The notes beneath the pieces were generated by a model, which saw only the letters and a program-made list of their open reading frames with translations, searched no databases and was not told where the DNA came from. From positions 4,289,001 through 4,353,000 of the forward strand of contig CP031740.1 in assembly GCA_022701275.1 (NCBI GenBank): a stretch of DNA of 64,000 bases, in the 5' to 3' direction. This document shows positions 1 to 64,000 of the stretch, one piece after another. This DNA is from Microcoleus vaginatus PCC 9802 (lineage in GTDB: Bacteria; Cyanobacteriota; Cyanobacteriia; Cyanobacteriales; Microcoleaceae). Position 1 is the stretch's first letter; each line of letters begins with the position of its first letter. Made by a program: the position numbers and the translations under genes.

Positions 1-39
1 GATCTGTGCTACGCGCTCTTTGATTGTTTGTGCATCCAT
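1..39 (-). CDS. N-terminal end of an unidentified gene running off the left edge
   Basis: A minus-strand ATG at 39-37 opens 13 codons (MDAQTIKERVAQI) that stay open to the window edge. An AAAGG ribosome-binding-like motif lies about eight bases upstream, which supports this start. Too little sequence is present to name a family. It is transcribed away from the small gene at 242-502. Confidence 0.4.
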   Translation of the reverse strand, partial: MDAQTIKERVAQI

Positions 40-241
40 GGTTTTTTGCCTTTGCTACTATTAACAAAAATATTTGACATTCCCCCCTGCGAACAGGCGG
101 AGATTCTTAATCCACCGACATACCTTTATGGGCAAATCCTTCACTGTTTTTATATGGGAAGTGATGAACCTGCTCAGGGTTTTTGGGTCTGTGTTATAGT
201 TTGATTGTACATCAAAACTTCCCCCAAACTTCAGCCAAATT

Positions 242-502
242 TTAGCGCAAAAAAGGCGGACGTTTGGTATCTGCGGGTTTATTTTTCATCATTCCAGCTA
301 AAAATCGCTTCAGGGCCTTCTCCCGGTTTTTCATAAAAGCAGCCCAAAATCCCGGTTGATATTCATCCATCGTCTTGGCTAGGGCCCAGACATCGATCGC
401 TAAGATATTATAAAGTCTTTCATCTTCGCGTTTGAGCGAGTTAATCTGCTCCAAAACCGCCTTGTTTGCTCCAGCAGTTTGTTTGTCTTCGTCTTTAATC
501 AT
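242..502 (-). CDS. Small charged hypothetical protein (86 aa)
   Basis: The longer open frame reaches 742, but its first 80 residues are low in structure and rich in Arg/Ser/Cys, as expected of read-through noncoding DNA. I therefore start at the internal ATG at 502 (MIKDEDKQTAG). The resulting 86-residue product is soluble and helical, with a conserved-looking core (LYNILAIDVWALAKTMDEY, then PGFWAAFMKNREKALKRFL) and a basic tail ending PPFLR. No signal peptide, membrane segment or catalytic motif is visible, and I do not recognise the family. Confidence 0.5.
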   Translation of the reverse strand: MIKDEDKQTAGANKAVLEQINSLKREDERLYNILAIDVWALAKTMDEYQPGFWAAFMKNREKALKRFLAGMMKNKPADTKRPPFLR

Positions 503-821
503 GTCCGAAAAATGGTTGAAAGGGCAAGAGTGTCGATCGCGATCGCCACTCTGTATACTTTGATGATACTGCCGATCTCGATTGCCTTCTGGAACCAACG
601 CCGCGCAATTAACACGGATATTTACCGATGGCGTGCCCGGGCGAGTCCGGCAGGATAAGCTTCTGAACCTAGAGACAAGACTGTGGATGCACACCGCTCC
701 CGCGCTCATAGATGCTAGCAGTTTTTGCAGGTCTTTTGGCAAAAAAACTAAATTTATTCAAGACTTTTTGACAGATAATAATTAAAGTATATTGTTGATT
801 CCAGCTAACTACCTCACTAAT
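503..821. other. Intergenic stretch without a convincing gene
   Basis: Open frames exist on both strands (for example 582-785 plus), but they start inside low-complexity sequence and show no family features. A HIP1-like GCGATCGCGATCGC cluster lies near 530-545. The promoter of the downstream DUF2854 gene should be here, but no strong -35/-10 pair stands out. Confidence 0.4.
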
Positions 822-1373
822 ATGTTACGCAAAATTTCTTTAGCAAACCTAGCCTTAGTTGTTGGCGGTATTATAGCAGCAGTCGGTTTCGGAGCATACT
901 TCACAGACAGACCTACCCTGAACCTAGCCGGTTTTTTTTATGGAATTCCGCTGTTGCTGGGAGGTTTGGCCCTGAAAGCGGCCGAACTCGAACCAGTGGA
1001 TTTCACCGAACCTACCTCTGCTGAAGTTCTCCTCCTGCGAGAAAGTCAGGCCACGGATACTCAAAACCAAGTCCGCAAAGATATCACCCGATTTCGCTAC
1101 GGCCAACCCGCGCACTTAGATGATGCTTTGGAGCGCCTGGGCCTGGCCCCGACCGACGAGGAACGACCACTCCTGCAAGGGTTGCGGGAAGTTAATGTTG
1201 ATGGTGCTTATGGGTTAATTCTAGAGTTTTATTCGCCGCTAATGCCGATCGACCTCTGGGAAGAAAAGCAAGACAAAATAGCTACTTTTTTTGGACCAGG
1301 TTTGCGCGCACAAGTGAGTCAAAAGCCTGATGACAAAATTGAATTGGCTCTCATTAAAAATACTCAAGCTTAA
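822..1373 (+). CDS. DUF2854 family membrane-anchored protein
   Basis: The product is 183 residues from the ATG at 822 (MLRKISLANLALVV); a TTG at 792 in the same frame would add ten residues and is less likely. The N-terminus has two adjacent hydrophobic segments (about residues 6-24 and 35-52, the second reading NLAGFFYGIPLLLGGLALKA), followed by a soluble C-terminal half with an LDDALERLGL helix and a VDGAYGLILEF segment. This pattern fits the DUF2854 family of cyanobacteria and plant plastids, whose function is unknown. The family name is from memory of its conserved motifs. It appears monocistronic. Confidence 0.7.
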   Translation: MLRKISLANLALVVGGIIAAVGFGAYFTDRPTLNLAGFFYGIPLLLGGLALKAAELEPVDFTEPTSAEVLLLRESQATDTQNQVRKDITRFRYGQPAHLDDALERLGLAPTDEERPLLQGLREVNVDGAYGLILEFYSPLMPIDLWEEKQDKIATFFGPGLRAQVSQKPDDKIELALIKNTQA

Positions 1374-1585
1374 AGTATTCGGAAGTTTTGAGTGCAGAAA
1401 TTTTGAAGTCGCCAATTAATAATTAATCGTGTATCGGCTCAGATATTGATTTTAGCGGCAGCGTGAAACCTGTCGCTATCAACACAAACTCAATCCGCAA
1501 TTGGGCGATCGCGCAAATTAGATTTTCCTTAATTACAATAATAGTTGAGAACCGATCGGCAATCTTAAATCAGGAGAAGCAAAAA

Positions 1586-1756
1586 TGGTTTCGTCCGAGA
1601 GTAGGATAGGTATTATGGGCGCCAGATCATCAGGGTTTGTCAGTTGCAGTTAAACAAGCGTCGAAGTCGATGATACCAGTCTCAGTTGCAAATAATCCTG
1701 GCTCAGTCTGGAGTAGAATAAATGAGCAGGTTGAATCCGCCAAACTACATTATTGA
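1586..1756 (+). pseudogene. Short degenerate coding remnant
   Basis: Reading frame 1586-1756 gives 57 codons with protein-like composition, broken by one in-frame TAG at 1607-1609. After the stop it reads VLWAPDHQGLSVAVKQASKS and ends SAKLHY. An AGGAG motif and an ATG at 1585 lie just before it in a different frame, so a frameshift near the start is also possible. I cannot name the parent gene. The rest of the 415-base gap (1374-1788) shows only HIP1-like sites. Confidence 0.3.
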
Positions 1757-1788
1757 CCACAATGTATAGGGAAGAGAGGGATACGCCA

Positions 1789-2595
1789 ATGTCAGAAAAC
1801 AGAGTGTCCATCACCGCCAAAGTACCTTTAACTGCTCAACAGCAGTGGGAGACTCTCATGGCTCATCACTGCGGACGTTGGCAAGGGGTATTGGTTAGAT
1901 ATGATGCCACAGGGCAGGTTCTCGATATTCTTGATTCTGTACGGAGTTTCATTCCTTCGGACGATCGGCAAACTGTCACCCATTCCCTCGACTTCAGGAG
2001 TCGGATGACAGAAACAGTAACGCAGAAACAATGGGTTTTGACCTTGGGTAATCCGCTGATTATCCATCCGGTTGATCCAGAGGCTTATCTGCTTTTTAAT
2101 CCCCATTCTTCTGACACAATGGTTGGGCCCGATCGAACTGGTCAGGGATTTTATTTTGAGCCTTACCTCCTTGCATCAGGAAAAAGAACGAGTGTGGTAG
2201 TAATGTACAAATCTGCAGCAAATAGCCCTCAGCCCAATATGTTTTCCTTCTTCCGAGAGATTAAGGAAGAGGTAGCGGAACCTTGGTGGTCTGAAGAAAC
2301 TCACTGTAGGATTGATCGAGTCAACTGTTTCAAATTTGCTCAAACGACAGGCGGGGCGTATGTTTCACTGGATGAGATGGCTCACCTGCCAGTTCCTCCT
2401 CAACCCAGTGAAATACAAGGAGATTTTCTACAAATCCAATTTCCAGATGCAATAGAGGTTGTTCTTTCGCTCGATCGATTCAAGACGCCATATTATGCCT
2501 CCATGTGTTGGACACCAGATACCAATGACACGCTGCGAAGCTGTACTTTAATCTACGAACAACCGGATCAAAAGGCTGATGTATTCGCCATTTAA
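1789..2595 (+). CDS. DUF3598 family protein
   Basis: This 268-residue protein starts at the ATG at 1789 (MSENRVSITAK), preceded by GAGAGGG at a suitable distance; the frame is open upstream to 1753 but that part has no ribosome binding site. The core begins QWETLMAHHCGRWQGV and continues through a beta-rich body with the FSFFREIKEEVAEPWW segment, matching DUF3598, a cyanobacterial and algal family thought to be lipocalin-like. No signal peptide is seen. It converges with the epimerase-like gene, with five bases between their stops. Function is unknown. Confidence 0.7.
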   Translation: MSENRVSITAKVPLTAQQQWETLMAHHCGRWQGVLVRYDATGQVLDILDSVRSFIPSDDRQTVTHSLDFRSRMTETVTQKQWVLTLGNPLIIHPVDPEAYLLFNPHSSDTMVGPDRTGQGFYFEPYLLASGKRTSVVVMYKSAANSPQPNMFSFFREIKEEVAEPWWSEETHCRIDRVNCFKFAQTTGGAYVSLDEMAHLPVPPQPSEIQGDFLQIQFPDAIEVVLSLDRFKTPYYASMCWTPDTNDTLRSCTLIYEQPDQKADVFAI

Positions 2596-2600
2596 CAGGC

Positions 2601-3437
2601 TCAAATTTCCACTTCTGGATGAATGAGCTGGTATCCTTCTGCTTTGAGCTTCTGATTCGATATGCGCCGATTATTCGATCGCTCGGTTGTATCTGACCCA
2701 TCCCATTCCACTTCAGGTAATTCGTAGCGCTCGCACAGTTGTTTAAACAATTCACGAGCAGTAATTGGAACATCATTCACTAGGTTATAAACTCCTTGTA
2801 ATTGACGAGCGAGCGCCAACTCACTTGCTGATACAATGTCGTCCAGATGAATCCAGTTCGTGAAATGATTGCCTGTGCCTGGGCGAGTTGTGCCTGCAAG
2901 CTTACTTAACCGTTTCTTGAACTCGCGATCGGGTCCATAAATGGCTCCAAGGCGAAATATACATACTTTCAAATCTTGGCTGGATGCGGACAGCAAAACT
3001 TGCTCTGTCTCATGTAAAATCTCTCCATGTCTGTTAGCTGGTGCCACAGGGGAATGTTCACTCACCCAGGCTCCATTACTATTGCCATACACCGCACAAC
3101 TACTGGTATATATGAGTTGTTTTATGTTGGGAAAATGCTTCAAGGCAAGAACAAGGTTGTTAGCCGTATGCAGGTATGTCTCCTCGTACATATCGGAATC
3201 TACTTGTTGGTTCGCTGTAGGAGCGAGACTCAGGAAGACCACATGTTGATTTTGCAGGATCGTCTGTAATGTCTCTTCATCGCAGCGCTTCAGGACGATC
3301 GCCTCGTTGGCCACTTTCTGTAACTCCCCAATCCGGTCTTGCGTTGTCGTCGTTGCAGTAATTACGTGACCCAGGTTCCGCCAATGCTGGGCAACGGCAC
3401 TTCCAACATAGCCACAACCAATAATTATAGCGTTCAT
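2601..3437 (-). CDS. NAD(P)-binding epimerase/dehydratase-like protein (extended SDR, YeeZ-like)
   Basis: A 278-residue Rossmann-fold protein. The N-terminal dinucleotide motif is IIIGCGYVGSAVA (residues 4-16), followed later by YTSSCAVYG and an FRLGAIYGP segment, both typical of extended short-chain dehydrogenases. The position where the family usually has YxxxK reads RHGEILHETE, so the canonical catalytic tyrosine-lysine pair is absent, as in atypical YeeZ-like members. It may bind NAD(P) and a sugar-nucleotide-like ligand without classical epimerase chemistry. Substrate unknown. The plus-strand DUF3598 gene ends five bases away. Confidence 0.75.
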   Translation of the reverse strand: MNAIIIGCGYVGSAVAQHWRNLGHVITATTTTQDRIGELQKVANEAIVLKRCDEETLQTILQNQHVVFLSLAPTANQQVDSDMYEETYLHTANNLVLALKHFPNIKQLIYTSSCAVYGNSNGAWVSEHSPVAPANRHGEILHETEQVLLSASSQDLKVCIFRLGAIYGPDREFKKRLSKLAGTTRPGTGNHFTNWIHLDDIVSASELALARQLQGVYNLVNDVPITARELFKQLCERYELPEVEWDGSDTTERSNNRRISNQKLKAEGYQLIHPEVEI

Positions 3438-3594
3438 CCGTTTTTTTAACTTCTGATATAGAAGGCTCTAGATTGCATCCAAGATACCAATATATCAAAG
3501 TTACAAAACTTTACGCACTGTTTTATTGGATTTGCATTCTGGGCATTTCCTGCTACTTTTTCTCCATATCATCCCTCTCTTAGGGAACGCCGAG

Positions 3595-3938
3595 TTAATC
3601 AGCATTAACAAACAAGCGGGAACGAGTCATAAAACGCTCTCCATCCGGCCCTTCCAGGGAAAAATCGCTGCCTCCGGGCCCCGATGCTACGTCTATAATT
3701 AACTGCGTGTGCTGCCAATATTTGTATTGCTGCGCTGCAATATAAAAGGGACAACCCCCTATTTCACCCAGCAATACGTCACATCACCGATTATCAGTTC
3801 GCCCTCGGTAAAGCACATGGGGGAACTACCGTCGCAGCAGCCGCCGGATTGGTGAAACATCAATTCTCCCTGTTGAGTTTTGAGAGGGTTAATTAATTTT
3901 AAAGCCGCTTCTGTTGCTGTGACTTGTGCAGTTTCCAT
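3595..3938 (-). pseudogene. Frameshifted DUF779 gene
   Basis: From the ATG at 3938 the frame reads METAQVTATEAALKLI and then MFHQSGGCCDGSSPMC, the hallmark of DUF779. It breaks near 3776-3782 and hits a stop at 3759. The missing half continues in another frame: VLLGEIGGCPFYIAAQQYKY, then QHTQLIIDVASGPGG and a terminal TRSRLFVNAD with a stop at 3595. A single base loss (or two-base gain) explains the break. DUF779 genes normally sit beside an NAD-dependent aldehyde dehydrogenase of the ExaC/acetaldehyde type, as here at 4143-5021, and that gene is also damaged. A sequencing error is the main alternative. Confidence 0.8.
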
Positions 3939-4060
3939 TGCAGTCTGTTTAGAACAATCTCTAGTTATTATTATGAGCTTATAGTAAGTTGTCAGGCATC
4001 TAAATTGTATTTTTGGGCGGGCGGTACGCCCACCCCACAAGCAGAAAACTCACTCTTTGT

Positions 4061-4083
4061 GGAACAGGCATCTTGCCTGTTCC
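4061..4083. repeat. Perfect palindromic repeat (10-bp arms, TCT loop)
   Basis: Arms GGAACAGGCA and TGCCTGTTCC surround TCT. The same element recurs at 59776-59798, as a half copy at 59737-59754, and as a GGGCA-TCT-TGCCC variant inside chlD at 42921-42941. It belongs to a dispersed cyanobacterial palindrome family. A second GC-rich palindromic stretch (GGGCGGGCGGTACGCCCACC) precedes it near 4015-4034. Confidence 0.8.
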
Positions 4084-4142
4084 TGACATAATTTAATAGT
4101 TGAAGGACTTTAGTCCTCACTACAAACCAATGAGTGAAGACT

Positions 4143-5021
4143 TTAGAAAAAACCTAAAGCTTTCGGGCTGTAACTTACCAACAACTTCTTAGTTTCCTGG
4201 TAGTGATCTAACATCATTTTGTGATTTTCGCGACCGATACCAGATGATTTGTAGCCGCCGAATGCTGCGTGCGCGGGATACAAATGATAGCAGTTTGTCC
4301 ACAGGCGGCCTGCTTGAACGGCGCGGCCCATGCGGTAGGCGGTGTTGATGTCGCGAGTCCAAACTCCTGCACCTAAACCGTAGAGAGTATCGTTGGCAAT
4401 TTCTAATGCTTCGGCTTCGTCTTTGAAGGTGGTGACTGCTAATACTGGGCCGAAGATTTCTTCTTGGAAAATTCGCATTTTGTTGTTTCCTTTGAAGACT
4501 GTTGGCTGGAAATAATAACCGTCTTGCAAGTCGCCTGATAAGATGTTTCTTTCGCTACCAATGAGACATTCTGCGCCTTCGGTATGACCGATTTTGACGT
4601 ATTCGGCGATTTTTTCCATCTGATTGATGGAGACTTGGGCGCCGAGGGCGGTTGTCGGATTTAAGGGGTGGTCTTGTTTGATTTGACGGATGCGATCGAT
4701 CGCCCTTTCCATGAATCGATCGTAGATTGACTCCTGAATTAAGGCGCGGGAGGGGCAGGTGCACACTTCGCCTTGGTTGAAGGCAAACATGACTAATCCT
4801 TCGACTGCTTTGTCGAGAAATTCGTGGTCTTGGGCGCAGATATCTTCAAAGAAAATGTTGGGGGATTTGCCGCCTAGTTCTAGGGTGACGGGGATGACAT
4901 TTTGGGAGGCGTATTGCATGATTAGCCTGCCGGTGGTGGTTTCGCCGGTGAAGGCGACTTTGGCAATCCGGGGACTGGTAGCGAGGGTTTTGCCGATTTC
5001 GGCGCCGGGCCCGTTAATGAC
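4143..5021 (-). pseudogene. 5'-truncated NAD-dependent aldehyde dehydrogenase
   Basis: Homology begins abruptly at about 5021 with [18 protein letters not shown] and runs intact to the stop at 4143. It carries the catalytic Glu segment [14 protein letters not shown] and the catalytic Cys segment [13 protein letters not shown], then [10 protein letters not shown] and a normal C-terminus. Family members are about 500 residues; only about 293 remain. Nearly the whole NAD-binding half is absent, and an in-frame arginine-rich tract up to 5162 replaces it. The gene pairs with the frameshifted DUF779 gene downstream. Together they resemble a lost acetaldehyde/ethanol oxidation module of the ExaC type. 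Confidence 0.8.
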
Positions 5022-5180
5022 ACGGTGGTTTCGTCGAGTTCGCCGATCGAGCCTTCTTGAGCTCGGATGCAGCTTGCAAAGTAATTGAAAAAATAGTAAA
5101 TAAGTGCATTCATCATTATCAATGTGACGATCTTGCATAATATTTATTAGCACCATAAGCAATAAAGGTTAAAACACTCA

Positions 5181-6386
5181 ATGTCTGCTCAAGGGTTTTA
5201 TCGTCGTTCACTCCCCGATTCTGCTATTGCTTTTTCCTCCGTAGAGGGAAGGCAAATTTTTCGAGAAGCCTTGGCATTGGGAGGTATGGAAGGGTATTTT
5301 GCTCTAGCGGAACAGTTTCACACTCAAGCAGAACCCGCTTTTTGTGGATTGGGTAGTTTAGTTGTTGTTCTTAATGCCTTATCCATCGATCCGGGTCGCA
5401 TTTGGAAAGGGGTGTGGAGATGGTATGGAGAGGAATTTTTAGACTGTTGTTTACCTCTTTCAGTCATTAAAGAAAACGGTATCACCTTTGATGAGTTTGT
5501 CTGTATCGCACGTTGCAACGGTGCTGTTGTAAAACCTAACCGTTACCACCAAAGCAGCTTGGAAAACTTTCGGCAAGCAGTTGAGGAGGTGACTGCGGCG
5601 TCAGGTGATATTCATCTAGTTGTTTCCTACAGCCGAAAGGTATTAGGACAAACGGGTGATGGTCACTTTTCACCAATTGGTGGCTATCATCCACAGCGGG
5701 ATCTAGTTCTTCTGCTGGATGTTGCCCGTTTCAAATATCCACCTCACTCGGTTTCTCTGCCTTTGTTATGGCAAGCATTTGAACCTCTCGATACCGTCAC
5801 TAATCAATGTCGAGGTTATATTTTATTGCAGAAGAGTGAAAGGTTGCCAGAAACCTTCTTTCATGTTGCTTTTGATTTACATCAGTGGCGTAGTGTTGCT
5901 CCTTACTTTACAGACATACTCCCAGACCTTCTGAGAAAAGAGCAAGCTGATTCAATTGCTTCAGTTGTCAGTACCATTCTGCACCATTTGCCTGTTGAGT
6001 TCACAACTATGGTGCATACCTCGTCAGAGACAGCAGAGAAACTTGAGAAATTACGGGCAGCTATTCAGTTAAATTCACTGTTTGATATTGTTCACCAATG
6101 CTTGTCAAGCGATGACTCGGATGCAATGTCTGTTGTACGCAAATGGCGATCGCACCAGCTATTCGTAGCAGAGATAATAACAGCAATATTACTCTCCTGT
6201 CCCGAAACGCTCTATGCAACTCTCAAACCCGAGTTACGACTGTGGTTTAGTGAGGTTCGCCACCTTGAGAAACTACTCCCTCCCTTGGATGTAGAGATAT
6301 CTAGATTGAGACAACAAATGTCAGCACTCCAGGAGTTTTACACTTTATATTCCAAGGGACATCAGTGTAATATCCCTCAGAGTTAG
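5181..6386 (+). CDS. pcs: Full-length, eukaryote-like phytochelatin synthase
   Basis: Phytochelatin synthase joins gamma-Glu-Cys units from glutathione to make metal-chelating peptides. The N-terminal papain-fold domain (residues about 1-220) has the catalytic triad Cys55 (EPAFCGLGSL), His162 (TGDGHFSPIGGY) and Asp180 (LLLDVARFKYPPH), at positions almost identical to plant PCS1. FLDCCLPL and the SIDPGRIWKGVWRW segment are also plant-like. Unlike the roughly 240-residue 'half' enzymes of many cyanobacteria, this protein has 401 residues with a C-terminal domain (about 220-401) that aligns loosely with the plant one, though the Cys-rich pairs are largely missing. It is a single gene with an AAAGG site upstream of the ATG at 5181. 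Capacity for true phytochelatin synthesis is inferred. Confidence 0.93.
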   Translation: MSAQGFYRRSLPDSAIAFSSVEGRQIFREALALGGMEGYFALAEQFHTQAEPAFCGLGSLVVVLNALSIDPGRIWKGVWRWYGEEFLDCCLPLSVIKENGITFDEFVCIARCNGAVVKPNRYHQSSLENFRQAVEEVTAASGDIHLVVSYSRKVLGQTGDGHFSPIGGYHPQRDLVLLLDVARFKYPPHSVSLPLLWQAFEPLDTVTNQCRGYILLQKSERLPETFFHVAFDLHQWRSVAPYFTDILPDLLRKEQADSIASVVSTILHHLPVEFTTMVHTSSETAEKLEKLRAAIQLNSLFDIVHQCLSSDDSDAMSVVRKWRSHQLFVAEIITAILLSCPETLYATLKPELRLWFSEVRHLEKLLPPLDVEISRLRQQMSALQEFYTLYSKGHQCNIPQS

Positions 6387-6477
6387 CACCTACCGCCTTT
6401 TGACATCCCCAAACCTCGCCTAACTACAAAAGTCACAATTAAAGAGCAAGATTTAATAATACGATTTGATAGCGAAG

Positions 6478-6747
6478 GAATTTCTAAAAAAATATCAGGA
6501 AGGGGTTGATGTCATTAAACTATTTGCGACTGTGGATGGAACGAATTTTGATTTATTGGAGTTCCCAGCGTTAGATTAATCTCGGAAAGGATTTGGGGCT
6601 AAAACACCAACTAATGCTTGAGAACAATTGCTGGCGGCGGTTGTGGATAAAGATAAACCTCAGCGAAATATCAGGGTTGTGACTGATGTGAGTGAGGAAT
6701 GGACAACGGAAAAGGTGGAAGTGGTGGTGAAAAAGAGTGGGGTTTGA
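6478..6747 (+). pseudogene. Remnant of a caspase-like (peptidase C14-type) C-terminus
   Basis: One frame reads EFLKKYQEGVDVIKLFATVD, then GTNFDLLEFPALD, stop, SRKGFGAKTPTNA, stop, EQLLAAVVDKDKPQRNIRVV and TDVSEEWTTEKVEVVVKK before its normal-looking end. Two in-frame stops in otherwise protein-like sequence show decay. From memory, the ATVDGTNFD and EWTTEQVEVQVK motifs occur at the C-terminus of cyanobacterial caspase-family proteins; this assignment is tentative. It lies directly beside the signalling island and may be a former member of it. It fills most of the gap 6387-6795. Confidence 0.45.
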
Positions 6748-6795
6748 GTTAGGAATAAGGAAAAGTTTAAGAAATGTACTTTTTCTTTTCCCCTT

Positions 6796-9700
6796 CTACT
6801 GGTTGGTTAGGTAGCTGGCGCACATTTGTTTATCGTCTTTTGTGACATTAGGATTGGTTTTTAGATAATCGCTAATCCAATTGCAGCCTTCTGACATAAT
6901 GCTTTCTAAGTTATTATCCACTTTCCACAGTTTCACGGTATTGTCAGTACCTCCACTTGCCAGACTTTGACTGTCGGGACTCCAACTCATACTATCGTCA
7001 GAAAATAAAGAACTCTGATAACCGCTAAGAGTGTTGAGGAGTTTGCCTTGTTTACTCCAGAGTTTCACCGTCTTGTCACCACTTGCACTAGCCAGAGTTT
7101 GACCGTTGGGACTCCACCTCACCCTCCATACAGCCCCCTGATGATCACTAAGAGTGTTGAGGAGTTTGCCTTGTTTACTCCAGAGTTTCACCGTCTTGTC
7201 CCAACTTGCACTAGCCAGAGTTTGACCGTCGGGACTCCAACTCACACTCCAGACAAAACTCTGATGACCACTAAGAGTGTTGAGGAGTTTGCCTTGTTTA
7301 CTCCAGAGTTTCACCGTCTTGTCATCACTTGCAGTAGCCAGAATTTGACCGTCGGGACTCCACCTCACCCTCCATACAGCCCCCTGATGATCACTAAGAG
7401 TGTTGAGGAGTTTGCCTTGTTTACTCCAGAGTTTCACCGTCTTGTCACGACTTCCACTAGCCAGAGTTTGACCGTCGGGACTCCAACTCACACTAGAGAC
7501 AGATTCTTGATGACCGCTAAGAGTTTGCAGGAGTTTGCCTTGTTTACTCCAGAGTTTCACCGTCTTGTCACGACTTGCAGTAGCTAGAGTTTGACCGTTG
7601 GGACTCCAACTCACCCTCCTGACAGCTTCGTGATGACCACTAAGAGTGTTGAGGAGTTTGCCTTGTTTACTCCAGAGTTTCACCGTCTTGTCACCACTTG
7701 CAGAAGCCAGAATTTGACCGTCGGGACTCCAACTCACACCCGAGACACCTTCTTGATGACCAGTAAGACTGTTGAGGAGTTTGCCTTGTTTACTCCAGAG
7801 TTTCACCGTCTTGTCACCACTTGCAGAAGCCAGAATTTGACCGTCGGGACTCCAACTCACACCCGAGACAGATTCTTGATGACCGCTAAGAGTTTGCAGG
7901 AATTTGCCTTGTTTATGCCAGAGTTTCACCGTCTTGTCATCACTTGCAGTAGCCAGAGTTTGACCGTCGGGACTCCAACTCACACCCAAGACATATTCTT
8001 GATGACCGCTAAGAGTTTGCAGGAGTTTGCCTTGTTTACTCCAGAGTTTCACCGTCTTGTCACCACTTGCACTAGCCAGAGTTTGACCGTCGGGACTCCA
8101 ACTCACAAGCGAGACAGATTCTTGATGACCGCTAAGAGTTTGCAGGAGTTTGCCTTGTTTACTCCAGAGTTTCACCGTCTTGTCACCTGCACTAGCCAGA
8201 GTTTGACCATCAGGACTCCAACTCACACTCCAGACATATTCTTGATGACCAGTAAGAGTGTTGAGGAGTTTGCCTTGTTTACTCCAGAGTTTCACCGTCT
8301 TGTCACGACTTGCACTAGCCAGAGTTTGACCGTCGGGACTCCAACTCACACTCCTGACAGATTCTTGATGACCGCTAAGAGTAAACAGGAGTTTGCCTTG
8401 TTTACTCCAGAGTTTCACCGTCTTGTCCTCACTTGCAGTTGCCAGAGTTTCACCGTCTGGACTCCAACTCACACTAGAGACACCTTCCTGATGACCGCTA
8501 AGAGTAAACAGGAGTTTGCCTTGTTTACTCCAGAGTTTCACCGTCTTGTCCTCACTTGCAGAAGCCAGAGTTTCACCGTCGGGACTCCAACTCACACTAG
8601 AGACACCTTCCTGATGACCGCTAAGAGTAAACAGGAGTTTGCCTTGTTTACTCCAGAGTTTCACCGTCTTGTCATCACTTGCAGTTGCCAGAGTTTGACC
8701 ATCAGGACTCCAACTCACACTCCAGACAGATTCTTGATGACCCCTAAGAGTTTGCAGGAGTTTGCCTTGTTTACTCCAGAGTTTCACCGTCTTGTCATCA
8801 CTTGCAGTTGCCAGAGTTTCACCGTCGGAACTCCAACTCACACTAGACACATATTCCTGATGACCTGACAAAGTATTGTGTTCTGTGATAGCATAAAGCG
8901 TTTGCATTAAGGCATCTAATACTTCCGCTTGAGTGTCGTCCTTTTCCCAGAGTAATCTATTAAGTTGTTTGAGTTGTTGCCCCGCCCGCAATGCTTCTAG
9001 TAATGCGGTGAATCCTTGACCATAAACAAGTTTTTCTCTGGAAGATGCAGTTTTTAATCTTACGCCCGCTGCTTTCAGTATTTCGCTACTAACTATCATC
9101 GTCGTGGCTAGAGAAAAAATAAATACACCCAAGGAAAGCCAACTAATCAAACTCGCCTTTTGTCGAGCTTTCGCTAAAATTTGATTAGCTTTCTTCTGGG
9201 CATCCAATTCTGTTTGAATTGTGCGCTTGTCTAATTCTTGACTAAGGCTTAAAAATTGATAATCCAAATCGCTCAAGCTTTTACTACTTGCCCAATTTTG
9301 AGCATTTTGTAATGCCTGACCTTGCAACAGCCGCGATTCATCTTGGTAATCAGAATCTATCCAAGCTTTAAAACTTTCGCTGTAAGGGCGGAGATTTGCT
9401 AGTTGTTTTTCCACCCAATCAAGGTTAAAAACCGATTGATAGATTTGGTTATAAACTTTAAGTTTGCCAGACTCCTTAACCACCAGCCCAGTTAATCGTA
9501 GTTCCATTTGTTCTGGACTATCATCAGTCGTTATTTCATTATGCTGTAGAATTTGCTGATAGATCCCTAGCAAACGACTGGCACGCTGTTCGCTGTGTAA
9601 AATGCGATCTCGAATTGTCTTTAAATGCTCTGGTTCATCCTGTATTTCCCAATTATCAATCACCTTTTCCCGCACTAAAGTTTCTACCCACTCAGCAGGA

Positions 9701-10491
9701 TTTTGCCTGGATGCAGAGTTGGCATAATTAAACAGTAACTTACAAACTCTTTGCGTTAAAAATGGCTGTCCACCAGTCCAATATAAGACTGCTTCTAATA
9801 AAGCTTGAGAATTTTCTGCTTGAGTTCCTAGCCCAACTGCCAGAGGTTGAGCTTCTGCTAATTGAAACCCCGTTAACTCTATCCCTCGACCAATATTAAA
9901 CGGAGTGCGTCGCTTGTCTTGAATTAAATCTGATGGAGTGGCTACCCCTAACATCGTAAATGTTAATCGACGATAGTCGGGTTTATCAGCTCGATTATTA
10001 TAGCAATCACGAATTACAGCAAAAAAATCTTCTATTTTAAAATTTAAGCTGATTAAGCTGTCCGATTCATCGACAAAAATTACTATATCTTCTGAGATAT
10101 TCTTGAGTAATACTTCTTCAATAAATTTACTAAACCTTTTAACATTCGATAGTAATCTGTTCTCCTCCCACCATTCATCTAAATCAAAAACATCATATAA
10201 ATTTAATCGGCTGATGATGCTATCGATCACACCTGCATACCACTCTTCTGGCGTAATATCTGAGGTGCCAATTTCTGTGATATCAATGCTACTACAGGCG
10301 ATTCCCTCTGCTTGTAACCGCTGCATTGTCCGCACTCGCAGGGATGATTTTCCCATTTGTCGGGAATTAAGAACATAGCAAAATTCTCCGGCTTTTAAAG
10401 CTTGATAAAGTTCTTCATCCGCCTTTCTAGTGACATAAGTTGGGGCGTTTGCAGGAAGGCTCCCTCCAACTTGATATTGATAATCTTTCAT
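6796..10491 (-). CDS. AAA-like (STAND-type) ATPase-TM-WD40 protein, copy A
   Basis: A 1231-residue protein. Residues about 1-370 form an AAA-like ATPase domain with P-loop [13 protein letters not shown] and Walker [15 protein letters not shown], plus the winged segment [16 protein letters not shown] coiled stretch (about 415-447) leads to one transmembrane segment ([20 protein letters not shown], about 448-470), then a linker. From residue 540 there are 16 WD40 repeats of 41 residues (consensus [20 protein letters not shown], then [14 protein letters not shown]), one of them a residue short. The repeats are nearly identical at DNA level. The first 370 residues almost match copy B at 10835-14491. 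The architecture is NLR/STAND-like: nucleotide-dependent switch, membrane anchor and ligand-binding propellers. The role as a sensor is inferred. Confidence 0.9.
7018..8874 (-). repeat. Tandem 123-bp WD40-coding repeats (copy A)
   Basis: About fifteen near-identical 123-base units, each carrying the tract GAGTTTGCCTTGTTTACTCC on the plus strand. The uniformity includes third codon positions, which points to recent expansion or gene conversion rather than protein-level selection alone. One unit (near 8160-8215) is three bases short. The high identity also keeps antisense frames open over long distances; these are not genes. Confidence 0.9.
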
Positions 10492-10509
10492 AGGTCATTG
10501 TTAATTCAT

Positions 10510-10885
10510 AGGTGGAAACTCAGAAAGTTAAGGAATCAATTTGTACAGTCGTACAGGTTCAGTAATTACCTTTAACTGTTGCATACATAAGTCAATTACA
10601 TTTAAAAATAAATGGGTTTTAACTGCTTTTTCGCTGTTAACCACTTGTCTAATTGCTGCTGCTAGTTATGCCTTTTTTGGCAACTTAACTAAATGGCACC
10701 GTAAATGATCGTAGTAAGGGCTTTCTTCATTAGGAGCGACTTTTAGCAAGCGCTCTAAGCTAATTCTCTCCTGGGCAACTTGGTAGAGAGCAACTCGCAC
10801 TAAATAAGCATGAGCACCCACCATTTCCATTAAGTCACAAATCTCTTGATTTGACCAATTTAATCGGTGTCGATTCACTAAATCT
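10510..10885 (-). pseudogene. Deleted copy of the CHAT-AAA-cyclase gene's 3' end
   Basis: This segment matches two separated parts of the intact gene at 14521-16803. Bases about 10510-10615 correspond to its extreme 3' end (GGAATCAATTTGTACAGTCG shared), and about 10620-10885 correspond to its AAA region. The latter is still readable as [40 protein letters not shown] and PYYDHLRCHLVKL. About 0.6 kb between them is missing. It sits between the two WD40 paralogues exactly where the intact gene sits upstream of copy B, so it marks an ancestral tandem duplication of the two-gene unit. Its 5' side has been fused into the end of copy B. Confidence 0.85.
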
Positions 10886-13800
10886 GTTACCTGTCTCTAA
10901 TTTGATGGACTCTTGGTTGAGGTAATCAGCACACATCTGTTTATCCTCTTCTGTTACTTTCGGGTTGGTTCTGAGATAATCGCCGATCCAGTTGCAGCCT
11001 AATGCCATTAGTTTATCGAAATCCCAAGTCCACAGTTTGATAGTCTTGTCAGCGCTTCCAGAAGCCAAAGTCTTGCCATCGGGACTAAAGGCAACGCTAT
11101 TGACCGAATCGCTATGGCCGGTGAGGGTAGCGATCGGTTTTTGGGTTTGCAGGTTCCACAGTTTGATGGTGTGGTCATCGCTAGCAGAAGCCAAGGTTTT
11201 GCCATCCGAACTAAAGGCGACGCTATTGACCTCACCGCTATGTCCAGTCAGGGTAGCGATCTCTCTTTGGGTTTGCAAGTTCCACATTTTGATGGTGTTG
11301 TCAAAGCTTCCCGAAGCCAAAATCTTGCCATCTGGACTAAAAGCGACACTTACGACCCCACCGCTATGTCCGGTGAGAGTGGCAATGACTTTTTGGGTTT
11401 GCAGGTTCCACAGTTTGATAGTGCGGTCATGGCTAGCAGAAGCCAAAGTCTTGCCATCTGGACTAAAAGCGAGACTATAGACCCAATGCCAATGCCCGGT
11501 AAGGGTAGCGATCGCTTTTTGGCTTTGTAAGTTCCACACTTCGATGGTTGTGTCACCCCTACCCCTACTACCCGAAACCAAAGTCTTGCTATCTGGACTC
11601 AAGGCGACGCTAGTGACCCCCCAACCACCCTGCGCGGTGAGAGTGGCAATGGGTTTTTGAGTTTGTAGGTTCCACACTTTGATGATGTTGTCCCTACTAC
11701 CAGAAGCCAAGGTCTTGCCATCGTGACTAAAAGCGAGGCTATCGACTTTTCCGCTATGTCCAGTGAGGGTAGCGATGACTTTTTGGGTTTGCAGGTTCCA
11801 CACTTTGATGGTTTTGTCATCGCTAGCAGAAGCCAAGGTTTTGCCATCTGGACTTATGACAACACTATTAACCTCACCGCTATGCCCAGTGAGAGTGGTA
11901 ATGGCTTTTTGGGTTTGCAGGTTCCATAGTTTGATGATGTTGTCACTACTAGCAGAAGCCAAAGTCTTGCCATCTGGACTCAAGGCGACGCTCTCGACCT
12001 GACTGCTATGCCCGGTGAGAGTGGTAATGGCTTTTTGGGTTTGCAGGTTCCACACTTTGATGGTGCTGTCACTACTAGCAGAAGCCAATGTCTTGCCATC
12101 CCGACTAAAGACGACGCTCTCGACCTGACTGCTATGCCCTTTGAGGGTAGCGATGGGTTTTTGGGTTTGCAGGTTCCACAGTTTGATGGTGTTGTCAAAG
12201 CTTGCAGAAGCCAATATCTTGCCATCGGGACTAAATGCGACGCTCCAGACCCAATTGCTATGTCCGGTAAGAGTGGCAATGACTTTTTGGGTTTGCAGGT
12301 TCCACACTTTGATAGTGTTGTTGTCTCCCAAGCTAGTAGAAGCCAAAGTCTTGCCATCTGGACTTATGGCGACGCCTGCGATCCCCAAATGGCTATGCTC
12401 GGTGAGGGTAGCGATGGGTTTTTGGGTTTGCAAGTTCCACACTTTGATGGTTTTGTCACTTACAGAAGCCAAGGTCTTGCCATCTGGACTCAAGGCGACG
12501 CTATAGACCCTAGTACCATCCCCAATGAGGGTAGCGATGGGTTTTTGAGTTTGTAGGTTCCACACTTTGATGGTTTTGTCATTGCTAGCAGAAGCTAAAG
12601 TCTTGCCATCAAGACTAACAGCGACCCTATTGACTTTTCCGCTATGCCCAGTGAGGGTAGCGATGAGTTTTTGGGTTTGCAGGTTCCACACTTTGATGGT
12701 TTTGTCATCGCTAGCAGAAACCAATGCTTTGCCATCTGGACTAAAGGCGACGCTATAGACCAGATCGCTATGTCCTTCCAAAGTATTGCGCTCTTTGACT
12801 TCGGAAACAGCTTTTTGCAGCGCAGCTATCACTTGTCCTTTGATGTCTCTTGTAGTCTCTGCTGAAGCATTAAGTTGTTTGAATGTTTGCCCTGCTTTCA
12901 AGGCTTCCAACAGCGCTTGAAAGGTCTGCCCGTAACTCAATGATTGATTGGAGAAAGCACTCTCTTGGATGGTATTTGCTAAAGTTTGGACTTGAGCCGC
13001 TTGCCGATTAGCTTGAGCCACTTGCCGATTAGCTTGAGTGACTTGCTTCCAGCTAAAAAAAGAGGCTCCAAACGTCACTAACAAAGCCACCCCAGCTACA
13101 ACCAAAGTTACAGTCCTAATCTTTAATGCCTTTTGCTGTGCTTGAGTGAGCGTCTGATTCGCCTGAGTCAAAATTTGATTGGCTTGTCTCTGTGTTTCTA
13201 ACTCTCCTTCAACTTCCCGTTGTTGGAGTTCCCGACTGGCATTTAAAAACTGATTATCTAAATCGCTCAAACTTTTACCGACTGCCCAATTTTGAGCATC
13301 TTGCAACGCTTGCCCCCGCAATAGTCGCGATTCATCCTGGCAATTAGACTCTCTCCAAGCTTCAAAACTTTCGCTATAAGGGCGGAAAGCTGCTAATTGT
13401 TTTTCCACCCAATCTAGTTTAAAAACAGATTGATAAATCCGGTTATAAACTTTAAGTTTGCCCGACTGCTTAACCACCAACCCAGTTAATCGCAGTTCCA
13501 TTTGTTCGGGAGTATCATCAGCCGCTATTTCATTATTTTGTAAAATTTGCTGATAAATTCCCAGCAACCGACTTGCCCGTTGTTCGCTGCGTAAAATGCG
13601 TCCTCGAATCGTCTTTAAATGTTCGGGTTCATCCTGTCCTTCCCAATTGTCAATCACCTTTTCTCGGACTAAACTTTCTACCCACTCAGCAGGATGTTGA
13701 ATGGGTGTAGAGTTGGCACTATCAAGCAGTATTTTACAAATTTTTTGGGTTAAAAATGGCTGTCCGCCCGTCCAATATAAGACTGCTTCTAATAAAGCTT

Positions 13801-14491
13801 GAGAATTTTCTGCTTGAGTGTCTAACCCCACTGCCAAAGGTTGAGCTTCTGCTAATTGAAACCCCGTTAACTCTATCCCTCGACCAATATTAAAAGGAGT
13901 GCGTCGCTTGTCTTGAATTAAATCTGATGGAGTGGCCACCCCTAACATGGTAAATGTTAATCGACGATATTCGGGTTTATCAGCTCGATTATTATAGCAA
14001 TCACGAATCACAGCAAAAAAATCTTCTATTTTAAAATTCAAGCTGATTAAACTGTCCGATTCATCGACAAAAATTACTATATCTTTTGAGATATTCTTGA
14101 GTAATACTTCTTCAATAAATTTACTAAATCGTTTAACATTCGATAGTAAACTATTCTCTTCCCACCATTCATCTAAATCAAAAACATCATACAAATTTAA
14201 TCGGCTGATGATGCTATCGATCACCCCTGCATACCATTCTTCTGGCGTAATATCTGATGTGCCAATTTCTGTGATATCAATGCTACTACAGGCGATTCCC
14301 TCTGCTTGTAACCGCTGCATTGTCCGCACTCGCAGGGATGATTTTCCCATTTGTCGGGAATTAAGAACATAGCAGAATTCTCCGGCTTTTAAAGCTTGAT
14401 AAAGTTCTTCATCCGCCTTTCTAGTGACATAACTTGGGGCGTTTGCAGGAAGGCTCCCTCCAACTTGATATTGATAATCTTTCATAGTCAT
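10835..14491 (-). CDS. AAA-like (STAND-type) ATPase-TM-WD40 protein, copy B
   Basis: A 1218-residue paralogue of copy A. The ATPase domain (about 1-375; [25 protein letters not shown]) is nearly identical to copy A, but the rest diverges. A heptad-rich region ([19 protein letters not shown]) leads to a transmembrane segment at about 458-480, then another coiled stretch ([15 protein letters not shown]). From residue 570 there are 14 WD40 repeats with a 42-residue unit ([36 protein letters not shown]), unlike the copy A repeats. The last about 20 residues ([19 protein letters not shown]) are an out-of-frame reading of the CHAT-gene remnant, so the native C-terminus ended near DYLNQ. It starts 29 bases after the CHAT-AAA-cyclase gene and is probably cotranscribed with it. 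Confidence 0.9.
11030..12784 (-). repeat. Tandem 126-bp WD40-coding repeats (copy B)
   Basis: Fourteen units, mostly 126 bases, each carrying TTTTTGGGTTTGCAGGTTCC on the plus strand. Several units have small in-frame length changes (for example the longer units around 11545-11575 and 12300-12345). Identity is lower than in copy A but still extends to silent positions in the NLQTQK segment. Confidence 0.88.
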
Positions 14492-14520
14492 TGTTAATTC
14501 ATAGGTGGAAAGTCACAAAA

Positions 14521-16803
14521 TTAAGGAATCAATTTGTACAGTCGTACAGGTTCAGGAATTCCCTTTAACTCTTGCAAGCCTAAGTCAATCACATTTAAAT
14601 CTGAGTGGGTTCTAACGACTTGATAAACTGTTTCAGAAATACAGATTCCTCCTGGCTCTGCTTTCCCTTCTAAACGAGCAGCTAAATTTACACCTGTCCC
14701 CCTGATATCATTATTAAAAAAGAAGATTTCCCCCAAGTGAATACCAATCCGGTGTTGGAGGACATGACTCGCAGGTAAGGTTGTAGCAGCTTCGGCGAGA
14801 CTTCGCTGTATTTCTAGGGCACAGGCGACTGCTTTTACCGCACTTTCTGGAAAGAAAATTAATAAACCATCGCCCATTTCTTTAAGGACTTTGCCTTGAT
14901 ATCTATCGCAGATGTCTCGGATGATCCTGAAATCTCGATTCACTAATTCTAGTGTCAGCTTTTGGTTTGCAGCGGATAAAGCGGTGGAATTAACAACATC
15001 CGAAAAAATTATAGTTCCTAAATTACTCTCTAAGTTCAAACTGGATTGGTTATTCGTTTGTTGCACAGCAGTTATATTCGGTTGGGGAGAGGCTAGGCGA
15101 TGGCGAAAATATTGACGATACAAACCACACAATGGCATTACAGCATTTCCCTGAAATTTGATCAACCCCATGCTTCGCAATTTAAAAGCCTCTCCGGTTT
15201 TGATCTCTACAGGTTTTTCGCTGTTAATCACTTGTCTAATTGTTGCTGCTAGTTCTGTATCTTTTTCCAAGTTAACTAAATGCCGTCGTAAATGATCGTA
15301 GTAAGGGCCTTCTTCAGTAGGAGCGACTTTTAGCAGGCGCTCTAAGGTAATTCTCCCCTTGGCAACTTGGTAGAGAGCAACTCGCACTAAATAAGGATGA
15401 CCACCCACCATTTCCATCAGGTCACAAATCTCTTGATTTGACAAATTTAATCGGTGTCGATTCACTAAATCTGTTACCTGTATCTGATTGAGTTCAGGTA
15501 ACTCTATGGGCAATCCCACATTAAATGGCGACTGATTAATATTAAGAGGAATATAAACTTCTTGAGAGTGAGAAATGACTAACCTCAGCTTTTTCCAAAT
15601 AGGCTCATTTTTTCCCCGCTCGTGCCAAGCTCGTAATAATCCAAAGAAGTCGGTGGCTATTTCGGAATGCTCAAAAATCCGATCGACTTCATCTAACCCT
15701 AAAACAACAGGCCGCTCACTGTCCGATAGTAGATAGCGTTGGAAATACTTCGTGCTTTTATTTTTACTGCCGAGAACCCCTTTCCAATATTCTCCTAACC
15801 TATCTTCTAAATTTAATTCATTGGTAATCTCACCACAAAACCACTGCAACAACTCATCAATATTGGTGAGGGAACTGCCATCAGCCGATTGAAAGTTTAA
15901 ATAAGCCGTTTGATATCCCTGTTCCTTGCCGTGGTCTAAGATTCGCTGCACTAAGGAAGTTTTTCCCATTTGACGGGGGGCTTTGACTCGGATTAAAGCT
16001 GCGGGTTTTACAATAGTTTCGTAGCACTCCGATTCAATGGGAGGTCGATCAATATATAGGGGTGAATCTAAACTAACAGAACCTTCTGGGTTATCTAAAT
16101 TGAGAAGAGAAACGGGAGGTGCGACGATCAAGAATCGCGCATTTTCCACTACAGGCGACGGCTCCTCAACGATATCACCAACAGAAGCATCGCCCGATCG
16201 CTCTGCTGCATCCAACTCAGAAAAATCCGACTTCTTCTTTAATACCGGAGTCAGCTCTTCGGGAATACCAGCCATGCTGATGCTAACGCAACCCAACTTA
16301 TAGGCAAATTCGATCGACTCCCCCGCCGCCAACGTATCGTAAAAACCTACAGCAAATTCTCGTGCGGCGTTATCTCCCACCGTTTGCTTCATGCCGATAA
16401 CGTATGGAATGTGACGTGCGATCGCAGCCGCTTGCACTTCTGAATAGCAAGCGTTGAGTATGACGCACTCCACGTACTCATTAAACGCCTCAAACAAAGC
16501 TGCCAAAGCCTTGGCATTTACTAGCTTAATCTGCCCCATGCCATCTTCTAGGGCTAAACCGCCTTCTCCTGCACCATGCCCAGAGAAATGTACAATCTCT
16601 GGTTTATAATCTAATACGGCTCGCTGCATTTCTCTTGGCGTCACCGCCCACTGTTGCTCCAGTTGGAACTTGTCGGCCTTTTTAGAGCGTTGCAACCCCT
16701 CTGCAATTTCCTTCGCCTCTTTCTGTAAGTCCACATGGGTGGTATTTTTGGGGTTGGCAGCCAAAAACAGTATAGTTTTTTTCTTTAAAGGATAAATGCT
16801 CAT
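14521..16803 (-). CDS. CHAT protease-AAA-class III nucleotide cyclase fusion
   Basis: About 760 residues from the ATG at 16803 (MSIYPLKKKTILFLAANPKN), chosen because GAAGG lies seven bases upstream; a GTG five codons earlier is possible. Domain 1 (about 1-190) is a CHAT caspase-like protease with the His in VHFSGHGAGEGG (H76) and Cys in VILNACYSEV (C119). Domain 2 (about 225-560) is an AAA-like NTPase with P-loop VKAPRQMGKTSLV and Walker B VVLGLDEVDRIF. Domain 3 (about 595-760) is a class III adenylate/guanylate cyclase with metal-binding Asp in IIFSDVVNST and KEMGDGLLIFF and the transition-state Asn-Arg in VNLAARLEGKA. All key residues look intact. No membrane segment. The gene precedes copy B by 29 bases. 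cAMP versus cGMP specificity and the protease target cannot be read from sequence. Confidence 0.92.
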   Translation of the reverse strand: MSIYPLKKKTILFLAANPKNTTHVDLQKEAKEIAEGLQRSKKADKFQLEQQWAVTPREMQRAVLDYKPEIVHFSGHGAGEGGLALEDGMGQIKLVNAKALAALFEAFNEYVECVILNACYSEVQAAAIARHIPYVIGMKQTVGDNAAREFAVGFYDTLAAGESIEFAYKLGCVSISMAGIPEELTPVLKKKSDFSELDAAERSGDASVGDIVEEPSPVVENARFLIVAPPVSLLNLDNPEGSVSLDSPLYIDRPPIESECYETIVKPAALIRVKAPRQMGKTSLVQRILDHGKEQGYQTAYLNFQSADGSSLTNIDELLQWFCGEITNELNLEDRLGEYWKGVLGSKNKSTKYFQRYLLSDSERPVVLGLDEVDRIFEHSEIATDFFGLLRAWHERGKNEPIWKKLRLVISHSQEVYIPLNINQSPFNVGLPIELPELNQIQVTDLVNRHRLNLSNQEICDLMEMVGGHPYLVRVALYQVAKGRITLERLLKVAPTEEGPYYDHLRRHLVNLEKDTELAATIRQVINSEKPVEIKTGEAFKLRSMGLIKFQGNAVMPLCGLYRQYFRHRLASPQPNITAVQQTNNQSSLNLESNLGTIIFSDVVNSTALSAANQKLTLELVNRDFRIIRDICDRYQGKVLKEMGDGLLIFFPESAVKAVACALEIQRSLAEAATTLPASHVLQHRIGIHLGEIFFFNNDIRGTGVNLAARLEGKAEPGGICISETVYQVVRTHSDLNVIDLGLQELKGIPEPVRLYKLIP

Positions 16804-17219
16804 CAATGGAACCTTCACGCTTAGGAGATACAGGAGCTTAACGACACTACCCCAGTCAGGGCGAGATATTTCTTGCCTTTACGGTATTTAAGCACAAACA
16901 TCTTTATTTTTGTTGGTCAGTAAACTGGCAGAAACGATCGCCCTGAGTCAAGCATAACCAATCGAAAAGGCGATCGCTACTCTCAACTACTCATTTGAGC
17001 TCCGTATTCCAGAAGTGCGATCGGCTTCCCCTTTTGCAGTCATATTTCATAAATATCGAGATTCTTTATAGTTTTATTCTCATGCCCGATCCAGGATTTT
17101 TTGATGATTATTATTGCCTAAATTAGTACCTAAAATCTTCTATGCTTCCCCATTTACTTAACCCACGCACTCCGAAAAAAAACGGGTTTTTAATCAAATT
17201 TGTGGATAACAACAATGAT
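16804..17219. other. Gap between kinase and CHAT-cyclase genes
   Basis: About 415 bases without a plausible gene. It holds HIP1-type sites (GGCGATCGCTAC near 16970) and AT-rich sequence. It presumably carries the promoter for the CHAT-AAA-cyclase/WD40 pair, but no clear -35/-10 pair is visible on the minus strand. The neighbouring kinase genes may therefore be a separate transcript. Confidence 0.4.
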
Positions 17220-18614
17220 TTATTTTAGTTTACTTAAACAATCATTCAATTCCCCTACCAACCATTCTTTCTCAGCTTGCGGCAAAAATAAGCCAAAACA
17301 ATAGTTACGCGACTTGGTGCGAATCCGGCAAAAAGTCATCGATTTTTTGAGCAATGGCAGATGAATTCCGCTCAACTTTACCCGCTGGATATCTTGGGGA
17401 GTGATTTTAATTGGTCTGATGAATAGACGAGAAGCAATCCTACACAAGAACCTACACAACCACATCAAAGCATAAAATACGGTAAATATTATTATAGCTA
17501 GGATTGATATCGAGAAAAATGGATCAAATAATTTACCTAGCCAGTCGGCTACAGTGTATTTAAACAAGCCAACTGTCGAGCTCGACATATGGCATATGTA
17601 CCCTAGGCTTACAAAAAATACCAGAATCAAAGAGAAGGGAAGTAAAACTTTATAACTCAGATGAATGAATTGGAAAAACCCTTTGATTTTGCTAGGAAAA
17701 CGATCGGGGTATATCTTAATGAATAACCACCGTTGAGCGTCAATTAAAGTAATTCGGGATTGGGGCGAGCGCTTAAACATTTTTTCGGGATTAATCCCGC
17801 TTTGCTGTTCCCCTCGCAGCGCTGATAAAGCATCTTTTGCTGAGTGAAATCGAGCTTCAATTGCAGGTTCAATTATCTTCTCTAACCAGTCGGCAAACTC
17901 TGGAGAAATAGAGACGCGAGCGCGGAATTTTATCTTTTGCTTTTGTCTGGGTAAATCCGATGGAAATTTCTGGGTTAACAGGAAAAGCAGCGTTGTTCCT
18001 AATCCATACAAATCTGTTGATAATACAGCTTTTCCTCTGAATTGTTCTGGTGCCATATAACCGTAGGTTCCGACAACGGTACTGCCTCCTGTAACGGTAT
18101 GATGGTAAGTATTTTGAACTGCGCCAAAATCAACCAGGAAGACTCGCCCATTTTTTTGCAGAATAATATTTTGGGGCTTGATATCTCGGTGGATAGTAGC
18201 AGGCAACAGCGATTGCAGATAAACTAGAATTTCTAGCAATTGACAGGCGATATGACGAACTTGCGCTTCATTTGGTTTCCAGCCATTTTCTATCAACTGT
18301 GCGAGAGATTTTCCAGGTGCGAGTTGTTGGGCGATATAAAAACAACGATCTTGGTCAGTATCAACTTGAAAGTAGTCAATGTAGCGAGGAATTCCCGGAT
18401 GATTCAATCCCGATAAAGTTTTTGCTTCTCGTTCAAATAACTCGACTTTCTTCCATTCAGTTGTCAGACGCAGGGATAAAGCTTTGAGTGCAACTTTTTG
18501 ATTGCTGTTTAAATCTACAGCAGCATAGGTAATCCCAACTCCACCCTGTCCTAATTTACCGATAATGCGATATTTTTCAGCAATAATTTTTTCCGATTGT
18601 TGTAGTGTTTCCAT
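17220..18614 (-). CDS. Ser/Thr protein kinase with two C-terminal membrane segments
   Basis: A 464-residue Hanks-type kinase. Residues about 15-270 hold GKLGQGGVGITY (P-loop), the VALKAL lysine (K44), IHRDIKPQNI (catalytic D144), VDFGAV (D162) and GTYGYMAPE, so it should be active. The rest has two hydrophobic helices (about 323-345, LPFSLILVFFVSLGY; and about 370-395, SILAIIIFTVFYALMWL) and a C-terminal soluble tail of about 70 residues. It starts 29 bases downstream of the kinase-ankyrin gene and shares close kinase-domain similarity with it, so they form an operon born of duplication. Substrates may include the neighbouring CHAT or STAND proteins; that is inference. Confidence 0.92.
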   Translation of the reverse strand: METLQQSEKIIAEKYRIIGKLGQGGVGITYAAVDLNSNQKVALKALSLRLTTEWKKVELFEREAKTLSGLNHPGIPRYIDYFQVDTDQDRCFYIAQQLAPGKSLAQLIENGWKPNEAQVRHIACQLLEILVYLQSLLPATIHRDIKPQNIILQKNGRVFLVDFGAVQNTYHHTVTGGSTVVGTYGYMAPEQFRGKAVLSTDLYGLGTTLLFLLTQKFPSDLPRQKQKIKFRARVSISPEFADWLEKIIEPAIEARFHSAKDALSALRGEQQSGINPEKMFKRSPQSRITLIDAQRWLFIKIYPDRFPSKIKGFFQFIHLSYKVLLPFSLILVFFVSLGYICHMSSSTVGLFKYTVADWLGKLFDPFFSISILAIIIFTVFYALMWLCRFLCRIASRLFIRPIKITPQDIQRVKLSGIHLPLLKKSMTFCRIRTKSRNYCFGLFLPQAEKEWLVGELNDCLSKLK

Positions 18615-18643
18615 ATTTTTAGGCCTGGGTTGATTTTGGAGAA

Positions 18644-21112
18644 TTAGTCTGTTGCGCCGTGATATCTGAGTATTTGGGCTGCTGCTTCTCGGCCGGGGTT
18701 CGAGTTGGTTTCTGCTATCTTTAGCGGCGTGTCACCATAGCAGTTTTTAGCGTTAATGTTTGCACCTTTAACAATTAGCAACGTTAAGATTTCTACAGTG
18801 CCATAATGTGCGGCTTTGTGCAGTGGAGTTGTGCCACATTGGTCTATATGATTGATATCTGCACCGTTGTTAATTAGCAGTGCAGCAATATCCTTGTGTC
18901 CGATCGCGATCGCTTGATACAATGGAGTTTGACCGTTCGCCTTTCTAATGTTAACCCTCGCACCTTTAGCAATTAGCAGTTCAGCGATATCTTGAGCTCC
19001 TCCATCAACAGCAAGATGCAGGGGAGTTTGACCCCAGTTATTTCTGGCATGAACGAATGCACCTTTGGCAATGAGTTGTTTGGCTACATCCTTAAGTTTG
19101 AAAATCACAGCGATATGCAGTAAAGTTCTGCCATATTTGTCTTCACTATTAACATCTGGGTGTTTACTAATCAGCAACGCTACTGTATCCTGAAGTTTCA
19201 TGTCTACGGCGATATCCAGTGGAGTTGTTCTGCTGTCATCCTTAACATCAATTTCTGCACCACGCTCTAACAGTAGTTGATTAATATTCTGCATATTCTT
19301 TGAGACAGCAATATGTAGTGGAGTCGCTCCATAACTATTTTTAACATTGAGTTGCGCGCCATTAGCAATTAAAAAAGAGACGATTTCTGGGCGATCGTCT
19401 TGAATAGCTAGGTGTAACGGAGTATTTCCAGATTCGTCCCTAGTGTTGATATCCAGCATGAGCAAAGCAGCAACTTCTTTTGTAGCTGCATAGTGCAGTG
19501 GAGTTCTTTTTTTACTATCCCTGATAACAACATTTGCGCCTTTGTTAATTAGCTGTTGTACCAACTCCTTAAAGCCTATTTTTGCTGCGTTATGTAATAA
19601 AGTTGTACCCTTGCCATTTCGGGCATTGTCTTCTTTGATGTTAATTTTTGCGCCTGCTGCGAGTAGTATTTGTGCGATCGCCTTCGATTGCGCCGTATGT
19701 AGAGGAGTTATGCCATTTTTGTTTTTGGCATTGACATTCGCGCCTTTAGCAATCAGCAACTTGGCCATTTCAGGCGATCGCGCAAAGAACAGAGGAGTTG
19801 CAGCCCTACTATCGACACGTAAAGACCTTACCAATTTATAACTCCAGAAAGGAGTCCACCTATCCAAAAGAAGTTCACTCTGGGCGTTAATATCTGCACC
19901 TTTAGCAATTAGCGTCTGTGCCACTTCTATGCGATCGGATGCAGCAGCAAAGTGTAACGGGGTAAAGCCAAATCTATCCTTAGCTTTGACATCTGCACCC
20001 TGGGCAATCAACAATTCTGCCATCTCTTTTGAGCCAGCAAAGTGTAGTAAATTCTGATTATTTACCCTAGTATTAGCACTAATACCAAGATCCAGATAAT
20101 GCCTAACAGTTTTAGTATCTCCCTGTTCAACAGCGTTGACAACTGCATCGGGGGTAAATCCAATCCGGTTGAGGAGCGGATATTTAAAGTGATTTAAAAC
20201 AGCAACAGTAGCAATAGCAGCCATTCCTATTTTGAGGCGTCTTTCCCATTGCGTCGGATCGGATTTAACGCTAACTATTCTAGGATTGCGAAGCAATTCA
20301 AGCGCTTCTTTTGCCGAGTTAAAGCGGTTTTCTAAATCAGGCGCTATCATCTTTTTTAACCAATCGGCAAATGCTGAAGAAATCTGAATTTGAGAGCGAA
20401 AATCTCTTTCTAGTATATTTGTTGGTAATTCGGCCGGGGAACGGTGGGTTAGTAAATACAACAACGTCCCTCCTAAACCATATAAATCTGTTGCAGGTAC
20501 GGCTTGTCCGAGAAATTGTTCTGGAGCCATATAACCATAGGTTCCAACTACGGTACTTCCTCGCATTAAAGTATTGTAATAAGTGTTTTGTACTGCTCCA
20601 AAATCTACTAAGCAGACTGCCAAATCTTTTTGTTTATGGGAATTGATGGGCGATTTAAATACAATGTTCTCTGGTTTAATATCCCGGTGGATTACAGGTG
20701 GTGTCTGTGAATGGAGATAAACCAAAATATTCAAAATTTGTGTAGCAATGCGTTGAATTTCGGACTCACTAGCGTGCCAGCCACTTTCGACTAAACTTGC
20801 TAGAGATTGCCCTTCTGCCAGTTCTTGTACTATATAAAAACAACGGTTGTCGGGAGTATCGACATAAAAATAATCCAAATAACGCGGAATTCCCGGATGA
20901 TTCAATTTTGATAAAACATTGGCTTCTCGTTCAAATAGTTCCAACACTTTCCAGTCGTTCATCTTCTGTAAAGACAAAGCTTTGAGTGCGACTCGCTGGT
21001 TTGTTTTGAGGTCAAGGGCTTCGTAAGTTGTGCTACTACCGCCTTCTCCGAGTAGATTTTTAATCTGATAGTGTTTGACTAAGTTATGGGAATTTTTTTG
21101 AATAATATCCAT
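18644..21112 (-). CDS. Ser/Thr protein kinase-ankyrin repeat protein
   Basis: An 822-residue protein. The N-terminal Hanks kinase (about 15-280) has LLGEGGSSTTY, VALKALSL (K44), VIHRDIKPENI (D144), LVDFGAV (D170) and GTYGYMAPE. A weak hydrophobic stretch (IGMAAIATVAVL, about 295-306) links to about 15 ankyrin repeats filling the rest (for example NTPLHLAIQDDRPEIVSFLI). The repeats are diverged from one another, unlike the WD40 arrays. One carries an insertion (near QSELLLDRWTPFW). It is the first gene of the minus-strand island and is followed after 29 bases by the second kinase. Ankyrin repeats probably recruit a protein partner; the partner is unknown. Confidence 0.93.
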   Translation of the reverse strand: MDIIQKNSHNLVKHYQIKNLLGEGGSSTTYEALDLKTNQRVALKALSLQKMNDWKVLELFEREANVLSKLNHPGIPRYLDYFYVDTPDNRCFYIVQELAEGQSLASLVESGWHASESEIQRIATQILNILVYLHSQTPPVIHRDIKPENIVFKSPINSHKQKDLAVCLVDFGAVQNTYYNTLMRGSTVVGTYGYMAPEQFLGQAVPATDLYGLGGTLLYLLTHRSPAELPTNILERDFRSQIQISSAFADWLKKMIAPDLENRFNSAKEALELLRNPRIVSVKSDPTQWERRLKIGMAAIATVAVLNHFKYPLLNRIGFTPDAVVNAVEQGDTKTVRHYLDLGISANTRVNNQNLLHFAGSKEMAELLIAQGADVKAKDRFGFTPLHFAAASDRIEVAQTLIAKGADINAQSELLLDRWTPFWSYKLVRSLRVDSRAATPLFFARSPEMAKLLIAKGANVNAKNKNGITPLHTAQSKAIAQILLAAGAKINIKEDNARNGKGTTLLHNAAKIGFKELVQQLINKGANVVIRDSKKRTPLHYAATKEVAALLMLDINTRDESGNTPLHLAIQDDRPEIVSFLIANGAQLNVKNSYGATPLHIAVSKNMQNINQLLLERGAEIDVKDDSRTTPLDIAVDMKLQDTVALLISKHPDVNSEDKYGRTLLHIAVIFKLKDVAKQLIAKGAFVHARNNWGQTPLHLAVDGGAQDIAELLIAKGARVNIRKANGQTPLYQAIAIGHKDIAALLINNGADINHIDQCGTTPLHKAAHYGTVEILTLLIVKGANINAKNCYGDTPLKIAETNSNPGREAAAQILRYHGATD

Positions 21113-21317
21113 AGCATTATCCTGGGTTGATGAGTACCAAGAAACATTTTCTAGTTGGGTTTTTGTAACTCAAATTTTGAAAAATTTATGCAATGTAAAT
21201 TGAGTGTCTGAGTATATTTCAAACAAGTCAATAGAAAAGTCAATGACTGACTCTGTATATTTGCTTAAATTTCAATTACCGTATTTCTATGGATAGCTTA
21301 CCCAGAATTTTGGAGTG

Positions 21318-21517
21318 TCATATCACCTTTGGCGAAAATTTACGTACGGGATATGGATCGTAATCGAGCCGATAATCATAGCCGACGCGATCGTAAATGC
21401 CTGCAAGCAATTCCGGCAAATTAACAATAGGTTCTACATCTTCTTCGCGCAAAGGAAGTTGTCGGTCTTTTTGAGATGCTAGCCAACGTTCGTAGGCTTC
21501 TCTATCGCCACTTTTTC
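21318..21517 (-). pseudogene. C-terminal fragment of a conserved hypothetical gene (DUF4058-like)
   Basis: A minus-strand frame reads DREAYERWLASQKDRQLPLR, then EEDVEPIVNLPELLAGIYDR and VGYDYRLDYDPYPVRKFSPK, with a stop at 21318. It is protein-like but has no start: upstream it runs straight into a dispersed CCGCAGAGG-type repeat at 21521-21548. The IYDRVGYDYRLDY ending resembles DUF4058/Uma2-associated C-termini; the family name is tentative. Its truncation at a repeat suggests a deletion endpoint at the edge of the signalling island. Confidence 0.45.
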
Positions 21518-21520
21518 TCT

Positions 21521-21548
21521 CAGCGCCCTCTGCGTCCTCTGCGGTTAA
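21521..21548 (-). repeat. Dispersed CCGCAGAGG-type repeat
   Basis: Minus-strand AACCGCAGAGGACGCAGAGG followed by GCGC. Related copies occur at 30162-30197 (plus), 55770-55795 (minus), 33347-33385 and 33585-33632 (CCGCAGATG variants) and 41058-41085. Confidence 0.75.
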
Positions 21549-21674
21549 TCAAAAAAAGTAGTGATTTTGGATACAATTCCCGACTCAACAGTCGATCGAA
21601 CTCCTCAATTTTCGATGCGGATCTAAAATTCACCTAAAGTTCGACGCCCGATCGCAAAACCCTTCCTAAGATAG

Positions 21675-21742
21675 AAGTTGGGGAATGATCGACCTAAAAG
21701 CCGGTTCAGGGGCAAACGCCTTGCACCTGAAAATCCCCAACT
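21675..21742 (+). promoter_or_regulatory. Candidate structured 5' leader of fbp
   Basis: Nested inverted repeats lie just upstream of fbp. The outer stem is AGTTGGGGA (21676-21684) with TCCCCAACT (21734-21742), a perfect 9 bp. Inside it, TTCAGG (21705-21710) pairs with CCTGAA (21726-21731), and GGC (21711-21713) with GCC (21718-21720) around AAAC. No U-run follows, so this is not an intrinsic terminator. The AGGGAGG ribosome binding site is at 21758-21764. I do not recognise a known riboswitch class. Confidence 0.55.
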
Positions 21743-21775
21743 AGCGAGCCGCAAGACAGGGAGGACATCAAAATC

Positions 21776-22849
21776 ATGGTAAACGCGCCGACAGGGGAAG
21801 CCCGCCTGGGCCCGACCGAGCAGGTACAATCCTTAGACCGCGATTGCACAACCCTATCTCGTCACGTACTCCAGCAACTCCATAGCTTTTCAGCAGATGC
21901 TCAGGATCTCAGCGCTCTGATGAATCGCATCGGGCTGGCGGCAAAGCTGATCGCGAGGCGGCTCAGCAGAGCCGGGTTAATGGAAGATGCTTTAGGGTTT
22001 ACAGGGGCTGTGAATGTGCAGGGAGAATCCGTCAAAAAGATGGATATCTATGCCAATGAAGTGTTTATCTCGGTATTCCAGCAAAGCGGACTTGTCTGCC
22101 GCTTGGCTTCGGAGGAAATGGAAAAACCCTACTACATTCCCGAAAACTGTCCGATCGGGCGTTACAGTCTGCTCTACGACCCCATAGACGGTTCTTCCAA
22201 TCTTGACATCAATCTCAATGTAGGTTCCATATTCAGCATCCGCAAGCAAGAGGGCGACGATGAAGACGGTTCGGCTTCCGACTTGCTGCAACACGGACAC
22301 AAACAAATAGCGGCCGGCTACGTACTCTACGGCCCGAGTACCATGCTGGTTTATTCGATCGGTCAGGGCGTTCATTCCTTTACCCTCGATCCCAGTTTGG
22401 GCGAGTTTATTCTAGCTAACGAAAACATTAAGGTTCCCGATCGCGGCCCGATTTACAGCGTTAATGAAGGCAACTTCTGGCAGTGGGAGGAATCTTTGAG
22501 AGATTACATTCGCTACGTACACCGCAGCGAAGGCTACAGCGCCCGGTACGGCGGGGCTTTGGTGGGAGATTTCCACCGGATTTTGTTCCAGGGAGGCGTG
22601 TTTTTGTACCCCGGAACGGTGAAAAACCCCGAGGGCAAATTGCGATTGCTCTACGAATCGGCTCCTTTGGCGTTTTTGATGGAGCAAGCCGGCGGGCGGG
22701 CAAGTACAGGTATTCAAGACATCTTGGATGTAGTGCCGACCAAGCTGCACGAGCGATCGCCCTTGATTATCGGCAGTAAAGAAAATGTAGCGATGGTCGA
22801 GTCTTTTATTCAAGATCGAGCGCGCAATCCTAGAACAGTCCAAGCGTGA
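21776..22849 (+). CDS. fbp: Class I fructose-1,6-bisphosphatase
   Basis: Hydrolyses fructose-1,6-bisphosphate to fructose-6-phosphate in gluconeogenesis and sugar-phosphate recycling. The 357-residue product has the metal/phosphate motif [20 protein letters not shown] (about residues 137-156), the [10 protein letters not shown] segment and the C-terminal catalytic [10 protein letters not shown] loop. Start at the ATG at 21776 is supported by AGGGAGG eleven bases upstream. It leads the classic cyanobacterial set fbp-tal-zwf-opcA. A structured leader precedes it. Gaps of 196-261 bases separate the genes, so they may form one transcript with internal promoters. Confidence 0.96.
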
Positions 22850-22857
22850 AGGAAAAG

Positions 22858-22915
22858 GGAAGTTCGGCAACGAGCAATGTACGGGATGTAACGGATGTCA
22901 GGAAGAAGGAAGAGG
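22858..22915 (+). repeat. Dispersed repeat copy (GTAACGGATGTCAGGAAGAAGG type)
   Basis: Contains AGTTCGGCAACGAGCAATGT and GATGTAACGGATGTCAGGAA followed by GAAGG. It is closely related to the doubled block at 57698-57838. It begins right after the fbp stop codon. Confidence 0.7.
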
Positions 22916-22936
22916 GTTTTAACTTATAACTTTCGG

Positions 22937-23017
22937 CTCCCAATTACCAATTCCCCATTGCCAATTTTCAATTTTCAAGTCCCAATTTTCAAGTCCCAAT
23001 TTCCAAGTCCCAATTAA
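22937..23017 (+). repeat. Short tandem repeat block (CCCAATTTTCAAGT)
   Basis: Three to five imperfect units of CCCAATTTTCAAGT or CAATTTTCA fill the space between fbp and tal. The block ends 28 bases before the tal start codon. Confidence 0.75.
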
Positions 23018-23045
23018 CAGCTATCAAATTTTAGGAGTTACAGTA

Positions 23046-24200
23046 ATGACGACAACACCAACGAATCACCTGTTAGAAATCAAAGAAATTGGCCAAAGTA
23101 TCTGGATGGACAATTTGACTCGCGATCTGATCGAGTCCGGCGAACTCAAACAGATGATTGAAAGTCGGGGACTGCGCGGGATTACATCTAATCCGGCTAT
23201 TTTTGAGAAAGCGATCGCGGGTAATGTGATTTACGACGCGGATATCGAAGCGGGCATCCGGGCGGGTAAATCTGTAATGGAGATTTACGAATCTCTGGTA
23301 TTTGAAGATATCCGCAACGCTTGCGACATCTTCGCCCCAATTTACGCAGAGTCGAAGGGTTTGGACGGCTACATTAGCATTGAAGTGCCACCGACGATCG
23401 CCAACGACACAGAAAGCACGATTAGCGAAGCCATGCGCTATTACCAAGCCCTCGGCAAAGAAAACGTGATGATTAAGATTCCGGGAACCGCTCAAGGTTT
23501 GCCCGCAGTCGAGCGAGTCATCAGCGAAGGGATTAACGTTAACGTGACTTTGCTGTTCTCGGTTGACAGCTACGTCGAAACCTTCTGGGCTTACATTCGC
23601 GGTTTGGAAGCGCGCGTGGCTAAAGGTTTGGATATTAGCAATATTGCTTCTGTTGCCAGTTTCTTCTTGAGCCGGATCGACATTAATATCGATGGCAAGA
23701 TTGACGAGAAACTCAAAAATGTCACAGATATTTCCACAAAAGCCAAACTGGAAGCAGTGAAGGGGAAAATTGCGATCGCCAATGCCAAGGTAGCTTACCA
23801 GAAGTATAAAGAGATCGTAGCGAGCGATCGCTGGCAAGCTTTAGCGGCCAAGGGAGCGAAAGTGCAGCGCTTGCTGTGGGCTTCCACCAGCACCAAAAAC
23901 CCCCACTACAGCGATGTCATGTACGTCGATGAACTAATCGGCCCGGACACCGTTAACACTTTGCCGCCGAACACCGTGGAAGCTTGTTTCGACCACTGCG
24001 ATGTCGCACCCCGGATTGAGAACAACGTTGAAGAAGCTTACACGCTGATCCAAAGTCTCCAAGATCCCGACATTGACATCAACTTGGACAAAGTGATGGA
24101 AGACTTGCTCCTCGACGGGATTGAGAAATTCGTCACCCCGTTCCAATCCCTGATGGATTCCTTGCAAGAGAAAGTCCAGAAGTTGTCGCCCGTCGCTTAG
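23046..24200 (+). CDS. tal: Transaldolase
   Basis: Transfers a dihydroxyacetone unit between sugar phosphates in the pentose phosphate pathway. The 384-residue protein has the N-terminal signature GLRGITSNPAIFEKAI (about residues 39-54), the Schiff-base lysine segment NVMIKIPGT, and VASFFLSRID. Length and motifs fit the cyanobacterial/actinobacterial transaldolase subtype found next to zwf and opcA. AGGAG precedes the ATG by about 12 bases. It is followed by zwf after 261 bases. Confidence 0.96.
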   Translation: MTTTPTNHLLEIKEIGQSIWMDNLTRDLIESGELKQMIESRGLRGITSNPAIFEKAIAGNVIYDADIEAGIRAGKSVMEIYESLVFEDIRNACDIFAPIYAESKGLDGYISIEVPPTIANDTESTISEAMRYYQALGKENVMIKIPGTAQGLPAVERVISEGINVNVTLLFSVDSYVETFWAYIRGLEARVAKGLDISNIASVASFFLSRIDINIDGKIDEKLKNVTDISTKAKLEAVKGKIAIANAKVAYQKYKEIVASDRWQALAAKGAKVQRLLWASTSTKNPHYSDVMYVDELIGPDTVNTLPPNTVEACFDHCDVAPRIENNVEEAYTLIQSLQDPDIDINLDKVMEDLLLDGIEKFVTPFQSLMDSLQEKVQKLSPVA

Positions 24201-24461
24201 GCAGATATCTGTATCCTGAAAGGCAGAAGCATTTAGGAATCGGAATAGATAATTATTTGGGTTCTTAAATGCTGAGTCTTAAATCCTCTCTAGGAATTTT
24301 GAGATTAATGGATGTTAGAGTTCCTAGAGAGCAAAATCATCTGCCTCCTCTAGCAGTATTAAGAATCGATTAACTCTCTCACCCAGCAACTAGCAGAAAT
24401 GACCGCAAACTATCATGGTGTCTTGGCAGGGTTAACACCACTAGAACAAGGAAAATAAATA

Positions 24462-25991
24462 ATGGTAACGCTACTTGAAAATCCACTGCGCGTCGGTTTG
24501 CGAAAAGAACGGGTGCCGGAACCACAAATTCTGGTAATCTTCGGAGCTTCTGGGGATCTCACCCAGCGCAAACTGGTACCTGCAATTTATCAGATGAAGC
24601 GCGATCGACGCTTGCCACCGGAAACTACCGTCGTGGGAGTAGCCCGCCGTCCTTGGAGTCACGATTACTTCCGAGAGCAAATGCGCGAAGGCATTGAAGA
24701 ATTTGGCGGTGGCATTGGCAATGAAGATTTTTGGCAAGATTTCGCTCAAGGTTTGTACTACTGTCCGGGCGACATTGACAACCCCGAAAGCTATCAAAAA
24801 CTCAAAGCTTTCTTAGCCGAACTCGACGAAGAAAGGAGAACTCGCGGCAATCACATATTTTATCTCTCGGTTTCCCCGAACTTTTTCCCAGAAGCAATTA
24901 GGCAACTGGGCGCTGCTCAAATGCTGGTTGACCCAGTAAAACACCGCTTGGTAATTGAAAAACCCTTCGGCCGCGACTTGAGTTCGGCAAAAGCTCTCAA
25001 CCGAGTCGTGCAGAAGGTTTGCCAAGAACAGCAAGTTTACCGGATTGACCACTATTTGGGTAAAGAAACTGTTCAGAATTTAATGGTGTTCCGCTTTGCT
25101 AACGCGATTTTTGAACCGCTATGGAATCGGCAATTTGTCGATCACGTACAAATTACAGTTGCAGAAACAGTAGGCGTAGAAGACCGGGCGGGTTACTACG
25201 AATCCTCTGGGGCGTTGCGGGATATGCTGCAAAACCACTTGATGCAGATTTTCTGTCTGACGGCGATGGAACCGCCGAACTCGCTCGATGCTGACAGCAT
25301 CCGCACCGAAAAGATGAAAGTTCTGCAAGCAACTCGCTTGGCAGATTTGAATAACTTGGAGTTCTCAGCGATTCGGGGTCAATATTCCGCAGGTTGGATG
25401 AAGGGCAAACCGGTGCCAGGATATCACGAAGAACCCGGGGTTGCTCCCAACTCGACAACGCCGACTTTTGTGGCGATGAAGTTTATGATTGACAACTGGC
25501 GCTGGCAGGGAGTGCCTTTTTACCTGCGAACGGGCAAACGGTTGCCGAAAAAAGTTAGCGAAATTGCGATTCAGTTCCGCGAAGTTCCGCTGCTAATCTT
25601 TCAGTCTGCGGCCCAACAAACTACTCCTAACGTTTTGACCATGCGCGTGCATCCTAACGAGGGGATTTCGCTGAGGTTTGAGGCGAAAATGCCGGGGCCG
25701 GATTTGCGGACGCGGACGGTGGATATGGATTTCAGTTACGGTTCTTCTTTTGGGGTGACATCTTCGGATGCTTACGATCGACTGTTAATTGACTGTATGC
25801 TGGGCGACCAAACTTTGTTTACCCGTTCTGATGAAGTGGAAGAAGCTTGGCGGGTGGTAACGCCGGCGCTGATGGATTGGGAATCGTCCAACGAACAGCA
25901 GTTGGTTCCTAAATACGAAGCGGGTACTTGGGAACCGGCGGAAGCAGAACTGCTAATTAACAGAGACGGCCGCAAGTGGCGCAGACTTTAA
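24462..25991 (+). CDS. zwf: Glucose-6-phosphate 1-dehydrogenase
   Basis: Oxidises glucose-6-phosphate to 6-phosphogluconolactone with NADP, the entry of the oxidative pentose phosphate pathway used in the dark. The 509-residue protein has the coenzyme motif [14 protein letters not shown] (about residues 26-39), the substrate-binding [14 protein letters not shown] and the [12 protein letters not shown] loop. The start ATG at 24462 has AAGGAAA upstream. The activator opcA follows, as in other cyanobacteria. In that group the enzyme is redox-controlled by thioredoxin together with OpcA (established knowledge). Confidence 0.97.
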
Positions 25992-25997
25992 GAGTGA

Positions 25998-26135
25998 TTA
26001 GTCAGCAGTCTTTAGTCAGCAGTCTTTAGTTTATTGGTCAGGATTAGCCACTATAGATTAGCTAAGAACCAATGACTAAGAACCAATGACTAAGAACCAA
26101 TGACTAAGAACCAATGACTAATGACTAATAACAAA
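25998..26135 (+). repeat. Tandem short repeats between zwf and opcA
   Basis: Two or more copies of GTCAGCAGTCTTTAGT are followed by four copies of AACCAATGACTAAG. Together they fill most of the 164-base gap. Similar low-complexity tracts occur in many other gaps of this window. Confidence 0.8.
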
Positions 26136-26155
26136 TAAGAAAGGAGAAAAGATTT

Positions 26156-27520
26156 ATGACGATGACACCGATGAAAGCTCCGCCTCTGGTTTCGCTGCAA
26201 AATCCTAAAGATGTGTCGATCGACCAGATAGAGGCAGAATTGAGTCAAATCTGGGAAAGTTACAGAGAATCGGGGTCAAAAGGCGATGTTCCGATCGCTA
26301 GTAGGGCAACAACTTTTACTTTTGTAGTCTACGAACCCGAAGAAACTCAGCGGTTATTGGCGGATCTGGGGTTTTACGACGGGCCGGTGGACGGTATTAC
26401 CGGGCCGATGACGGCATCTAGCATCAGGGCGGCTCAAAAAGCTTACGGGCTGCCGAGAACTGGCAAACCTAACGCTGAATTGCTGGCGACTTTGCGGGAA
26501 GAAGTGGCTCGCAAAAATTCCAATGGCGAGGAGATGGGATCGAGTGGTTTGGGTTCCGGGGGTTCGGGGGTGGCTGACGCGATTGTGGCTGCCAATCCCT
26601 GCCGGATTATTGCTCTGTGCCCGACGGCGGGGGAAGATACGGGCGTGCAGGCTCAAGTGGCTGCTTATTGTCCGGTTCACAAGCGCACCACCGGCAATCT
26701 GATCTGCTGCGAGTACATTACCCTCCGGGGTACGGAAGCTGCGCTGGAACGGGTGAGCGGCATCGTGACGGCGTTGACTATCGCTGATTTGCCGACGCTG
26801 CTGTGGTGGAAGGCGAATCCTGATGCCGATCGAGGTTTGTTCCAGCGACTGGCGACAATTAGCAGTTCTGTGATTGTTGACTCTAGCAGCTTTGCCGAGT
26901 CTGAAGCTGAATTGCTGTTGATGCACAGTCTGATTGAGGAGGGAATTCCGATCGCGGATCTGAATTGGCGCCGGCTGGCCGCGTGGCAGGAGTTGGCTGC
27001 TGAGGCTTTTGACGCCCCGGAACGTCGCGCTGCGATTCGGGAAATCGATCGGGTGACGATCGATTACGAACAGGACAATTCTACGCAAGCGCTGATGTAT
27101 TTGGGTTGGCTGGCGAGCCGGCTTCAGTGGCGTCCGGTTGCTTTCAAACAAGAAGAGGGCGATTACCAAATCAAGCGAATTAAATTCGCGGGGCCGGACG
27201 AACGAGTTGTAGAAGCCGAGTTGGCTGCTATCCCTAGTGCTGATACGGGCGATGTCCCGGGCGATTTGATTGCTCTGCGTTTGAATTCTACGAACGAAAA
27301 GGCTGACTGCGGTACAGTTCTATGTTCGGAAGTGGGTGGCTGTATGCGGATGGAAACGAAGGGTGGCGCTCAAACTGATCGCTTTAACCAGGTGAGTCCT
27401 CTGTTCGATCAGGTGACGGAACACTTGCTGGGCCAGCACTTGCAGAGTTGGGGTCGAGATGTGCTTTACGAAGAAAGCTTGGCAGTGACGGCTCAAATGC
27501 TGAAGTTGGCTAAGCGGTAA
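26156..27520 (+). CDS. opcA: G6PD assembly/allosteric effector OpcA
   Basis: OpcA binds glucose-6-phosphate dehydrogenase and promotes its oligomerisation and activation. The 454-residue protein carries a peptidoglycan-binding-like helical module near the N-terminus (residues about 62-105, LLADLGFYDGPVDGITGPMT), then the OpcA core with CPVHKRTTGNLICCEYI and IADLPTLLWWKANPDADRGL. GAAAGGAG lies upstream of the ATG at 26156. It is the last gene of the group and is followed by an intrinsic terminator at 27586-27617. Confidence 0.95.
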   Translation: MTMTPMKAPPLVSLQNPKDVSIDQIEAELSQIWESYRESGSKGDVPIASRATTFTFVVYEPEETQRLLADLGFYDGPVDGITGPMTASSIRAAQKAYGLPRTGKPNAELLATLREEVARKNSNGEEMGSSGLGSGGSGVADAIVAANPCRIIALCPTAGEDTGVQAQVAAYCPVHKRTTGNLICCEYITLRGTEAALERVSGIVTALTIADLPTLLWWKANPDADRGLFQRLATISSSVIVDSSSFAESEAELLLMHSLIEEGIPIADLNWRRLAAWQELAAEAFDAPERRAAIREIDRVTIDYEQDNSTQALMYLGWLASRLQWRPVAFKQEEGDYQIKRIKFAGPDERVVEAELAAIPSADTGDVPGDLIALRLNSTNEKADCGTVLCSEVGGCMRMETKGGAQTDRFNQVSPLFDQVTEHLLGQHLQSWGRDVLYEESLAVTAQMLKLAKR

Positions 27521-27523
27521 AAA

Positions 27524-27570
27524 GAAGGAAGAAGGAAGAAGGAAGAAGGAAGAAGGAAGAAGGAAGAAGG
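27524..27570 (+). repeat. (GAAGGAA)n tandem repeat
   Basis: Six or more 7-base units follow directly after the opcA stop. The same unit occurs at 59637-59680 and within 57698-57838. Confidence 0.85.
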
Positions 27571-27585
27571 ATTGAGTTAATATTC

Positions 27586-27617
27586 AGTAGGGCAGGCAAT
27601 GTCTGCCCTACTTTTTT
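27586..27617 (+). terminator. Intrinsic terminator of the fbp-tal-zwf-opcA group
   Basis: A perfect 10-bp stem, AGTAGGGCAG with CTGCCCTACT, encloses the 7-base loop GCAATGT and is followed directly by a run of six T. The stem also resembles a dispersed cyanobacterial palindrome, so it may be a repeat used as a terminator. Confidence 0.85.
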
Positions 27618-27847
27618 AGGAGTTAGGAGTTATGAGTTATGAGTTTTGAATTAATAATGTTCTTTGACTCTAAACTATAAATTACTTCCAAAAAGCCACG
27701 AAATTACCTATATTCTTCTCTTTCTTTCTTCGCGGCTTTCGCGTCTTCGCGGTTCGTTAAATAGGTATTATTTGAGAAGTTCAAGACCAATACTCATAAT
27801 TTTATCACCGGGCTGCTTTCTGTATTTTTTGTAACTAATCTAGAACT

Positions 27848-29392
27848 ATGGCTTTAGTAATTGCTGGCGAACGCAGCGGTGCGGGAAAGACGACTGTGAC
27901 GATCGCCCTTTTAGCTTTTTTAATCCGTCGCGGCTTGAATGTTCAATCTTTTAAGGTAGGCCCGGATTACATCGATCCGATCTTTCATGCTTTTGTTACT
28001 GGTCGCCCCTGTCGGAATTTAGACGCGATATTAACCTCTGAATCTTATGTAAAAAAGTGTTTTTCTCGTCATATTCAAGATGTCGATTATGCCTTAGTTG
28101 AAGGGGTAATGGGTTTATTTGATGGAGTGAGTCGAAGGAATCAGGAATCACGAAGCCACGACACGGATTTTGAGACGGATACACGGATTAATTATCGAAA
28201 AGAAGAAGGCAATTATGATTTTTCCTTTGCTTCTACGGCTCATGTTGCTTATTTGCTGAATTTGCCGGTATTGTTTGTGATAGATTGCAGCAGGCTCTCT
28301 GGTTCTGTGGCTGCGATCGCCCACGGTTTTCGTTCTTTTAACCCTGACCTTAAATTCGCTGGTTTGGTGCTGAATCGGGTGGCGAGCGATCGACATTTGG
28401 AACTGCTTCAAGATGCTCTCAAACCGCTCAATTTACCGATTTTAGGCGTTTTACGTAGGGATGAGGCTGTTACTATTCCCGATCGACATTTGGGGCTGAT
28501 TCCGGCTGAGGAGTTGCCGAATCTTCATGCTGCGATCGATAAGTTAGCGGATTTGGCTGCTGTTAGTTTTGACTGGGAGCAACTTTTGCCTTTGTTGGCT
28601 GCAACTCGAAATGAGGGGGGTGAGGGGTCTGAGCAACTTTCGCGTAGGCACAGTCTCCCTTCGGGAATTGTAACTAAAAAAGAGGATGTTGTCAACTCTT
28701 TAGGAAAACAATTTGGAGTGAGGATTGCAGTTGCGCGCGATCGGGCTTTTAATTTTTACTATCAGGACAATCTTGATTTGTTGGAAGAGTTGGGTGCGGA
28801 GTTAGTATTTTGGAGTCCCCTTGATGACTCGGCTTTTCCTGACAATGTGCAAGGGTTATATTTTGGTGGTGGTTTTCCCGAAGTTTTTGCTCAAAAATTG
28901 AGCGGTAATGTTTTAATTCGGGATGCGGTAAAAAGTGCGATTTTTTCGGGAATGCCGACTTATGCGGAGTGCGGCGGTTTGATGTACTTGTGTGATTCTA
29001 TTGTAGACTTCGATGGCAATTCTTGGCCAGGGGTGGGAGTGTTGGAAACTGTTGCTGCGATGGGAAAGCGTTTGACGCTGGGATACCGAGAAGCTGTGGC
29101 GGTGAGGGATAGTTCGGTGTTAACTGCTCTTGATCAGGTTTGGGGACATGAGTTTCATCGATCGCATTTAACTGTGGAACCGAGTAATCCAGTTTATCAC
29201 AGTTGGAGGTATGGCAAGCGGGGGGAAGTTGAGGCGGTTGCTGAAGGTTGGGGAGTTTGTCAGGTACACGCTTCTTATTTGCATTTGCACTGGGGTGCTC
29301 GGCCTGATATTCCGGCTCGTTTTTTGCAGCAGTGTGCTGATTTTGATTGTAAGGGTGTTTTGGGCGATCGATCTCAAGTAATATCTTTTTAA
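27848..29392 (+). CDS. cobB: Cobyrinate a,c-diamide synthase with an in-frame repeat insertion
   Basis: Amidates the a and c carboxylates of cobyrinic acid during cobalamin synthesis. The 514-residue protein has an N-terminal dethiobiotin-synthetase-like ATP site (VIAGERSGAGKTTVTIALL), FKVGPDYIDPIFH and VEGVMGLFDGVS. The C-terminal glutamine amidotransferase domain has the nucleophile Cys in YAECGGLMYL and the distal His in GHEFHRS. Between LFDGVSRR and STAHVAYLLNLP lie about 25 extra residues (NQESRSHDTDFETDTRINYR...) whose DNA is a dispersed CACGGATTT-type repeat; the usual junction is direct. Catalytic residues are intact, so it should still be active. Confidence 0.93.
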   Translation: MALVIAGERSGAGKTTVTIALLAFLIRRGLNVQSFKVGPDYIDPIFHAFVTGRPCRNLDAILTSESYVKKCFSRHIQDVDYALVEGVMGLFDGVSRRNQESRSHDTDFETDTRINYRKEEGNYDFSFASTAHVAYLLNLPVLFVIDCSRLSGSVAAIAHGFRSFNPDLKFAGLVLNRVASDRHLELLQDALKPLNLPILGVLRRDEAVTIPDRHLGLIPAEELPNLHAAIDKLADLAAVSFDWEQLLPLLAATRNEGGEGSEQLSRRHSLPSGIVTKKEDVVNSLGKQFGVRIAVARDRAFNFYYQDNLDLLEELGAELVFWSPLDDSAFPDNVQGLYFGGGFPEVFAQKLSGNVLIRDAVKSAIFSGMPTYAECGGLMYLCDSIVDFDGNSWPGVGVLETVAAMGKRLTLGYREAVAVRDSSVLTALDQVWGHEFHRSHLTVEPSNPVYHSWRYGKRGEVEAVAEGWGVCQVHASYLHLHWGARPDIPARFLQQCADFDCKGVLGDRSQVISF

Positions 29393-29600
29393 CGAACCGC
29401 GAAGACGCAAAGGACACGAAGGAAGAGAATGAAGAGGAAGCAGAAGATAGGTAATGTCTGTAGCGCTTTGGCAGTAAATCAATTCTGTTTTTTGGGAAGT
29501 CGCAAAGCCGGTTCCTGGCTGCGCCCAGAGTAGAAATAAAGTGGTCTTAGTATTTATATTAGAATATTTATGACGGAGAAAGCTAGGGATGTTGCGATTT

Positions 29601-30092
29601 ATGAGCGAATCAATTTCGACTAAGCAGTTATCCGCACAATGGGTGACACCGGAGAATTTTCAGCGTTACGGTCAAGTTATCTTTGCGGCAATTGATGGCA
29701 AGTCTTTCGATGCTGAGGATGCTCAGTTAAATTTGCAAAATGGTATTCCTAGATTTTACATTATGCGGCTGCACCAGAAAGGTCGCAAGTTTGGCAAAAT
29801 TACGCGACACGTTCAATGTACTCAGTGTTTGGGTTCTTTGGAAGGGAAGGATTGGTTGATGGCGGTTGCGCCTCCTGGGGATAGCTATAAACCGAGTTTA
29901 GAGGATATGGCTGCTTTTCGGATTCCGGGCAATTGTTTTATTAAGTTAGATGTGGGTACTTGGCACGCTGGGCCGTATTTTGATGCGGATTTTGTTGATT
30001 TTTACAATCTGGAGTTGAGCAATACTAATGTGGTTGACCATTTTACCTTTGATTTGGTGAAAAATCACAATCTGGAGTTTGAGATTGTCTGA
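29601..30092 (+). CDS. Ureidoglycolate lyase family protein
   Basis: A 163-residue cupin-like protein from the ATG at 29601 (MSESISTKQLSAQWVTP); an in-frame ATG at 29589 is also possible. The pattern ENFQRYGQVI, GKITRHVQCTQCLGSLEGKD, MAVAPPG and FIKLDVGTWHAGPYFD matches the ureidoglycolate lyase (AllA) family, which splits ureidoglycolate to urea and glyoxylate in purine-nitrogen salvage. It precedes a cytosine deaminase, which agrees with a role in scavenging nitrogen from heterocycles. No other allantoin-pathway genes are in the window, so the exact substrate is uncertain. Confidence 0.8.
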   Translation: MSESISTKQLSAQWVTPENFQRYGQVIFAAIDGKSFDAEDAQLNLQNGIPRFYIMRLHQKGRKFGKITRHVQCTQCLGSLEGKDWLMAVAPPGDSYKPSLEDMAAFRIPGNCFIKLDVGTWHAGPYFDADFVDFYNLELSNTNVVDHFTFDLVKNHNLEFEIV

Positions 30093-30161
30093 GGTTGGCG
30101 GTTTGTAGTTGCGCTTTCTTTTTGGTGATTATTGTTATAGGTTGGTTTTTTGAGTAAGATT

Positions 30162-30197
30162 TTTTAACCGCAGAGGGCGCAGAGGACGCAGAGGAGG
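30162..30197 (+). repeat. Dispersed CCGCAGAGG-type repeat
   Basis: Reads TTTTTTAACCGCAGAGGGCG, then CAGAGGACGCAGAGGAGG, between the ureidoglycolate lyase-like gene and codA. Related to copies at 21521-21548 and 55770-55795. Confidence 0.8.
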
Positions 30198-30304
30198 AGT
30201 AGGAGGGGGTTGGCAAGTGATTGGGGAATTCTTTTGGCCTCACTAGGCTGAGTAGCAACTAGGAAGGATCACGTTTACAAGTGTTAAATTTAGGTGCAAT
30301 TGTC

Positions 30305-31567
30305 ATGCCTGAGCAAAAGTATAGCATTGTTCTGCGCCAATGTCGTTTGTTAGGTGCGATCGACGATCGCCCAACGGTAGATATTGCTATCGAGGATGAC
30401 CAAATAGTCGCCGTTTCGCCTCGGATATCAGAACTTGGCGAACGCGAAATCGACATTCAAGGCAAATTAGTTAGTCCTCCTTTTGTGGAGTCGCACATTC
30501 ATCTCGATTCGGCTTTGACTGCGGGGGAACCGCGATGGAATCAAAGCGGCACTTTGTTCGAGGGAATTCAAATCTGGGGGGAACGCAAGCAAAGTTTAAC
30601 TCTGGATGATGTCAAAAAACGGGCTGTTGAAACTTTAAGGCTGCAAGCGTCTCAAGGAATTTTGTTTGTCAGGAGTCACGCTGATGTTAGCGAACCGACG
30701 CTGACTGCTTTGCAAGGACTTTTGGAAGTTCGAGAACAAGTCAAAGATTGGATGACTCTGCAAGTTGTGGCTTTTCCCCAAGACGGGATTTACGGAAGTC
30801 CAGAAAATGACAAACTTTTAGAGAAGTCTCTGGATATGGGGGCGGATGCTGTGGGGGGAATTCCGCATTATGAGTTGACGCGGGAAGATGGGGTGAAGTC
30901 GGTTGAACGAATTTTTGAAGTGGCTGAAAAATACAATAGATTAATAGATGTTCACTGCGATGAAATCGATGATGAACAGTCGAGATTTTTGGAGGTGGTA
31001 GCGGCTTGGGCGATTAGATGCGGGGCTGGTTCGCGGGTGACTGCGAGTCACACAACTGCTTTCGGTTCTTATAACAATGCTTATGCTTTTAAGCTGATGG
31101 GAAGTTTGGCAAAATCGGGAATTAATTTTATTGCTAATCCTTTAATTAATATCACTCTGCAAGGCCGCGCTGATACTTATCCCAAACGCCGTGGGGTGAC
31201 GCGGGTTAAGGAGTTGTGGCAGCAGGGATTGAATGTGAGTTTTGGTCACGACTGCGTGCAAGATCCTTGGTATAGTTTAGGTACGGGAAATATGTTGGAT
31301 GTCGCTCATATGGCGGTTCATGTTTGTCAGATGACGGGAATGGCTGAGATAGAAGCTTGTTTTAATATGGTGACTGTCAACGGTGCTAAAACTCTCAATC
31401 TGGGAGATGATAATTATGGGATAGAGGCGGGGAAACCTGCAAATTTGATTGTGTTGGATGCTGAGGATTGTTATGATGCAATTAGGAGGCGCGCTGCGGT
31501 TCGGTATGTGATTTCGCGGGGTAAGTTGCTGGCGCAAACTGAACCGACAAAAACAAGTTTTTTCTGA
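30305..31567 (+). CDS. codA: Cytosine deaminase (amidohydrolase superfamily)
   Basis: Deaminates cytosine to uracil and ammonia. The 420-residue product from the ATG at 30305 (MPEQKYSIVL) has the metal-binding VESHIHLDSALT (HxH), RSHADV, the VHCDEIDDEQS segment with the His and Glu expected for proton transfer, ASHTTAFGSY and SFGHDCVQDPWYSLGTGNML, all typical of CodA. A GTG at 30281 in the same frame would add eight residues. It follows the ureidoglycolate lyase-like gene and lies upstream of the AtzG/AtzE pair. Related members act on other amino-heterocycles, so the substrate assignment is by family. Confidence 0.9.
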   Translation: MPEQKYSIVLRQCRLLGAIDDRPTVDIAIEDDQIVAVSPRISELGEREIDIQGKLVSPPFVESHIHLDSALTAGEPRWNQSGTLFEGIQIWGERKQSLTLDDVKKRAVETLRLQASQGILFVRSHADVSEPTLTALQGLLEVREQVKDWMTLQVVAFPQDGIYGSPENDKLLEKSLDMGADAVGGIPHYELTREDGVKSVERIFEVAEKYNRLIDVHCDEIDDEQSRFLEVVAAWAIRCGAGSRVTASHTTAFGSYNNAYAFKLMGSLAKSGINFIANPLINITLQGRADTYPKRRGVTRVKELWQQGLNVSFGHDCVQDPWYSLGTGNMLDVAHMAVHVCQMTGMAEIEACFNMVTVNGAKTLNLGDDNYGIEAGKPANLIVLDAEDCYDAIRRRAAVRYVISRGKLLAQTEPTKTSFF

Positions 31568-31724
31568 CTTTCAAGTCGCACCAATTTTTCAACATGATGT
31601 CGTACAGACAAACAAACTCATTTCATATGTAAAATTCAAATACATCTCGCTTTGGAAGCGGTATTGACTACTACAAGTAATTATGATATTTCCTCAATAA
31701 AGTGTGCCAAATAAACGAACAAAT

Positions 31725-32180
31725 ATGAACGCTAAGTTTAAAAAATTAGACTGCAACACAGATATTTTATTGATTCAAAAAGATACTTTTACACTTAATA
31801 GATTTAAAGAATTAATGACTAAGAAACTTGCTGAAAACCTTAACAAAAAACCCGAGGGAACAACGGGTAGGATTAATCCAATATTTTTTAGTTTGTTTTC
31901 GGATTTTTCAATTGGAGAAGTAAATATTAGAGCTTTTGAGAGTAAATGGATTTTTCCTTCTCAAGGAATAGATTGTCACCTTCTAAAGATTGGTTCTCAA
32001 GGCTGGCAAAAAGGCAAACTAAGAATAGAAGCATCTCTAAGTTGGGCAACAAGCACTGGCTACTACACAATCGAGGTAATTAAATTAGAATTTTGTCCTG
32101 ATGAACCTGCCGAACCGGAATCTATTTTAGATGACATCCGCCAATCTGAGGAGTACAAAAACCTCACTAATAACTCCTGA
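31725..32180 (+). CDS. KGK domain protein (copy 1)
   Basis: A 151-residue soluble protein from the ATG at 31725 (MNAKFKKLDCNTDIL). The DILLIQKDTFTLNRFKELM start and the GSQGWQKGKLRIEASL motif define the KGK family, a small cyanobacterial family of unknown role named after that tripeptide. It ends with FCPDEPAEPES followed by LDDIRQSEEYKNL. A second copy lies at 32827-33288, with an unrelated gene between. Base composition is more AT-rich than the neighbouring metabolic genes, which may mean a different origin. Confidence 0.8.
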   Translation: MNAKFKKLDCNTDILLIQKDTFTLNRFKELMTKKLAENLNKKPEGTTGRINPIFFSLFSDFSIGEVNIRAFESKWIFPSQGIDCHLLKIGSQGWQKGKLRIEASLSWATSTGYYTIEVIKLEFCPDEPAEPESILDDIRQSEEYKNLTNNS

Positions 32181-32276
32181 TAGCCAGACAAAGATACGGA
32201 GGCAGGGCTATAAAATCACATAAATTATTGCTGAAAAATAACCATAAATCTACAATAATGAGAAATCGGCAAAATC

Positions 32277-32729
32277 ATGAAAATTCGCTGTATTGCTAAT
32301 ACGGGTGAATCTCTACCTGAGAAATATATAGATCCGCCACGCGGTTACACTAGAAAAGTTGAGTTGCCACTAACTATAGGTAAGGAATATGTTGTTTATG
32401 CTATCCGATCGTGGCAGAGAATAGTTTGGTACTATATTTGTGATGATAATTACAGCTATTATCCCATACAGACTCCCGCACCCCTGTGTGAAGTAGTTGA
32501 TAACCGAGTTTCTAAGTATTGGCAGTTTATGCTTGACCCGAATGGGGTGTTAAGGATTGCTTTTGAGCAGTGGTTTACTGACCCTTGTTTTTATGATAAG
32601 CTGACGGATCAGGAAGAGGCGGAGGTTGAGATTTTTGAGAAGGTTAAGGAATTGATGGATGCTGAGGATTTTGCTTTGCCTACGCTGGAGGTTGCAGTTG
32701 AGAAGTTGCGGGAAACTGTCAGTGTTTGA
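32277..32729 (+). CDS. Hypothetical protein between two KGK genes (150 aa)
   Basis: Starts at ATG 32277 (MKIRCIANTGESLPEKY). The N-terminal half is beta-rich with many aromatic residues (IGKEYVVYAI, IVWYYICDDNYSYYPI). The C-terminal third is acidic and helical (LTDQEEAEVEIFEKVKELMD). No signal peptide or membrane helix. I do not recognise the family. Its place between two KGK paralogues suggests a small co-inherited cassette. Confidence 0.65.
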   Translation: MKIRCIANTGESLPEKYIDPPRGYTRKVELPLTIGKEYVVYAIRSWQRIVWYYICDDNYSYYPIQTPAPLCEVVDNRVSKYWQFMLDPNGVLRIAFEQWFTDPCFYDKLTDQEEAEVEIFEKVKELMDAEDFALPTLEVAVEKLRETVSV

Positions 32730-32826
32730 GTGGGAAAAGTGCGATCGCAAATTGTTTCTTTACCACCTTGACTCAAATACCTTCAAATGGTATCAAATAG
32801 GAAGCAGCAGAATTTTGTGAAATAAA

Positions 32827-33288
32827 ATGAACGAAAAAAATGAAATCAATAGAAGCTATGAGATACTAGATGGCGATGATGATGTTTTGTTATTGGGGAA
32901 AGCTACTTTTACGGTGGGGAGGTTTAAAGAGCTAGTCGCTAGGAAGTTTGATTATATACTATTTTCTATCGAGGCAGCAGAAAAGGAATATCGCAAGAAA
33001 TCGATATATTATTGGATGGAATCTCTGTCGATTAACGAAGAAACAACTATTCAGGTAGGGGAGATAAACTGGAGTTCCCCTCAAAAAGGAATCGATTGTC
33101 AAATTCTCAGAATTGGTGCCAAAGGTTGGCAAAAAGGAAAGCTTAAAATAGAAGTTAATAGAAGTTTCCAGTCTGGGGAAGCGCAGACATCTATAAAGTT
33201 TTGTCCTGATGAACCGCCATCGCAAAAATCGCCTTTAGATGATATCAGACAATCCGAGGAATACAAAAAACTGAGCAATAATAACTGA
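32827..33288 (+). CDS. KGK domain protein (copy 2)
   Basis: A 153-residue paralogue of 31725-32180. The N-terminus (DVLLLGKATFTVGRFKELVA), the GAKGWQKGKLKIEVN motif and the C-terminal FCPDEPPSQ with LDDIRQSEEYKKL are shared; the middle (residues about 40-85) diverges. Tandem duplication with an intervening gene is the simplest history. Function unknown. Confidence 0.8.
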   Translation: MNEKNEINRSYEILDGDDDVLLLGKATFTVGRFKELVARKFDYILFSIEAAEKEYRKKSIYYWMESLSINEETTIQVGEINWSSPQKGIDCQILRIGAKGWQKGKLKIEVNRSFQSGEAQTSIKFCPDEPPSQKSPLDDIRQSEEYKKLSNNN

Positions 33289-33346
33289 CAGCCCGATCGC
33301 GATTACAATACAATAATCGATCGCACTTATATCTGAATCTTAGATT

Positions 33347-33385
33347 TTAAACCGCAGATGAGGGCAGACGTACGCGGATGAACGC
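33347..33385 (+). repeat. CCGCAGATG-type dispersed repeat upstream of atzG
   Basis: Reads AAACCGCAGATGAGGGCAGA and then ACGCGGATGAACGCTGATG. A closely related copy at 33585-33632 separates atzG from atzE. Confidence 0.75.
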
Positions 33386-33408
33386 TGATGTTTTTTTGGG
33401 AGGGACTC

Positions 33409-33585
33409 ATGGTAAATGTAGAAGAATATGTCGATCGCACCGCTGAACTGATAAACTTACCCTTAGACCCAGAACACCGCCCCGGTGTTGTGGTAAACTT
33501 CGAGAGGATAGCTGCGATCGCCCAACTCGTTACTGAATTCCCTTTACCTCAAGCAATCGAAGCTGCGCCGGTGTTTGAACCTTAG
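33409..33585 (+). CDS. AtzG-like (DUF4089) small subunit
   Basis: A 58-residue protein from the ATG at 33409, with GGGAGGGA about seven bases upstream. The sequence VEEYVDRTAELINLPLDPEH, RPGVVVNFERIAAIAQLV and EAAPVFEP matches DUF4089/AtzG, the small partner that forms a GatCAB-like complex with the amidase AtzE. The atzE-like gene starts 25 bases downstream, as expected for co-expression of the two subunits. Confidence 0.85.
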   Translation: MVNVEEYVDRTAELINLPLDPEHRPGVVVNFERIAAIAQLVTEFPLPQAIEAAPVFEP

Positions 33586-33632
33586 ATTTTTAACCGCAGA
33601 TGAGGGCAGATGAACGCAGAGGAACGCAGATG
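33585..33632 (+). repeat. CCGCAGATG-type dispersed repeat overlapping the atzE start
   Basis: The element begins just after the atzG stop and reads TTTTTAACCGCAGATGAGGG, then CAGATGAACGCAGAGGAACG and CAGATG. The predicted atzE start codon (33610) and its first eight codons lie within it. Confidence 0.8.
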
Positions 33633-35079
33633 TTTTTTAGATAAGGCTGATGCGGTTGCTACGGCAGCGGCGGTTAAATCTGGTAAGGTTACGGCTACAG
33701 TGGCGGTAAATGCTGCTTTGGAACGGATTGCTGTTAAGGATAAAGCTTTTAATTGCTTTACTGCAATCACTGCATCAAGCGCACTCGCAGCAGCCGAAAA
33801 AATAGATAATTCCATCGCAAATAACGAAAACCCAGGCCCTTTAGCAGGCGTTCCCTTCGCAGTCAAAAACCTGTTCGACATCGGCGGAATTACCACTCTA
33901 GCAGGGTCAAAAATCAACGCTGACAATCCTCCGGCTACCCAGGACGCGGCGGTGGTCGCAAGACTAAAACAAGCCGGGGCTGTGCTCGTAGGTACTCTCA
34001 ACATGGATGAGTACGCCTACGGTTTCGTCACCGAAAACAGCCACTACGGGCCGACTCGCAATCCCCGCGATACTACGCGCATCGCCGGCGGTTCCAGCGG
34101 TGGTTCCGCAGCAGCAGTCGCCGCCGGTTTTGTACCCATCACTCTCGGTTCTGATACTAACGGTTCCATCCGCGTACCGGCTGCTTTGTGTGGTGTCTTT
34201 GGGTTTAAGCCTACTTACGGCCGTTTGTCCAGGGCTGGCGCTTATTTATTTTCGAGTAGTTTGGATTGTGTGGGGCCGTTTGGGCGATCGATCAGAGATA
34301 TGGCGCTGCTGTACGATATCCTGCAAGGCCCTGATTCTCGTGACCCAGTTTGCACTCAACGCCCGCCAGAACTTTCTTCGCCGCAGTTAAATCAAGGTAT
34401 CGAAGGATTGCGAATTGCTGTTGCTGACGGGTATTTCGCCACAGGGGCGGAATCGGAAGCAATGGAGGCTGTAGAAATAGTTGCTAAAGCCTTGACAAAT
34501 ATAGTGGAGTGTGGTAACGGAACCGAAAAAACAACAAACCCCCCAAAAATAGGGGGGCTTGCAACTGTCAGCATACCGGAATCCGATCGCGCCAGGGCTG
34601 CGGCATTTATCATTACCGCTTGCGAGGGGGGAAACTTGCATTTAGACAATTTGCGATCGCGCCCTCAAGACTTCGATCCTGCCACGCGCGATCGTTTTTT
34701 AGCGGGAACCCTGATCCCTGCGACTTGGTACTTGCAAGCGCAGAGATTCAGACAGTGGTACCGCGATCGAATTCGCGAAATATTCCAACAAACAGACATC
34801 ATCCTCGCACCCGCAACCCCGATAGCTGCCCCTGAAATTGGCGTCGAGAAAATGGTAATAGCCGGACAAGAAATCTTAGTGCGTCCCAATCTAGGACTGT
34901 TCACCCAACCCCTATCATTTATTGGCTTGCCCGTTCTTTGCGTGCCCGTACAGCGGCCCGGCGCTTTGCCCTTGGGGGTACAAATTATTGGTGCTCCCTA
35001 CAGCGAAGCGGTGATTCTCCGAGTCGCTGCGGTACTAGAATCGCAAGGCCTTGTATCTGCCGAATCAATTGACCCCTAA
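33610..35079 (+). CDS. AtzE-family amidase (1-carboxybiuret hydrolase-like)
   Basis: A 489-residue amidase-signature enzyme. The Ser-cis-Ser-Lys triad is visible: Lys in PFAVKNLFDIGG, and the serines in RIAGGSSGGSAAAVAAG. With the AtzG-like subunit upstream it should hydrolyse 1-carboxybiuret or a related amide in the cyanuric acid/biuret branch, now thought to occur widely in bacteria; the substrate here is inferred. The start at 33610 lies inside a dispersed repeat, so residues 1-10 are repeat-derived. A second repeat insertion encodes about 15 residues near 304-318 (TTNPPKIGG), a CCCCCC...GGGGGG hairpin in the gene, in a loop between conserved blocks. Confidence 0.88.
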   Translation: MNAEERRCFLDKADAVATAAAVKSGKVTATVAVNAALERIAVKDKAFNCFTAITASSALAAAEKIDNSIANNENPGPLAGVPFAVKNLFDIGGITTLAGSKINADNPPATQDAAVVARLKQAGAVLVGTLNMDEYAYGFVTENSHYGPTRNPRDTTRIAGGSSGGSAAAVAAGFVPITLGSDTNGSIRVPAALCGVFGFKPTYGRLSRAGAYLFSSSLDCVGPFGRSIRDMALLYDILQGPDSRDPVCTQRPPELSSPQLNQGIEGLRIAVADGYFATGAESEAMEAVEIVAKALTNIVECGNGTEKTTNPPKIGGLATVSIPESDRARAAAFIITACEGGNLHLDNLRSRPQDFDPATRDRFLAGTLIPATWYLQAQRFRQWYRDRIREIFQQTDIILAPATPIAAPEIGVEKMVIAGQEILVRPNLGLFTQPLSFIGLPVLCVPVQRPGALPLGVQIIGAPYSEAVILRVAAVLESQGLVSAESIDP

Positions 35080-35081
35080 TT

Positions 35082-35276
35082 CTAGGGTTTGTTGTTGCGG
35101 TGAAAGCGTCTCTTAGTCCTTCTGGCAATAGCTTTGCGCTTCTGCTTTTCCAACGGGGTTTCAAAGTGGCGGTGCTTTCTCATGTCGGGGAAAATACCCG
35201 CTTTGGAAACTTGTCGCTTAAACCGTCGCAGGGCTGACTCAATCCCTTCATTTTCGCCTATTACAACTTGGGTCAT
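35082..35276 (-). CDS. rpsU: Ribosomal protein bS21
   Basis: A small basic protein of the 30S subunit, 64 residues. It shows the S21 pattern [33 protein letters not shown] and a basic tail [28 protein letters not shown] precedes the ATG. It converges with atzE, the two stops being only two bases apart, and lies downstream of prfB on the same strand, with a hairpin in between. Confidence 0.96.
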
Positions 35277-35318
35277 TATTTCTCCTTTTGTTCGTTAGAT
35301 CAAGTTTTATCATATCAA

Positions 35319-35366
35319 GGTTTTTGGCCGCGCGACCTGTTGAAGGTCGGGCGATCGGCCAAAACC
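35319..35366 (-). promoter_or_regulatory. Hairpin in the prfB-rpsU gap / rpsU leader
   Basis: An outer stem pairs GGTTTTTGGCC (35319-35329) with GGCCAAAACC (35357-35366); an inner stem pairs CGACC (35333-35337) with GGTCG (35345-35349). It ends 43 bases upstream of the rpsU start. No long U-run follows on the minus strand, so it may be an RNA leader or weak attenuator rather than a strong terminator. Confidence 0.5.
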
Positions 35367-35448
35367 CCAAAATTATAGCAAATCCGCTGCCATCACCGCT
35401 CTTGATTCTTTAGTTTGCACAGCCAGACTTTGTATGTCAAGGCGCGAA

Positions 35449-36583
35449 TTAGATTCGCGCGGTGGAATCGGTTGGGGCTATCAACTGATTTTCCTGCCGC
35501 AGGTAAGCTTGAATAAACGGGTCTAATTCGCCGTTCATCACATCTGCGATGGCGGTTGTTTCCACCCCAGTACGCAAATCCTTGACCATTTGGTATGGGT
35601 GAAAAACATAATTGCGAATTTGCTGGCCCCAAGCCGCCTCCACCATATCGCCGCGAATCTCGGCAATTTCCGAAGCCCGCTGTTCCTTCGCAATCACCAA
35701 CAGCCTAGCCTTGAGTAATGCCAAAGCTTTTTCCTTGTTTTGCAACTGACTGCGTTCTTCAGTGCAGCGGACGGCCAAACCGGTAGGAAGGTGAACGATG
35801 CGGACTGCGGTTTCTACCTTGTTAACATTTTGCCCGCCCTTACCGCCAGCGCGGGAAGTCGTGACTTCCAAATCCTTTTCTGGGATGTCCAACTGTACGG
35901 ATCGATCGAGAATTGGCATCACTTCGACGCCAGCAAAACTTGTTTGACGCTTGTCGTTAGCATTAAAAGGCGAAATTCTCACCAAGCGGTGAGTGCCTTT
36001 TTCCGATCGCATATAACCGTAAGCGTAGCGGCCGACAATTTCCAAAGAAGCCGATTTAACACCTGCTTCCTCTCCCTCGGAAATTTCCATTAAATGTACT
36101 TTGTAACCTTGACTTTCCCCCCAGCGGGTGTACATCCGCAGCAGCATTTCGGCCCAATCTTGAGCATCTGTACCGCCGGCCCCGGCGTTAATTGTCAAAA
36201 CAGCGCCGCCTTCATCGTAGGGCCCAGATAGTAATTGTTGCAGTTCCCACTGGTCGAGTTCGCGGGTTAACTGAGAAAGACTCGATGAGGCTTCTTGGAA
36301 CAGGGACTCGTCGGCTTCTAACTCCAGCAGTTCTAAAATAGCTTTAGCATCTTCTAAGCTAGTTTGCCAATTGCTGTATTGTTCTAAGTGAGATTTGAGG
36401 TCATTGAGTTCTTGGAGAGTTTCTTGAGCTCGATCTTGGTCGTCCCAAAATGCTGGTTGGGCGCAGATTTGCTCTAAGTCTTGAATTTTGGCTGTAAGTG
36501 CGGGGATGTCAAAGATAGTCCTGGGTTGTACCCAGTCGATCGGACAAAGTTTCGATATTGTGTTTGATGTCTAGAACTTCCAC
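35449..36583 (-). CDS. prfB: Peptide chain release factor 2 with programmed +1 frameshift
   Basis: RF2 recognises UGA/UAA stops and triggers peptide release. The first frame starts at GTG 36583, eight bases after AGGAG, and encodes 24 residues ([18 protein letters not shown]...) ending at an in-frame UGA at 36511-36509. The context TATCTTTGAC is the conserved RF2 slippery site; a +1 shift on CTT continues as [15 protein letters not shown] into the main frame. That frame carries RISPFN (the SPF-type stop-reading motif) and [16 protein letters not shown] (the GGQ motif). The internal ATG at 36198 is therefore not the real start. The frameshift makes RF2 control its own synthesis (established for this gene). 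Confidence 0.95.
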
Positions 36584-36675
36584 TGTGAGTTCTCCTAGTT
36601 GTGGGGTGTATTTTTAAGTTTAGCTGAAATTGGGATATTTCAACAAACAAAATGTTATTGCTTCTTCCTGATTAG

Positions 36676-36717
36676 ATAGAGTGCGAACCCGTTGAATTAA
36701 AAACTTTACCGCATTAA
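36676..36717 (-). repeat. Direct-repeat copy 1 flanking uma2
   Basis: On the minus strand this copy reads as a fragment of the radical SAM gene's C-terminus, CGKVFNSTGSHSI and a stop, compared with CGKTFNSTGSQYI and a stop in the intact gene at 37599-37640. The two copies are about 0.92 kb apart and bracket the Uma2 gene. Confidence 0.7.
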
Positions 36718-36787
36718 AAATTCCCCATTCAAAAAAAGTTGCTATAATCTAAAATCAGGTTAACGATCTCAATGGAAGTTAACTGCC

Positions 36788-37513
36788 ATGATTTCCCCAG
36801 AACTAAAATTAAGCTTGCCGTCCACCGAAGACCTGCCCTGTTCGGACGATACGCCTGTGGATAACGAAGACCAGAATCTGCTGCCGAACCTATTGTTGTT
36901 TGTCCTGACCGGTATTTGGTCCGATCGCATGGATTGGTACTTTGGGGTGGATATGGCGGTGTATCACACCACAGGAATCAGTCCCAAAGTGCCTGTCGTC
37001 CCCGACGGGTTTCTCAGTTTGGGGGTGGAGCGCCGAAAAGGAGGCAAATCTCGCCGCAGCTATGCTGTCTGGGAAGAAAACGAGGTTGTGCCGATCTTAG
37101 CATTGGAAATGGTGTCTCACAAACCCGGTGGAGAGTACGACGATAAAATGTCGATTTATGCCGGGTTAGGGGTTTTGTACTACATTATTTACAACCCTGA
37201 ATTTTGGCGGCGCGATCGGCATCAACCGTTTGAAGTGTACAAGCTGATTGACGGGCAGTACCGGCAGCAGATTGGCGAACCCTATTGGATGCCAGAAGTG
37301 GGACTGGGCATGGGGCGATCTCAGCAACTTATTGGGGGCATCGAGCAAGAAATTCTGGTTTGGTATGATGAGTCTGGAAATATCTATCCCCTGCCGGATG
37401 TAGCGGCGGGGCAGATGCGCGAAGAGTTGAGGGTAGAACGACAGCGAGCCGAACGTTTAGCTGAGTATTTGCGATCGCAAGGGATCGATCCCGATAACCT
37501 GCCTGAATCTTGA
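36788..37513 (+). CDS. Uma2 family (DUF820) putative endonuclease
   Basis: A 241-residue protein of the PD-(D/E)XK-like Uma2 family, which is greatly expanded in cyanobacteria. It shows VPVVPDGFLSLGV (the PD motif), LALEMVSHKPGGEYDDKMSI (the E-x-V-S segment and following Asp/Lys) and YYIIYNPEF. The C-terminal 45 residues form an Arg/Glu-rich coiled tail (MREELRVERQRAERLAEYL). It starts at the ATG at 36788. It lies between direct repeats derived from the neighbouring radical SAM gene, which suggests an insertion. Cellular role unknown. Confidence 0.9.
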   Translation: MISPELKLSLPSTEDLPCSDDTPVDNEDQNLLPNLLLFVLTGIWSDRMDWYFGVDMAVYHTTGISPKVPVVPDGFLSLGVERRKGGKSRRSYAVWEENEVVPILALEMVSHKPGGEYDDKMSIYAGLGVLYYIIYNPEFWRRDRHQPFEVYKLIDGQYRQQIGEPYWMPEVGLGMGRSQQLIGGIEQEILVWYDESGNIYPLPDVAAGQMREELRVERQRAERLAEYLRSQGIDPDNLPES

Positions 37514-37598
37514 CGTGAAATTCGATCGGCTTCACCGCATTCTTCCTTCTATTTTGTGACAACAGTCAACAGTCAACAGTCAACAGTCAACTGACTTC

Positions 37599-39182
37599 TT
37601 AGATATACTGCGAACCTGTTGAATTGAAAGTTTTACCGCATTCGTGAGCGCATACATCCAATCTTTTAGAACAGGAAAAACTTTTTGTGAGCTCTTCGCG
37701 AAACCAATCTCTGGCGATCGCATCTTTCACCGATTGAGTTCTGAGAGAATTAAAGCCATCTCCGTACTTTTCAATTAAAGCCAGCATTTGCGGTCTGTAA
37801 GTGTGGTTATAAACAGCGTATTTAGTATGGCTTACCCAACAGCAAGGCCAGAGTTCCGCTTCAAAACTGATGAAAATTTCTTTGGTGGCTTGAGTTTGAC
37901 AGCTAATTTCTACATTGCGGTAGTAATTGTTTAGGCTACCAAATGTTTCTACAGCTTGAATAAATTGGTCTCCCTGTGGATTTTTATATTGTTCCAACGA
38001 TGGGGGTTGGAGTTCTTCGCTGGCTGGCTTTGATGGGATAGGCGGATTTTGAGCTGGTGCTTGAGAGGTTTCGATAGCTATAGCTTGATACCAAGCATAA
38101 TTTGCTTTTTCTGGTTGCCCCAACTGCCTCAACACTTGAGCTAAATTGCGATAAGCTCCTGCAAAATTGGGTTTAAGCTCGATCGCCTTTTGGTAATAAG
38201 CACTAGCGGGCTGCCACTGTTGCTGTTGAGCATAAAGACTGCCGACATTAGCATAAACTTCTGGAAAATTAGGCTGAATTTTAAGTGCCTTGGCGTAACA
38301 ATCTGCTGCTGCTTGCATCTTCCCCAAACCTTGAACAGCATTGCCTAAAGTTTTCCAGGCTGCTGCAAAATTAGGTTCAATTTTTAGGGCTTGTTGGCTG
38401 GCTCCGATCGCCTCTGAGAGCTGTCCTTGTTTCAAACAATCCTCAGCTTGTTGGTGCAACCCAACAGCGGTCTGTGTTTGATTTTGAGGGGCTGACGCAT
38501 TAGTTGTTGCTGGTTGGTTGGGGCGATCGCTCTTAGCATCTACCTGAGAGTTTTCTGCCTTCTGAGGCTGTTGATTGGCGGACTCTTTGTCATAAATCTC
38601 TTTCGCCACAAAACGAGAGGTAGCTTTGGGTACAAACTCGACAAATCCTAGTTGTTGGGCTAAATCCCGCGCTGCTTCTACTTGGTGCTGGTTGTGTTCA
38701 AATATCAAGTAGTGCCATACAGCTTTTCCGCCAGCTTGGATGAAAGCCTTAACCGACTGCATTATCCTGTCCCAGTTGGTATTTTGGCGGTAGATGCTGT
38801 TAGTATCTGCCAACCCGTCGATACTAAAAATTACGCGATCGTGTTCTCCTGTCATCGCCTTTGCCAGGGCTTGCCACCAGTCTGGATTGCGTCCGCTACC
38901 ATTGGTGTACAGGCTGATATGAGGAACTCCCATGCGGTGCAAATACTCGATCGCCGGAATTGTGGTATTGCTAGTCATAGCATCGCCGTAGTTGCCACAC
39001 ATATACACCAAATCCAACTGAGAGCAAAACTCTTGTGGGAAAATTCTCTCAATATCCTCCATCTTTAATTCCGCCCCCGGCAAAATCGGGTTGTCGGTGC
39101 GGGGACACTGGGGACAAGCTGCATTGCACCTGGAGGTAATTTCTACGCTGACTCTCCTAATATCTTCATATTTTAAGTACAT
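37599..39182 (-). CDS. Radical SAM protein with an internal TPR domain
   Basis: The 527-residue protein begins with the radical SAM cluster motif SRCNAACPQC (C19, C23, C26; CX3CX2C), followed by LDLVYMCGNYGDAM and ISLYTNGSGRNP typical of the core (about 1-200). A linker rich in Gln/Asn/Ala (about 205-240) leads to at least three TPR units (about 240-370, for example NFAAAWKTLGNAVQGLGKMQ). A second linker leads to a C-terminal cysteine-rich part with AELWPCCWVSH and CSKRLDVCAHECGKTF, resembling an auxiliary cluster domain. TPRs between core and auxiliary domains are unusual; they may dock the peptide or protein substrate. Substrate unknown. The last 13 codons recur at 36676-36717. Confidence 0.88.
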   Translation of the reverse strand: MYLKYEDIRRVSVEITSRCNAACPQCPRTDNPILPGAELKMEDIERIFPQEFCSQLDLVYMCGNYGDAMTSNTTIPAIEYLHRMGVPHISLYTNGSGRNPDWWQALAKAMTGEHDRVIFSIDGLADTNSIYRQNTNWDRIMQSVKAFIQAGGKAVWHYLIFEHNQHQVEAARDLAQQLGFVEFVPKATSRFVAKEIYDKESANQQPQKAENSQVDAKSDRPNQPATTNASAPQNQTQTAVGLHQQAEDCLKQGQLSEAIGASQQALKIEPNFAAAWKTLGNAVQGLGKMQAAADCYAKALKIQPNFPEVYANVGSLYAQQQQWQPASAYYQKAIELKPNFAGAYRNLAQVLRQLGQPEKANYAWYQAIAIETSQAPAQNPPIPSKPASEELQPPSLEQYKNPQGDQFIQAVETFGSLNNYYRNVEISCQTQATKEIFISFEAELWPCCWVSHTKYAVYNHTYRPQMLALIEKYGDGFNSLRTQSVKDAIARDWFREELTKSFSCSKRLDVCAHECGKTFNSTGSQYI

Positions 39183-39371
39183 GAGTTTTCCCCGATTAAT
39201 TTGTGATTAATATTGAAATCGCGATCGACACAATTAGATAACAAGAGCTTTGATTGAGTGATTAAAAAGTAAAATTATACCTTATGCCTGCCGGCTGTGA
39301 ACATGATATAAGTTTTTTGTATGTGGGACAGAGGAGGCGATGACGACTATCTTGAACCCAAATCTTAATTT

Positions 39372-39416
39372 AAAAAAAACCGCGGCCGGATGTCGATCGA
39401 GCCGCGGTTTTTTTTT
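39372..39416. terminator. Bidirectional intrinsic terminator
   Basis: The arms AACCGCGGC and GCCGCGGTT enclose a 14-base loop and are flanked by an A-run on the left and a T-run on the right. It ends transcription of the Bax-inhibitor gene (minus strand, stop at 39432). Confidence 0.85.
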
Positions 39417-39431
39417 AAGCTAAAGTTTCAA

Positions 39432-40160
39432 TTAATCGCGGCTGTTGATAGCAATCAGCAGGCGCAGAATGAAAATGAACAAGTTGATGTAGGTCAAGTA
39501 CATCGACAGAGCGGCGGGCAAATACTGGTCGTCGCGGTAGCTGCGGGGTAATATGTAAAAATCGACGATCGCAGCGCCGGCAAATATAAACACGCCGATG
39601 CCAGAAATGCCAATTTCCAACCAGGTTGGGGTGTAGACGCCAAATAGAGAGAGCAGAAACTGACCGCCAACGACGACGAATAAAGCAATCACACCTAAAC
39701 TGATAGTTTTGGTGAGGGCCATGCCGTCTTGTTCAGAAAGGTTGGAGCCAATTTGGCGGGCGGCGATAAAGGTAATGCCGCATCCGAGGGCCGCAAAAGC
39801 GATGCCGGAGATGCCGACGCCTTGGGTTCTGAGGGCTGTAAATACCAATCCGCTGAGAGTGTAGCCGGAAAGCAGGCTGTAGGTTGCCAGCAGGGGCAAA
39901 GCGGTGTTTTTGTTGCCTTGTTCGGCGGCGCCGCGGGCGATGAAGAAGAGAATTAATTCTACGACGATCGCGGCGATGAATGTGGGAAAGAAGAGCCCGG
40001 GATAGTTACGAATCACTCCGAGGCCGCCGTAGGTGCCGACAGCAGTTAAGACAAGTCCGCCGCCCACGAAGGGGAGAGCGTTGGAGATGACGTTCGGGCC
40101 TACCAGCGCGTGGTTTTTGGCCTCGCGCACGGCTTCGCGGAAATTGCTAGTGTTACTCAC
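39432..40160 (-). CDS. Bax inhibitor-1 family membrane protein
   Basis: A 242-residue protein with a short soluble N-terminus (MSNTSNFREAVREAKN) and seven hydrophobic segments, starting at about NALPFVGGGLVLTAVGTYGG and ending near INLFIFILRLLIAINSRD. This matches the BI-1/YccA/TMBIM family, which includes pH-gated calcium leak channels. IVDFYILPRSYRDDQYLPAAL carries the acidic residues typical of the last helices. It is monocistronic with a strong terminator downstream. Its physiological role in cyanobacteria is not established. Confidence 0.9.
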   Translation of the reverse strand: MSNTSNFREAVREAKNHALVGPNVISNALPFVGGGLVLTAVGTYGGLGVIRNYPGLFFPTFIAAIVVELILFFIARGAAEQGNKNTALPLLATYSLLSGYTLSGLVFTALRTQGVGISGIAFAALGCGITFIAARQIGSNLSEQDGMALTKTISLGVIALFVVVGGQFLLSLFGVYTPTWLEIGISGIGVFIFAGAAIVDFYILPRSYRDDQYLPAALSMYLTYINLFIFILRLLIAINSRD

Positions 40161-40697
40161 GAGGATTTACCTAATTTTGGCTGAGAATTGCTATCTATTA
40201 TTTTGACAGCTTTACACTTTGTTTGCAAAACCTGAAAGAGTTTAAAGATTTGATAAAGAACGGGGGTGAAATCACTCCAACCCAGGGATCGATTGTTTAT
40301 AATCGACTGCGTACAGGTCTGTGCCGTGTCGCTGTCTCGCACCGTTGCGCCTCGCGGCAAAGCTATAATTGAGTTTAAAGGGCCGGCGCTATCTGCAGCC
40401 AAGGGCTAGCTTAAAGTCGATCAAATCACAGATAGCTGAAGTCAATCAATTTTGGAGGGGGTATTTACGATTGGGGATTAAGGAGTATATGCTAGAGGCA
40501 GGGGCCACACTTGATTTTAGGTTTTTGATTTGCGACTTAGTTGAAACTAGGGATCACAAACTTCAATAATATAAAATATAAAATATAAAATCTAAAATCG
40601 GTTCCGTTAATTGCTAAGGTAGCTCAGACAGAGGATACAAAGAAAATTAATGAATAGATCGAGTTCTATCGACAAACTGCTAAATAGGTAATGTCCA
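40161..40697. other. Intergenic region, no convincing gene
   Basis: A divergent gap of 537 bases. An AT-rich tract (AATATAAAATATAAAATAT, 40567-40600) lies about 100 bases before the PEP-CTERM gene. The stretch GCTAAGGTAGCTCAGACAGA (40614-40633) resembles the 5' part of a tRNA, but no anticodon arm or T-arm follows. A possible 66-codon frame at 40369-40569 has no supporting features. Confidence 0.4.
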
Positions 40698-41024
40698 ATG
40701 CCCACCTTTTTTGAGCGCAAATTATTGCCCCCTACAGCCGGGATTTTATTGGCTGCCGTCGCCGTTATTTCAAGCGGTCAAGCTGCAGTTGCAGCTAATG
40801 TCCGAGCCGTTTCTACCGCTGCTTCATGGCAGGGTTCAGAAAATTTGCTGCTGGCTCAGACCGGTCAACTCCCCCAAGGTACAACTTCTTCAACCCCCAA
40901 CCGGGGGACGGCAAACCGCGTACCTCTGCCCGTAAGAATTCCTGAGCCTTCGACGGTGGTAGGGTTGGGTTTAGTTGCGGGTTCGCTGGCGCTGAGTCGC
41001 CGGAGAGTGAGAGTTAAAAATTAG
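40698..41024 (+). CDS. Small PEP-CTERM sorted exoprotein
   Basis: A 108-residue secreted protein. It has an N-terminal signal peptide (basic start, then AGILLAAVAVISSGQAAVAA), a short Thr/Ser/Pro-rich middle and a C-terminal PEP-CTERM sorting signal: PEP (in VRIPEPSTVVG), a hydrophobic stretch GLGLVAGSLALS and a basic end RRRVRVKN. Such proteins are processed by an exosortase and exported to the outer envelope or matrix. No exosortase lies in this window. A terminator overlaps the stop codon. Confidence 0.85.
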   Translation: MPTFFERKLLPPTAGILLAAVAVISSGQAAVAANVRAVSTAASWQGSENLLLAQTGQLPQGTTSSTPNRGTANRVPLPVRIPEPSTVVGLGLVAGSLALSRRRVRVKN

Positions 41025-41053
41025 ACTTTTTTTGGCAAAAAGTCTAATTTTTG
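41018..41053 (+). terminator. Intrinsic terminator of the PEP-CTERM gene
   Basis: The inverted repeat AATTAGACTTTTT / AAAAAGTCTAATT with a short TTGGC loop is followed by TTTTGG. The first arm includes the gene's own TAG stop. Confidence 0.8.
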
Positions 41054-41099
41054 GATTTTTAACCGCAGATAAACGGAGATAAATCCGGGTATCGGGATG

Positions 41100-43214
41100 T
41101 TAGCCGATCGCGTCGCGCAGAGCATTTTTAGTCATAGCTGCGATCGACTGTTCGGTAGCTTTCGGCAAGTGATAATATTTCCCTCCAGAAGTCTTGGCCA
41201 ATTCCTTCGCAAAGCCAGTCGAAATAAACTTGCTCTCCGTATCAATCACCAGCAACTGCATTCCCAACCCACGAATTTTGGCAGCAATTTCTAACAATTC
41301 CTGCTTAATATCAGGCTTTTCTCCATCTACAATCGGTTCGCCCAAAGAACGAGCCAAAGGAATATTGCCGCGTCCGTCAGTAATGGCGACAATCGCAACT
41401 TGACCGATATCTCCCGACTGACGCGCGTTGACTCCCACCCGCACTGCTTGAGTCAAACCGTGGGCCAGGGGGGAACCGCCTCCGCAGGGCAACCGTTCCA
41501 AACGCTTGCGGGCCAAGGCTATTGAGCGAGTCGGCGGTAGCAGCACTTCTGCTTGTTCTCCGCGAAAGGGAATGAGAGCAACTTGGTCACGGCTTTGATA
41601 AGCTTCTGTGAGTAGCTGCATGACTGCACCTTTGGCGGACTGCATTCGGTTGAGGGCCATCGAACCGGAGGCATCGACGACAAATACGACTAAAGCTCCA
41701 GCTTTTCTGGCCAAGCGCTTCGCCCGAATGTCTCCCTGTTCGACAAATACACGGCGCTGAACCCCCTCTTGTCCCCCCTGACTAAGGGGGGGTTGGGGGG
41801 GGTGAGAATTCCTGTCGCGGCGGGCTTTTTGGTAGGGTGCGGCGGCTCTGAGGGTGGCGTCAACGGCGATGCGGCGGACGGGGCCTTTGGGTAATACTGG
41901 CTTGACGTAACGGCCTCTATCTTCCGAGAAAATGGTGCTGCGGCTGCCCGATTTGCCTTGGCGGCTGGCGGCTTGGGCGAATAAAAGCACGCTGGGGTCG
42001 AGAATTACGCCTTCGGGGTCGAAGAGAAATTCTTCGGGAATGGTATCTTTTTCTGGTTCTTCTTCAGGTTCCGGGCTGTCTTCATCCTCTTGGTCTTCTT
42101 CGTCTTCTTGCTCGTTTTCTGGTTCGTCTTGTTCTTGTTCTGACTGCTTTTGGGGAGGCGGTGGGGGGGGAGGAGGAGGAGAGTTTTCGTCTGGGGGAGT
42201 TTGGATGACGGTGGCGCGGGGTACGATGACTAATTCTACGGCGCGGCGCAGGTCTTCGGCGTTAACTTCTGTGCGTCCTTCGATGGCGGCGGCGGCTTTG
42301 GCGACGCGGACTGCGAATATTTCGGCACGGTGTCCTTGAACTCCACCCCGGATGGCTTCTTCTACTAGGTAGGCAATTTGTTCGCGTTTAATGCTGACAT
42401 CTTTGAGCCATTCTCTGGCTAGGATGATTTGGGTTTTGAGGTTGTCGGTGTCTTCGCTGTATTGATTGAGAAAGTCTTGGGGGGAGCTGGAGTAGGATAA
42501 AGCTTGTTCTACTGCATAGACTCTTTCTTCTATTTCGAGTGCTGCGTCGGCTGAAAGTACGATCGCGATGCGATCGAGCAAATGTTCTCTCAGCGGCCCT
42601 TCTTCGGGGTTGTAGGTGGCGATAAATAGAGGTTTGCAGGGGTGTTGAAAGCTAATGCCTTCGCGTTCTATTTGGTTGCGCCCTTCGGTTAATACTGTTA
42701 GCAATTGGTTGGAAATGTTGTCATCGAGAAGGTTAATTTCGTCAACATAAAGTACCCCTCGATTTGCTTGGGCTAAGAGTCCGGGTTGAAATACGGTTTG
42801 GCCGAATTTTACTGATTGTTCGACATCGACTGAACCTAAGAGTCTGTCTTCCGTGACACCCAAAGGAATTTGAATGAATGGTGTGGGAATTATTTCAGTA
42901 GTTAAGGAATTACTATCCGTGGTGTGGGCATCTTGCCCGCCATTTTCTGCTAACAAGCCTGATGCCTGTTCTGCAAGAATTTCATTAGGTTCGGCGTTGC
43001 AAAAAGAATCTTTAACAATTTCAATGGGTGGCAGTAATGAGTGCAAGGCGCGGGCCATTACTGATTTTGCTGTGCCGCGGCGGCCTGCGATCGCAACTCC
43101 TCCCAATCCGGGATCGACTGCTGCTAACAGCAGGGCTAATTTGATTGCTTCTTGCCCGACTACGGCGGTGAGGGGAAAGGCTGTGGTGGAAGGGCTAAGG
43201 TTGGCTGCGGGCAT
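41100..43214 (-). CDS. chlD: Magnesium chelatase subunit D with two repeat-derived insertions
   Basis: ChlD works with ChlI and ChlH to insert Mg into protoporphyrin IX for chlorophyll. The 704-residue protein has an AAA+ domain (about 1-340; [33 protein letters not shown]), a proline run followed by a long acidic linker (about 350-410, Pro9 then Glu/Asp-rich) and a C-terminal von Willebrand A domain (about 500-704) with the MIDAS motif [13 protein letters not shown]. Two stretches absent from the usual sequence are encoded by dispersed repeats. One is about residues 79-105 ([15 protein letters not shown]; the GGGCATCTTGCCC palindrome). The other is about 470-486 ([16 protein letters not shown]; a CCCCCC/GGGGGG palindrome) between linker and vWA domain. 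Function should be retained. Confidence 0.95.
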
Positions 43215-43248
43215 AGGATTTTCGGATGTAAAAATTTGAACTTAATGT

Positions 43249-44457
43249 TTAGCTTACTTCTTGGAGTATTTTAACTTCTTGGGGCAGAATCACGGTAAAA
43301 GTTGAGCCGACTCCTATTTCTGATACTAACTCGATTTTGCCTTGCAGCAGCGTGACGAGCCGCGATACTATTGCTAATCCCAGGCCAGTGCTTTCGGTGG
43401 GAAAGAGCTGTGTGGCTGCTTCTCCTGCTTGAAAGAAGGGGTCAAAGATGCGCTTTGTATCTTCGGGGGCGATGCCAATGCCGGTATCTCTAATTGCGAT
43501 CGCCCACTTTCCGTCTCCAGCAGGATGGCAACTTAATTCGATGCTACCAGATTCTGTATAGCGAATGGCATTGCTCACCAGGTTGATCAGAATTTGTTGC
43601 AGCCGCTGTGCGTCGGCGATTACTTGTGTTGGAGCGCAGTCGTTGGTAACAGCGAGCTTTAATCCTTTAGCATCAGCAATTGGCTGCATCATTTCTACTA
43701 CGGTGTTAATTACAGATTGTACATTAGTGGGCCGCAGGTTAAGTTTAATTTTTCCGGCATTGGCGCGAGAAAGTTCTAGTGTGTCATTAATCATGCGAAG
43801 CAAGTGTCTGCCGTTGCGTAATACTCGCTCGATGTGTTCGATGCCGGGGAGGGTATCTTTGACTTCAGATTGCCATTTTTCTTTTCGCAGGAATAGTTCG
43901 GAATAACCAATAATTGAGTTGAGAGGAGTTTTAAGTTCGTGAGCCAAATGGTAGACGTTTTCTTGATGGACGCTGACAAGGCGAGAGAGTTCTTGATTGG
44001 TGAGTTGTAACTGAGTTTGGATTTGTTGAAGTTCCTGCAGCCTCTGAGCGACGTAGCTGTTGAAACACTGGGCAATTGCTTCGTCTACTACGGCATCTAT
44101 CAGCCTAACAGCTCTGAATACGTCGGCGGTGGTTCCTGCTAGCAATTGTGATTCTAACTCCGAGAATATTACTTGACGCAATAAGTGGTATTCCCGCGCT
44201 ACTTCTGCTGCATCGTAGCCTTGTTCTGCTCTGAGAAATCCGTGATCTAAACTGGCTTGAATTATTAGTTTTATTTCGCTGTTTTGATATTGGGAAAGCA
44301 CTGTGGCCATCGCCGCCAGCAGGTGAGGTATGTGATTTTCGATTGCTGAGTGCGGTAAGCCACCAGCGCTTTCAATGTTCCGATCCTGACGAACTGCTTC
44401 AATCCAGTTCTTGACGATAATATCGGTTTTTTCGGCGAGCACTTGGCTGTAGTCCAT
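43249..44457 (-). CDS. Histidine kinase with RsbRD_N sensor domain (copy 1)
   Basis: A 402-residue soluble sensor kinase. Residues about 1-135 form an all-helical RsbRD_N-type domain (IIVKNWIEAVRQDRNIES, RAEQGYDAAEVAREYHLLRQ). A coiled coil follows, then the HisKA dimerisation/phosphoacceptor helix HLAHELKTPLNSIIGYSEL (His173) and an ATPase domain with NLVSNAIRYTESG (N box), IRDTGIGI (G1) and ESTGLGLAIVS (G2). No membrane helix, so it senses a cytoplasmic signal. No response regulator is adjacent. A paralogue lies at 46150-47343, on the other side of the permease. The signal is unknown. Confidence 0.93.
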   Translation of the reverse strand: MDYSQVLAEKTDIIVKNWIEAVRQDRNIESAGGLPHSAIENHIPHLLAAMATVLSQYQNSEIKLIIQASLDHGFLRAEQGYDAAEVAREYHLLRQVIFSELESQLLAGTTADVFRAVRLIDAVVDEAIAQCFNSYVAQRLQELQQIQTQLQLTNQELSRLVSVHQENVYHLAHELKTPLNSIIGYSELFLRKEKWQSEVKDTLPGIEHIERVLRNGRHLLRMINDTLELSRANAGKIKLNLRPTNVQSVINTVVEMMQPIADAKGLKLAVTNDCAPTQVIADAQRLQQILINLVSNAIRYTESGSIELSCHPAGDGKWAIAIRDTGIGIAPEDTKRIFDPFFQAGEAATQLFPTESTGLGLAIVSRLVTLLQGKIELVSEIGVGSTFTVILPQEVKILQEVS

Positions 44458-44657
44458 AATGTCTGCGTGGGGGTTGAGTTTGGCAGAGATTGCCTATGCT
44501 TCATTGTAGTTGAGCGATCGCCAGATCGCCATATCAAACTTCGGGCGATCGCGACCCTGCCAAAAGAAGTAGTTTTGAGGTGATTTTTTCCCTGTGCCGG
44601 AAAGCTCTTGATGAGTCGTTCCCAGCTTGTTGCTGCCAAAATCAGCACTTAAATTTA

Positions 44658-44686
44658 TTGACACAAGAGCCATAAAGTAGTATAGT
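44658..44686 (+). promoter_or_regulatory. Sigma70-type promoter of the permease gene
   Basis: TTGACA at 44658-44663 and TATAGT at 44681-44686 are separated by exactly 17 bases, a near-consensus promoter on the plus strand. The predicted start point is about 44693, some 47 bases before the ATG at 44740. Confidence 0.75.
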
Positions 44687-44702
44687 CTCTCGAACCGAGA
44701 CT
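44684..44702. promoter_or_regulatory. Palindrome over the -10/start site (operator or leader hairpin)
   Basis: AGTCTCTCGAACCGAGACT has perfect 6-bp arms around a 7-base centre and overlaps the end of the -10 box and the predicted start point. It could be a repressor operator or, as RNA, a 5' hairpin followed by UUUUU. Confidence 0.5.
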
Positions 44703-44739
44703 TTTTAATTTGTAAGTTCTATTATTTTCAGGGGACTAA

Positions 44740-46077
44740 ATGGAAAACGTGCAAGCTGTGATTGCTGCAACAACATTTATATGTGTAATTTTCTTAATAA
44801 TTACAGAATGGATACACCTCACAGTTGCGGCATTTCTGGGAGCAGTGATTCTGGTTTTTACCCACGTGATGACGTTAAACAACGCGATCGAATATATCAG
44901 TCGGAGTCACGCCACGCTGGGCTTATTTTTCGGAGTCATGGTAATAGTGAGAGCCTTTGAGCCTACCAAAGTATTTGAATACTTGGCAACTCAAATTGTG
45001 CTTTTGGCTAAAGGCAAAGGCAAAAATCTCTTGCTAGGTATTGTCGCAATTACTACGCCAATTTGTGCAGTTTTGCCCAATGCCACGACAGTCATGCTGC
45101 TAGCACCATTAATTCCGCCAATGGCAGAAGAAGTCGGTGTAGATTTTGTGCCGTTACTGATTTTAATGGTATTTGTAGCTAACAGTTCGGGACTGCTGAC
45201 AATCGTTGGCGATCCGGCCACATTCATTGTCGGCGATGCTATTAACATGAGCTTTGCAGATTACCTGGTAAAGTTAAGTTTGGGCGGGGCAATTGCCGTA
45301 GGAGTGATAGTAGTTATGTTGCCTTGGCTTTTCCGCGAAATTTGGCACAAGAACTTAGACGATTTGGAACATTTGCCGCACCCAACAATTAATCACCCGC
45401 GAGTCTTAGCAGTGGGCGGTGTAATTATAGCTTTCGTGCTGACATTTTTTGTAATAGGAGAGTCTCTGCCCGTGCCTATTTCACCGGCAGCGGTTGCTTT
45501 GTTGGGGGCTGCTTTGGCAATGCTTTTAGCTCACCATTCCAAAATTGATTCTGTTAATAATATTTTGCGGGATTTAGATTGGAGTACGCTGCTATTTTTT
45601 ATGTCTATCTTTGTGCTGATTGGCGGTTTGGAAAAAACCGGGGTTATCGGCAGTATATCTGGAATATTAGCAGTGATTTTAGGTAAGAATATTTTTCTGG
45701 GTTCTTTAGTTTTGTTATTTTTTGTGGGTTTGATGTCGAGCGTGGTGCCAAATATTCCGTTGGTAGTGGCGATGGTGCCACTGCTAAAACAGTATGTTGT
45801 CAATATCGGGCTCGCACCTGCAGAGGTGCTGGCTCCGGATTTTGCAGGGCAGTTTCCACCTGCTGTACTGCCACTGTTTTATGCGATGATGTACGGAGCA
45901 ACTTTAGGCGGAAACGGCACTTTGGTAGGGGCTTCTTCTAATATAGTGGCGGCGGGAATTTCTGAACTGCACGGGCGCCGGATTTCTTTTCAAACTTTTC
46001 TGCGTTACGGGCTGCCTGTGATGGCGGTGCAATTAATAACTGCGGCTATTTATGTAACTATTCGGTTTCTGATTTGA
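44740..46077 (+). CDS. ArsB/NhaD-type (ion transporter superfamily) permease
   Basis: A 445-residue integral membrane protein with about 11-12 hydrophobic segments in two related halves. Each half has a re-entrant-like motif: TPICAVLPNATTVMLLAPLI plus ANSSGLLTIVGDPATFIVG in the first, and LMSSVVPNIPLVVAMVPLL plus GATLGGNGTLVGASSNIVAA in the second. This is the SLC13/ArsB/NhaD pattern of Na+/H+ antiporters, arsenite and carboxylate transporters; the exact substrate cannot be read. AGGGG precedes the ATG. It lies divergently between two paralogous histidine kinases, with its own strong promoter and palindrome upstream. The kinases may respond to the same ion or solute. Confidence 0.85.
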   Translation: MENVQAVIAATTFICVIFLIITEWIHLTVAAFLGAVILVFTHVMTLNNAIEYISRSHATLGLFFGVMVIVRAFEPTKVFEYLATQIVLLAKGKGKNLLLGIVAITTPICAVLPNATTVMLLAPLIPPMAEEVGVDFVPLLILMVFVANSSGLLTIVGDPATFIVGDAINMSFADYLVKLSLGGAIAVGVIVVMLPWLFREIWHKNLDDLEHLPHPTINHPRVLAVGGVIIAFVLTFFVIGESLPVPISPAAVALLGAALAMLLAHHSKIDSVNNILRDLDWSTLLFFMSIFVLIGGLEKTGVIGSISGILAVILGKNIFLGSLVLLFFVGLMSSVVPNIPLVVAMVPLLKQYVVNIGLAPAEVLAPDFAGQFPPAVLPLFYAMMYGATLGGNGTLVGASSNIVAAGISELHGRRISFQTFLRYGLPVMAVQLITAAIYVTIRFLI

Positions 46078-46089
46078 AGAAGTCATTAG

Positions 46090-46145
46090 TCCTTAGTTGG
46101 CAGTTGGCAGTCAACAGTCATTAGTCAACAGTCAACAGTTAACAG
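46090..46145. repeat. (CAGTCAACAGT)n tandem repeats
   Basis: Imperfect copies of AGTCAACAGTCATTAGT fill the space between the permease stop and the downstream kinase stop. The same motif appears at 37560-37592 and 48717-48767. Confidence 0.8.
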
Positions 46146-46149
46146 TAAT

Positions 46150-47343
46150 CTAAACTCCATCCAATTCTAAGGGAAAAATTACAGTGAAGGAGGAGCCAAC
46201 TCCTACTTCAGAAACTAATTCGATTTTACCTTGCAAGAGGTTGACTAATCGAACGACAATTGCTAGCCCTAAGCCGGTAGTGTCAGGAATGCCAGAACCC
46301 AGGGAGCTGTCCGCTCGAAAATAGGGTTGAAAAATCCGATCGCAGTCTTCTGAAGCAATGCCAATTCCTGTATCGGTGATGCAGAGACTCCACTGTTCGT
46401 CTGACAATAATTCGGTTTTTATGGTAATAGTACCAGCTTGGGTGTAGCGAATGGCGTTGCTCGTCAAGTTGGTGATAATTTGCTGCAAGCGCAAGTAATC
46501 TGTCATAACTTGATCGAGAACCGGAGTGCACTCAACGACGATCTCTAAATTTTTTTCTTTAGCCAAAGGCTCGATTATTTCGACAACAGTGCCGATCGCC
46601 GATCGCACATTTGTAGCACTTAGCTGCAATTTTATGCGTCCCGCGTCGTACCGCGAGATTTCGAGAGTATCGTTAATTAATCTAAGTAAGCGTCTGCCGT
46701 TGCTGAGGACTTTATCAATATGTGCCAAATTGGGAGCCGAATCTTTAACTCTAGGATTGTTTATTTGGCGCAAAAACAATTCTGAGTAGCCAATAATAGA
46801 GGTGAGGGGGGTTTTCAATTCATGAGCTAAGTGAGATAGATTCTCTTGACTGGCGCGAAATAAACGAGTCAGCTCTTGATTTGTAAGTTGCAATTGGTTG
46901 TGCAACTCCTGTAGTTCTTGGAATCTTGCTTGGGTATAGGTTTTGAAACAGTCAGCAATTACTTCGTCGAGGGCAGCGTCAATTAAGCGGTAAGCTCGGC
47001 TGACTTCAGCGGCTGAGCCTTTTAGCAATTCTGGCTCTAAAGCATCGAAAATTACCCTCCGCAGCAAGCGGTATTCCCGCGCAATTTCTTCGGCATCGTA
47101 ACCTTGTTTTGCCCTGACAGTCCCGTGTTCTAAACTTTCTTCTACGAGTGTCCCAATGTCGCTTTCTTCTGATTGGGACAGCATAGTTACGATCGCTTGC
47201 AGTACGATGGGAAGGCTGTCGCGCACGGAAGTGTAGGTGAGTTGCTTGGCGGTTTCGATTTGCTCGTCGGAGCGAACAGCTTCGATCCAGTTTTCGGTAA
47301 TTATGTCAATTTTACCTTGTAACGCTTGACTAAAATCTGTCAT
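46150..47343 (-). CDS. Histidine kinase with RsbRD_N sensor domain (copy 2)
   Basis: A 397-residue paralogue of 43249-44457 with the same layout: RsbRD_N helical domain (about 1-135; IITENWIEAVRSDEQIET, RAKQGYDAEEIAREYRLLRR), a coiled linker, HLAHELKTPLTSIIGYSEL (His174), NLTSNAIRYTQAG, ITDTGIGI and DTTGLGLAIVV. All catalytic motifs are intact. It is soluble and has no adjacent response regulator. It is convergent with the permease gene. The next gene on the other side is the c-di-AMP riboswitch-controlled transporter, which is divergent from it. Confidence 0.93.
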   Translation of the reverse strand: MTDFSQALQGKIDIITENWIEAVRSDEQIETAKQLTYTSVRDSLPIVLQAIVTMLSQSEESDIGTLVEESLEHGTVRAKQGYDAEEIAREYRLLRRVIFDALEPELLKGSAAEVSRAYRLIDAALDEVIADCFKTYTQARFQELQELHNQLQLTNQELTRLFRASQENLSHLAHELKTPLTSIIGYSELFLRQINNPRVKDSAPNLAHIDKVLSNGRRLLRLINDTLEISRYDAGRIKLQLSATNVRSAIGTVVEIIEPLAKEKNLEIVVECTPVLDQVMTDYLRLQQIITNLTSNAIRYTQAGTITIKTELLSDEQWSLCITDTGIGIASEDCDRIFQPYFRADSSLGSGIPDTTGLGLAIVVRLVNLLQGKIELVSEVGVGSSFTVIFPLELDGV

Positions 47344-47471
47344 GGCTATTATAAATAAATCAATGGAGCGATCATATTTTATATCTCTAGGTTAGTTTAA
47401 TAATTAACTTTTTGAATTTTCTCTCAACTTTTGGGCTTCGCCGATCGCCAATAGCTACTTCTAAAGACATA

Positions 47472-47500
47472 TTGACAAAATTAAATGGTCGTGCTAGCTT
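47472..47500 (+). promoter_or_regulatory. Possible promoter of the riboswitch-transporter operon
   Basis: TTGACA (47472-47477) is followed after 17 bases by TAGCTT (47495-47500), a perfect -35 with a weak -10. It would start transcription near 47507, just before the riboswitch, which makes it plausible. Confidence 0.45.
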
Positions 47501-47539
47501 AAGTTAAATTGGCTTAAAACGTCAAGCCTAATCCACCAA

Positions 47540-47730
47540 TGCGCGATCAAACCAAGCGTGTGGCTGGAGCGGAGGAACCAATTTTCGGGGCGAATCTCTA
47601 CAGAATTAAAAAGCAAAGTTAAAAATTGCCAAATTTGAGTGTAGTTTTTGATTTTGAAATCTCAGGAGAAGGACATCTCTCAGTCCTAGCCCGTCAGCTA
47701 ACTTCGCAGGCATTGAGAAGAGACTGAAAA
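47540..47730 (+). ncRNA. Cyclic di-AMP riboswitch (ydaO/yuaA class)
   Basis: Conserved blocks of the ydaO/yuaA aptamer occur in the right order and spacing: GGAGCGGAGGAACCAATTTT (47566-47585) and CGGGGCGAATC (47586-47596) on the 5' side, then CCTAGCCCGTCAGCTAACTT (47685-47704) and CGCAGGC with TTGAGAAGAGA (47705-47723) on the 3' side. Between them lies a variable AT-rich arm and an AGGAGAAGGAC...GTCC stem. This class binds c-di-AMP and usually turns expression off, controlling ion and osmolyte transport and wall genes (established). Here it lies about 100 bases before the ABC permease gene on the same strand. The ends given are approximate. Recognised from consensus memory; a covariance-model search was not possible. 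Confidence 0.88.
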
Positions 47731-47761
47731 GCCAAATGTTCTGAAAAAGATTGTTTGGCTT
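47729..47761 (+). promoter_or_regulatory. Hairpin downstream of the c-di-AMP aptamer (candidate expression platform)
   Basis: AAGCCAAA (47729-47736) pairs perfectly with TTTGGCTT (47754-47761) around a 17-base loop. There is no U-run after it, so control may act through translation or another stem rather than a simple terminator. The loop is AT-rich. Confidence 0.5.
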
Positions 47762-47827
47762 CGTCAGTGTCTCAGGTTGGTATTGTTCAAGATTCTTGTA
47801 CCTGCCCTGACTCTGAAGGAGATTGAA

Positions 47828-48676
47828 ATGTTCATACAGCTTAATTTATCTGCGATCGCACTTGCAGGAGTTGCAACGTGGAAGCGTGTAAAACCCGTTG
47901 TCATCCGAGATGCTGTTTTGTTACCGGCTGCGGGTTTTTTGGGAATTCTTGGCTTGTGGTGGATTGTTGCCAGCTTCAAAAGCGATTTGATTCCCACTCC
48001 GTATCAGGCGTTTATAGCTAATTTAGATTACATATTGCATCCATTTTACCGGCGCGGGCCTGGAGATTTAGGCATTGGCTGGCTGCTGCTAGCGAGTTTG
48101 CGACGGGTGTTGGTGGGATTTTTGCTGGGTGCAGCAGTTGCGATTCCCGTGGGATTTACGATCGGGATGTCGAAACCGGCAATGATGGCGCTCAATCCGC
48201 TGATTCAAATCTTCAAACCGGTGTCGCCGCTAGCGTGGCTGCCGATAGCTTTATCGATTTTTAATTTAGCAGAGCCGTCGGCAATTTTTGTCATATTCAT
48301 CACGTCTTTGTGGCCGACAATTATCAACACTGCTTTGGGAGTTTCTAGCGTTTCCCAGGATTATCTGGATGTGGCGCGAGTGTTGGAAATGCCCCGCTGG
48401 AGGCGGATTACCAAAATAATTTGGCCGGCGAGTTTGCCATACATTTTTACAGGTTTGCGGATTAGTTTGGGGATTGCTTGGCTGGTGATTGTGGCGGTGG
48501 AAATGCTGACAGGCGGTGTGGGAATTGGCTTTTTTGTCTGGGATGAGTGGAGCCGTTTGAATCTGAGTTCGGTATTTTTAGCGGTGTTGGTAATTGGCAT
48601 AACTGGATTGTTGCTCGACGCTGCTGTTGACAAAGTTCAGGAATTGGTAACGCATCGACCAATCATTAATCATTAG
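47828..48676 (+). CDS. ABC transporter permease, NrtB/CmpB family
   Basis: A 282-residue permease from the ATG at 47828 (MFIQLNLSAIALAG), chosen because GAAGGAG lies about eight bases upstream; the frame is open to 47777. It has about six membrane segments and the typical FFVWDEWSRLNLSSVFLAVL end. The ATPase-contact (EAA-like) loop reads SVSQDYLDVARVLEMPRWRR. The family includes nitrate, bicarbonate, cyanate and taurine permeases. It is the first gene of an operon permease / binding protein / ATPase / Usp under a c-di-AMP riboswitch. The gene order differs from nrtABCD and cmpABCD, so the substrate is open. Confidence 0.9.
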   Translation: MFIQLNLSAIALAGVATWKRVKPVVIRDAVLLPAAGFLGILGLWWIVASFKSDLIPTPYQAFIANLDYILHPFYRRGPGDLGIGWLLLASLRRVLVGFLLGAAVAIPVGFTIGMSKPAMMALNPLIQIFKPVSPLAWLPIALSIFNLAEPSAIFVIFITSLWPTIINTALGVSSVSQDYLDVARVLEMPRWRRITKIIWPASLPYIFTGLRISLGIAWLVIVAVEMLTGGVGIGFFVWDEWSRLNLSSVFLAVLVIGITGLLLDAAVDKVQELVTHRPIINH

Positions 48677-48716
48677 TCAGTTTGCAGTTTGCAGTTGTTA
48701 GGAAAGCAGTTGTCAG

Positions 48717-48767
48717 TTGTCAACAGTTAACAGTCAACAGTCAACAGTCAACAGTTAACAGTCATTA
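48717..48767 (+). repeat. (AGTCAACAGTCAAC)n tandem repeats
   Basis: Five or so copies of AACAGTCAACAGTCAAC lie just before the binding-protein start codon (48780), where a ribosome binding site would be expected. Similar tracts occur at 37560-37592 and 46090-46145. Confidence 0.8.
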
Positions 48768-48779
48768 GCCAAATTAAAT

Positions 48780-50210
48780 ATGAGTGACAAGTTTTCCAAT
48801 GAATGGAAGCGCCGAGAATTTTTGCAAGGAATGGGAGCTGCGGCGGCGGGAATGGCTTTATCGGGTTGTGGAATTAGCGCGGATCGATCGGCAAAAGGAC
48901 TCACAGAAGAGGCCTCAGCCGTAAAGCCGATCGTCGATTCCCGAACCTTAGAAAAACCAAATTTAACCGTAGGATACGTGCCGGTTAACGATTGTGCACC
49001 ATTTGCGATCGCCTGGAAAAAAGGCTTTTTCCGCAAATACGGTTTAAACGTCCAACTCAACCGCGAAGCAAGCTGGGCAACCTCCCGCGACGGCGTAATC
49101 TTCGGCCGCCTCGACGCCTCCCCAGTCGTATCCGGCGCCGTCACAAACGCCCGAATTGGCGCCGAAGGAGCGCGCCACGCACCTCTGTGCGCGGCAATGA
49201 CAATTCACCGCCACGGCAACGCCATGACGATGAACAAAGCTATGTGGGATTCCGGTTTACGCCCGTGGCACGAATACAACGGCAATTTGGAAGAATTTGG
49301 CAAACAATTTCGAGCCTTTTTTGACAGTCAGCCGTCGGAAAAAAGAGTTTGGGCAGTGGTTCTGAGTTCTGCTATTTACGAATACTTTGTCCGCTACATA
49401 TCGGCGGCTGCCGGTGTCGATCCGTTCAAAGAATTTCGGGTAATTATTGTGCCACCGCCGCAGATGGTAACGAACATCAGGATTGGCGCGATGCAGGCTT
49501 ACATGGTGGCCGAACCTTGGAATACGCGGGCAATTCAAGGCAATTTGGGCGTGGGTTTTACCTTCGTCCAAGGCAAGGAAGTTTGGCTGGGGCATCCCGA
49601 TCGCCTTTTGGGAGTAATGCAATCATTCATTGAGGAAAATCCGAAGACTTATTACTCGCTGGTTAAGGCAATGGTGGAAGCTTGTCAGTATTGCAGCAAG
49701 CCGGAAAATCGCAGTGAAATATCGGCGCTGCTGACTGAGCGATCGTTCACGGGGGCGAAACCGAAAAAAGGGGCGATCGACAAATTTACGCGACCCGCAA
49801 TAGTTGGCGACTACAACTATGGAGGGTTTGACGGACAAGACCGCACCATACAATCGGAAGATGCAACTATTTTCTATGACATTCCTAAGAATTTGCCTCA
49901 AATACCCGGAAATCATTCAACATTTATGTGGCAGTCTCAGAGTATTTGGTTGATGACTCAAGCCGCTCGCTGGGGACAGATTAAGGAGGTGCCAAAAAAT
50001 GCTGAGGAATTAGCTAAAAAAGGTTGGAGAACCGACCTTTACCGCAAGATTGTTGCCGAAATGGGGATCGATTGTCCCCAGGAGGATTACCAAGTGGAAC
50101 CTGCGGAACTTTTCATTGATAAAAAGGCATTTGATCCTAGCGATCCGGTGGGTTATTTGAATAGTTTTGAAATTCGAGCAAACCGCCCTCAGTCTTTTTT
50201 TCAGTCTTAA
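48780..50210 (+). CDS. ABC transporter substrate-binding lipoprotein, NrtA/CmpA family
   Basis: A 476-residue binding protein. The N-terminus has a twin-arginine signal (KRREFLQGMGAAAAGMAL) ending in a lipobox LSGC, so it is exported by Tat and lipid-anchored at the membrane, as in NrtA and CmpA. The core begins LTVGYVPVNDCAPFAIAWKK and includes GVIFGRLDASPVVSGA, MTIHRHGNAMTMNK and GAMQAYMVAEPWNTRAI, which are NrtA/CmpA-type. Residues that set nitrate versus bicarbonate binding cannot be judged without alignment. It lies 103 bases after the permease. No clear ribosome binding site is seen because a tandem repeat occupies that position. Confidence 0.9.
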   Translation: MSDKFSNEWKRREFLQGMGAAAAGMALSGCGISADRSAKGLTEEASAVKPIVDSRTLEKPNLTVGYVPVNDCAPFAIAWKKGFFRKYGLNVQLNREASWATSRDGVIFGRLDASPVVSGAVTNARIGAEGARHAPLCAAMTIHRHGNAMTMNKAMWDSGLRPWHEYNGNLEEFGKQFRAFFDSQPSEKRVWAVVLSSAIYEYFVRYISAAAGVDPFKEFRVIIVPPPQMVTNIRIGAMQAYMVAEPWNTRAIQGNLGVGFTFVQGKEVWLGHPDRLLGVMQSFIEENPKTYYSLVKAMVEACQYCSKPENRSEISALLTERSFTGAKPKKGAIDKFTRPAIVGDYNYGGFDGQDRTIQSEDATIFYDIPKNLPQIPGNHSTFMWQSQSIWLMTQAARWGQIKEVPKNAEELAKKGWRTDLYRKIVAEMGIDCPQEDYQVEPAELFIDKKAFDPSDPVGYLNSFEIRANRPQSFFQS

Positions 50211-50243
50211 GGTTTGACATCTTGCGCTTTTCCTACCGTCCCC

Positions 50244-50292
50244 CCAGGGACTTAAGTCCCTGGCTAATAGCTAAAGTCGGTTGAAACCGACT
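50244..50292. repeat. Two adjacent perfect palindromes
   Basis: CCAGGGACTTAAGTCCCTGG (50244-50263) and AGTCGGTTGAAACCGACT (50275-50292) lie between the binding-protein and ATPase genes. Both look like members of dispersed palindrome families. They could form RNA hairpins that tune expression of the downstream ATPase gene. Confidence 0.75.
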
Positions 50293-50362
50293 AAAAGATT
50301 TTAGAAATTACGCCACCGGAAGGAAATCAAATTAACACTTTACTACTTTTTAGGAGAATACC

Positions 50363-51202
50363 GTGACTCAATACTTTTCTACTTCTATCGAAGCCAGCAG
50401 CCAAGTCAAGAAGCACCCAGAATTTCTGGAAATTAACAACTTGTTCAAGTCGTATAAAAATGCTGACGGTAGCGAATTTAGCGTTTTGGACAATATCAAT
50501 TTAAGTATTGGAGAAAACGAATATATTTCGGTAATCGGTCACTCGGGTTGCGGCAAATCAACGCTGCTAAAAATAGTGGCAGGTTTGGAAAAACAGAGCG
50601 ACGGAATAGTGACACTGGAAGGAAAAGAAATTCGCAAACCGGGAGCCGATCGCATGATGGTATTTCAGCACTACGGATTGTTGCCTTGGCTGACGGTGCG
50701 GGAAAATATTCGGCTGGCAGTTGATGAAGTTTTGCGAAGTCTTAGCCGCCCCGAGAAGATTAGTCTTGTCAACGAACACCTAGCAATGGTAAACTTAACT
50801 GCAGCAGCCGATAAATATCCAGACGAAATTTCCGGAGGCATGAAACAGCGGGTTGGGATTGCGAGAGCTTTAGCGATCCGACCGAAAATGTTATTAATGG
50901 ACGAACCGTTTGGAGCGCTGGATGCTCTAACTCGCGGCAAGTTGCAGAAACAGGTGCTGGATATTTGGGAAAATCACAGACAAGCTGCAATGATGATTAC
51001 TCACGATGTGGATGAAGCTATCTATATGTCCGATCGCATTGTGCTGATGACAAACGGCCCCGCTGCGACAATAGGAGAGATTTTGTCAGTGCCGTTTGCC
51101 CGCCCGCGCGATCGCCAGGAGTTGCGGGAATCGAAGGAGTATTACGAAATCCGCAACTATGCTTTGAATTTTCTCGATCGCTACTTTACTCAAGACGAAT
51201 AA
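50363..51202 (+). CDS. ABC transporter ATPase, NrtD/CmpD family
   Basis: A 279-residue ATPase from the GTG at 50363, preceded by TTAGGAG. Walker A is VIGHSGCGKSTLLKIV, the signature is DEISGGMKQRVGIARALAIR, Walker B is MLLMDEPFGALDALTRG, and the H-loop is MMITHDVDEAIYMSDR. Sequence and length match the NrtD/CmpD/TauB/SsuB group, which powers uptake of oxyanions and organic anions. Only one ATPase gene is present; there is no NrtC-type ATPase fused to a regulatory binding domain. It is third in the c-di-AMP riboswitch operon. Confidence 0.93.
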   Translation: MTQYFSTSIEASSQVKKHPEFLEINNLFKSYKNADGSEFSVLDNINLSIGENEYISVIGHSGCGKSTLLKIVAGLEKQSDGIVTLEGKEIRKPGADRMMVFQHYGLLPWLTVRENIRLAVDEVLRSLSRPEKISLVNEHLAMVNLTAAADKYPDEISGGMKQRVGIARALAIRPKMLLMDEPFGALDALTRGKLQKQVLDIWENHRQAAMMITHDVDEAIYMSDRIVLMTNGPAATIGEILSVPFARPRDRQELRESKEYYEIRNYALNFLDRYFTQDE

Positions 51203-51248
51203 CACCCGACGGATCGACATAACAATTCACTTAAGAGAGGTTAAGCCT

Positions 51249-52034
51249 GTGAATCTCAAAACAATGTTAGCGCGTTTTGAAAGTGCATTGGGATACCAAA
51301 ATTTAGCAGAAGAAATGGTGTTGCTGCCGGAGCCAACATTACCAGTTTCTAAGAAATCAAAATCCCCAAAACAGGCAAAAACTATCAATTTTATTGTCGG
51401 TTACAACAGTTCTCCCCAAAGTCAAATAGCTCTGGATATTACCCTTTGGATGGCGCATCAAACTCGTTTAGTAACAACTAAAGAAGTCACGGTTCAAGTT
51501 GTCTACGTGATCGACGAATCGTCAAAAAGTTACCGCGAAGATACTTGCAAAGTTGCTGTAGCAAATGCCTTAGCTGCACAGCAGAAAGTGTCTGATTTAG
51601 AGCAAACATTCGCCCTTAATTGTGCAGCGCCTGCGCTCGCTTTACCAACCGAAATCCCATCGGTATCCCAGCAAAAAACTTGGATAGATCCGCATTATTT
51701 TCAAGCAATTTATGGTCAAAATAATGAGTACGAGGTAGCAGATAAGTTGCTGTGGCAAGCGCGCTGTTTGGCTGAGGAATGGCGCGGTTTATTCAAAGCT
51801 CATTTACGCATCGGGGGGGTTGCTACAGAACTGAGAAAGGTGGTTGAAGTAGAATCAGCAAATTTACTGTTCTTGGGCTGTGGTTCTGGCAACCATCGGC
51901 TGGTTAGGGAACTAGGCAATAATTTTCCCTGCTGCGTACTCGGGATTCCTTCGGCACTCAGCTATCACATCGATGTTCAGCCTGAAGAAAGTTTGAGCAA
52001 GTTACAGTTGGCGACAACTATACCTGCAGGTTAA
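51249..52034 (+). CDS. Universal stress protein (UspA-like), last gene of the transporter operon
   Basis: A 261-residue protein from the GTG at 51249, supported by AGAGAGG eight bases upstream. A 50-residue N-terminal extension precedes a Usp fold: INFIVGYNSSPQSQIALDIT (first strand and Ser/Asp-rich loop), TVQVVYVIDESSKSYRED, a longer insertion (about residues 110-165), then EVESANLLFLGCGSGNHRLV and CCVLGIPSALS (the G-x-x-S-type nucleotide-binding end). It begins 46 bases after the ATPase. Some Usp proteins in other bacteria bind ATP or c-di-AMP (established for certain members). Here it may link the transporter to the same messenger; that is inference. Confidence 0.75.
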   Translation: MNLKTMLARFESALGYQNLAEEMVLLPEPTLPVSKKSKSPKQAKTINFIVGYNSSPQSQIALDITLWMAHQTRLVTTKEVTVQVVYVIDESSKSYREDTCKVAVANALAAQQKVSDLEQTFALNCAAPALALPTEIPSVSQQKTWIDPHYFQAIYGQNNEYEVADKLLWQARCLAEEWRGLFKAHLRIGGVATELRKVVEVESANLLFLGCGSGNHRLVRELGNNFPCCVLGIPSALSYHIDVQPEESLSKLQLATTIPAG

Positions 52035-52169
52035 ACTTGTTCACTCGTTGGGTCAGAATCTAATTATGTAAGGTGCGCTAGGCGCACCCTACGACTATAA
52101 TTCGCGCGCCCAACCTTTTTTTGCGTAAGTTCTATATCGATCAAAAATTAAAAATGGTTTCCTCGCTCG

Positions 52170-52203
52170 AAGTCCTAATTATGAGACAATTAGGACTTTT
52201 TTT
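52170..52203 (+). terminator. Intrinsic terminator of the c-di-AMP riboswitch operon
   Basis: The stem AGTCCTAATT / AATTAGGACT (10 bp) around ATGAGAC is followed by seven T. It lies 136 bases after the usp stop. A short GGTGCGCTAGGCGCACC palindrome at about 52071-52088 precedes it. Confidence 0.88.
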
Positions 52204-52249
52204 GATTGTGGAAATTTTAAAATTTATTGTCAAGGAAAATTATCGGCAC

Positions 52250-52468
52250 TTATCTGATCATAGACAATTCGTTAACTAATTTTATCCTTCCCCGGCACAC
52301 AGAGCGCAGCAGCCGATCAATCGAGCGTTTGTCTTCCTCAGTCAAATTTTCGTCAAAAATAGCAGCCATCAAACCATACCTATCGGCTAGAGTAATGTAG
52401 CCATTTTGATTCACTTCGGCAAACAGCTCGCCCAAAGCAGAGGGAATCAGGTGGACAGGAGTTTGCAT
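52250..52468 (-). CDS. Small conserved hypothetical protein (72 aa)
   Basis: From the ATG at 52468 (MQTPVHLIPSALGELFAEVN) the product is 72 residues; an upstream start at 52522 would add a low-quality Arg/Ser segment. The sequence NQNGYITLADRYGLMAAIFD and LTEEDKRSIDRLLRSVCRGR is helical and looks conserved. It resembles small cyanobacterial proteins of unknown function. No membrane segment. It is transcribed toward the terminator at 52170-52203, which could also serve this gene. Confidence 0.6.
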   Translation of the reverse strand: MQTPVHLIPSALGELFAEVNQNGYITLADRYGLMAAIFDENLTEEDKRSIDRLLRSVCRGRIKLVNELSMIR

Positions 52469-52704
52469 AGTAATTGACTCTCTACTCGACAATCGGGCGA
52501 TCGGGCCTTTCTGTGGCAACAAAAGGCGATCGCATTATAAAAATTTATAGCTGTATTGCCTTTAAAAGGGTGACAATAAGCCGCAAAATTCGTGATAGTA
52601 AACAGCAAAATTTGTGAAGTAAATCACCTTTAAAATTTGCGAATTATGATAAAGCTTGCAGGTGCGTTTTAGGGAAGACCGAGCAACTGCAAACTTAATG
52701 TTTT

Positions 52705-54666
52705 CTAAAGATTGAAAATCACCACTTCCTCCACAGGTTCAGCTAACTCAAACTTAAACACCCGGGAATAGAAATAGAATTCGCCGTCAAGAGTTCTTTT
52801 GATATTTTCAGCGCGGCGAAAACCGTGTTGTTCCCCTTCATAAGCAACATAAGCAACCGGCAAACCTTTAGCTTTCAATATCTCTACCATCATTTCCGCT
52901 TGATTAGGCGGAACCACTTTATCTTCTAATCCTTGAAAGAAGATAACGGGACAAGATAAACGTTCGGCGGAATGAATAGGCGAACGAGCTACATACAAAT
53001 CTTTTCTTTCAGGATAAGGCCCGATTAATCCATCCAGATAGCGCGCTTCAAATTTGTGAGTATCCGTTGCCAAAGCTTCCAAATCGCTAACTCCATAATA
53101 GCTCGCACCGGCCTTAAACACATCGCGGAAAGTAAGAGCGCACAGAGTAGTGTACCCTCCTGCACTGCCTCCGGCGATCGCCATTCTTTCGCCATCAACT
53201 AAACCTTTTTGAGCTAAATATTTAGCACCGTTAGCGCAGTCGTCAACATCGACAATTCCCCAACTATCTTGCAGTCTTTTTCTGTATTCTCGGCCGTAAC
53301 CAGTGCTGCCGCCGTAATTAACATCGAGCACGGCAAAACCGCGACTCGTCCAATATTGAATTTTCAAATTCATACTGCTAGAAGTAGCAGCAGTTGGGCC
53401 GCCGTGACTTTTAACAACAAGCGGCGGTTTTTCACCCGCAGGCGCTGCGAAATCTTGATTTTTCGGAGGATAGAAGAAACCGAAAGCAGTCAAATTGTTT
53501 TCCGTAGGGAATTCAATCGGTTCCGGTACCGAAAGATAACCCGGATTGATGCTTAAATTGCTTGATTGGCGCAATATTTCTAGTTGGCTTGTTGCTAAAT
53601 TGAGTTGTACAATAGCAGTAGATTCCGTCGGCGAACTTGCCAGACAAACAACAGTTTCTCCCCGCGCTTTGACCGACGAAATATCAGTGTAAGGCGTCTC
53701 AATAGTTGTCAAATGCTTTGTCGTTAAATCAAGACTCGCTAAATACCACTGGCCTTGCTGAGTGTAGGTGCAAATAATTTTGCTTTCCGAGACAACGGCA
53801 TAAGTAGACATTCCAAAAACCCACTGAGGAAGTCCGAACTCAGCCGCCATTTCGCACAAGCTGGTTTCTATCTCGGCTTCCCCCCTTACCAAGGAGGGAT
53901 TGAGGGGGGTGCTAGATTGCCAGCGGTAGAAATTCCACCAGTTAGACTTGTCAGAAACAAAATACAAAACTCCATCGGGCGACCATTCCGGTTGAAAAAT
54001 CGACTCCTCAACCCCGCCAGCCACTAAGTATTTTTCACCTAAAGAACCGTCAGCATTAATTTCTGCTACCCACAATTCTGTGCCATCCCAGGGCATATTT
54101 GGATGGTTCCAACAAATCCAGGAAAGTAGAGAACCGTCTGGACTTAAACGAGGGGAAGCATAAAAATCATTGCCCTGAGTTAAGATTTGAATATCTTCGC
54201 CGTTATCTAAATTAATGCTAACAATAGTATTGACAGGTTCCCCCTCACCTGCATGGTCTTCGCGCACGCAAATCAGGCGATTTCTTTGCTGGTCAACTAT
54301 CGCATCTGCATAGCGAGAATTAGCAGTAGGTGTCAGAGGTTCTGGTTGAGAATTTAATGTTTGAGTATAAATACGTTGGTCGGCAAAATGAGAAAAATAG
54401 ACAACACCGCCAGCAACTGCAAAAGCAGCGCCGCCGTATTCGTTAACGCGAGTGCGAACATTGAAAGGAGCAGGTGTCACGTCGCTGATTTTACCATCAG
54501 GAGTGCGCCGCACGAGAACGCTTCTTCCCGCTTCCGAAGGCCTTCCCTCAACCCAATAAATATCATCGCCGTCAATAGCAATTTGTCCGAGCCCGACAGT
54601 TCCAGAAACAATTAAATCGGAAGAAATAGGTGATTTCCAAGAGCCGTAAGGTGATAATTTATTCAT
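52705..54666 (-). CDS. S9 family prolyl oligopeptidase/acylaminoacyl peptidase
   Basis: A 653-residue serine peptidase from the ATG at 54666 ([14 protein letters not shown]). The N-terminal part (about 30-380) is a beta-propeller with repeated SPDG blades ([25 protein letters not shown]). The C-terminal alpha/beta-hydrolase domain has the nucleophile in [14 protein letters not shown], Asp in [13 protein letters not shown] and His in [10 protein letters not shown]. Between FYRWQSS and [12 protein letters not shown] an in-frame repeat adds [16 protein letters not shown] (about residues 251-266), a CCCCCC/GGGGGG palindrome in the DNA. It lies on a surface loop of the propeller by position, so activity is probably kept. 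The gene is divergent from the nucleoside hydrolase. Confidence 0.92.
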
Positions 54667-54744
54667 ATAGTTGAGGCAGTTGTGTTTCTCGCACAAAAAA
54701 ATTAATATGTGTACTTTACACTAATTCAGTCACCCGGAAGCAAG

Positions 54745-55668
54745 ATGTCAAAAAAACTTGTACTAATGGATCACGACGGTGCAGTTGACGACTATCTCTC
54801 AGTCGTGTTGCTGATGACAATGGAGGAAGTCGAAACTCTGGGAGTAATTGTCACTCCTGCGGACTGCTACATTCAACCGGCGGTGAGTGCAACGCGCAAA
54901 ATCCTCGATTTGATGGGGTGTTCAGAGGTTCCGGTGGCGGCGAGTACGGTGCGGGGACTCAACCCATTTCCGGTGTTATTTCGGCGAGATGCCTTTGCAG
55001 TCGATCGACTTCCGATTCTAAATGAAAAAGGAACCATTGACACGCCGTTAATATCAGAACCCGGACAAAACTTTATGGTGCGAGTTTTGCGGGATGCAGC
55101 CGCACCAGTCACATTAATGGTAACGGGGCCGTTAACAACAGTAGCGCAAGCTTTAGATATCGCGCCAGAAATTGAAAGCAAAATTCAAGAAATTGTCTGG
55201 ATGGGAGGCGCCCTCAATGTTATCGGCAATGTTAGCAAAGATATGGAACCCGGACAAGATATGTCGGCGGAATGGAATGCTTACTGGGACCCGATAGCAA
55301 TCGATAGAATTTGGCAAACCCAAATTCCCGTTGTCATGTGTCCTTTAGATATCACGAATAATGTACCGCTGACTGTAGAATTTTCCAATCTCTTAGCAAG
55401 ACAGCGCAAATATCCAATTTCCGACTTAGCAGGACAGTGTTATGCCCTAGCAATATCTCAAGATTACTACTTTTGGGACATTTTGGCAACCGCTTATTTA
55501 GCGCATCCAGAATTTTACCAACTGCGAGAATGGGAAACAGAAATTATTACCGAAGGCATCAGCCAAGGACGCACAAAAGTTAAAAGTGGAGGGCGAAAAA
55601 TTCAAGCAATGGATAAAGTAGACACCGCCAAATTTTACAATTACATATTACAACAGTGGGCGCGGTAA
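54745..55668 (+). CDS. Nucleoside hydrolase (inosine-uridine preferring family)
   Basis: A 307-residue enzyme from the ATG at 54745 (MSKKLVLMDHDGAVDDYLSV), with GGAAG upstream. The calcium-binding N-terminal Asp cluster DHDGAVDDY differs slightly from the usual DxDxGxDD spacing but keeps all aspartates. LMVTGPLTTVAQAL, EIVWMGGALNVIGN and SAEWNAYWDPIAIDRIW complete the active-site motifs. It cleaves ribonucleosides to base and ribose, feeding bases to salvage; this could link with codA and AllA-like functions elsewhere in the window. Base preference cannot be stated. Confidence 0.9.
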   Translation: MSKKLVLMDHDGAVDDYLSVVLLMTMEEVETLGVIVTPADCYIQPAVSATRKILDLMGCSEVPVAASTVRGLNPFPVLFRRDAFAVDRLPILNEKGTIDTPLISEPGQNFMVRVLRDAAAPVTLMVTGPLTTVAQALDIAPEIESKIQEIVWMGGALNVIGNVSKDMEPGQDMSAEWNAYWDPIAIDRIWQTQIPVVMCPLDITNNVPLTVEFSNLLARQRKYPISDLAGQCYALAISQDYYFWDILATAYLAHPEFYQLREWETEIITEGISQGRTKVKSGGRKIQAMDKVDTAKFYNYILQQWAR

Positions 55669-55769
55669 AAATCACAATATCCGCTAGGGACAGGTGAGCA
55701 AAATCTCCGTACAAAACCAGCCGGGACACGAAGATTTCCCTCCTCTTCTCTTCCCTCTCTTTCTCTGGC

Positions 55770-55795
55770 CCCTCTGCGCCCTCTGCGGTTAAACA
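55770..55795 (-). repeat. Dispersed CCGCAGAGG-type repeat
   Basis: Minus-strand AACCGCAGAGGGCGCAGAGG, 35 bases upstream of the DUF3370 start. A (CTCTTCTCTTCCCTCTCTTT) pyrimidine tract precedes it. Confidence 0.75.
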
Positions 55796-55829
55796 AAAAT
55801 CTCATCTACCAAATGTAAAACCTCAAAAA

Positions 55830-57188
55830 ATGCTGCCAGTTCTATCAATTATCCCTTTAGCCCAAACCCCTCCCGCACCTCCCGAAATAATCCAAATTCA
55901 AGAAGTGCGACCTCTCCCCGGACAGTTAGACAACGTACCAGTATTTAACAGCAACAGTCCCGAAGTAGTGCTGCAAGAAGGAATTTTGCTTTCGACATTT
56001 CCCCCGGATGGTAAAAGATTTCCGGCGGCACATTTAAACTTTCCATTTCAAGGACGTTTCGACATATTTGCCCACCACATAGCCCGCGCACCTTCGCCGG
56101 AAGATTTGCGAACATTGTATCAAGGAGTAATTGTTTACAATCCGGGCAATAAACCAGTAAAATTAGATATATTGCAAGCTGCGAGTTATCTCAGTCAACC
56201 GGATGCACCTTTTATTGAATTGCCGCCACAAGTCGATAATTCAAACAGTAATATTTACGCGGGGCCGGGAAGCCGGGCTGTGAATGATATTCTCAGAGGA
56301 AGGAGACAGTCAGACTTTGGGCCTGGGTTAATTATTCCACCGGGAAAAAGCCAAATGTTGATGAATCATCCGATACCAGTGCGGGGATTGGTACCGCCGT
56401 TAAACGGTCGATCGACCTTGATGCGGTTACGCAGCGATGGTATAGTCTATGTTGCCAGTCTGGCGATGTTTGCCCGACTTGACGGAGAGGAAAACGGACA
56501 GGGAAAGGAGCGATCGCCCAACTTAGCAGAATGGCAAAACTTATTAGACAATGGTAATATAGCCGGGCCGCGCGATCGAGATCCCACACCGCCAGAAATC
56601 ACCGAAGGTCAACTAATTTACGGCAGAGTTGCCGGTGTAGCATTAGGTTCAGAATGGCGAGCACTTCTCTCAGACAACCCCGCCACATCAAACCTAGCAA
56701 TTCCCCAACCCGGAACAGCATTTTCCTACCCATTAAGCAGCCTCCCGCGCGGGATGCTGGGCACAAATCAAGTGCAAAGTGCGAGAATGCTAGTCCGCTA
56801 CCCAGATACAGCATACCGCGCCCACGGCAATTACGGAATTCAATACAGTCTCAGCTTGCCACTGTACAATTCTACCAGCAAAAATCAAACTGTAGCTGTC
56901 GCAATTCAAACTCCAATTAAGACAGACAAATTAACTTCAGGAGGACTTAGTTTTTTAGAACCTCCGGCACCTCAAACTTTTTTTAGGGGGACGGTTCGAG
57001 TGCGCTATACTGATGACAATCAAGTGCCTCAAACTCGCTACGTGCATTTAGTGCAGCGGCGGGGACAGCAGGGGGAACCTTTGGTAAAATTAGAGATGAA
57101 ATCCGGAGAAAAGCGACTTGTAGAAGTGGATTTTATTTATCCGCCCGATTCGTCGCCGCCACAAGTTTTGACAGTGAAAACAAATTAA
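55830..57188 (+). CDS. DUF3370 family protein
   Basis: A 452-residue protein, mostly beta-rich. After a short hydrophobic N-terminus (MLPVLSIIPLAQTPPAPPEI) come RPLPGQLDNVPVFNSNSPEV, FNFPFQGRFDIFAHH-like blocks, YQGVIVYNPGNKPV and NYGIQYSLSLPLYNSTSKNQ, typical of the cyanobacterial DUF3370 family. The weak N-terminal signal suggests export, or a start further upstream that has been missed. Function unknown; the domain looks like a surface or periplasmic beta-sandwich protein. Confidence 0.85.
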   Translation: MLPVLSIIPLAQTPPAPPEIIQIQEVRPLPGQLDNVPVFNSNSPEVVLQEGILLSTFPPDGKRFPAAHLNFPFQGRFDIFAHHIARAPSPEDLRTLYQGVIVYNPGNKPVKLDILQAASYLSQPDAPFIELPPQVDNSNSNIYAGPGSRAVNDILRGRRQSDFGPGLIIPPGKSQMLMNHPIPVRGLVPPLNGRSTLMRLRSDGIVYVASLAMFARLDGEENGQGKERSPNLAEWQNLLDNGNIAGPRDRDPTPPEITEGQLIYGRVAGVALGSEWRALLSDNPATSNLAIPQPGTAFSYPLSSLPRGMLGTNQVQSARMLVRYPDTAYRAHGNYGIQYSLSLPLYNSTSKNQTVAVAIQTPIKTDKLTSGGLSFLEPPAPQTFFRGTVRVRYTDDNQVPQTRYVHLVQRRGQQGEPLVKLEMKSGEKRLVEVDFIYPPDSSPPQVLTVKTN

Positions 57189-57311
57189 ATTTTAGCGGCT
57201 GCTACTGCTAGACCGACGCCTACAAATACAATACGTAATTAACCTGATTTGTTTTTATTTTTGCGTGGCGCGGACTTGGTTGGTGTCTAGTCGGTATTGG
57301 CATAAAACAAG

Positions 57312-57695
57312 ATGAACTTATCAAAAAAATTCTGGATTATTGCTTGTTTTGTGTACGTTTTAATTCTTCTCACTATCATGCTTTTAGCAGATACGGGGAA
57401 ATTAGTCAACTTTCCTCTCGCTCATCCCCCTTATGACAAACTCGGTCACTTTATTTTGTACGGAATAGCATCTTTTCTGTGCCATAGAGCGACGGGCAAA
57501 AAAAATATCAATTTGTTTAATTATTCCATTTCTTTCGGGCCCGCAATTTTTACTATGTTCACTGCTGCGGAAGAAATGCTGCAAGGGATTTTACCCAATC
57601 GTACTGCTAGTATTGAAGATTTTTTATTTAGTTTTTGCGGGATTGCAGTTTTTTATTGGATTGGAGAAGTTTGGGATAGAAAAAAAGGGCATTGA
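57312..57695 (+). CDS. VanZ family membrane protein
   Basis: A 127-residue protein with four hydrophobic segments (FWIIACFVYVLILLTIML, LGHFILYGIASFLC, FGPAIFTMFTAAEEML, FLFSFCGIAVFYWIGEV). YDKLGHFILYG, the AAEEMLQGILPNRTASIEDF segment and its charged residues match VanZ-like proteins. The family name comes from teicoplanin resistance, but cyanobacterial members have no known role. A block of dispersed repeats begins right after its stop. Confidence 0.85.
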   Translation: MNLSKKFWIIACFVYVLILLTIMLLADTGKLVNFPLAHPPYDKLGHFILYGIASFLCHRATGKKNINLFNYSISFGPAIFTMFTAAEEMLQGILPNRTASIEDFLFSFCGIAVFYWIGEVWDRKKGH

Positions 57696-57697
57696 TG

Positions 57698-57838
57698 ATA
57701 TAGAAGGAAGAAGGAAGTTCGGCAACGGATTATGTAACGGATGTAACGGATGTAACGGATGTCAGGAAGAAGGAAGTTCGGCAACGGATTATGTAACGGA
57801 TGTAACGGATGTCAGGAAGAAAGAAGAAGGAAGTTTCT
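57698..57838 (+). repeat. Duplicated repeat block (AAGTTCGGCAACGGATTATG units)
   Basis: Two near-identical units of about 55 bases each contain AAGTTCGGCAACGGATTATG, two or three tandem copies of TAACGGATG, and TCAGGAAGAAGG. The first unit has one extra TAACGGATG. A diverged single copy follows fbp at 22858-22915. The gap to 58050 beyond this block shows no gene. Confidence 0.85.
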
Positions 57839-58050
57839 AGAGTGCACAATGCGAACCAGTTGACGAGTGTCAGCAACTTTTTTTACTGGTGACTTTGCGC
57901 GCACGGGTAAAGAGATATTTGCAGGACAAAGGGGAGCAAATGTCAATACGCTGGCTGCTGCGGCCGCCGTTAAAAATTAAATTTTTTTGAACTTGTTTAA
58001 GATTAGCAATTTACCGGGATTTCCCATCTCGACAATGTGTTTGAGACCGT

Positions 58051-59634
58051 TTAATCACTCTCTTCCAAAAAGGTTTGTACTCGACCGTTGGGTCGCAAAA
58101 CAACTCTAATTTTCGGATTTTTGCCATTAGAAACGGCAGAAACAAACGGCTCGCCGACTAATGGCATATTAGTTTGCTCGATATAATCTGCTGCTGCTTT
58201 TCCCATCGGCACAATACTTTGAACTGACCCATTTTCATCGATCAGCACGCTGTATTCCAAAGTTTGTTCCATTCCTTCTGGAGGCTTCCAGCGTTCCTCA
58301 AAGTAAGTTCTAGCTTCTGAAACTTGAGGAATTGTATCAAATAAAGTGCGGTTTTTTTTGCTCGCCGCGGCCTGGTTGTTGTCCTCGGACTCGGTGGTTG
58401 GTTGAGCATCCTCAAGGGGTGGGAGTTCGGTACTAGCGGGGGGGACAATCGGCTCGATGGGGCTGGGGAAGGGCTGCGGCGGGGGAACGGGAAATCGGGA
58501 AGCCGACAGGGAGGGCGGCAGGGGGGGCGGTACGGCGGGAGCTAGTCTCGGCGGTAGGGGGGGCAGCACGTAGGGTACTGGTGCGGGTGCTTGGGGGGCG
58601 GAAATGGGCGGTTCTTCGGGGGCGGGAATTGTGATTGTTTGCCCTTGAGGGAAAGCTGGGGCGCTCTGTGGGGCGCTGGCTGTGCTGCCATTGGGGGGAA
58701 ATAGCAGGGGTGGCTGCTGGATAGGGCTGGGTCTGTTGCTGGGGGGATTTGGGGCGAGGGCGATGGGGGGCAAGCTGGGGCTGGGGGAGGCGGCGGTGTT
58801 GATGGGCGGGGGCGGCAGGGGCGGTAAACCCGGTGTTGGTGCTGGGGGTGTCGGTACGGCGGGAACTGGACTGGGGGAGACGCCTGCAGCTAGCTGGGGG
58901 TTTCCGGGAGCGGGGGCGAGTTGTGGATTGGCGGGGGCGGGAGCGGGGGCTGTGGCGGTTTGCGGGGAGGTGGCGGCCCGATCGAGCATTTTGAGAATTC
59001 CTGTCGTCAGGCCGGCGCTGGCGACCAGCATTGCTGCCACCTTGAGCCAGGGTGAGGACAGCGGTTGTCGAGGTTCACGATTGAGGTTGGGAAGCGCCAT
59101 CACTTCGGCGGCGCAGTCATCTAGTGCTGTGGCCAAGTCAAACAGTTGCAGGGTGCTCAAGGGAACTACTGGCCCGGATTCTACGGCGCTCAAAGAGCCT
59201 AAAAACAAGTTGTGGGCGAGCAACCCGCGGGGTTCTAAGCGGGGGGGAACCGGAAGGTAGGAGGTATTCGGGGCGGAAGTTGCCAGTTCGGAAGTGTTGA
59301 CGGCTCGATCGAATATAACGGCGTTACGCGCTGCTTCTGGCGAGTCTGGGCCCGCAGGGATACGGCCTCTTTGAGAGTTGAGGTTGCTTTCCCAATCGCG
59401 GGATTCGCCGAGCAAGTTTTGGACGTAGTTGCTGACAGCTTCGTGGAGGGTTTCGAGTTGAATTCGATCGCCCCTGAGAGTAACGTGTTCGGTATCTGGC
59501 AGCCTGGGGTCGTCGAGTCGCAGCTCGAAACTTAAAGATTTAAACACCGGTTGGCCCGCCCAGCGAGATAGAGGCGAACTTTTGGCTGTAATTTCCAGCG
59601 TGCAAGTGGGGGGCGTGTACCGTTTGAGAACCAT
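58051..59634 (-). CDS. DUF4335 family protein with long proline-rich region
   Basis: A 527-residue protein. The N-terminus (about 1-200; MVLKRYTPPTCTLEITAKSS, DPRLPDTEHVTLRGDR) is the DUF4335 domain. A hydrophobic segment follows (SPWLKVAAMLVASAGLTTGI, about 195-215). Residues about 225-420 are extremely rich in Pro/Ala. The C-terminal about 100 residues form a compact domain (TLEYSVLIDENGSVQSIVPM, KIRVVLRPNGRVQTF). Cytoplasmic-anchor-periplasmic topology is likely. It lies next to the DUF3038 gene, a usual pairing in cyanobacteria. The role is unknown; the proline stretch suggests spanning of the cell wall. Confidence 0.85.
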   Translation of the reverse strand: MVLKRYTPPTCTLEITAKSSPLSRWAGQPVFKSLSFELRLDDPRLPDTEHVTLRGDRIQLETLHEAVSNYVQNLLGESRDWESNLNSQRGRIPAGPDSPEAARNAVIFDRAVNTSELATSAPNTSYLPVPPRLEPRGLLAHNLFLGSLSAVESGPVVPLSTLQLFDLATALDDCAAEVMALPNLNREPRQPLSSPWLKVAAMLVASAGLTTGILKMLDRAATSPQTATAPAPAPANPQLAPAPGNPQLAAGVSPSPVPAVPTPPAPTPGLPPLPPPPINTAASPSPSLPPIALAPNPPSNRPSPIQQPPLLFPPNGSTASAPQSAPAFPQGQTITIPAPEEPPISAPQAPAPVPYVLPPLPPRLAPAVPPPLPPSLSASRFPVPPPQPFPSPIEPIVPPASTELPPLEDAQPTTESEDNNQAAASKKNRTLFDTIPQVSEARTYFEERWKPPEGMEQTLEYSVLIDENGSVQSIVPMGKAAADYIEQTNMPLVGEPFVSAVSNGKNPKIRVVLRPNGRVQTFLEESD

Positions 59635-59636
59635 AG

Positions 59637-59798
59637 CGAAGAAGGAAGAAGGAAGAAGGAAGAAGGAAGAAGGAAGAGGGAATAACTATGTTTTATCTGA
59701 TATTTGGCAGTATTCTCAACAAGCTGTTTTAGCAAGAGGCATCTTGCCTGTTCCACAATAAATAAATTTTCTGGTGGAACAGGCATCTTGCCTGTTCC
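59637..59798. repeat. (GAAGGAA)n tract and paired palindromes
   Basis: Seven-base GAAGGAA units (59637-59680) are followed by a half copy (59737-59754) and a full copy (59776-59798) of the palindrome with arms GGAACAGGCA / TGCCTGTTCC. The region separates the DUF4335 and DUF3038 genes. Confidence 0.85.
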
Positions 59799-59833
59799 CG
59801 ATGTTTGTCATTCTCGTTCCCATTATGCTTAGT

Positions 59834-60439
59834 TTAATTCTTAGCACGGTCTAGAAGAGCCAGCCAGAGGCGGCGGTGGCCACCGGGACTGCTGTAAAAC
59901 AGCAAATCGATCAGGAGTTTGAGGGCCAAATCAGTCAGTTCTCGTGCCGATAAATTTTCTGCATCTTCCATGCGCGAGCCATAAGTGTTGCTGAACCTGT
60001 CAATATAATCTCCCAGCAAAGCGATGGTGTGAGGTTCGCGGTTTTGTTCAGCCATTTGTTCCAGCAAAGCAACAGCCCGGCGGATTAAAGCTTGGTGCTG
60101 TTTTGCCAAATGACAGCTTATCAAAACGAGCGATCGAGCTTCCTCCACATCGAGTTTTTTGCGCCCTCCGTGACCTTTCCGCAGCGGGTTAGATTGGCGC
60201 AGCCGCCACAAAGCTACCCGATCGGCTACCATTGGCTCTAAATTCAGTTCGGCTGCTACCTTGAGCATCGCCTCTGAGCCAATTTCTGCCAATGCTTCTA
60301 GGGCTAACAGCACTAAATCCAGTTGGGCTTTAATGTTGTCCAACTGGGTAGGTTCTGGTGCTTTTTGGGTCAATTCTTCCCAGTTGGGAGATTGGCCCGT
60401 TGCGTTTGTGGGAGCGGAGGACTTTACGGTCGAGCGCAT
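59834..60439 (-). CDS. DUF3038 family protein
   Basis: A 201-residue soluble, mainly helical protein. LDLVLLALEALAEIGSEAML, ADRVALWRLRQSNPLRKG, and RELTDLALKLLIDLLFYSSP match DUF3038, a cyanobacterial family. It is on the same strand as, and upstream of, the DUF4335 gene, a conserved neighbourhood implying a shared process. Function unknown. The gap 60440-60690 shows no gene. Confidence 0.85.
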   Translation of the reverse strand: MRSTVKSSAPTNATGQSPNWEELTQKAPEPTQLDNIKAQLDLVLLALEALAEIGSEAMLKVAAELNLEPMVADRVALWRLRQSNPLRKGHGGRKKLDVEEARSLVLISCHLAKQHQALIRRAVALLEQMAEQNREPHTIALLGDYIDRFSNTYGSRMEDAENLSARELTDLALKLLIDLLFYSSPGGHRRLWLALLDRAKN

Positions 60440-60690
60440 GGCTTCAGCACGGGAAATTAAGACAGGTTGAGGCAGGATATCAAACAGTATGCAGTGATTA
60501 AAGCTTTGCGGCCTGTGGGCAACAGCACATCTGTTAATTTGTCTCCATAGCTCGTTGCTTTGATTCCGGCAATCCTAACTGCTGGACGGAGTTGCGGGTT
60601 AAAAGTTGCGGCTTCAAGTTCGATCGATCGCAATCCGCAAAACCCATAAATTTTTACTTCTCACCATGCTACGCCACCGGCTGCCACAAA

Positions 60691-63420
60691 TCAATGTAAA
60701 TAAACCACCGTCACACCTGTACCTCCTTCTTTTTGACTGGCGAGCTCAAAGCGGGAAACCTGCGGATGAGTCGCGAGGAACTCGTGAACGCCGCGCCGCA
60801 ACTGTCCCGTACCTTTGCCGTGAATTATCCACAGGACTCCGTATTCCACGGCCTTGGAAAGAGCTCGGTCTATTTCGATTTCTGCGTCTGAGACTCTGGC
60901 ACCCCGTAGGTCGATCGTATTATTAGCAGTGCGAATGGCGATTTCGGGATTGGGTTTTGCAGCTTCCGCCGCTGCTTGCTTAGCTTTAGCCGTAGCGAGT
61001 GCTTGTGCTTGGGCGGCCGCCTTGGCTAATTGAGCTTTAGTTTCCGGTTTTTGACCGTCTAGGGATTCAATTTCTCCTAGTTTGACAGTCATTTTCATAA
61101 TCCCAAACCGAACGCTCAACTCTTCGTTAGCGTCGGGGCCGCTGAGGACTTCGGCGGTTTGGCCCAAGCTGGGAATGCGGATGCGATCGCCCACTTTCGG
61201 CATAAAACTCGGTTTGGGTTTAGCCGGTTGTTGGCGAGAGGGCAGGTGTTTTTCAGAAATTTGATTTAAGGTATCTGTCGCTTGTTGGGCATTTTGAGCG
61301 GTTTGGTTACCCGACTGCAAGCGACGAATGATTTGAGCAATTTCTGATTTTGCCGACCCTATCGCCTCATTTACTGCCACTTCCTGAGCTATTTTTAGTT
61401 CTCGCTCCCGCTCTTGCAAAGCGGCTGCTTTTTGAGAAACTTCTCTGTGCAGTTTTTCGGTTTGGTGTAGCAGTTGAGTTGCTTCTCTGGCCTTGGTTTC
61501 CTGTTTCCGGCGCTGTGCTTCGAGTCCAGCAATCACTTGATTGACATCTTGAGACGCTCCCCCGACATAGGTTTGAGCTTCTTCGACTATGGATGCTAGC
61601 AAACCGAGTCTTTTGGCAATGGTGAGGGCGTTGGAACGTCCGGGAATTCCCCACAGCAAGCGATAGGTTGGCTGCATGGAATTGTCGTCAAATTCTACTG
61701 AGGCATTTTCAAAGCGGGAGTCTTGATATTTGAGGGCTTTGAGTTCGCCAAAGTGGGTAGTTGCAACTGTTAATAGGGAATGTTGGGCGAGATATTGCAA
61801 CAGGGCGATCGCCAATGCACTGCCTTCTGAGGGGTCTGTCCCCGCTCCTACTTCGTCTAACAAAACTAAAGATTTGGGAATTGCTAATTGGGAATTGCTA
61901 ATTGGGCTTTGGGCTTTGGGAATTTGTAATTTAGGTTTGAGAATTGGGAGAGCAGAAACAGTGTTCTGTGTATCTGTGACTTCTTGGTCTTGCTGTTGGG
62001 AATTAGTAATTGGAAGGTTTGAAGTTTCTTCCCCTTCAGCCTGCGATTTATTGCCTAAAACTTCTAAAATGCGGCTGATGCGGCGGATATGGCCGGAGAA
62101 AGTTGACAAACTTTGCTGCAAAGATTGTTCGTCACCAATATCAGCCAAAATATTGTCAAACCAAGGCAATTCTACGGGTTCGCGGGCGGCAACAAACATT
62201 CCTGCTTTCGCCATTAAAGCTGCCAAGCCCAAGGTTTTGAGGGTGACAGTTTTGCCGCCAGTGTTGGGGCCTGTGATGGCGACGACGCGGATGTGCGGCC
62301 CGATGGTTAAATCGACCGGCACGACTGGAAAGCCTTGCTCGTGCTGTTGCTGCCAAACTAATAAAGGATGGCGCAACTGGCGCAGGGTAATTTGCGATCG
62401 CAGGTTGCGAATTAATAATTGACTGTTTTCTTCTTTTTCCTCATCTTCTTTTTCTTCTTTTTCCTCATCTTCTTTTTCGGGATTTTTTGGTGCTAGTTCT
62501 GGCTCTCCCAATTCGATAAATTTCGGCGGATTTGCTTGCAACCAAAAACTATAACGCGCTTTAGCGGCTGCTAAATCTAAAGTTGTAACTACCACCACCA
62601 ATCTGTCTAAATCAGGTTTTACTGCGGCGACTTGCTCAGTGAGGGCGCGGCGGACTGCTTCTTCTTCGGCTTGTTCTTGCCTGAGAAACTGCCGCATTTG
62701 GTTGTTAAGATTGACTGTGCTGTGGGGTTCTACGTACAGTGTCGCGCCGCTAGCCGAGGAGTCGTGAACGATGCCCGGTATGGCATCTTTTTGGGGAGCT
62801 TTGACGGGAATGACAAAGCGTCCGCTTCTTTGGGTAATTAGCTGTTCTTGTACGGCGTTGGATTGGCGCTGCAAAATCCCCTGCAATATTTGATAAATGC
62901 GATCGCGCAACTGTCGCATTTGAACTCTAATTCCTGCTAATTTAGGAGTGGCTCTGTCTGCTACTTGAGCGCGATCGTCTATACAGCGGTGGATTTCTTG
63001 CTCTAGTTCGGGATAAGTCCGCAATTGAGCTGCCAGTTCTTTGAGCGTCGGCACATCTGCCTGAGAGTCAATTATCCGGCGCAATTGCCTTGCTCCGGCG
63101 AGGGTAGTAGCAATTGCCAGCAATTCTTCGCCGCTGAGCAAACCTTGCAGTTCGGCTCGTTGCAGCGAAGTGCCGATGTCTTGGATTCCTTCAAAACTCA
63201 AAGCACCGCCAGCGCGGCTCTCTAACTGATAAGCTTCATGAGTTTGGGCTAGGAGTTCTGCTGTTTGAGCTTGAGTTGCCGGGATTGGGAGGTCGAGGGC
63301 GGCGGCGACGCCGAGTTTGGTGGCCGCGAAGGTAGCCAAGTGCTGACACAGGCGCGGCCATTCTAATAGTTCTAGTGTTTCGGCTTGAATCAAAGTTGAG
63401 GTGGTGTTGGTAATTGGCAT
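60691..63420 (-). CDS. mutS2: MutS2 ATPase/endonuclease with repeat-derived insertions
   Basis: MutS2 acts on branched DNA or on collided ribosomes; it lacks the mismatch-recognition domain of MutS. The 909-residue protein has the core and clamp (about 1-350), Walker A AITGPNTGGKTVTLKTLGLA (about 383-402), Walker B KSLVLLDEVGAGTDPSEGSA, a coiled coil, and a C-terminal Smr nuclease domain (about 820-909; TIDLRGARVSDAEIEIDRAL, IIHGKGTGQLRRGV). Two tracts are unusual. One is a Lys/Glu/Asp repeat at about 303-330. The other is about 55 residues at 462-516 (QIPKAQSPISNSQLAIP) encoded by short DNA repeats and placed immediately before Walker B. Standard family lengths are near 780-800. Catalytic motifs remain in frame. 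Confidence 0.93.
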   Translation of the reverse strand: MPITNTTSTLIQAETLELLEWPRLCQHLATFAATKLGVAAALDLPIPATQAQTAELLAQTHEAYQLESRAGGALSFEGIQDIGTSLQRAELQGLLSGEELLAIATTLAGARQLRRIIDSQADVPTLKELAAQLRTYPELEQEIHRCIDDRAQVADRATPKLAGIRVQMRQLRDRIYQILQGILQRQSNAVQEQLITQRSGRFVIPVKAPQKDAIPGIVHDSSASGATLYVEPHSTVNLNNQMRQFLRQEQAEEEAVRRALTEQVAAVKPDLDRLVVVVTTLDLAAAKARYSFWLQANPPKFIELGEPELAPKNPEKEDEEKEEKEDEEKEENSQLLIRNLRSQITLRQLRHPLLVWQQQHEQGFPVVPVDLTIGPHIRVVAITGPNTGGKTVTLKTLGLAALMAKAGMFVAAREPVELPWFDNILADIGDEQSLQQSLSTFSGHIRRISRILEVLGNKSQAEGEETSNLPITNSQQQDQEVTDTQNTVSALPILKPKLQIPKAQSPISNSQLAIPKSLVLLDEVGAGTDPSEGSALAIALLQYLAQHSLLTVATTHFGELKALKYQDSRFENASVEFDDNSMQPTYRLLWGIPGRSNALTIAKRLGLLASIVEEAQTYVGGASQDVNQVIAGLEAQRRKQETKAREATQLLHQTEKLHREVSQKAAALQERERELKIAQEVAVNEAIGSAKSEIAQIIRRLQSGNQTAQNAQQATDTLNQISEKHLPSRQQPAKPKPSFMPKVGDRIRIPSLGQTAEVLSGPDANEELSVRFGIMKMTVKLGEIESLDGQKPETKAQLAKAAAQAQALATAKAKQAAAEAAKPNPEIAIRTANNTIDLRGARVSDAEIEIDRALSKAVEYGVLWIIHGKGTGQLRRGVHEFLATHPQVSRFELASQKEGGTGVTVVYLH

Positions 63421-63859
63421 TCTCAGGCGCTGACCGAGAAGGTGAATTTAACGATACTATTAATTGATTTTAAAGTTTTTTATTGTTTCCTGGCGCAATT
63501 TGAGAAAGTATCTGCGATCGCCCTCAGCAGTCTTTCGGCAGACAGCTCTGATGTAACATTAATTACGAAGGAGAAAATTTGCCTTTTTGCAGTGCCCGTC
63601 TAAAATTATACCTTCTCGTGATACCAGTCCCCAAAAAATATGCAACTGTAGGCAAGCTCCCAACTATTATTATACAGTAAGTCATTCCCCCTTTTTTACT
63701 CGAAAATATAAAATCTAAAATGGTATGAGCTATTTTTGGTTTTGAGGGATCGGGCATCGGCTGTTTTTTGGTGGCATTGAACTATTTGGGAATTTTAAAT
63801 ATGTCAGTGCAATTCTGGCGGTTGTATCCTAAAAAGTAATTTGTGGAGATGATAGAAGT
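63421..63859. other. Intergenic region upstream of mutS2 and the receiver-like gene
   Basis: Divergent gap of 439 bases. A 64-codon minus frame (63563-63757) contains a hydrophobic segment but has no ribosome binding site. Promoters for both flanking genes should be here. The tract AAAATATAAAATCTAAAATG (63702-63721) resembles the AT-rich tract at 40567-40600. Confidence 0.4.
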
Positions 63860-64000
63860 ATGGCAAAGATTCTGGCGATCATCGCGGATACTGTGACTTT
63901 TCAAGTTGTGCAAGAGTTACTCGGCCAAGAGGGACATCAGGTGAAAGTCGTTTCCGACGACCAAGAGGGTTTAGACTGGGCGAGGGAATTGTCCCCCGAT
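63860..64000 (+). CDS. Response-regulator receiver-like protein, N-terminal part
   Basis: 47 codons from the ATG at 63860 to the window edge, with GGAG fifteen bases upstream. MAKILAIIADTVTFQVVQEL, LGQEGHQVKVVSDDQEGLDW and ARELSPD follow the beta1-alpha1-beta2-alpha2-beta3 rhythm of receiver domains. The usual acidic pair after beta1 (DD) reads IIADT, so only one Asp is present. The phosphorylated Asp would lie just beyond the edge. The gene continues to the right. Confidence 0.65.
   Translation, partial: MAKILAIIADTVTFQVVQELLGQEGHQVKVVSDDQEGLDWARELSPD

Follow-up and report, generated by a model that had tools for sequence, protein, structure and literature searches.

The signal molecule c-di-AMP is associated chiefly with potassium and osmolytes. 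Among the described systems that resemble the locus analysed here, TeaABC-TeaD of Halomonas elongata, which has an osmolyte role, pairs a TRAP transporter with a universal stress protein (Usp); NrtABCD has an NrtC-type regulatory domain and a binding protein with the residues H196/K269, and CmpABCD (BCT1) has a CmpC-type regulatory domain and an acid residue in its binding protein. At the RNA level, the Bacillus subtilis member of the ydaO/yuaA (kimA) riboswitch class, RF00379, leads to transcription termination, and the nlpC member of Corynebacterium glutamicum probably acts on translation, according to the excerpted text of PMC9960051. Additionally, slr0753 of Synechocystis sp. PCC 6803, encoding a putative chloride efflux P-protein, is under a c-di-AMP riboswitch; the excerpt of that account (PMC10117731) makes no mention of the ABC operon considered here.

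The window, a 64-kb stretch of the Microcoleus vaginatus PCC 9802 genome analysed as a whole, contains an RF00379 match that, in common with the ydaO/yuaA class, covers the whole model and occupies the leader of a transport operon. This operon shares its permease, ATPase and binding-protein families with NrtABCD, but lacks both the NrtC-type regulatory domain and H196/K269, and has a riboswitch leader; it shares the binding-protein fold with CmpABCD, but is without the CmpC-type domain and has an arginine instead of the acid residue. Whereas the riboswitch precedes the P-protein gene in the slr0753 system, here it precedes the ABC operon instead. The pairing of a Usp with a transporter recalls TeaABC-TeaD, and the TeaD structure (3hgm) is among the matches to the window Usp, although the window system is of the ABC type and its Usp is divergent. 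Our best explanation, for which the balance tips slightly in favour, is that a c-di-AMP riboswitch controls a single operon encoding an ABC importer and a Usp, that the substrate is a small anion (nitrate and bicarbonate both being unlikely), and that this operon and the P-protein, putatively an exporter of chloride, form part of an ion/osmotic regulon that responds to c-di-AMP and is conserved in cyanobacteria.

The riboswitch leader and its operon

The features of the locus are as follows.

44740..46077, +, P-protein (CitMHS/ArsB superfamily), slr0753 counterpart, from a profile match and homology; no riboswitch of its own
47472..47500, +, weak candidate promoter (TTGACA, 17 nt, TAGCTT), suggested by sequence inspection
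47515..47727, +, predicted c-di-AMP riboswitch aptamer (RF00379), from a covariance-model match
47719..47772, +, hairpin A (GGA.GACUGA ... UCAGU.GUCC type), from leader covariation, helices 1 and 2
47779..47802, +, hairpin B (GGUAC ... GUACC type), from leader covariation, helix 3
47816..47821, +, Shine-Dalgarno-like AAGGAG, 6 nt before the ATG at 47828, from sequence and alignment
47828..48676, +, ABC permease, NrtB-like, 282 aa (TIGR01183 NtrB, 238 bits, cut-off 209)
48780..50210, +, substrate-binding protein, NrtA/CmpA class, 476 aa (PF13379 NMT1_2, 206.7 bits)
50363..51202, +, ABC ATPase, NrtD-like, 279 aa, without a regulatory domain (TIGR01184 NtrCD, 362 bits, cut-off 291.8)
51249..52034, +, divergent universal stress protein, 261 aa, from homologue profiles and structure matches
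52169..52203, +, intrinsic terminator, 12-pair stem and T-run, from a terminator scan

The aptamer matches model positions 1-134 of RF00379 at 74.7 bits, well over the gathering threshold of 38 (E 1.6e-15), and all of the ydaO/yuaA blocks picked out in the leader by an earlier, sequence-only reading lie within it; the covariance model thus bears that assignment out. It is the sole Rfam match over cut-off in the 64-kb window, and the genome (6.7 Mb), which also encodes a diadenylate cyclase (DAC) domain, yields no other match to RF00379. The leader RNA would be expected to bind c-di-AMP. One variable helix has 63 nt here compared with 6 in the RF00379 consensus. Upstream of the aptamer, the −35-like TTGACA at 47472 is followed 17 nt further on by a poor hexamer (TAGCTT), and this weak promoter candidate at 47472-47500 is absent from the output of the promoter/terminator scan.

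The 100 nt between the 3' end of the aptamer and the NrtB/NrtA/NrtD-like operon hold two conserved hairpins, the 5' arm of hairpin A reaching into the unpaired positions at the 3' end of the Rfam match. They were assessed in 51 leaders, taken from a set of 66 because their core-to-ATG distance is 95-135 nt; the other 15 are spaced differently. Across these 51 leaders, 34 of which had also served for the first reading of the structure, 92.6% of platform cells are paired, as against 36-44% when the hairpins are slid, and there are 38 two-sided cells versus 9.7 in shuffles. Helices 1 and 2 of hairpin A are paired in 98.2% and 85.9% of cells, respectively, with two-sided changes present; for helix 3 (hairpin B) the figure is 87.1%, with two-sided changes in 5/5 pairs.

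In contrast to the RF00379 class, the hairpins between aptamer and start codon are without a T-rich tail in 47/51 leaders, including that of the window (a tail was counted in leaders L094, L123, L130 and L131). As the window hairpins have no such tail, the relay probably does not involve intrinsic termination: binding of c-di-AMP would fold the aptamer, and the two hairpins would then pass the signal on to expression. By analogy with the studied members, c-di-AMP would turn the operon off. A folding estimate, in which the post-aptamer part folded alone stood for the bound state, gave Shine-Dalgarno access of 0.24 versus 0.25 between the states (p 0.81; 38/51 leaders, the other 13 lacking either a Shine-Dalgarno-like motif or enough sequence upstream); since access does not differ between them, the estimate supports neither a switch direction nor translational control.

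The NrtB-, NrtA- and NrtD-like genes reported to follow the leader are indeed present on the same strand, matching TIGR01183, PF13379 and TIGR01184, respectively, in an order that does differ from that of nrt and cmp. The operon has one ATPase, of 279 aa, and no subunit with an NrtC/CmpC-type regulatory domain. Permease and ATPase, presumably as homodimers, would form an ABC importer with the binding protein, which is probably a lipoprotein, judging from a lipobox read by eye. The terminator claimed for the end of the operon was recovered by the scan, with its stem and T-run at 52169-52199; given a total of 8 terminator-like sites, compared with 6.1 in shuffles, what backs this one is its stem length and tail. 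Aptamer, transporter genes and Usp gene would form one transcript.

The Usp assignment also appears correct, albeit for a divergent protein: the window sequence itself scores 18.4 bits against PF00582, below the Pfam cut-off of 24 (E 0.0033), whereas 27/27 aligned homologues match the family at E <= 0.1 (best 1.4e-11). A structure search with a predicted model (mean pLDDT 66.6) returned 15 matches at E <= 0.001, 12 of them titled universal stress protein or USP-like and the other three without a family name. The Usp may adjust the transporter at the protein level.

Conservation of the riboswitch-operon pair

Orthologues of the binding protein (63-100% identity) occur in 70/195 genomes of the order sample and 53/386 of the phylum sample. 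RF00379 is present in 70/70 order genomes with an orthologue versus 44/125 without, and in 53/53 versus 40/333 at the phylum level; the Fisher values (9.7e-23 and 4.9e-40, respectively) are descriptive only, owing to relatedness among the genomes and overlap between the two samples. Moreover, the aptamer lies upstream of the permease gene in 66/70 orthologous loci of the order sample, within 700 nt in 65 of them. The proposed tie between leader and transporter operon holds beyond this genome.

In other genomes, the same riboswitch precedes P-protein genes and Usp genes, and further cyanobacterial targets include a Na/H exchanger, cation ATPases and glycosyltransferases. Among the best-scoring 51 cyanobacterial RF00379 loci, which are not a random sample, the commonest target is this uncharacterised transporter (30/51), so that its cargo is a key to the gene-level role of c-di-AMP there. 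The literature matches listed contain no description of this riboswitch-ABC operon, which is weak evidence of absence. Anabaena all3335-all3332 (PMC2633013 and PMC7354497, in excerpt) may be this operon.

The binding protein and its candidate substrates

The binding protein belongs to the NMT1-like/NrtA-CmpA class by its PF13379 match and its fold, the predicted structure superposing on NrtA and CmpA structures with TMt 0.84-0.85. Its ligand pocket, read from alignment alone, has been remodelled. At a third place, Q155 of NrtA, which we take to be a ligand-site position, Asn is found in 70/70 orthologues; as the sister group and CmpA likewise have Asn, this says little on nitrate. The host's own CmpA has Glu at the K269 place and Gln at the H196 place; the former is an acid residue with a calcium role, presumably E270 of Synechocystis CmpA. 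The nitrate charge-balancing residues of NrtA, H196 and K269 (PMC8786288, in excerpt), correspond to Y200 and R275, again in 70/70 orthologues. The sequence-only reading had called the system nitrate/bicarbonate-type and proposed that ligand residues be compared; with NrtA H196/K269 changed to Tyr/Arg and the CmpA acid residue to Arg throughout, the residues that set these specificities have been replaced, and neither is supported. Genes resembling nrt and cmp are present elsewhere in the genome, and for both reasons nitrate and bicarbonate were judged unlikely substrates. Of the accompanying suggestion that c-di-AMP gates uptake of an anion or osmolyte, the anion part is supported, as an inference.

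A second nitrate/nitrite importer, in which an NrtA paralogue without a PII-sensing subunit had exchanged nitrogen control for c-di-AMP, would accord with the fold and class that the binding protein shares with NrtA, CmpA and the NrtC/CmpC regulatory domains, and R275 preserves the positive charge at the K269 place. However, the H196 place is Tyr in every orthologue, in contrast to a sister group (41-45% identity) that keeps His and Lys in 4/4, and the genome already has an NrtA (best match 2g29, 1.2e-180); we find this unlikely. A CmpA-type bicarbonate importer coupling uptake to the day/night carbon cycle is far less probable still: CmpA is among the top structure matches, and c-di-AMP rises in light and acts on carbon control via SbtB (PMC10117731, in excerpt), but Arg occupies the place of the acid residue in 70/70 orthologues, the operon has no regulatory-domain subunit and a CmpA is encoded elsewhere (best match 2i48, 1.9e-185).

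The cargo might instead be an organic anion or a zwitterion serving as osmolyte, such as sulfonate or taurine, solutes whose transport is a classical target of c-di-AMP riboswitches. This reading has a minor but appreciable chance of being correct. It accords with the other RF00379 targets noted above and with the appearance of TauA and SsuA among the more distant structure matches; moreover, NrtT of Xanthomonas citri binds alkanesulfonates despite its name (PMC5623697, in excerpt), a warning against trusting Nrt names. Nevertheless, TauA and SsuA (3e-7 to 2e-4) are far surpassed by NrtA, CmpA and the regulatory domains (5e-25 to 3e-22), and permease and ATPase pass nitrate-type cut-offs but not taurine or sulfonate ones. 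That the riboswitch is a leftover or chance match with no control over the operon is scarcely credible, even though two orthologous operons (L112 and L113) have been kept without it, given its E-value of 1.6e-15, its recurrence in 66/70 loci and the covariation of the platform hairpins. A riboswitch-controlled importer of a small anion, probably one other than nitrate or bicarbonate, is the reading that we retain.

The P-protein and a putative chloride link

Chloride, which accompanies potassium as its counter-ion and serves photosystem II as a cofactor, is the boldest substrate candidate. The window P-protein shares 73% identity with a Synechocystis salina homologue whose leader has RF00379, and it is via this homologue that the correspondence with slr0753 is drawn; before the window gene itself, no riboswitch was found at E <= 1 in 44400-44800. 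With a putative chloride exporter under the same switch, one can propose, in a form open to testing, that anion balance is under c-di-AMP control, which, if true, would extend the influence of c-di-AMP to turgor and perhaps to the chloride supply of photosystem II. In its strongest form, the operon would encode a dedicated ABC-type chloride (halide) importer, c-di-AMP would set cell chloride through one riboswitch class on importer and P-protein exporter, and the Usp would serve as a protein-level brake; we regard this version as speculative and rather improbable. If a single switch moved the importer and the exporter of the same ion in the same direction, the arrangement would be futile. Additionally, in the excerpt of PMC8670252, a proteome under salt stress did not include slr0753, and among the three candidate chloride exporters named the mRNA rose for only one, a gene other than slr0753.

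The P-protein gene was seen beside the binding-protein gene in only 25/70 orthologous loci. Its presence upstream of the operon in the window is a point to which the sequence-only reading had not referred.

The riboswitch and operon in the window

The sequence-only reading had placed a ydaO/yuaA c-di-AMP riboswitch ahead of a nitrate/bicarbonate-type ABC transporter operon that ends in a universal stress protein (Usp) gene and a terminator, and both the leader and the gene order are borne out:

44740-46077, + strand: P-protein, CitMHS/ArsB superfamily (domain search), probable counterpart of Synechocystis slr0753
47515-47727, + strand: RF00379 riboswitch (74.7 bits, E 1.6e-15, whole 134-position model)
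47828-48676, + strand: NrtB-like permease, passing the NCBIfam cut-off of TIGR01183
48780-50210, + strand: NMT1_2 binding protein
50363-51202, + strand: NrtD-like ATPase, passing the NCBIfam cut-off of TIGR01184
51249-52034, + strand: divergent Usp, 261 aa
52169-52199: terminator after the Usp gene, a 12-pair stem with a T-run

The riboswitch is the sole match above cut-off in an Rfam scan of the 64 kb, and the only RF00379 match in the genome (6.7 Mb, single contig). The last protein of the operon is a divergent Usp: on its own it scores under the Pfam cut-off; PF00582 is matched at E <= 0.1 by all 27 aligned homologues (best 1.4e-11), and a structure predicted for the window protein with modest confidence (mean pLDDT 66.6) matches Usp structures. 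The best of these include TeaD (3e-4), a protein of a transporter system, ahead of the c-di-AMP-bound KdpD domain (7e-3); the TM-scores on query length are low (0.28-0.39) because approximately one-third of the model is disordered.

By eye, the intergenic gaps at 48677-48779 and 50211-50362 contain what resemble dispersed repeats: repeats of the CAGTTAACAGTC type and two perfect palindromes. The P-protein gene is flanked by two minus-strand histidine-kinase-like genes, mutually alike by eye: that at 46150-47343 has RsbRD_N, HisKA and HATPase domains, and that at 43249-44457 is assigned from the ORF list only.

Recurrence of the riboswitch-transporter pair

The riboswitch-linked transporter is a conserved, widespread and prominent member of the cyanobacterial c-di-AMP riboswitch regulon. 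RF00379 is present in 114 of 195 genomes sampled from the order Cyanobacteriales, and full-length binding-protein orthologues in 70 (window included; 63-100% identity, the next matches lying at about 45%), two contig-edge or truncated copies, in genomes G479 and G441, being left out. Comparison of the two lists places RF00379 in 70/70 genomes with the orthologue versus 44/125 without. In the sample from the phylum Cyanobacteriota, 93 of 386 genomes carry RF00379, including all 53 that have an orthologue (E <= 1e-150), six of which fall outside the order. Fisher values for the co-occurrence (9.7e-23, order; 4.9e-40, phylum) are descriptive only, because the genomes are related and the samples overlap.

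A search of the 700 nt ahead of the permease shows a riboswitch core in 64 of the 70 loci (L133, at a contig edge, keeps the 3' core only), and the covariance model adds L143 (92 nt upstream) and L135 (942 nt upstream). Contig ends truncate the L083 and L128 loci, and at L112 and L113 no riboswitch was found. Among the 51 best-scoring riboswitch loci fetched from both samples, a non-random set, 30 have the permease as first recognised downstream gene, 10 the P-protein, two Usp and nine others; in L009 and L022, another ORF separates the riboswitch from the P-protein. Pfam assignments for 10 ORFs (the other targets and the ORF preceding the P-protein in L009) include ExoD, cation ATPase, glycosyltransferase, Na/H exchanger and DUF937. 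Among the literature listings and passages searched, which did not take in the two most relevant target tables, no description of the operon was found.

The genomes of loci L130 and L131 (G431 and G442) each have five RF00379 matches, of which a tandem pair precedes the permease. In G318, of the same family, locus L015 (1501-2145) keeps a 77-bit RF00379 match before a short decayed ORF with two permease-like stretches, and the genome has no orthologous binding protein. An operon remnant in G441 (L155) consists of the riboswitch and truncated pieces of the permease, binding-protein and ATPase genes; in Microcoleus sp. CSU_2_2 (L234), binding-protein and ATPase fragments lie beside a P-protein and a Usp match. 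The latter two remnants suggest repeated loss of the operon.

The expression platform

Between aptamer and permease, two hairpins are found in the 51 usual-spacing leaders of 66 that were aligned (50 distinct, the window's among them). Their positions pair in 92.6% of cells, versus 36-44% with partners slid, a control biased towards this structure, which was first read on 34 of the 51; two-sided changes occupy 38 cells versus 9.7 in shuffles. Four of the 51 leaders, the window's not among them, have a T-rich tail (5 T in 8) after a hairpin, and a crude estimate found no difference in Shine-Dalgarno access between free and sequestered aptamer. The platform is thus a conserved structured element that predicts neither direction nor mode of control. 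The published family member nlpC of C. glutamicum probably acts on translation (PMC9960051).

Among leaders hand-picked from the best 80 of 343 P-protein relatives, a GACUGA-type hairpin stands 3' of the aptamer in 13 of 17 P-protein leaders and none of seven Usp leaders, which have a different hairpin; a run of six T occurs somewhere before the gene in five of the 17. One P-protein leader (L197, 1231-1565) has, by eye, a platform much like the ABC-operon type, hairpin B included, and is perhaps a moved leader.

The P-protein and the transported substrate

According to a review, slr0753 of Synechocystis, a putative chloride efflux transporter, is controlled by a c-di-AMP riboswitch (PMC10117731); further papers map three independent suppressors of a chloride requirement to its locus (PMC9896922) and annotate it as P protein (PMC10068330). 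A salt-stress study counts against slr0753 as chloride exporter: this candidate was undetected as protein, and was not the one rising as mRNA (PMC8670252). The window P-protein is 73% identical to its Synechocystis salina homologue, which has RF00379 in its leader and stands in here for slr0753; the Rfam scan and an upstream search found no window riboswitch other than that of the ABC operon, P-protein included.

Within the best 80 of 343 P-protein relatives found in named genome contigs, many of them short, a riboswitch core lies <=1.5 kb upstream in 33 (nine with a Usp gene in between), and the ABC permease is present on 31 of the contigs. Conversely, the surroundings of the 70 binding-protein loci include the P-protein in 25 (two partial) and Usp in 32. 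In L087, L091 and L095, separate riboswitches precede P-protein, permease and Usp in one cluster, and each genome has three RF00379 matches.

The identity of the transported substrate would decide the interest of the system. For the binding-protein model (mean pLDDT 79.1, pTM 0.83), structural matches to CmpA, NrtA and the regulatory domains of NrtC and CmpC reach E 5e-25 to 3e-22, far better than those to TauA or SsuA (3e-7 to 2e-4). NrtA balances the nitrate charge with K269 and H196, and CmpA uses calcium (PMC8786288). The K269 and H196 places, located by residue counting in the 2g29 alignment, are Arg275 and Tyr200 in 70/70 orthologues, Lys and His in all four members of a sister group, and Glu and Gln in the CmpA of the same genome. 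The riboswitch group forms one side of a tree branch (SH-aLRT 100, 30 rows, quick method), in a tree for which the program warned of long branches that meet. The genome encodes an NrtA elsewhere, with 2g29 as best match and an adjoining ORF named by eye as nitrite-reductase-like, and likewise a separate CmpA, for which 2i48 is the best match. On these grounds the ligand is most likely an anion held by fixed positive charge without calcium, though not nitrate bound as NrtA binds it. Chloride is a candidate solely through the P-protein link.

In the sister group (L151-L154; 41-45% identity), whose ligand site has the His and Lys of NrtA, a search of 700 nt next to the permease found no riboswitch core, and three of the four loci have their ATPase about 2.3 kb farther along.
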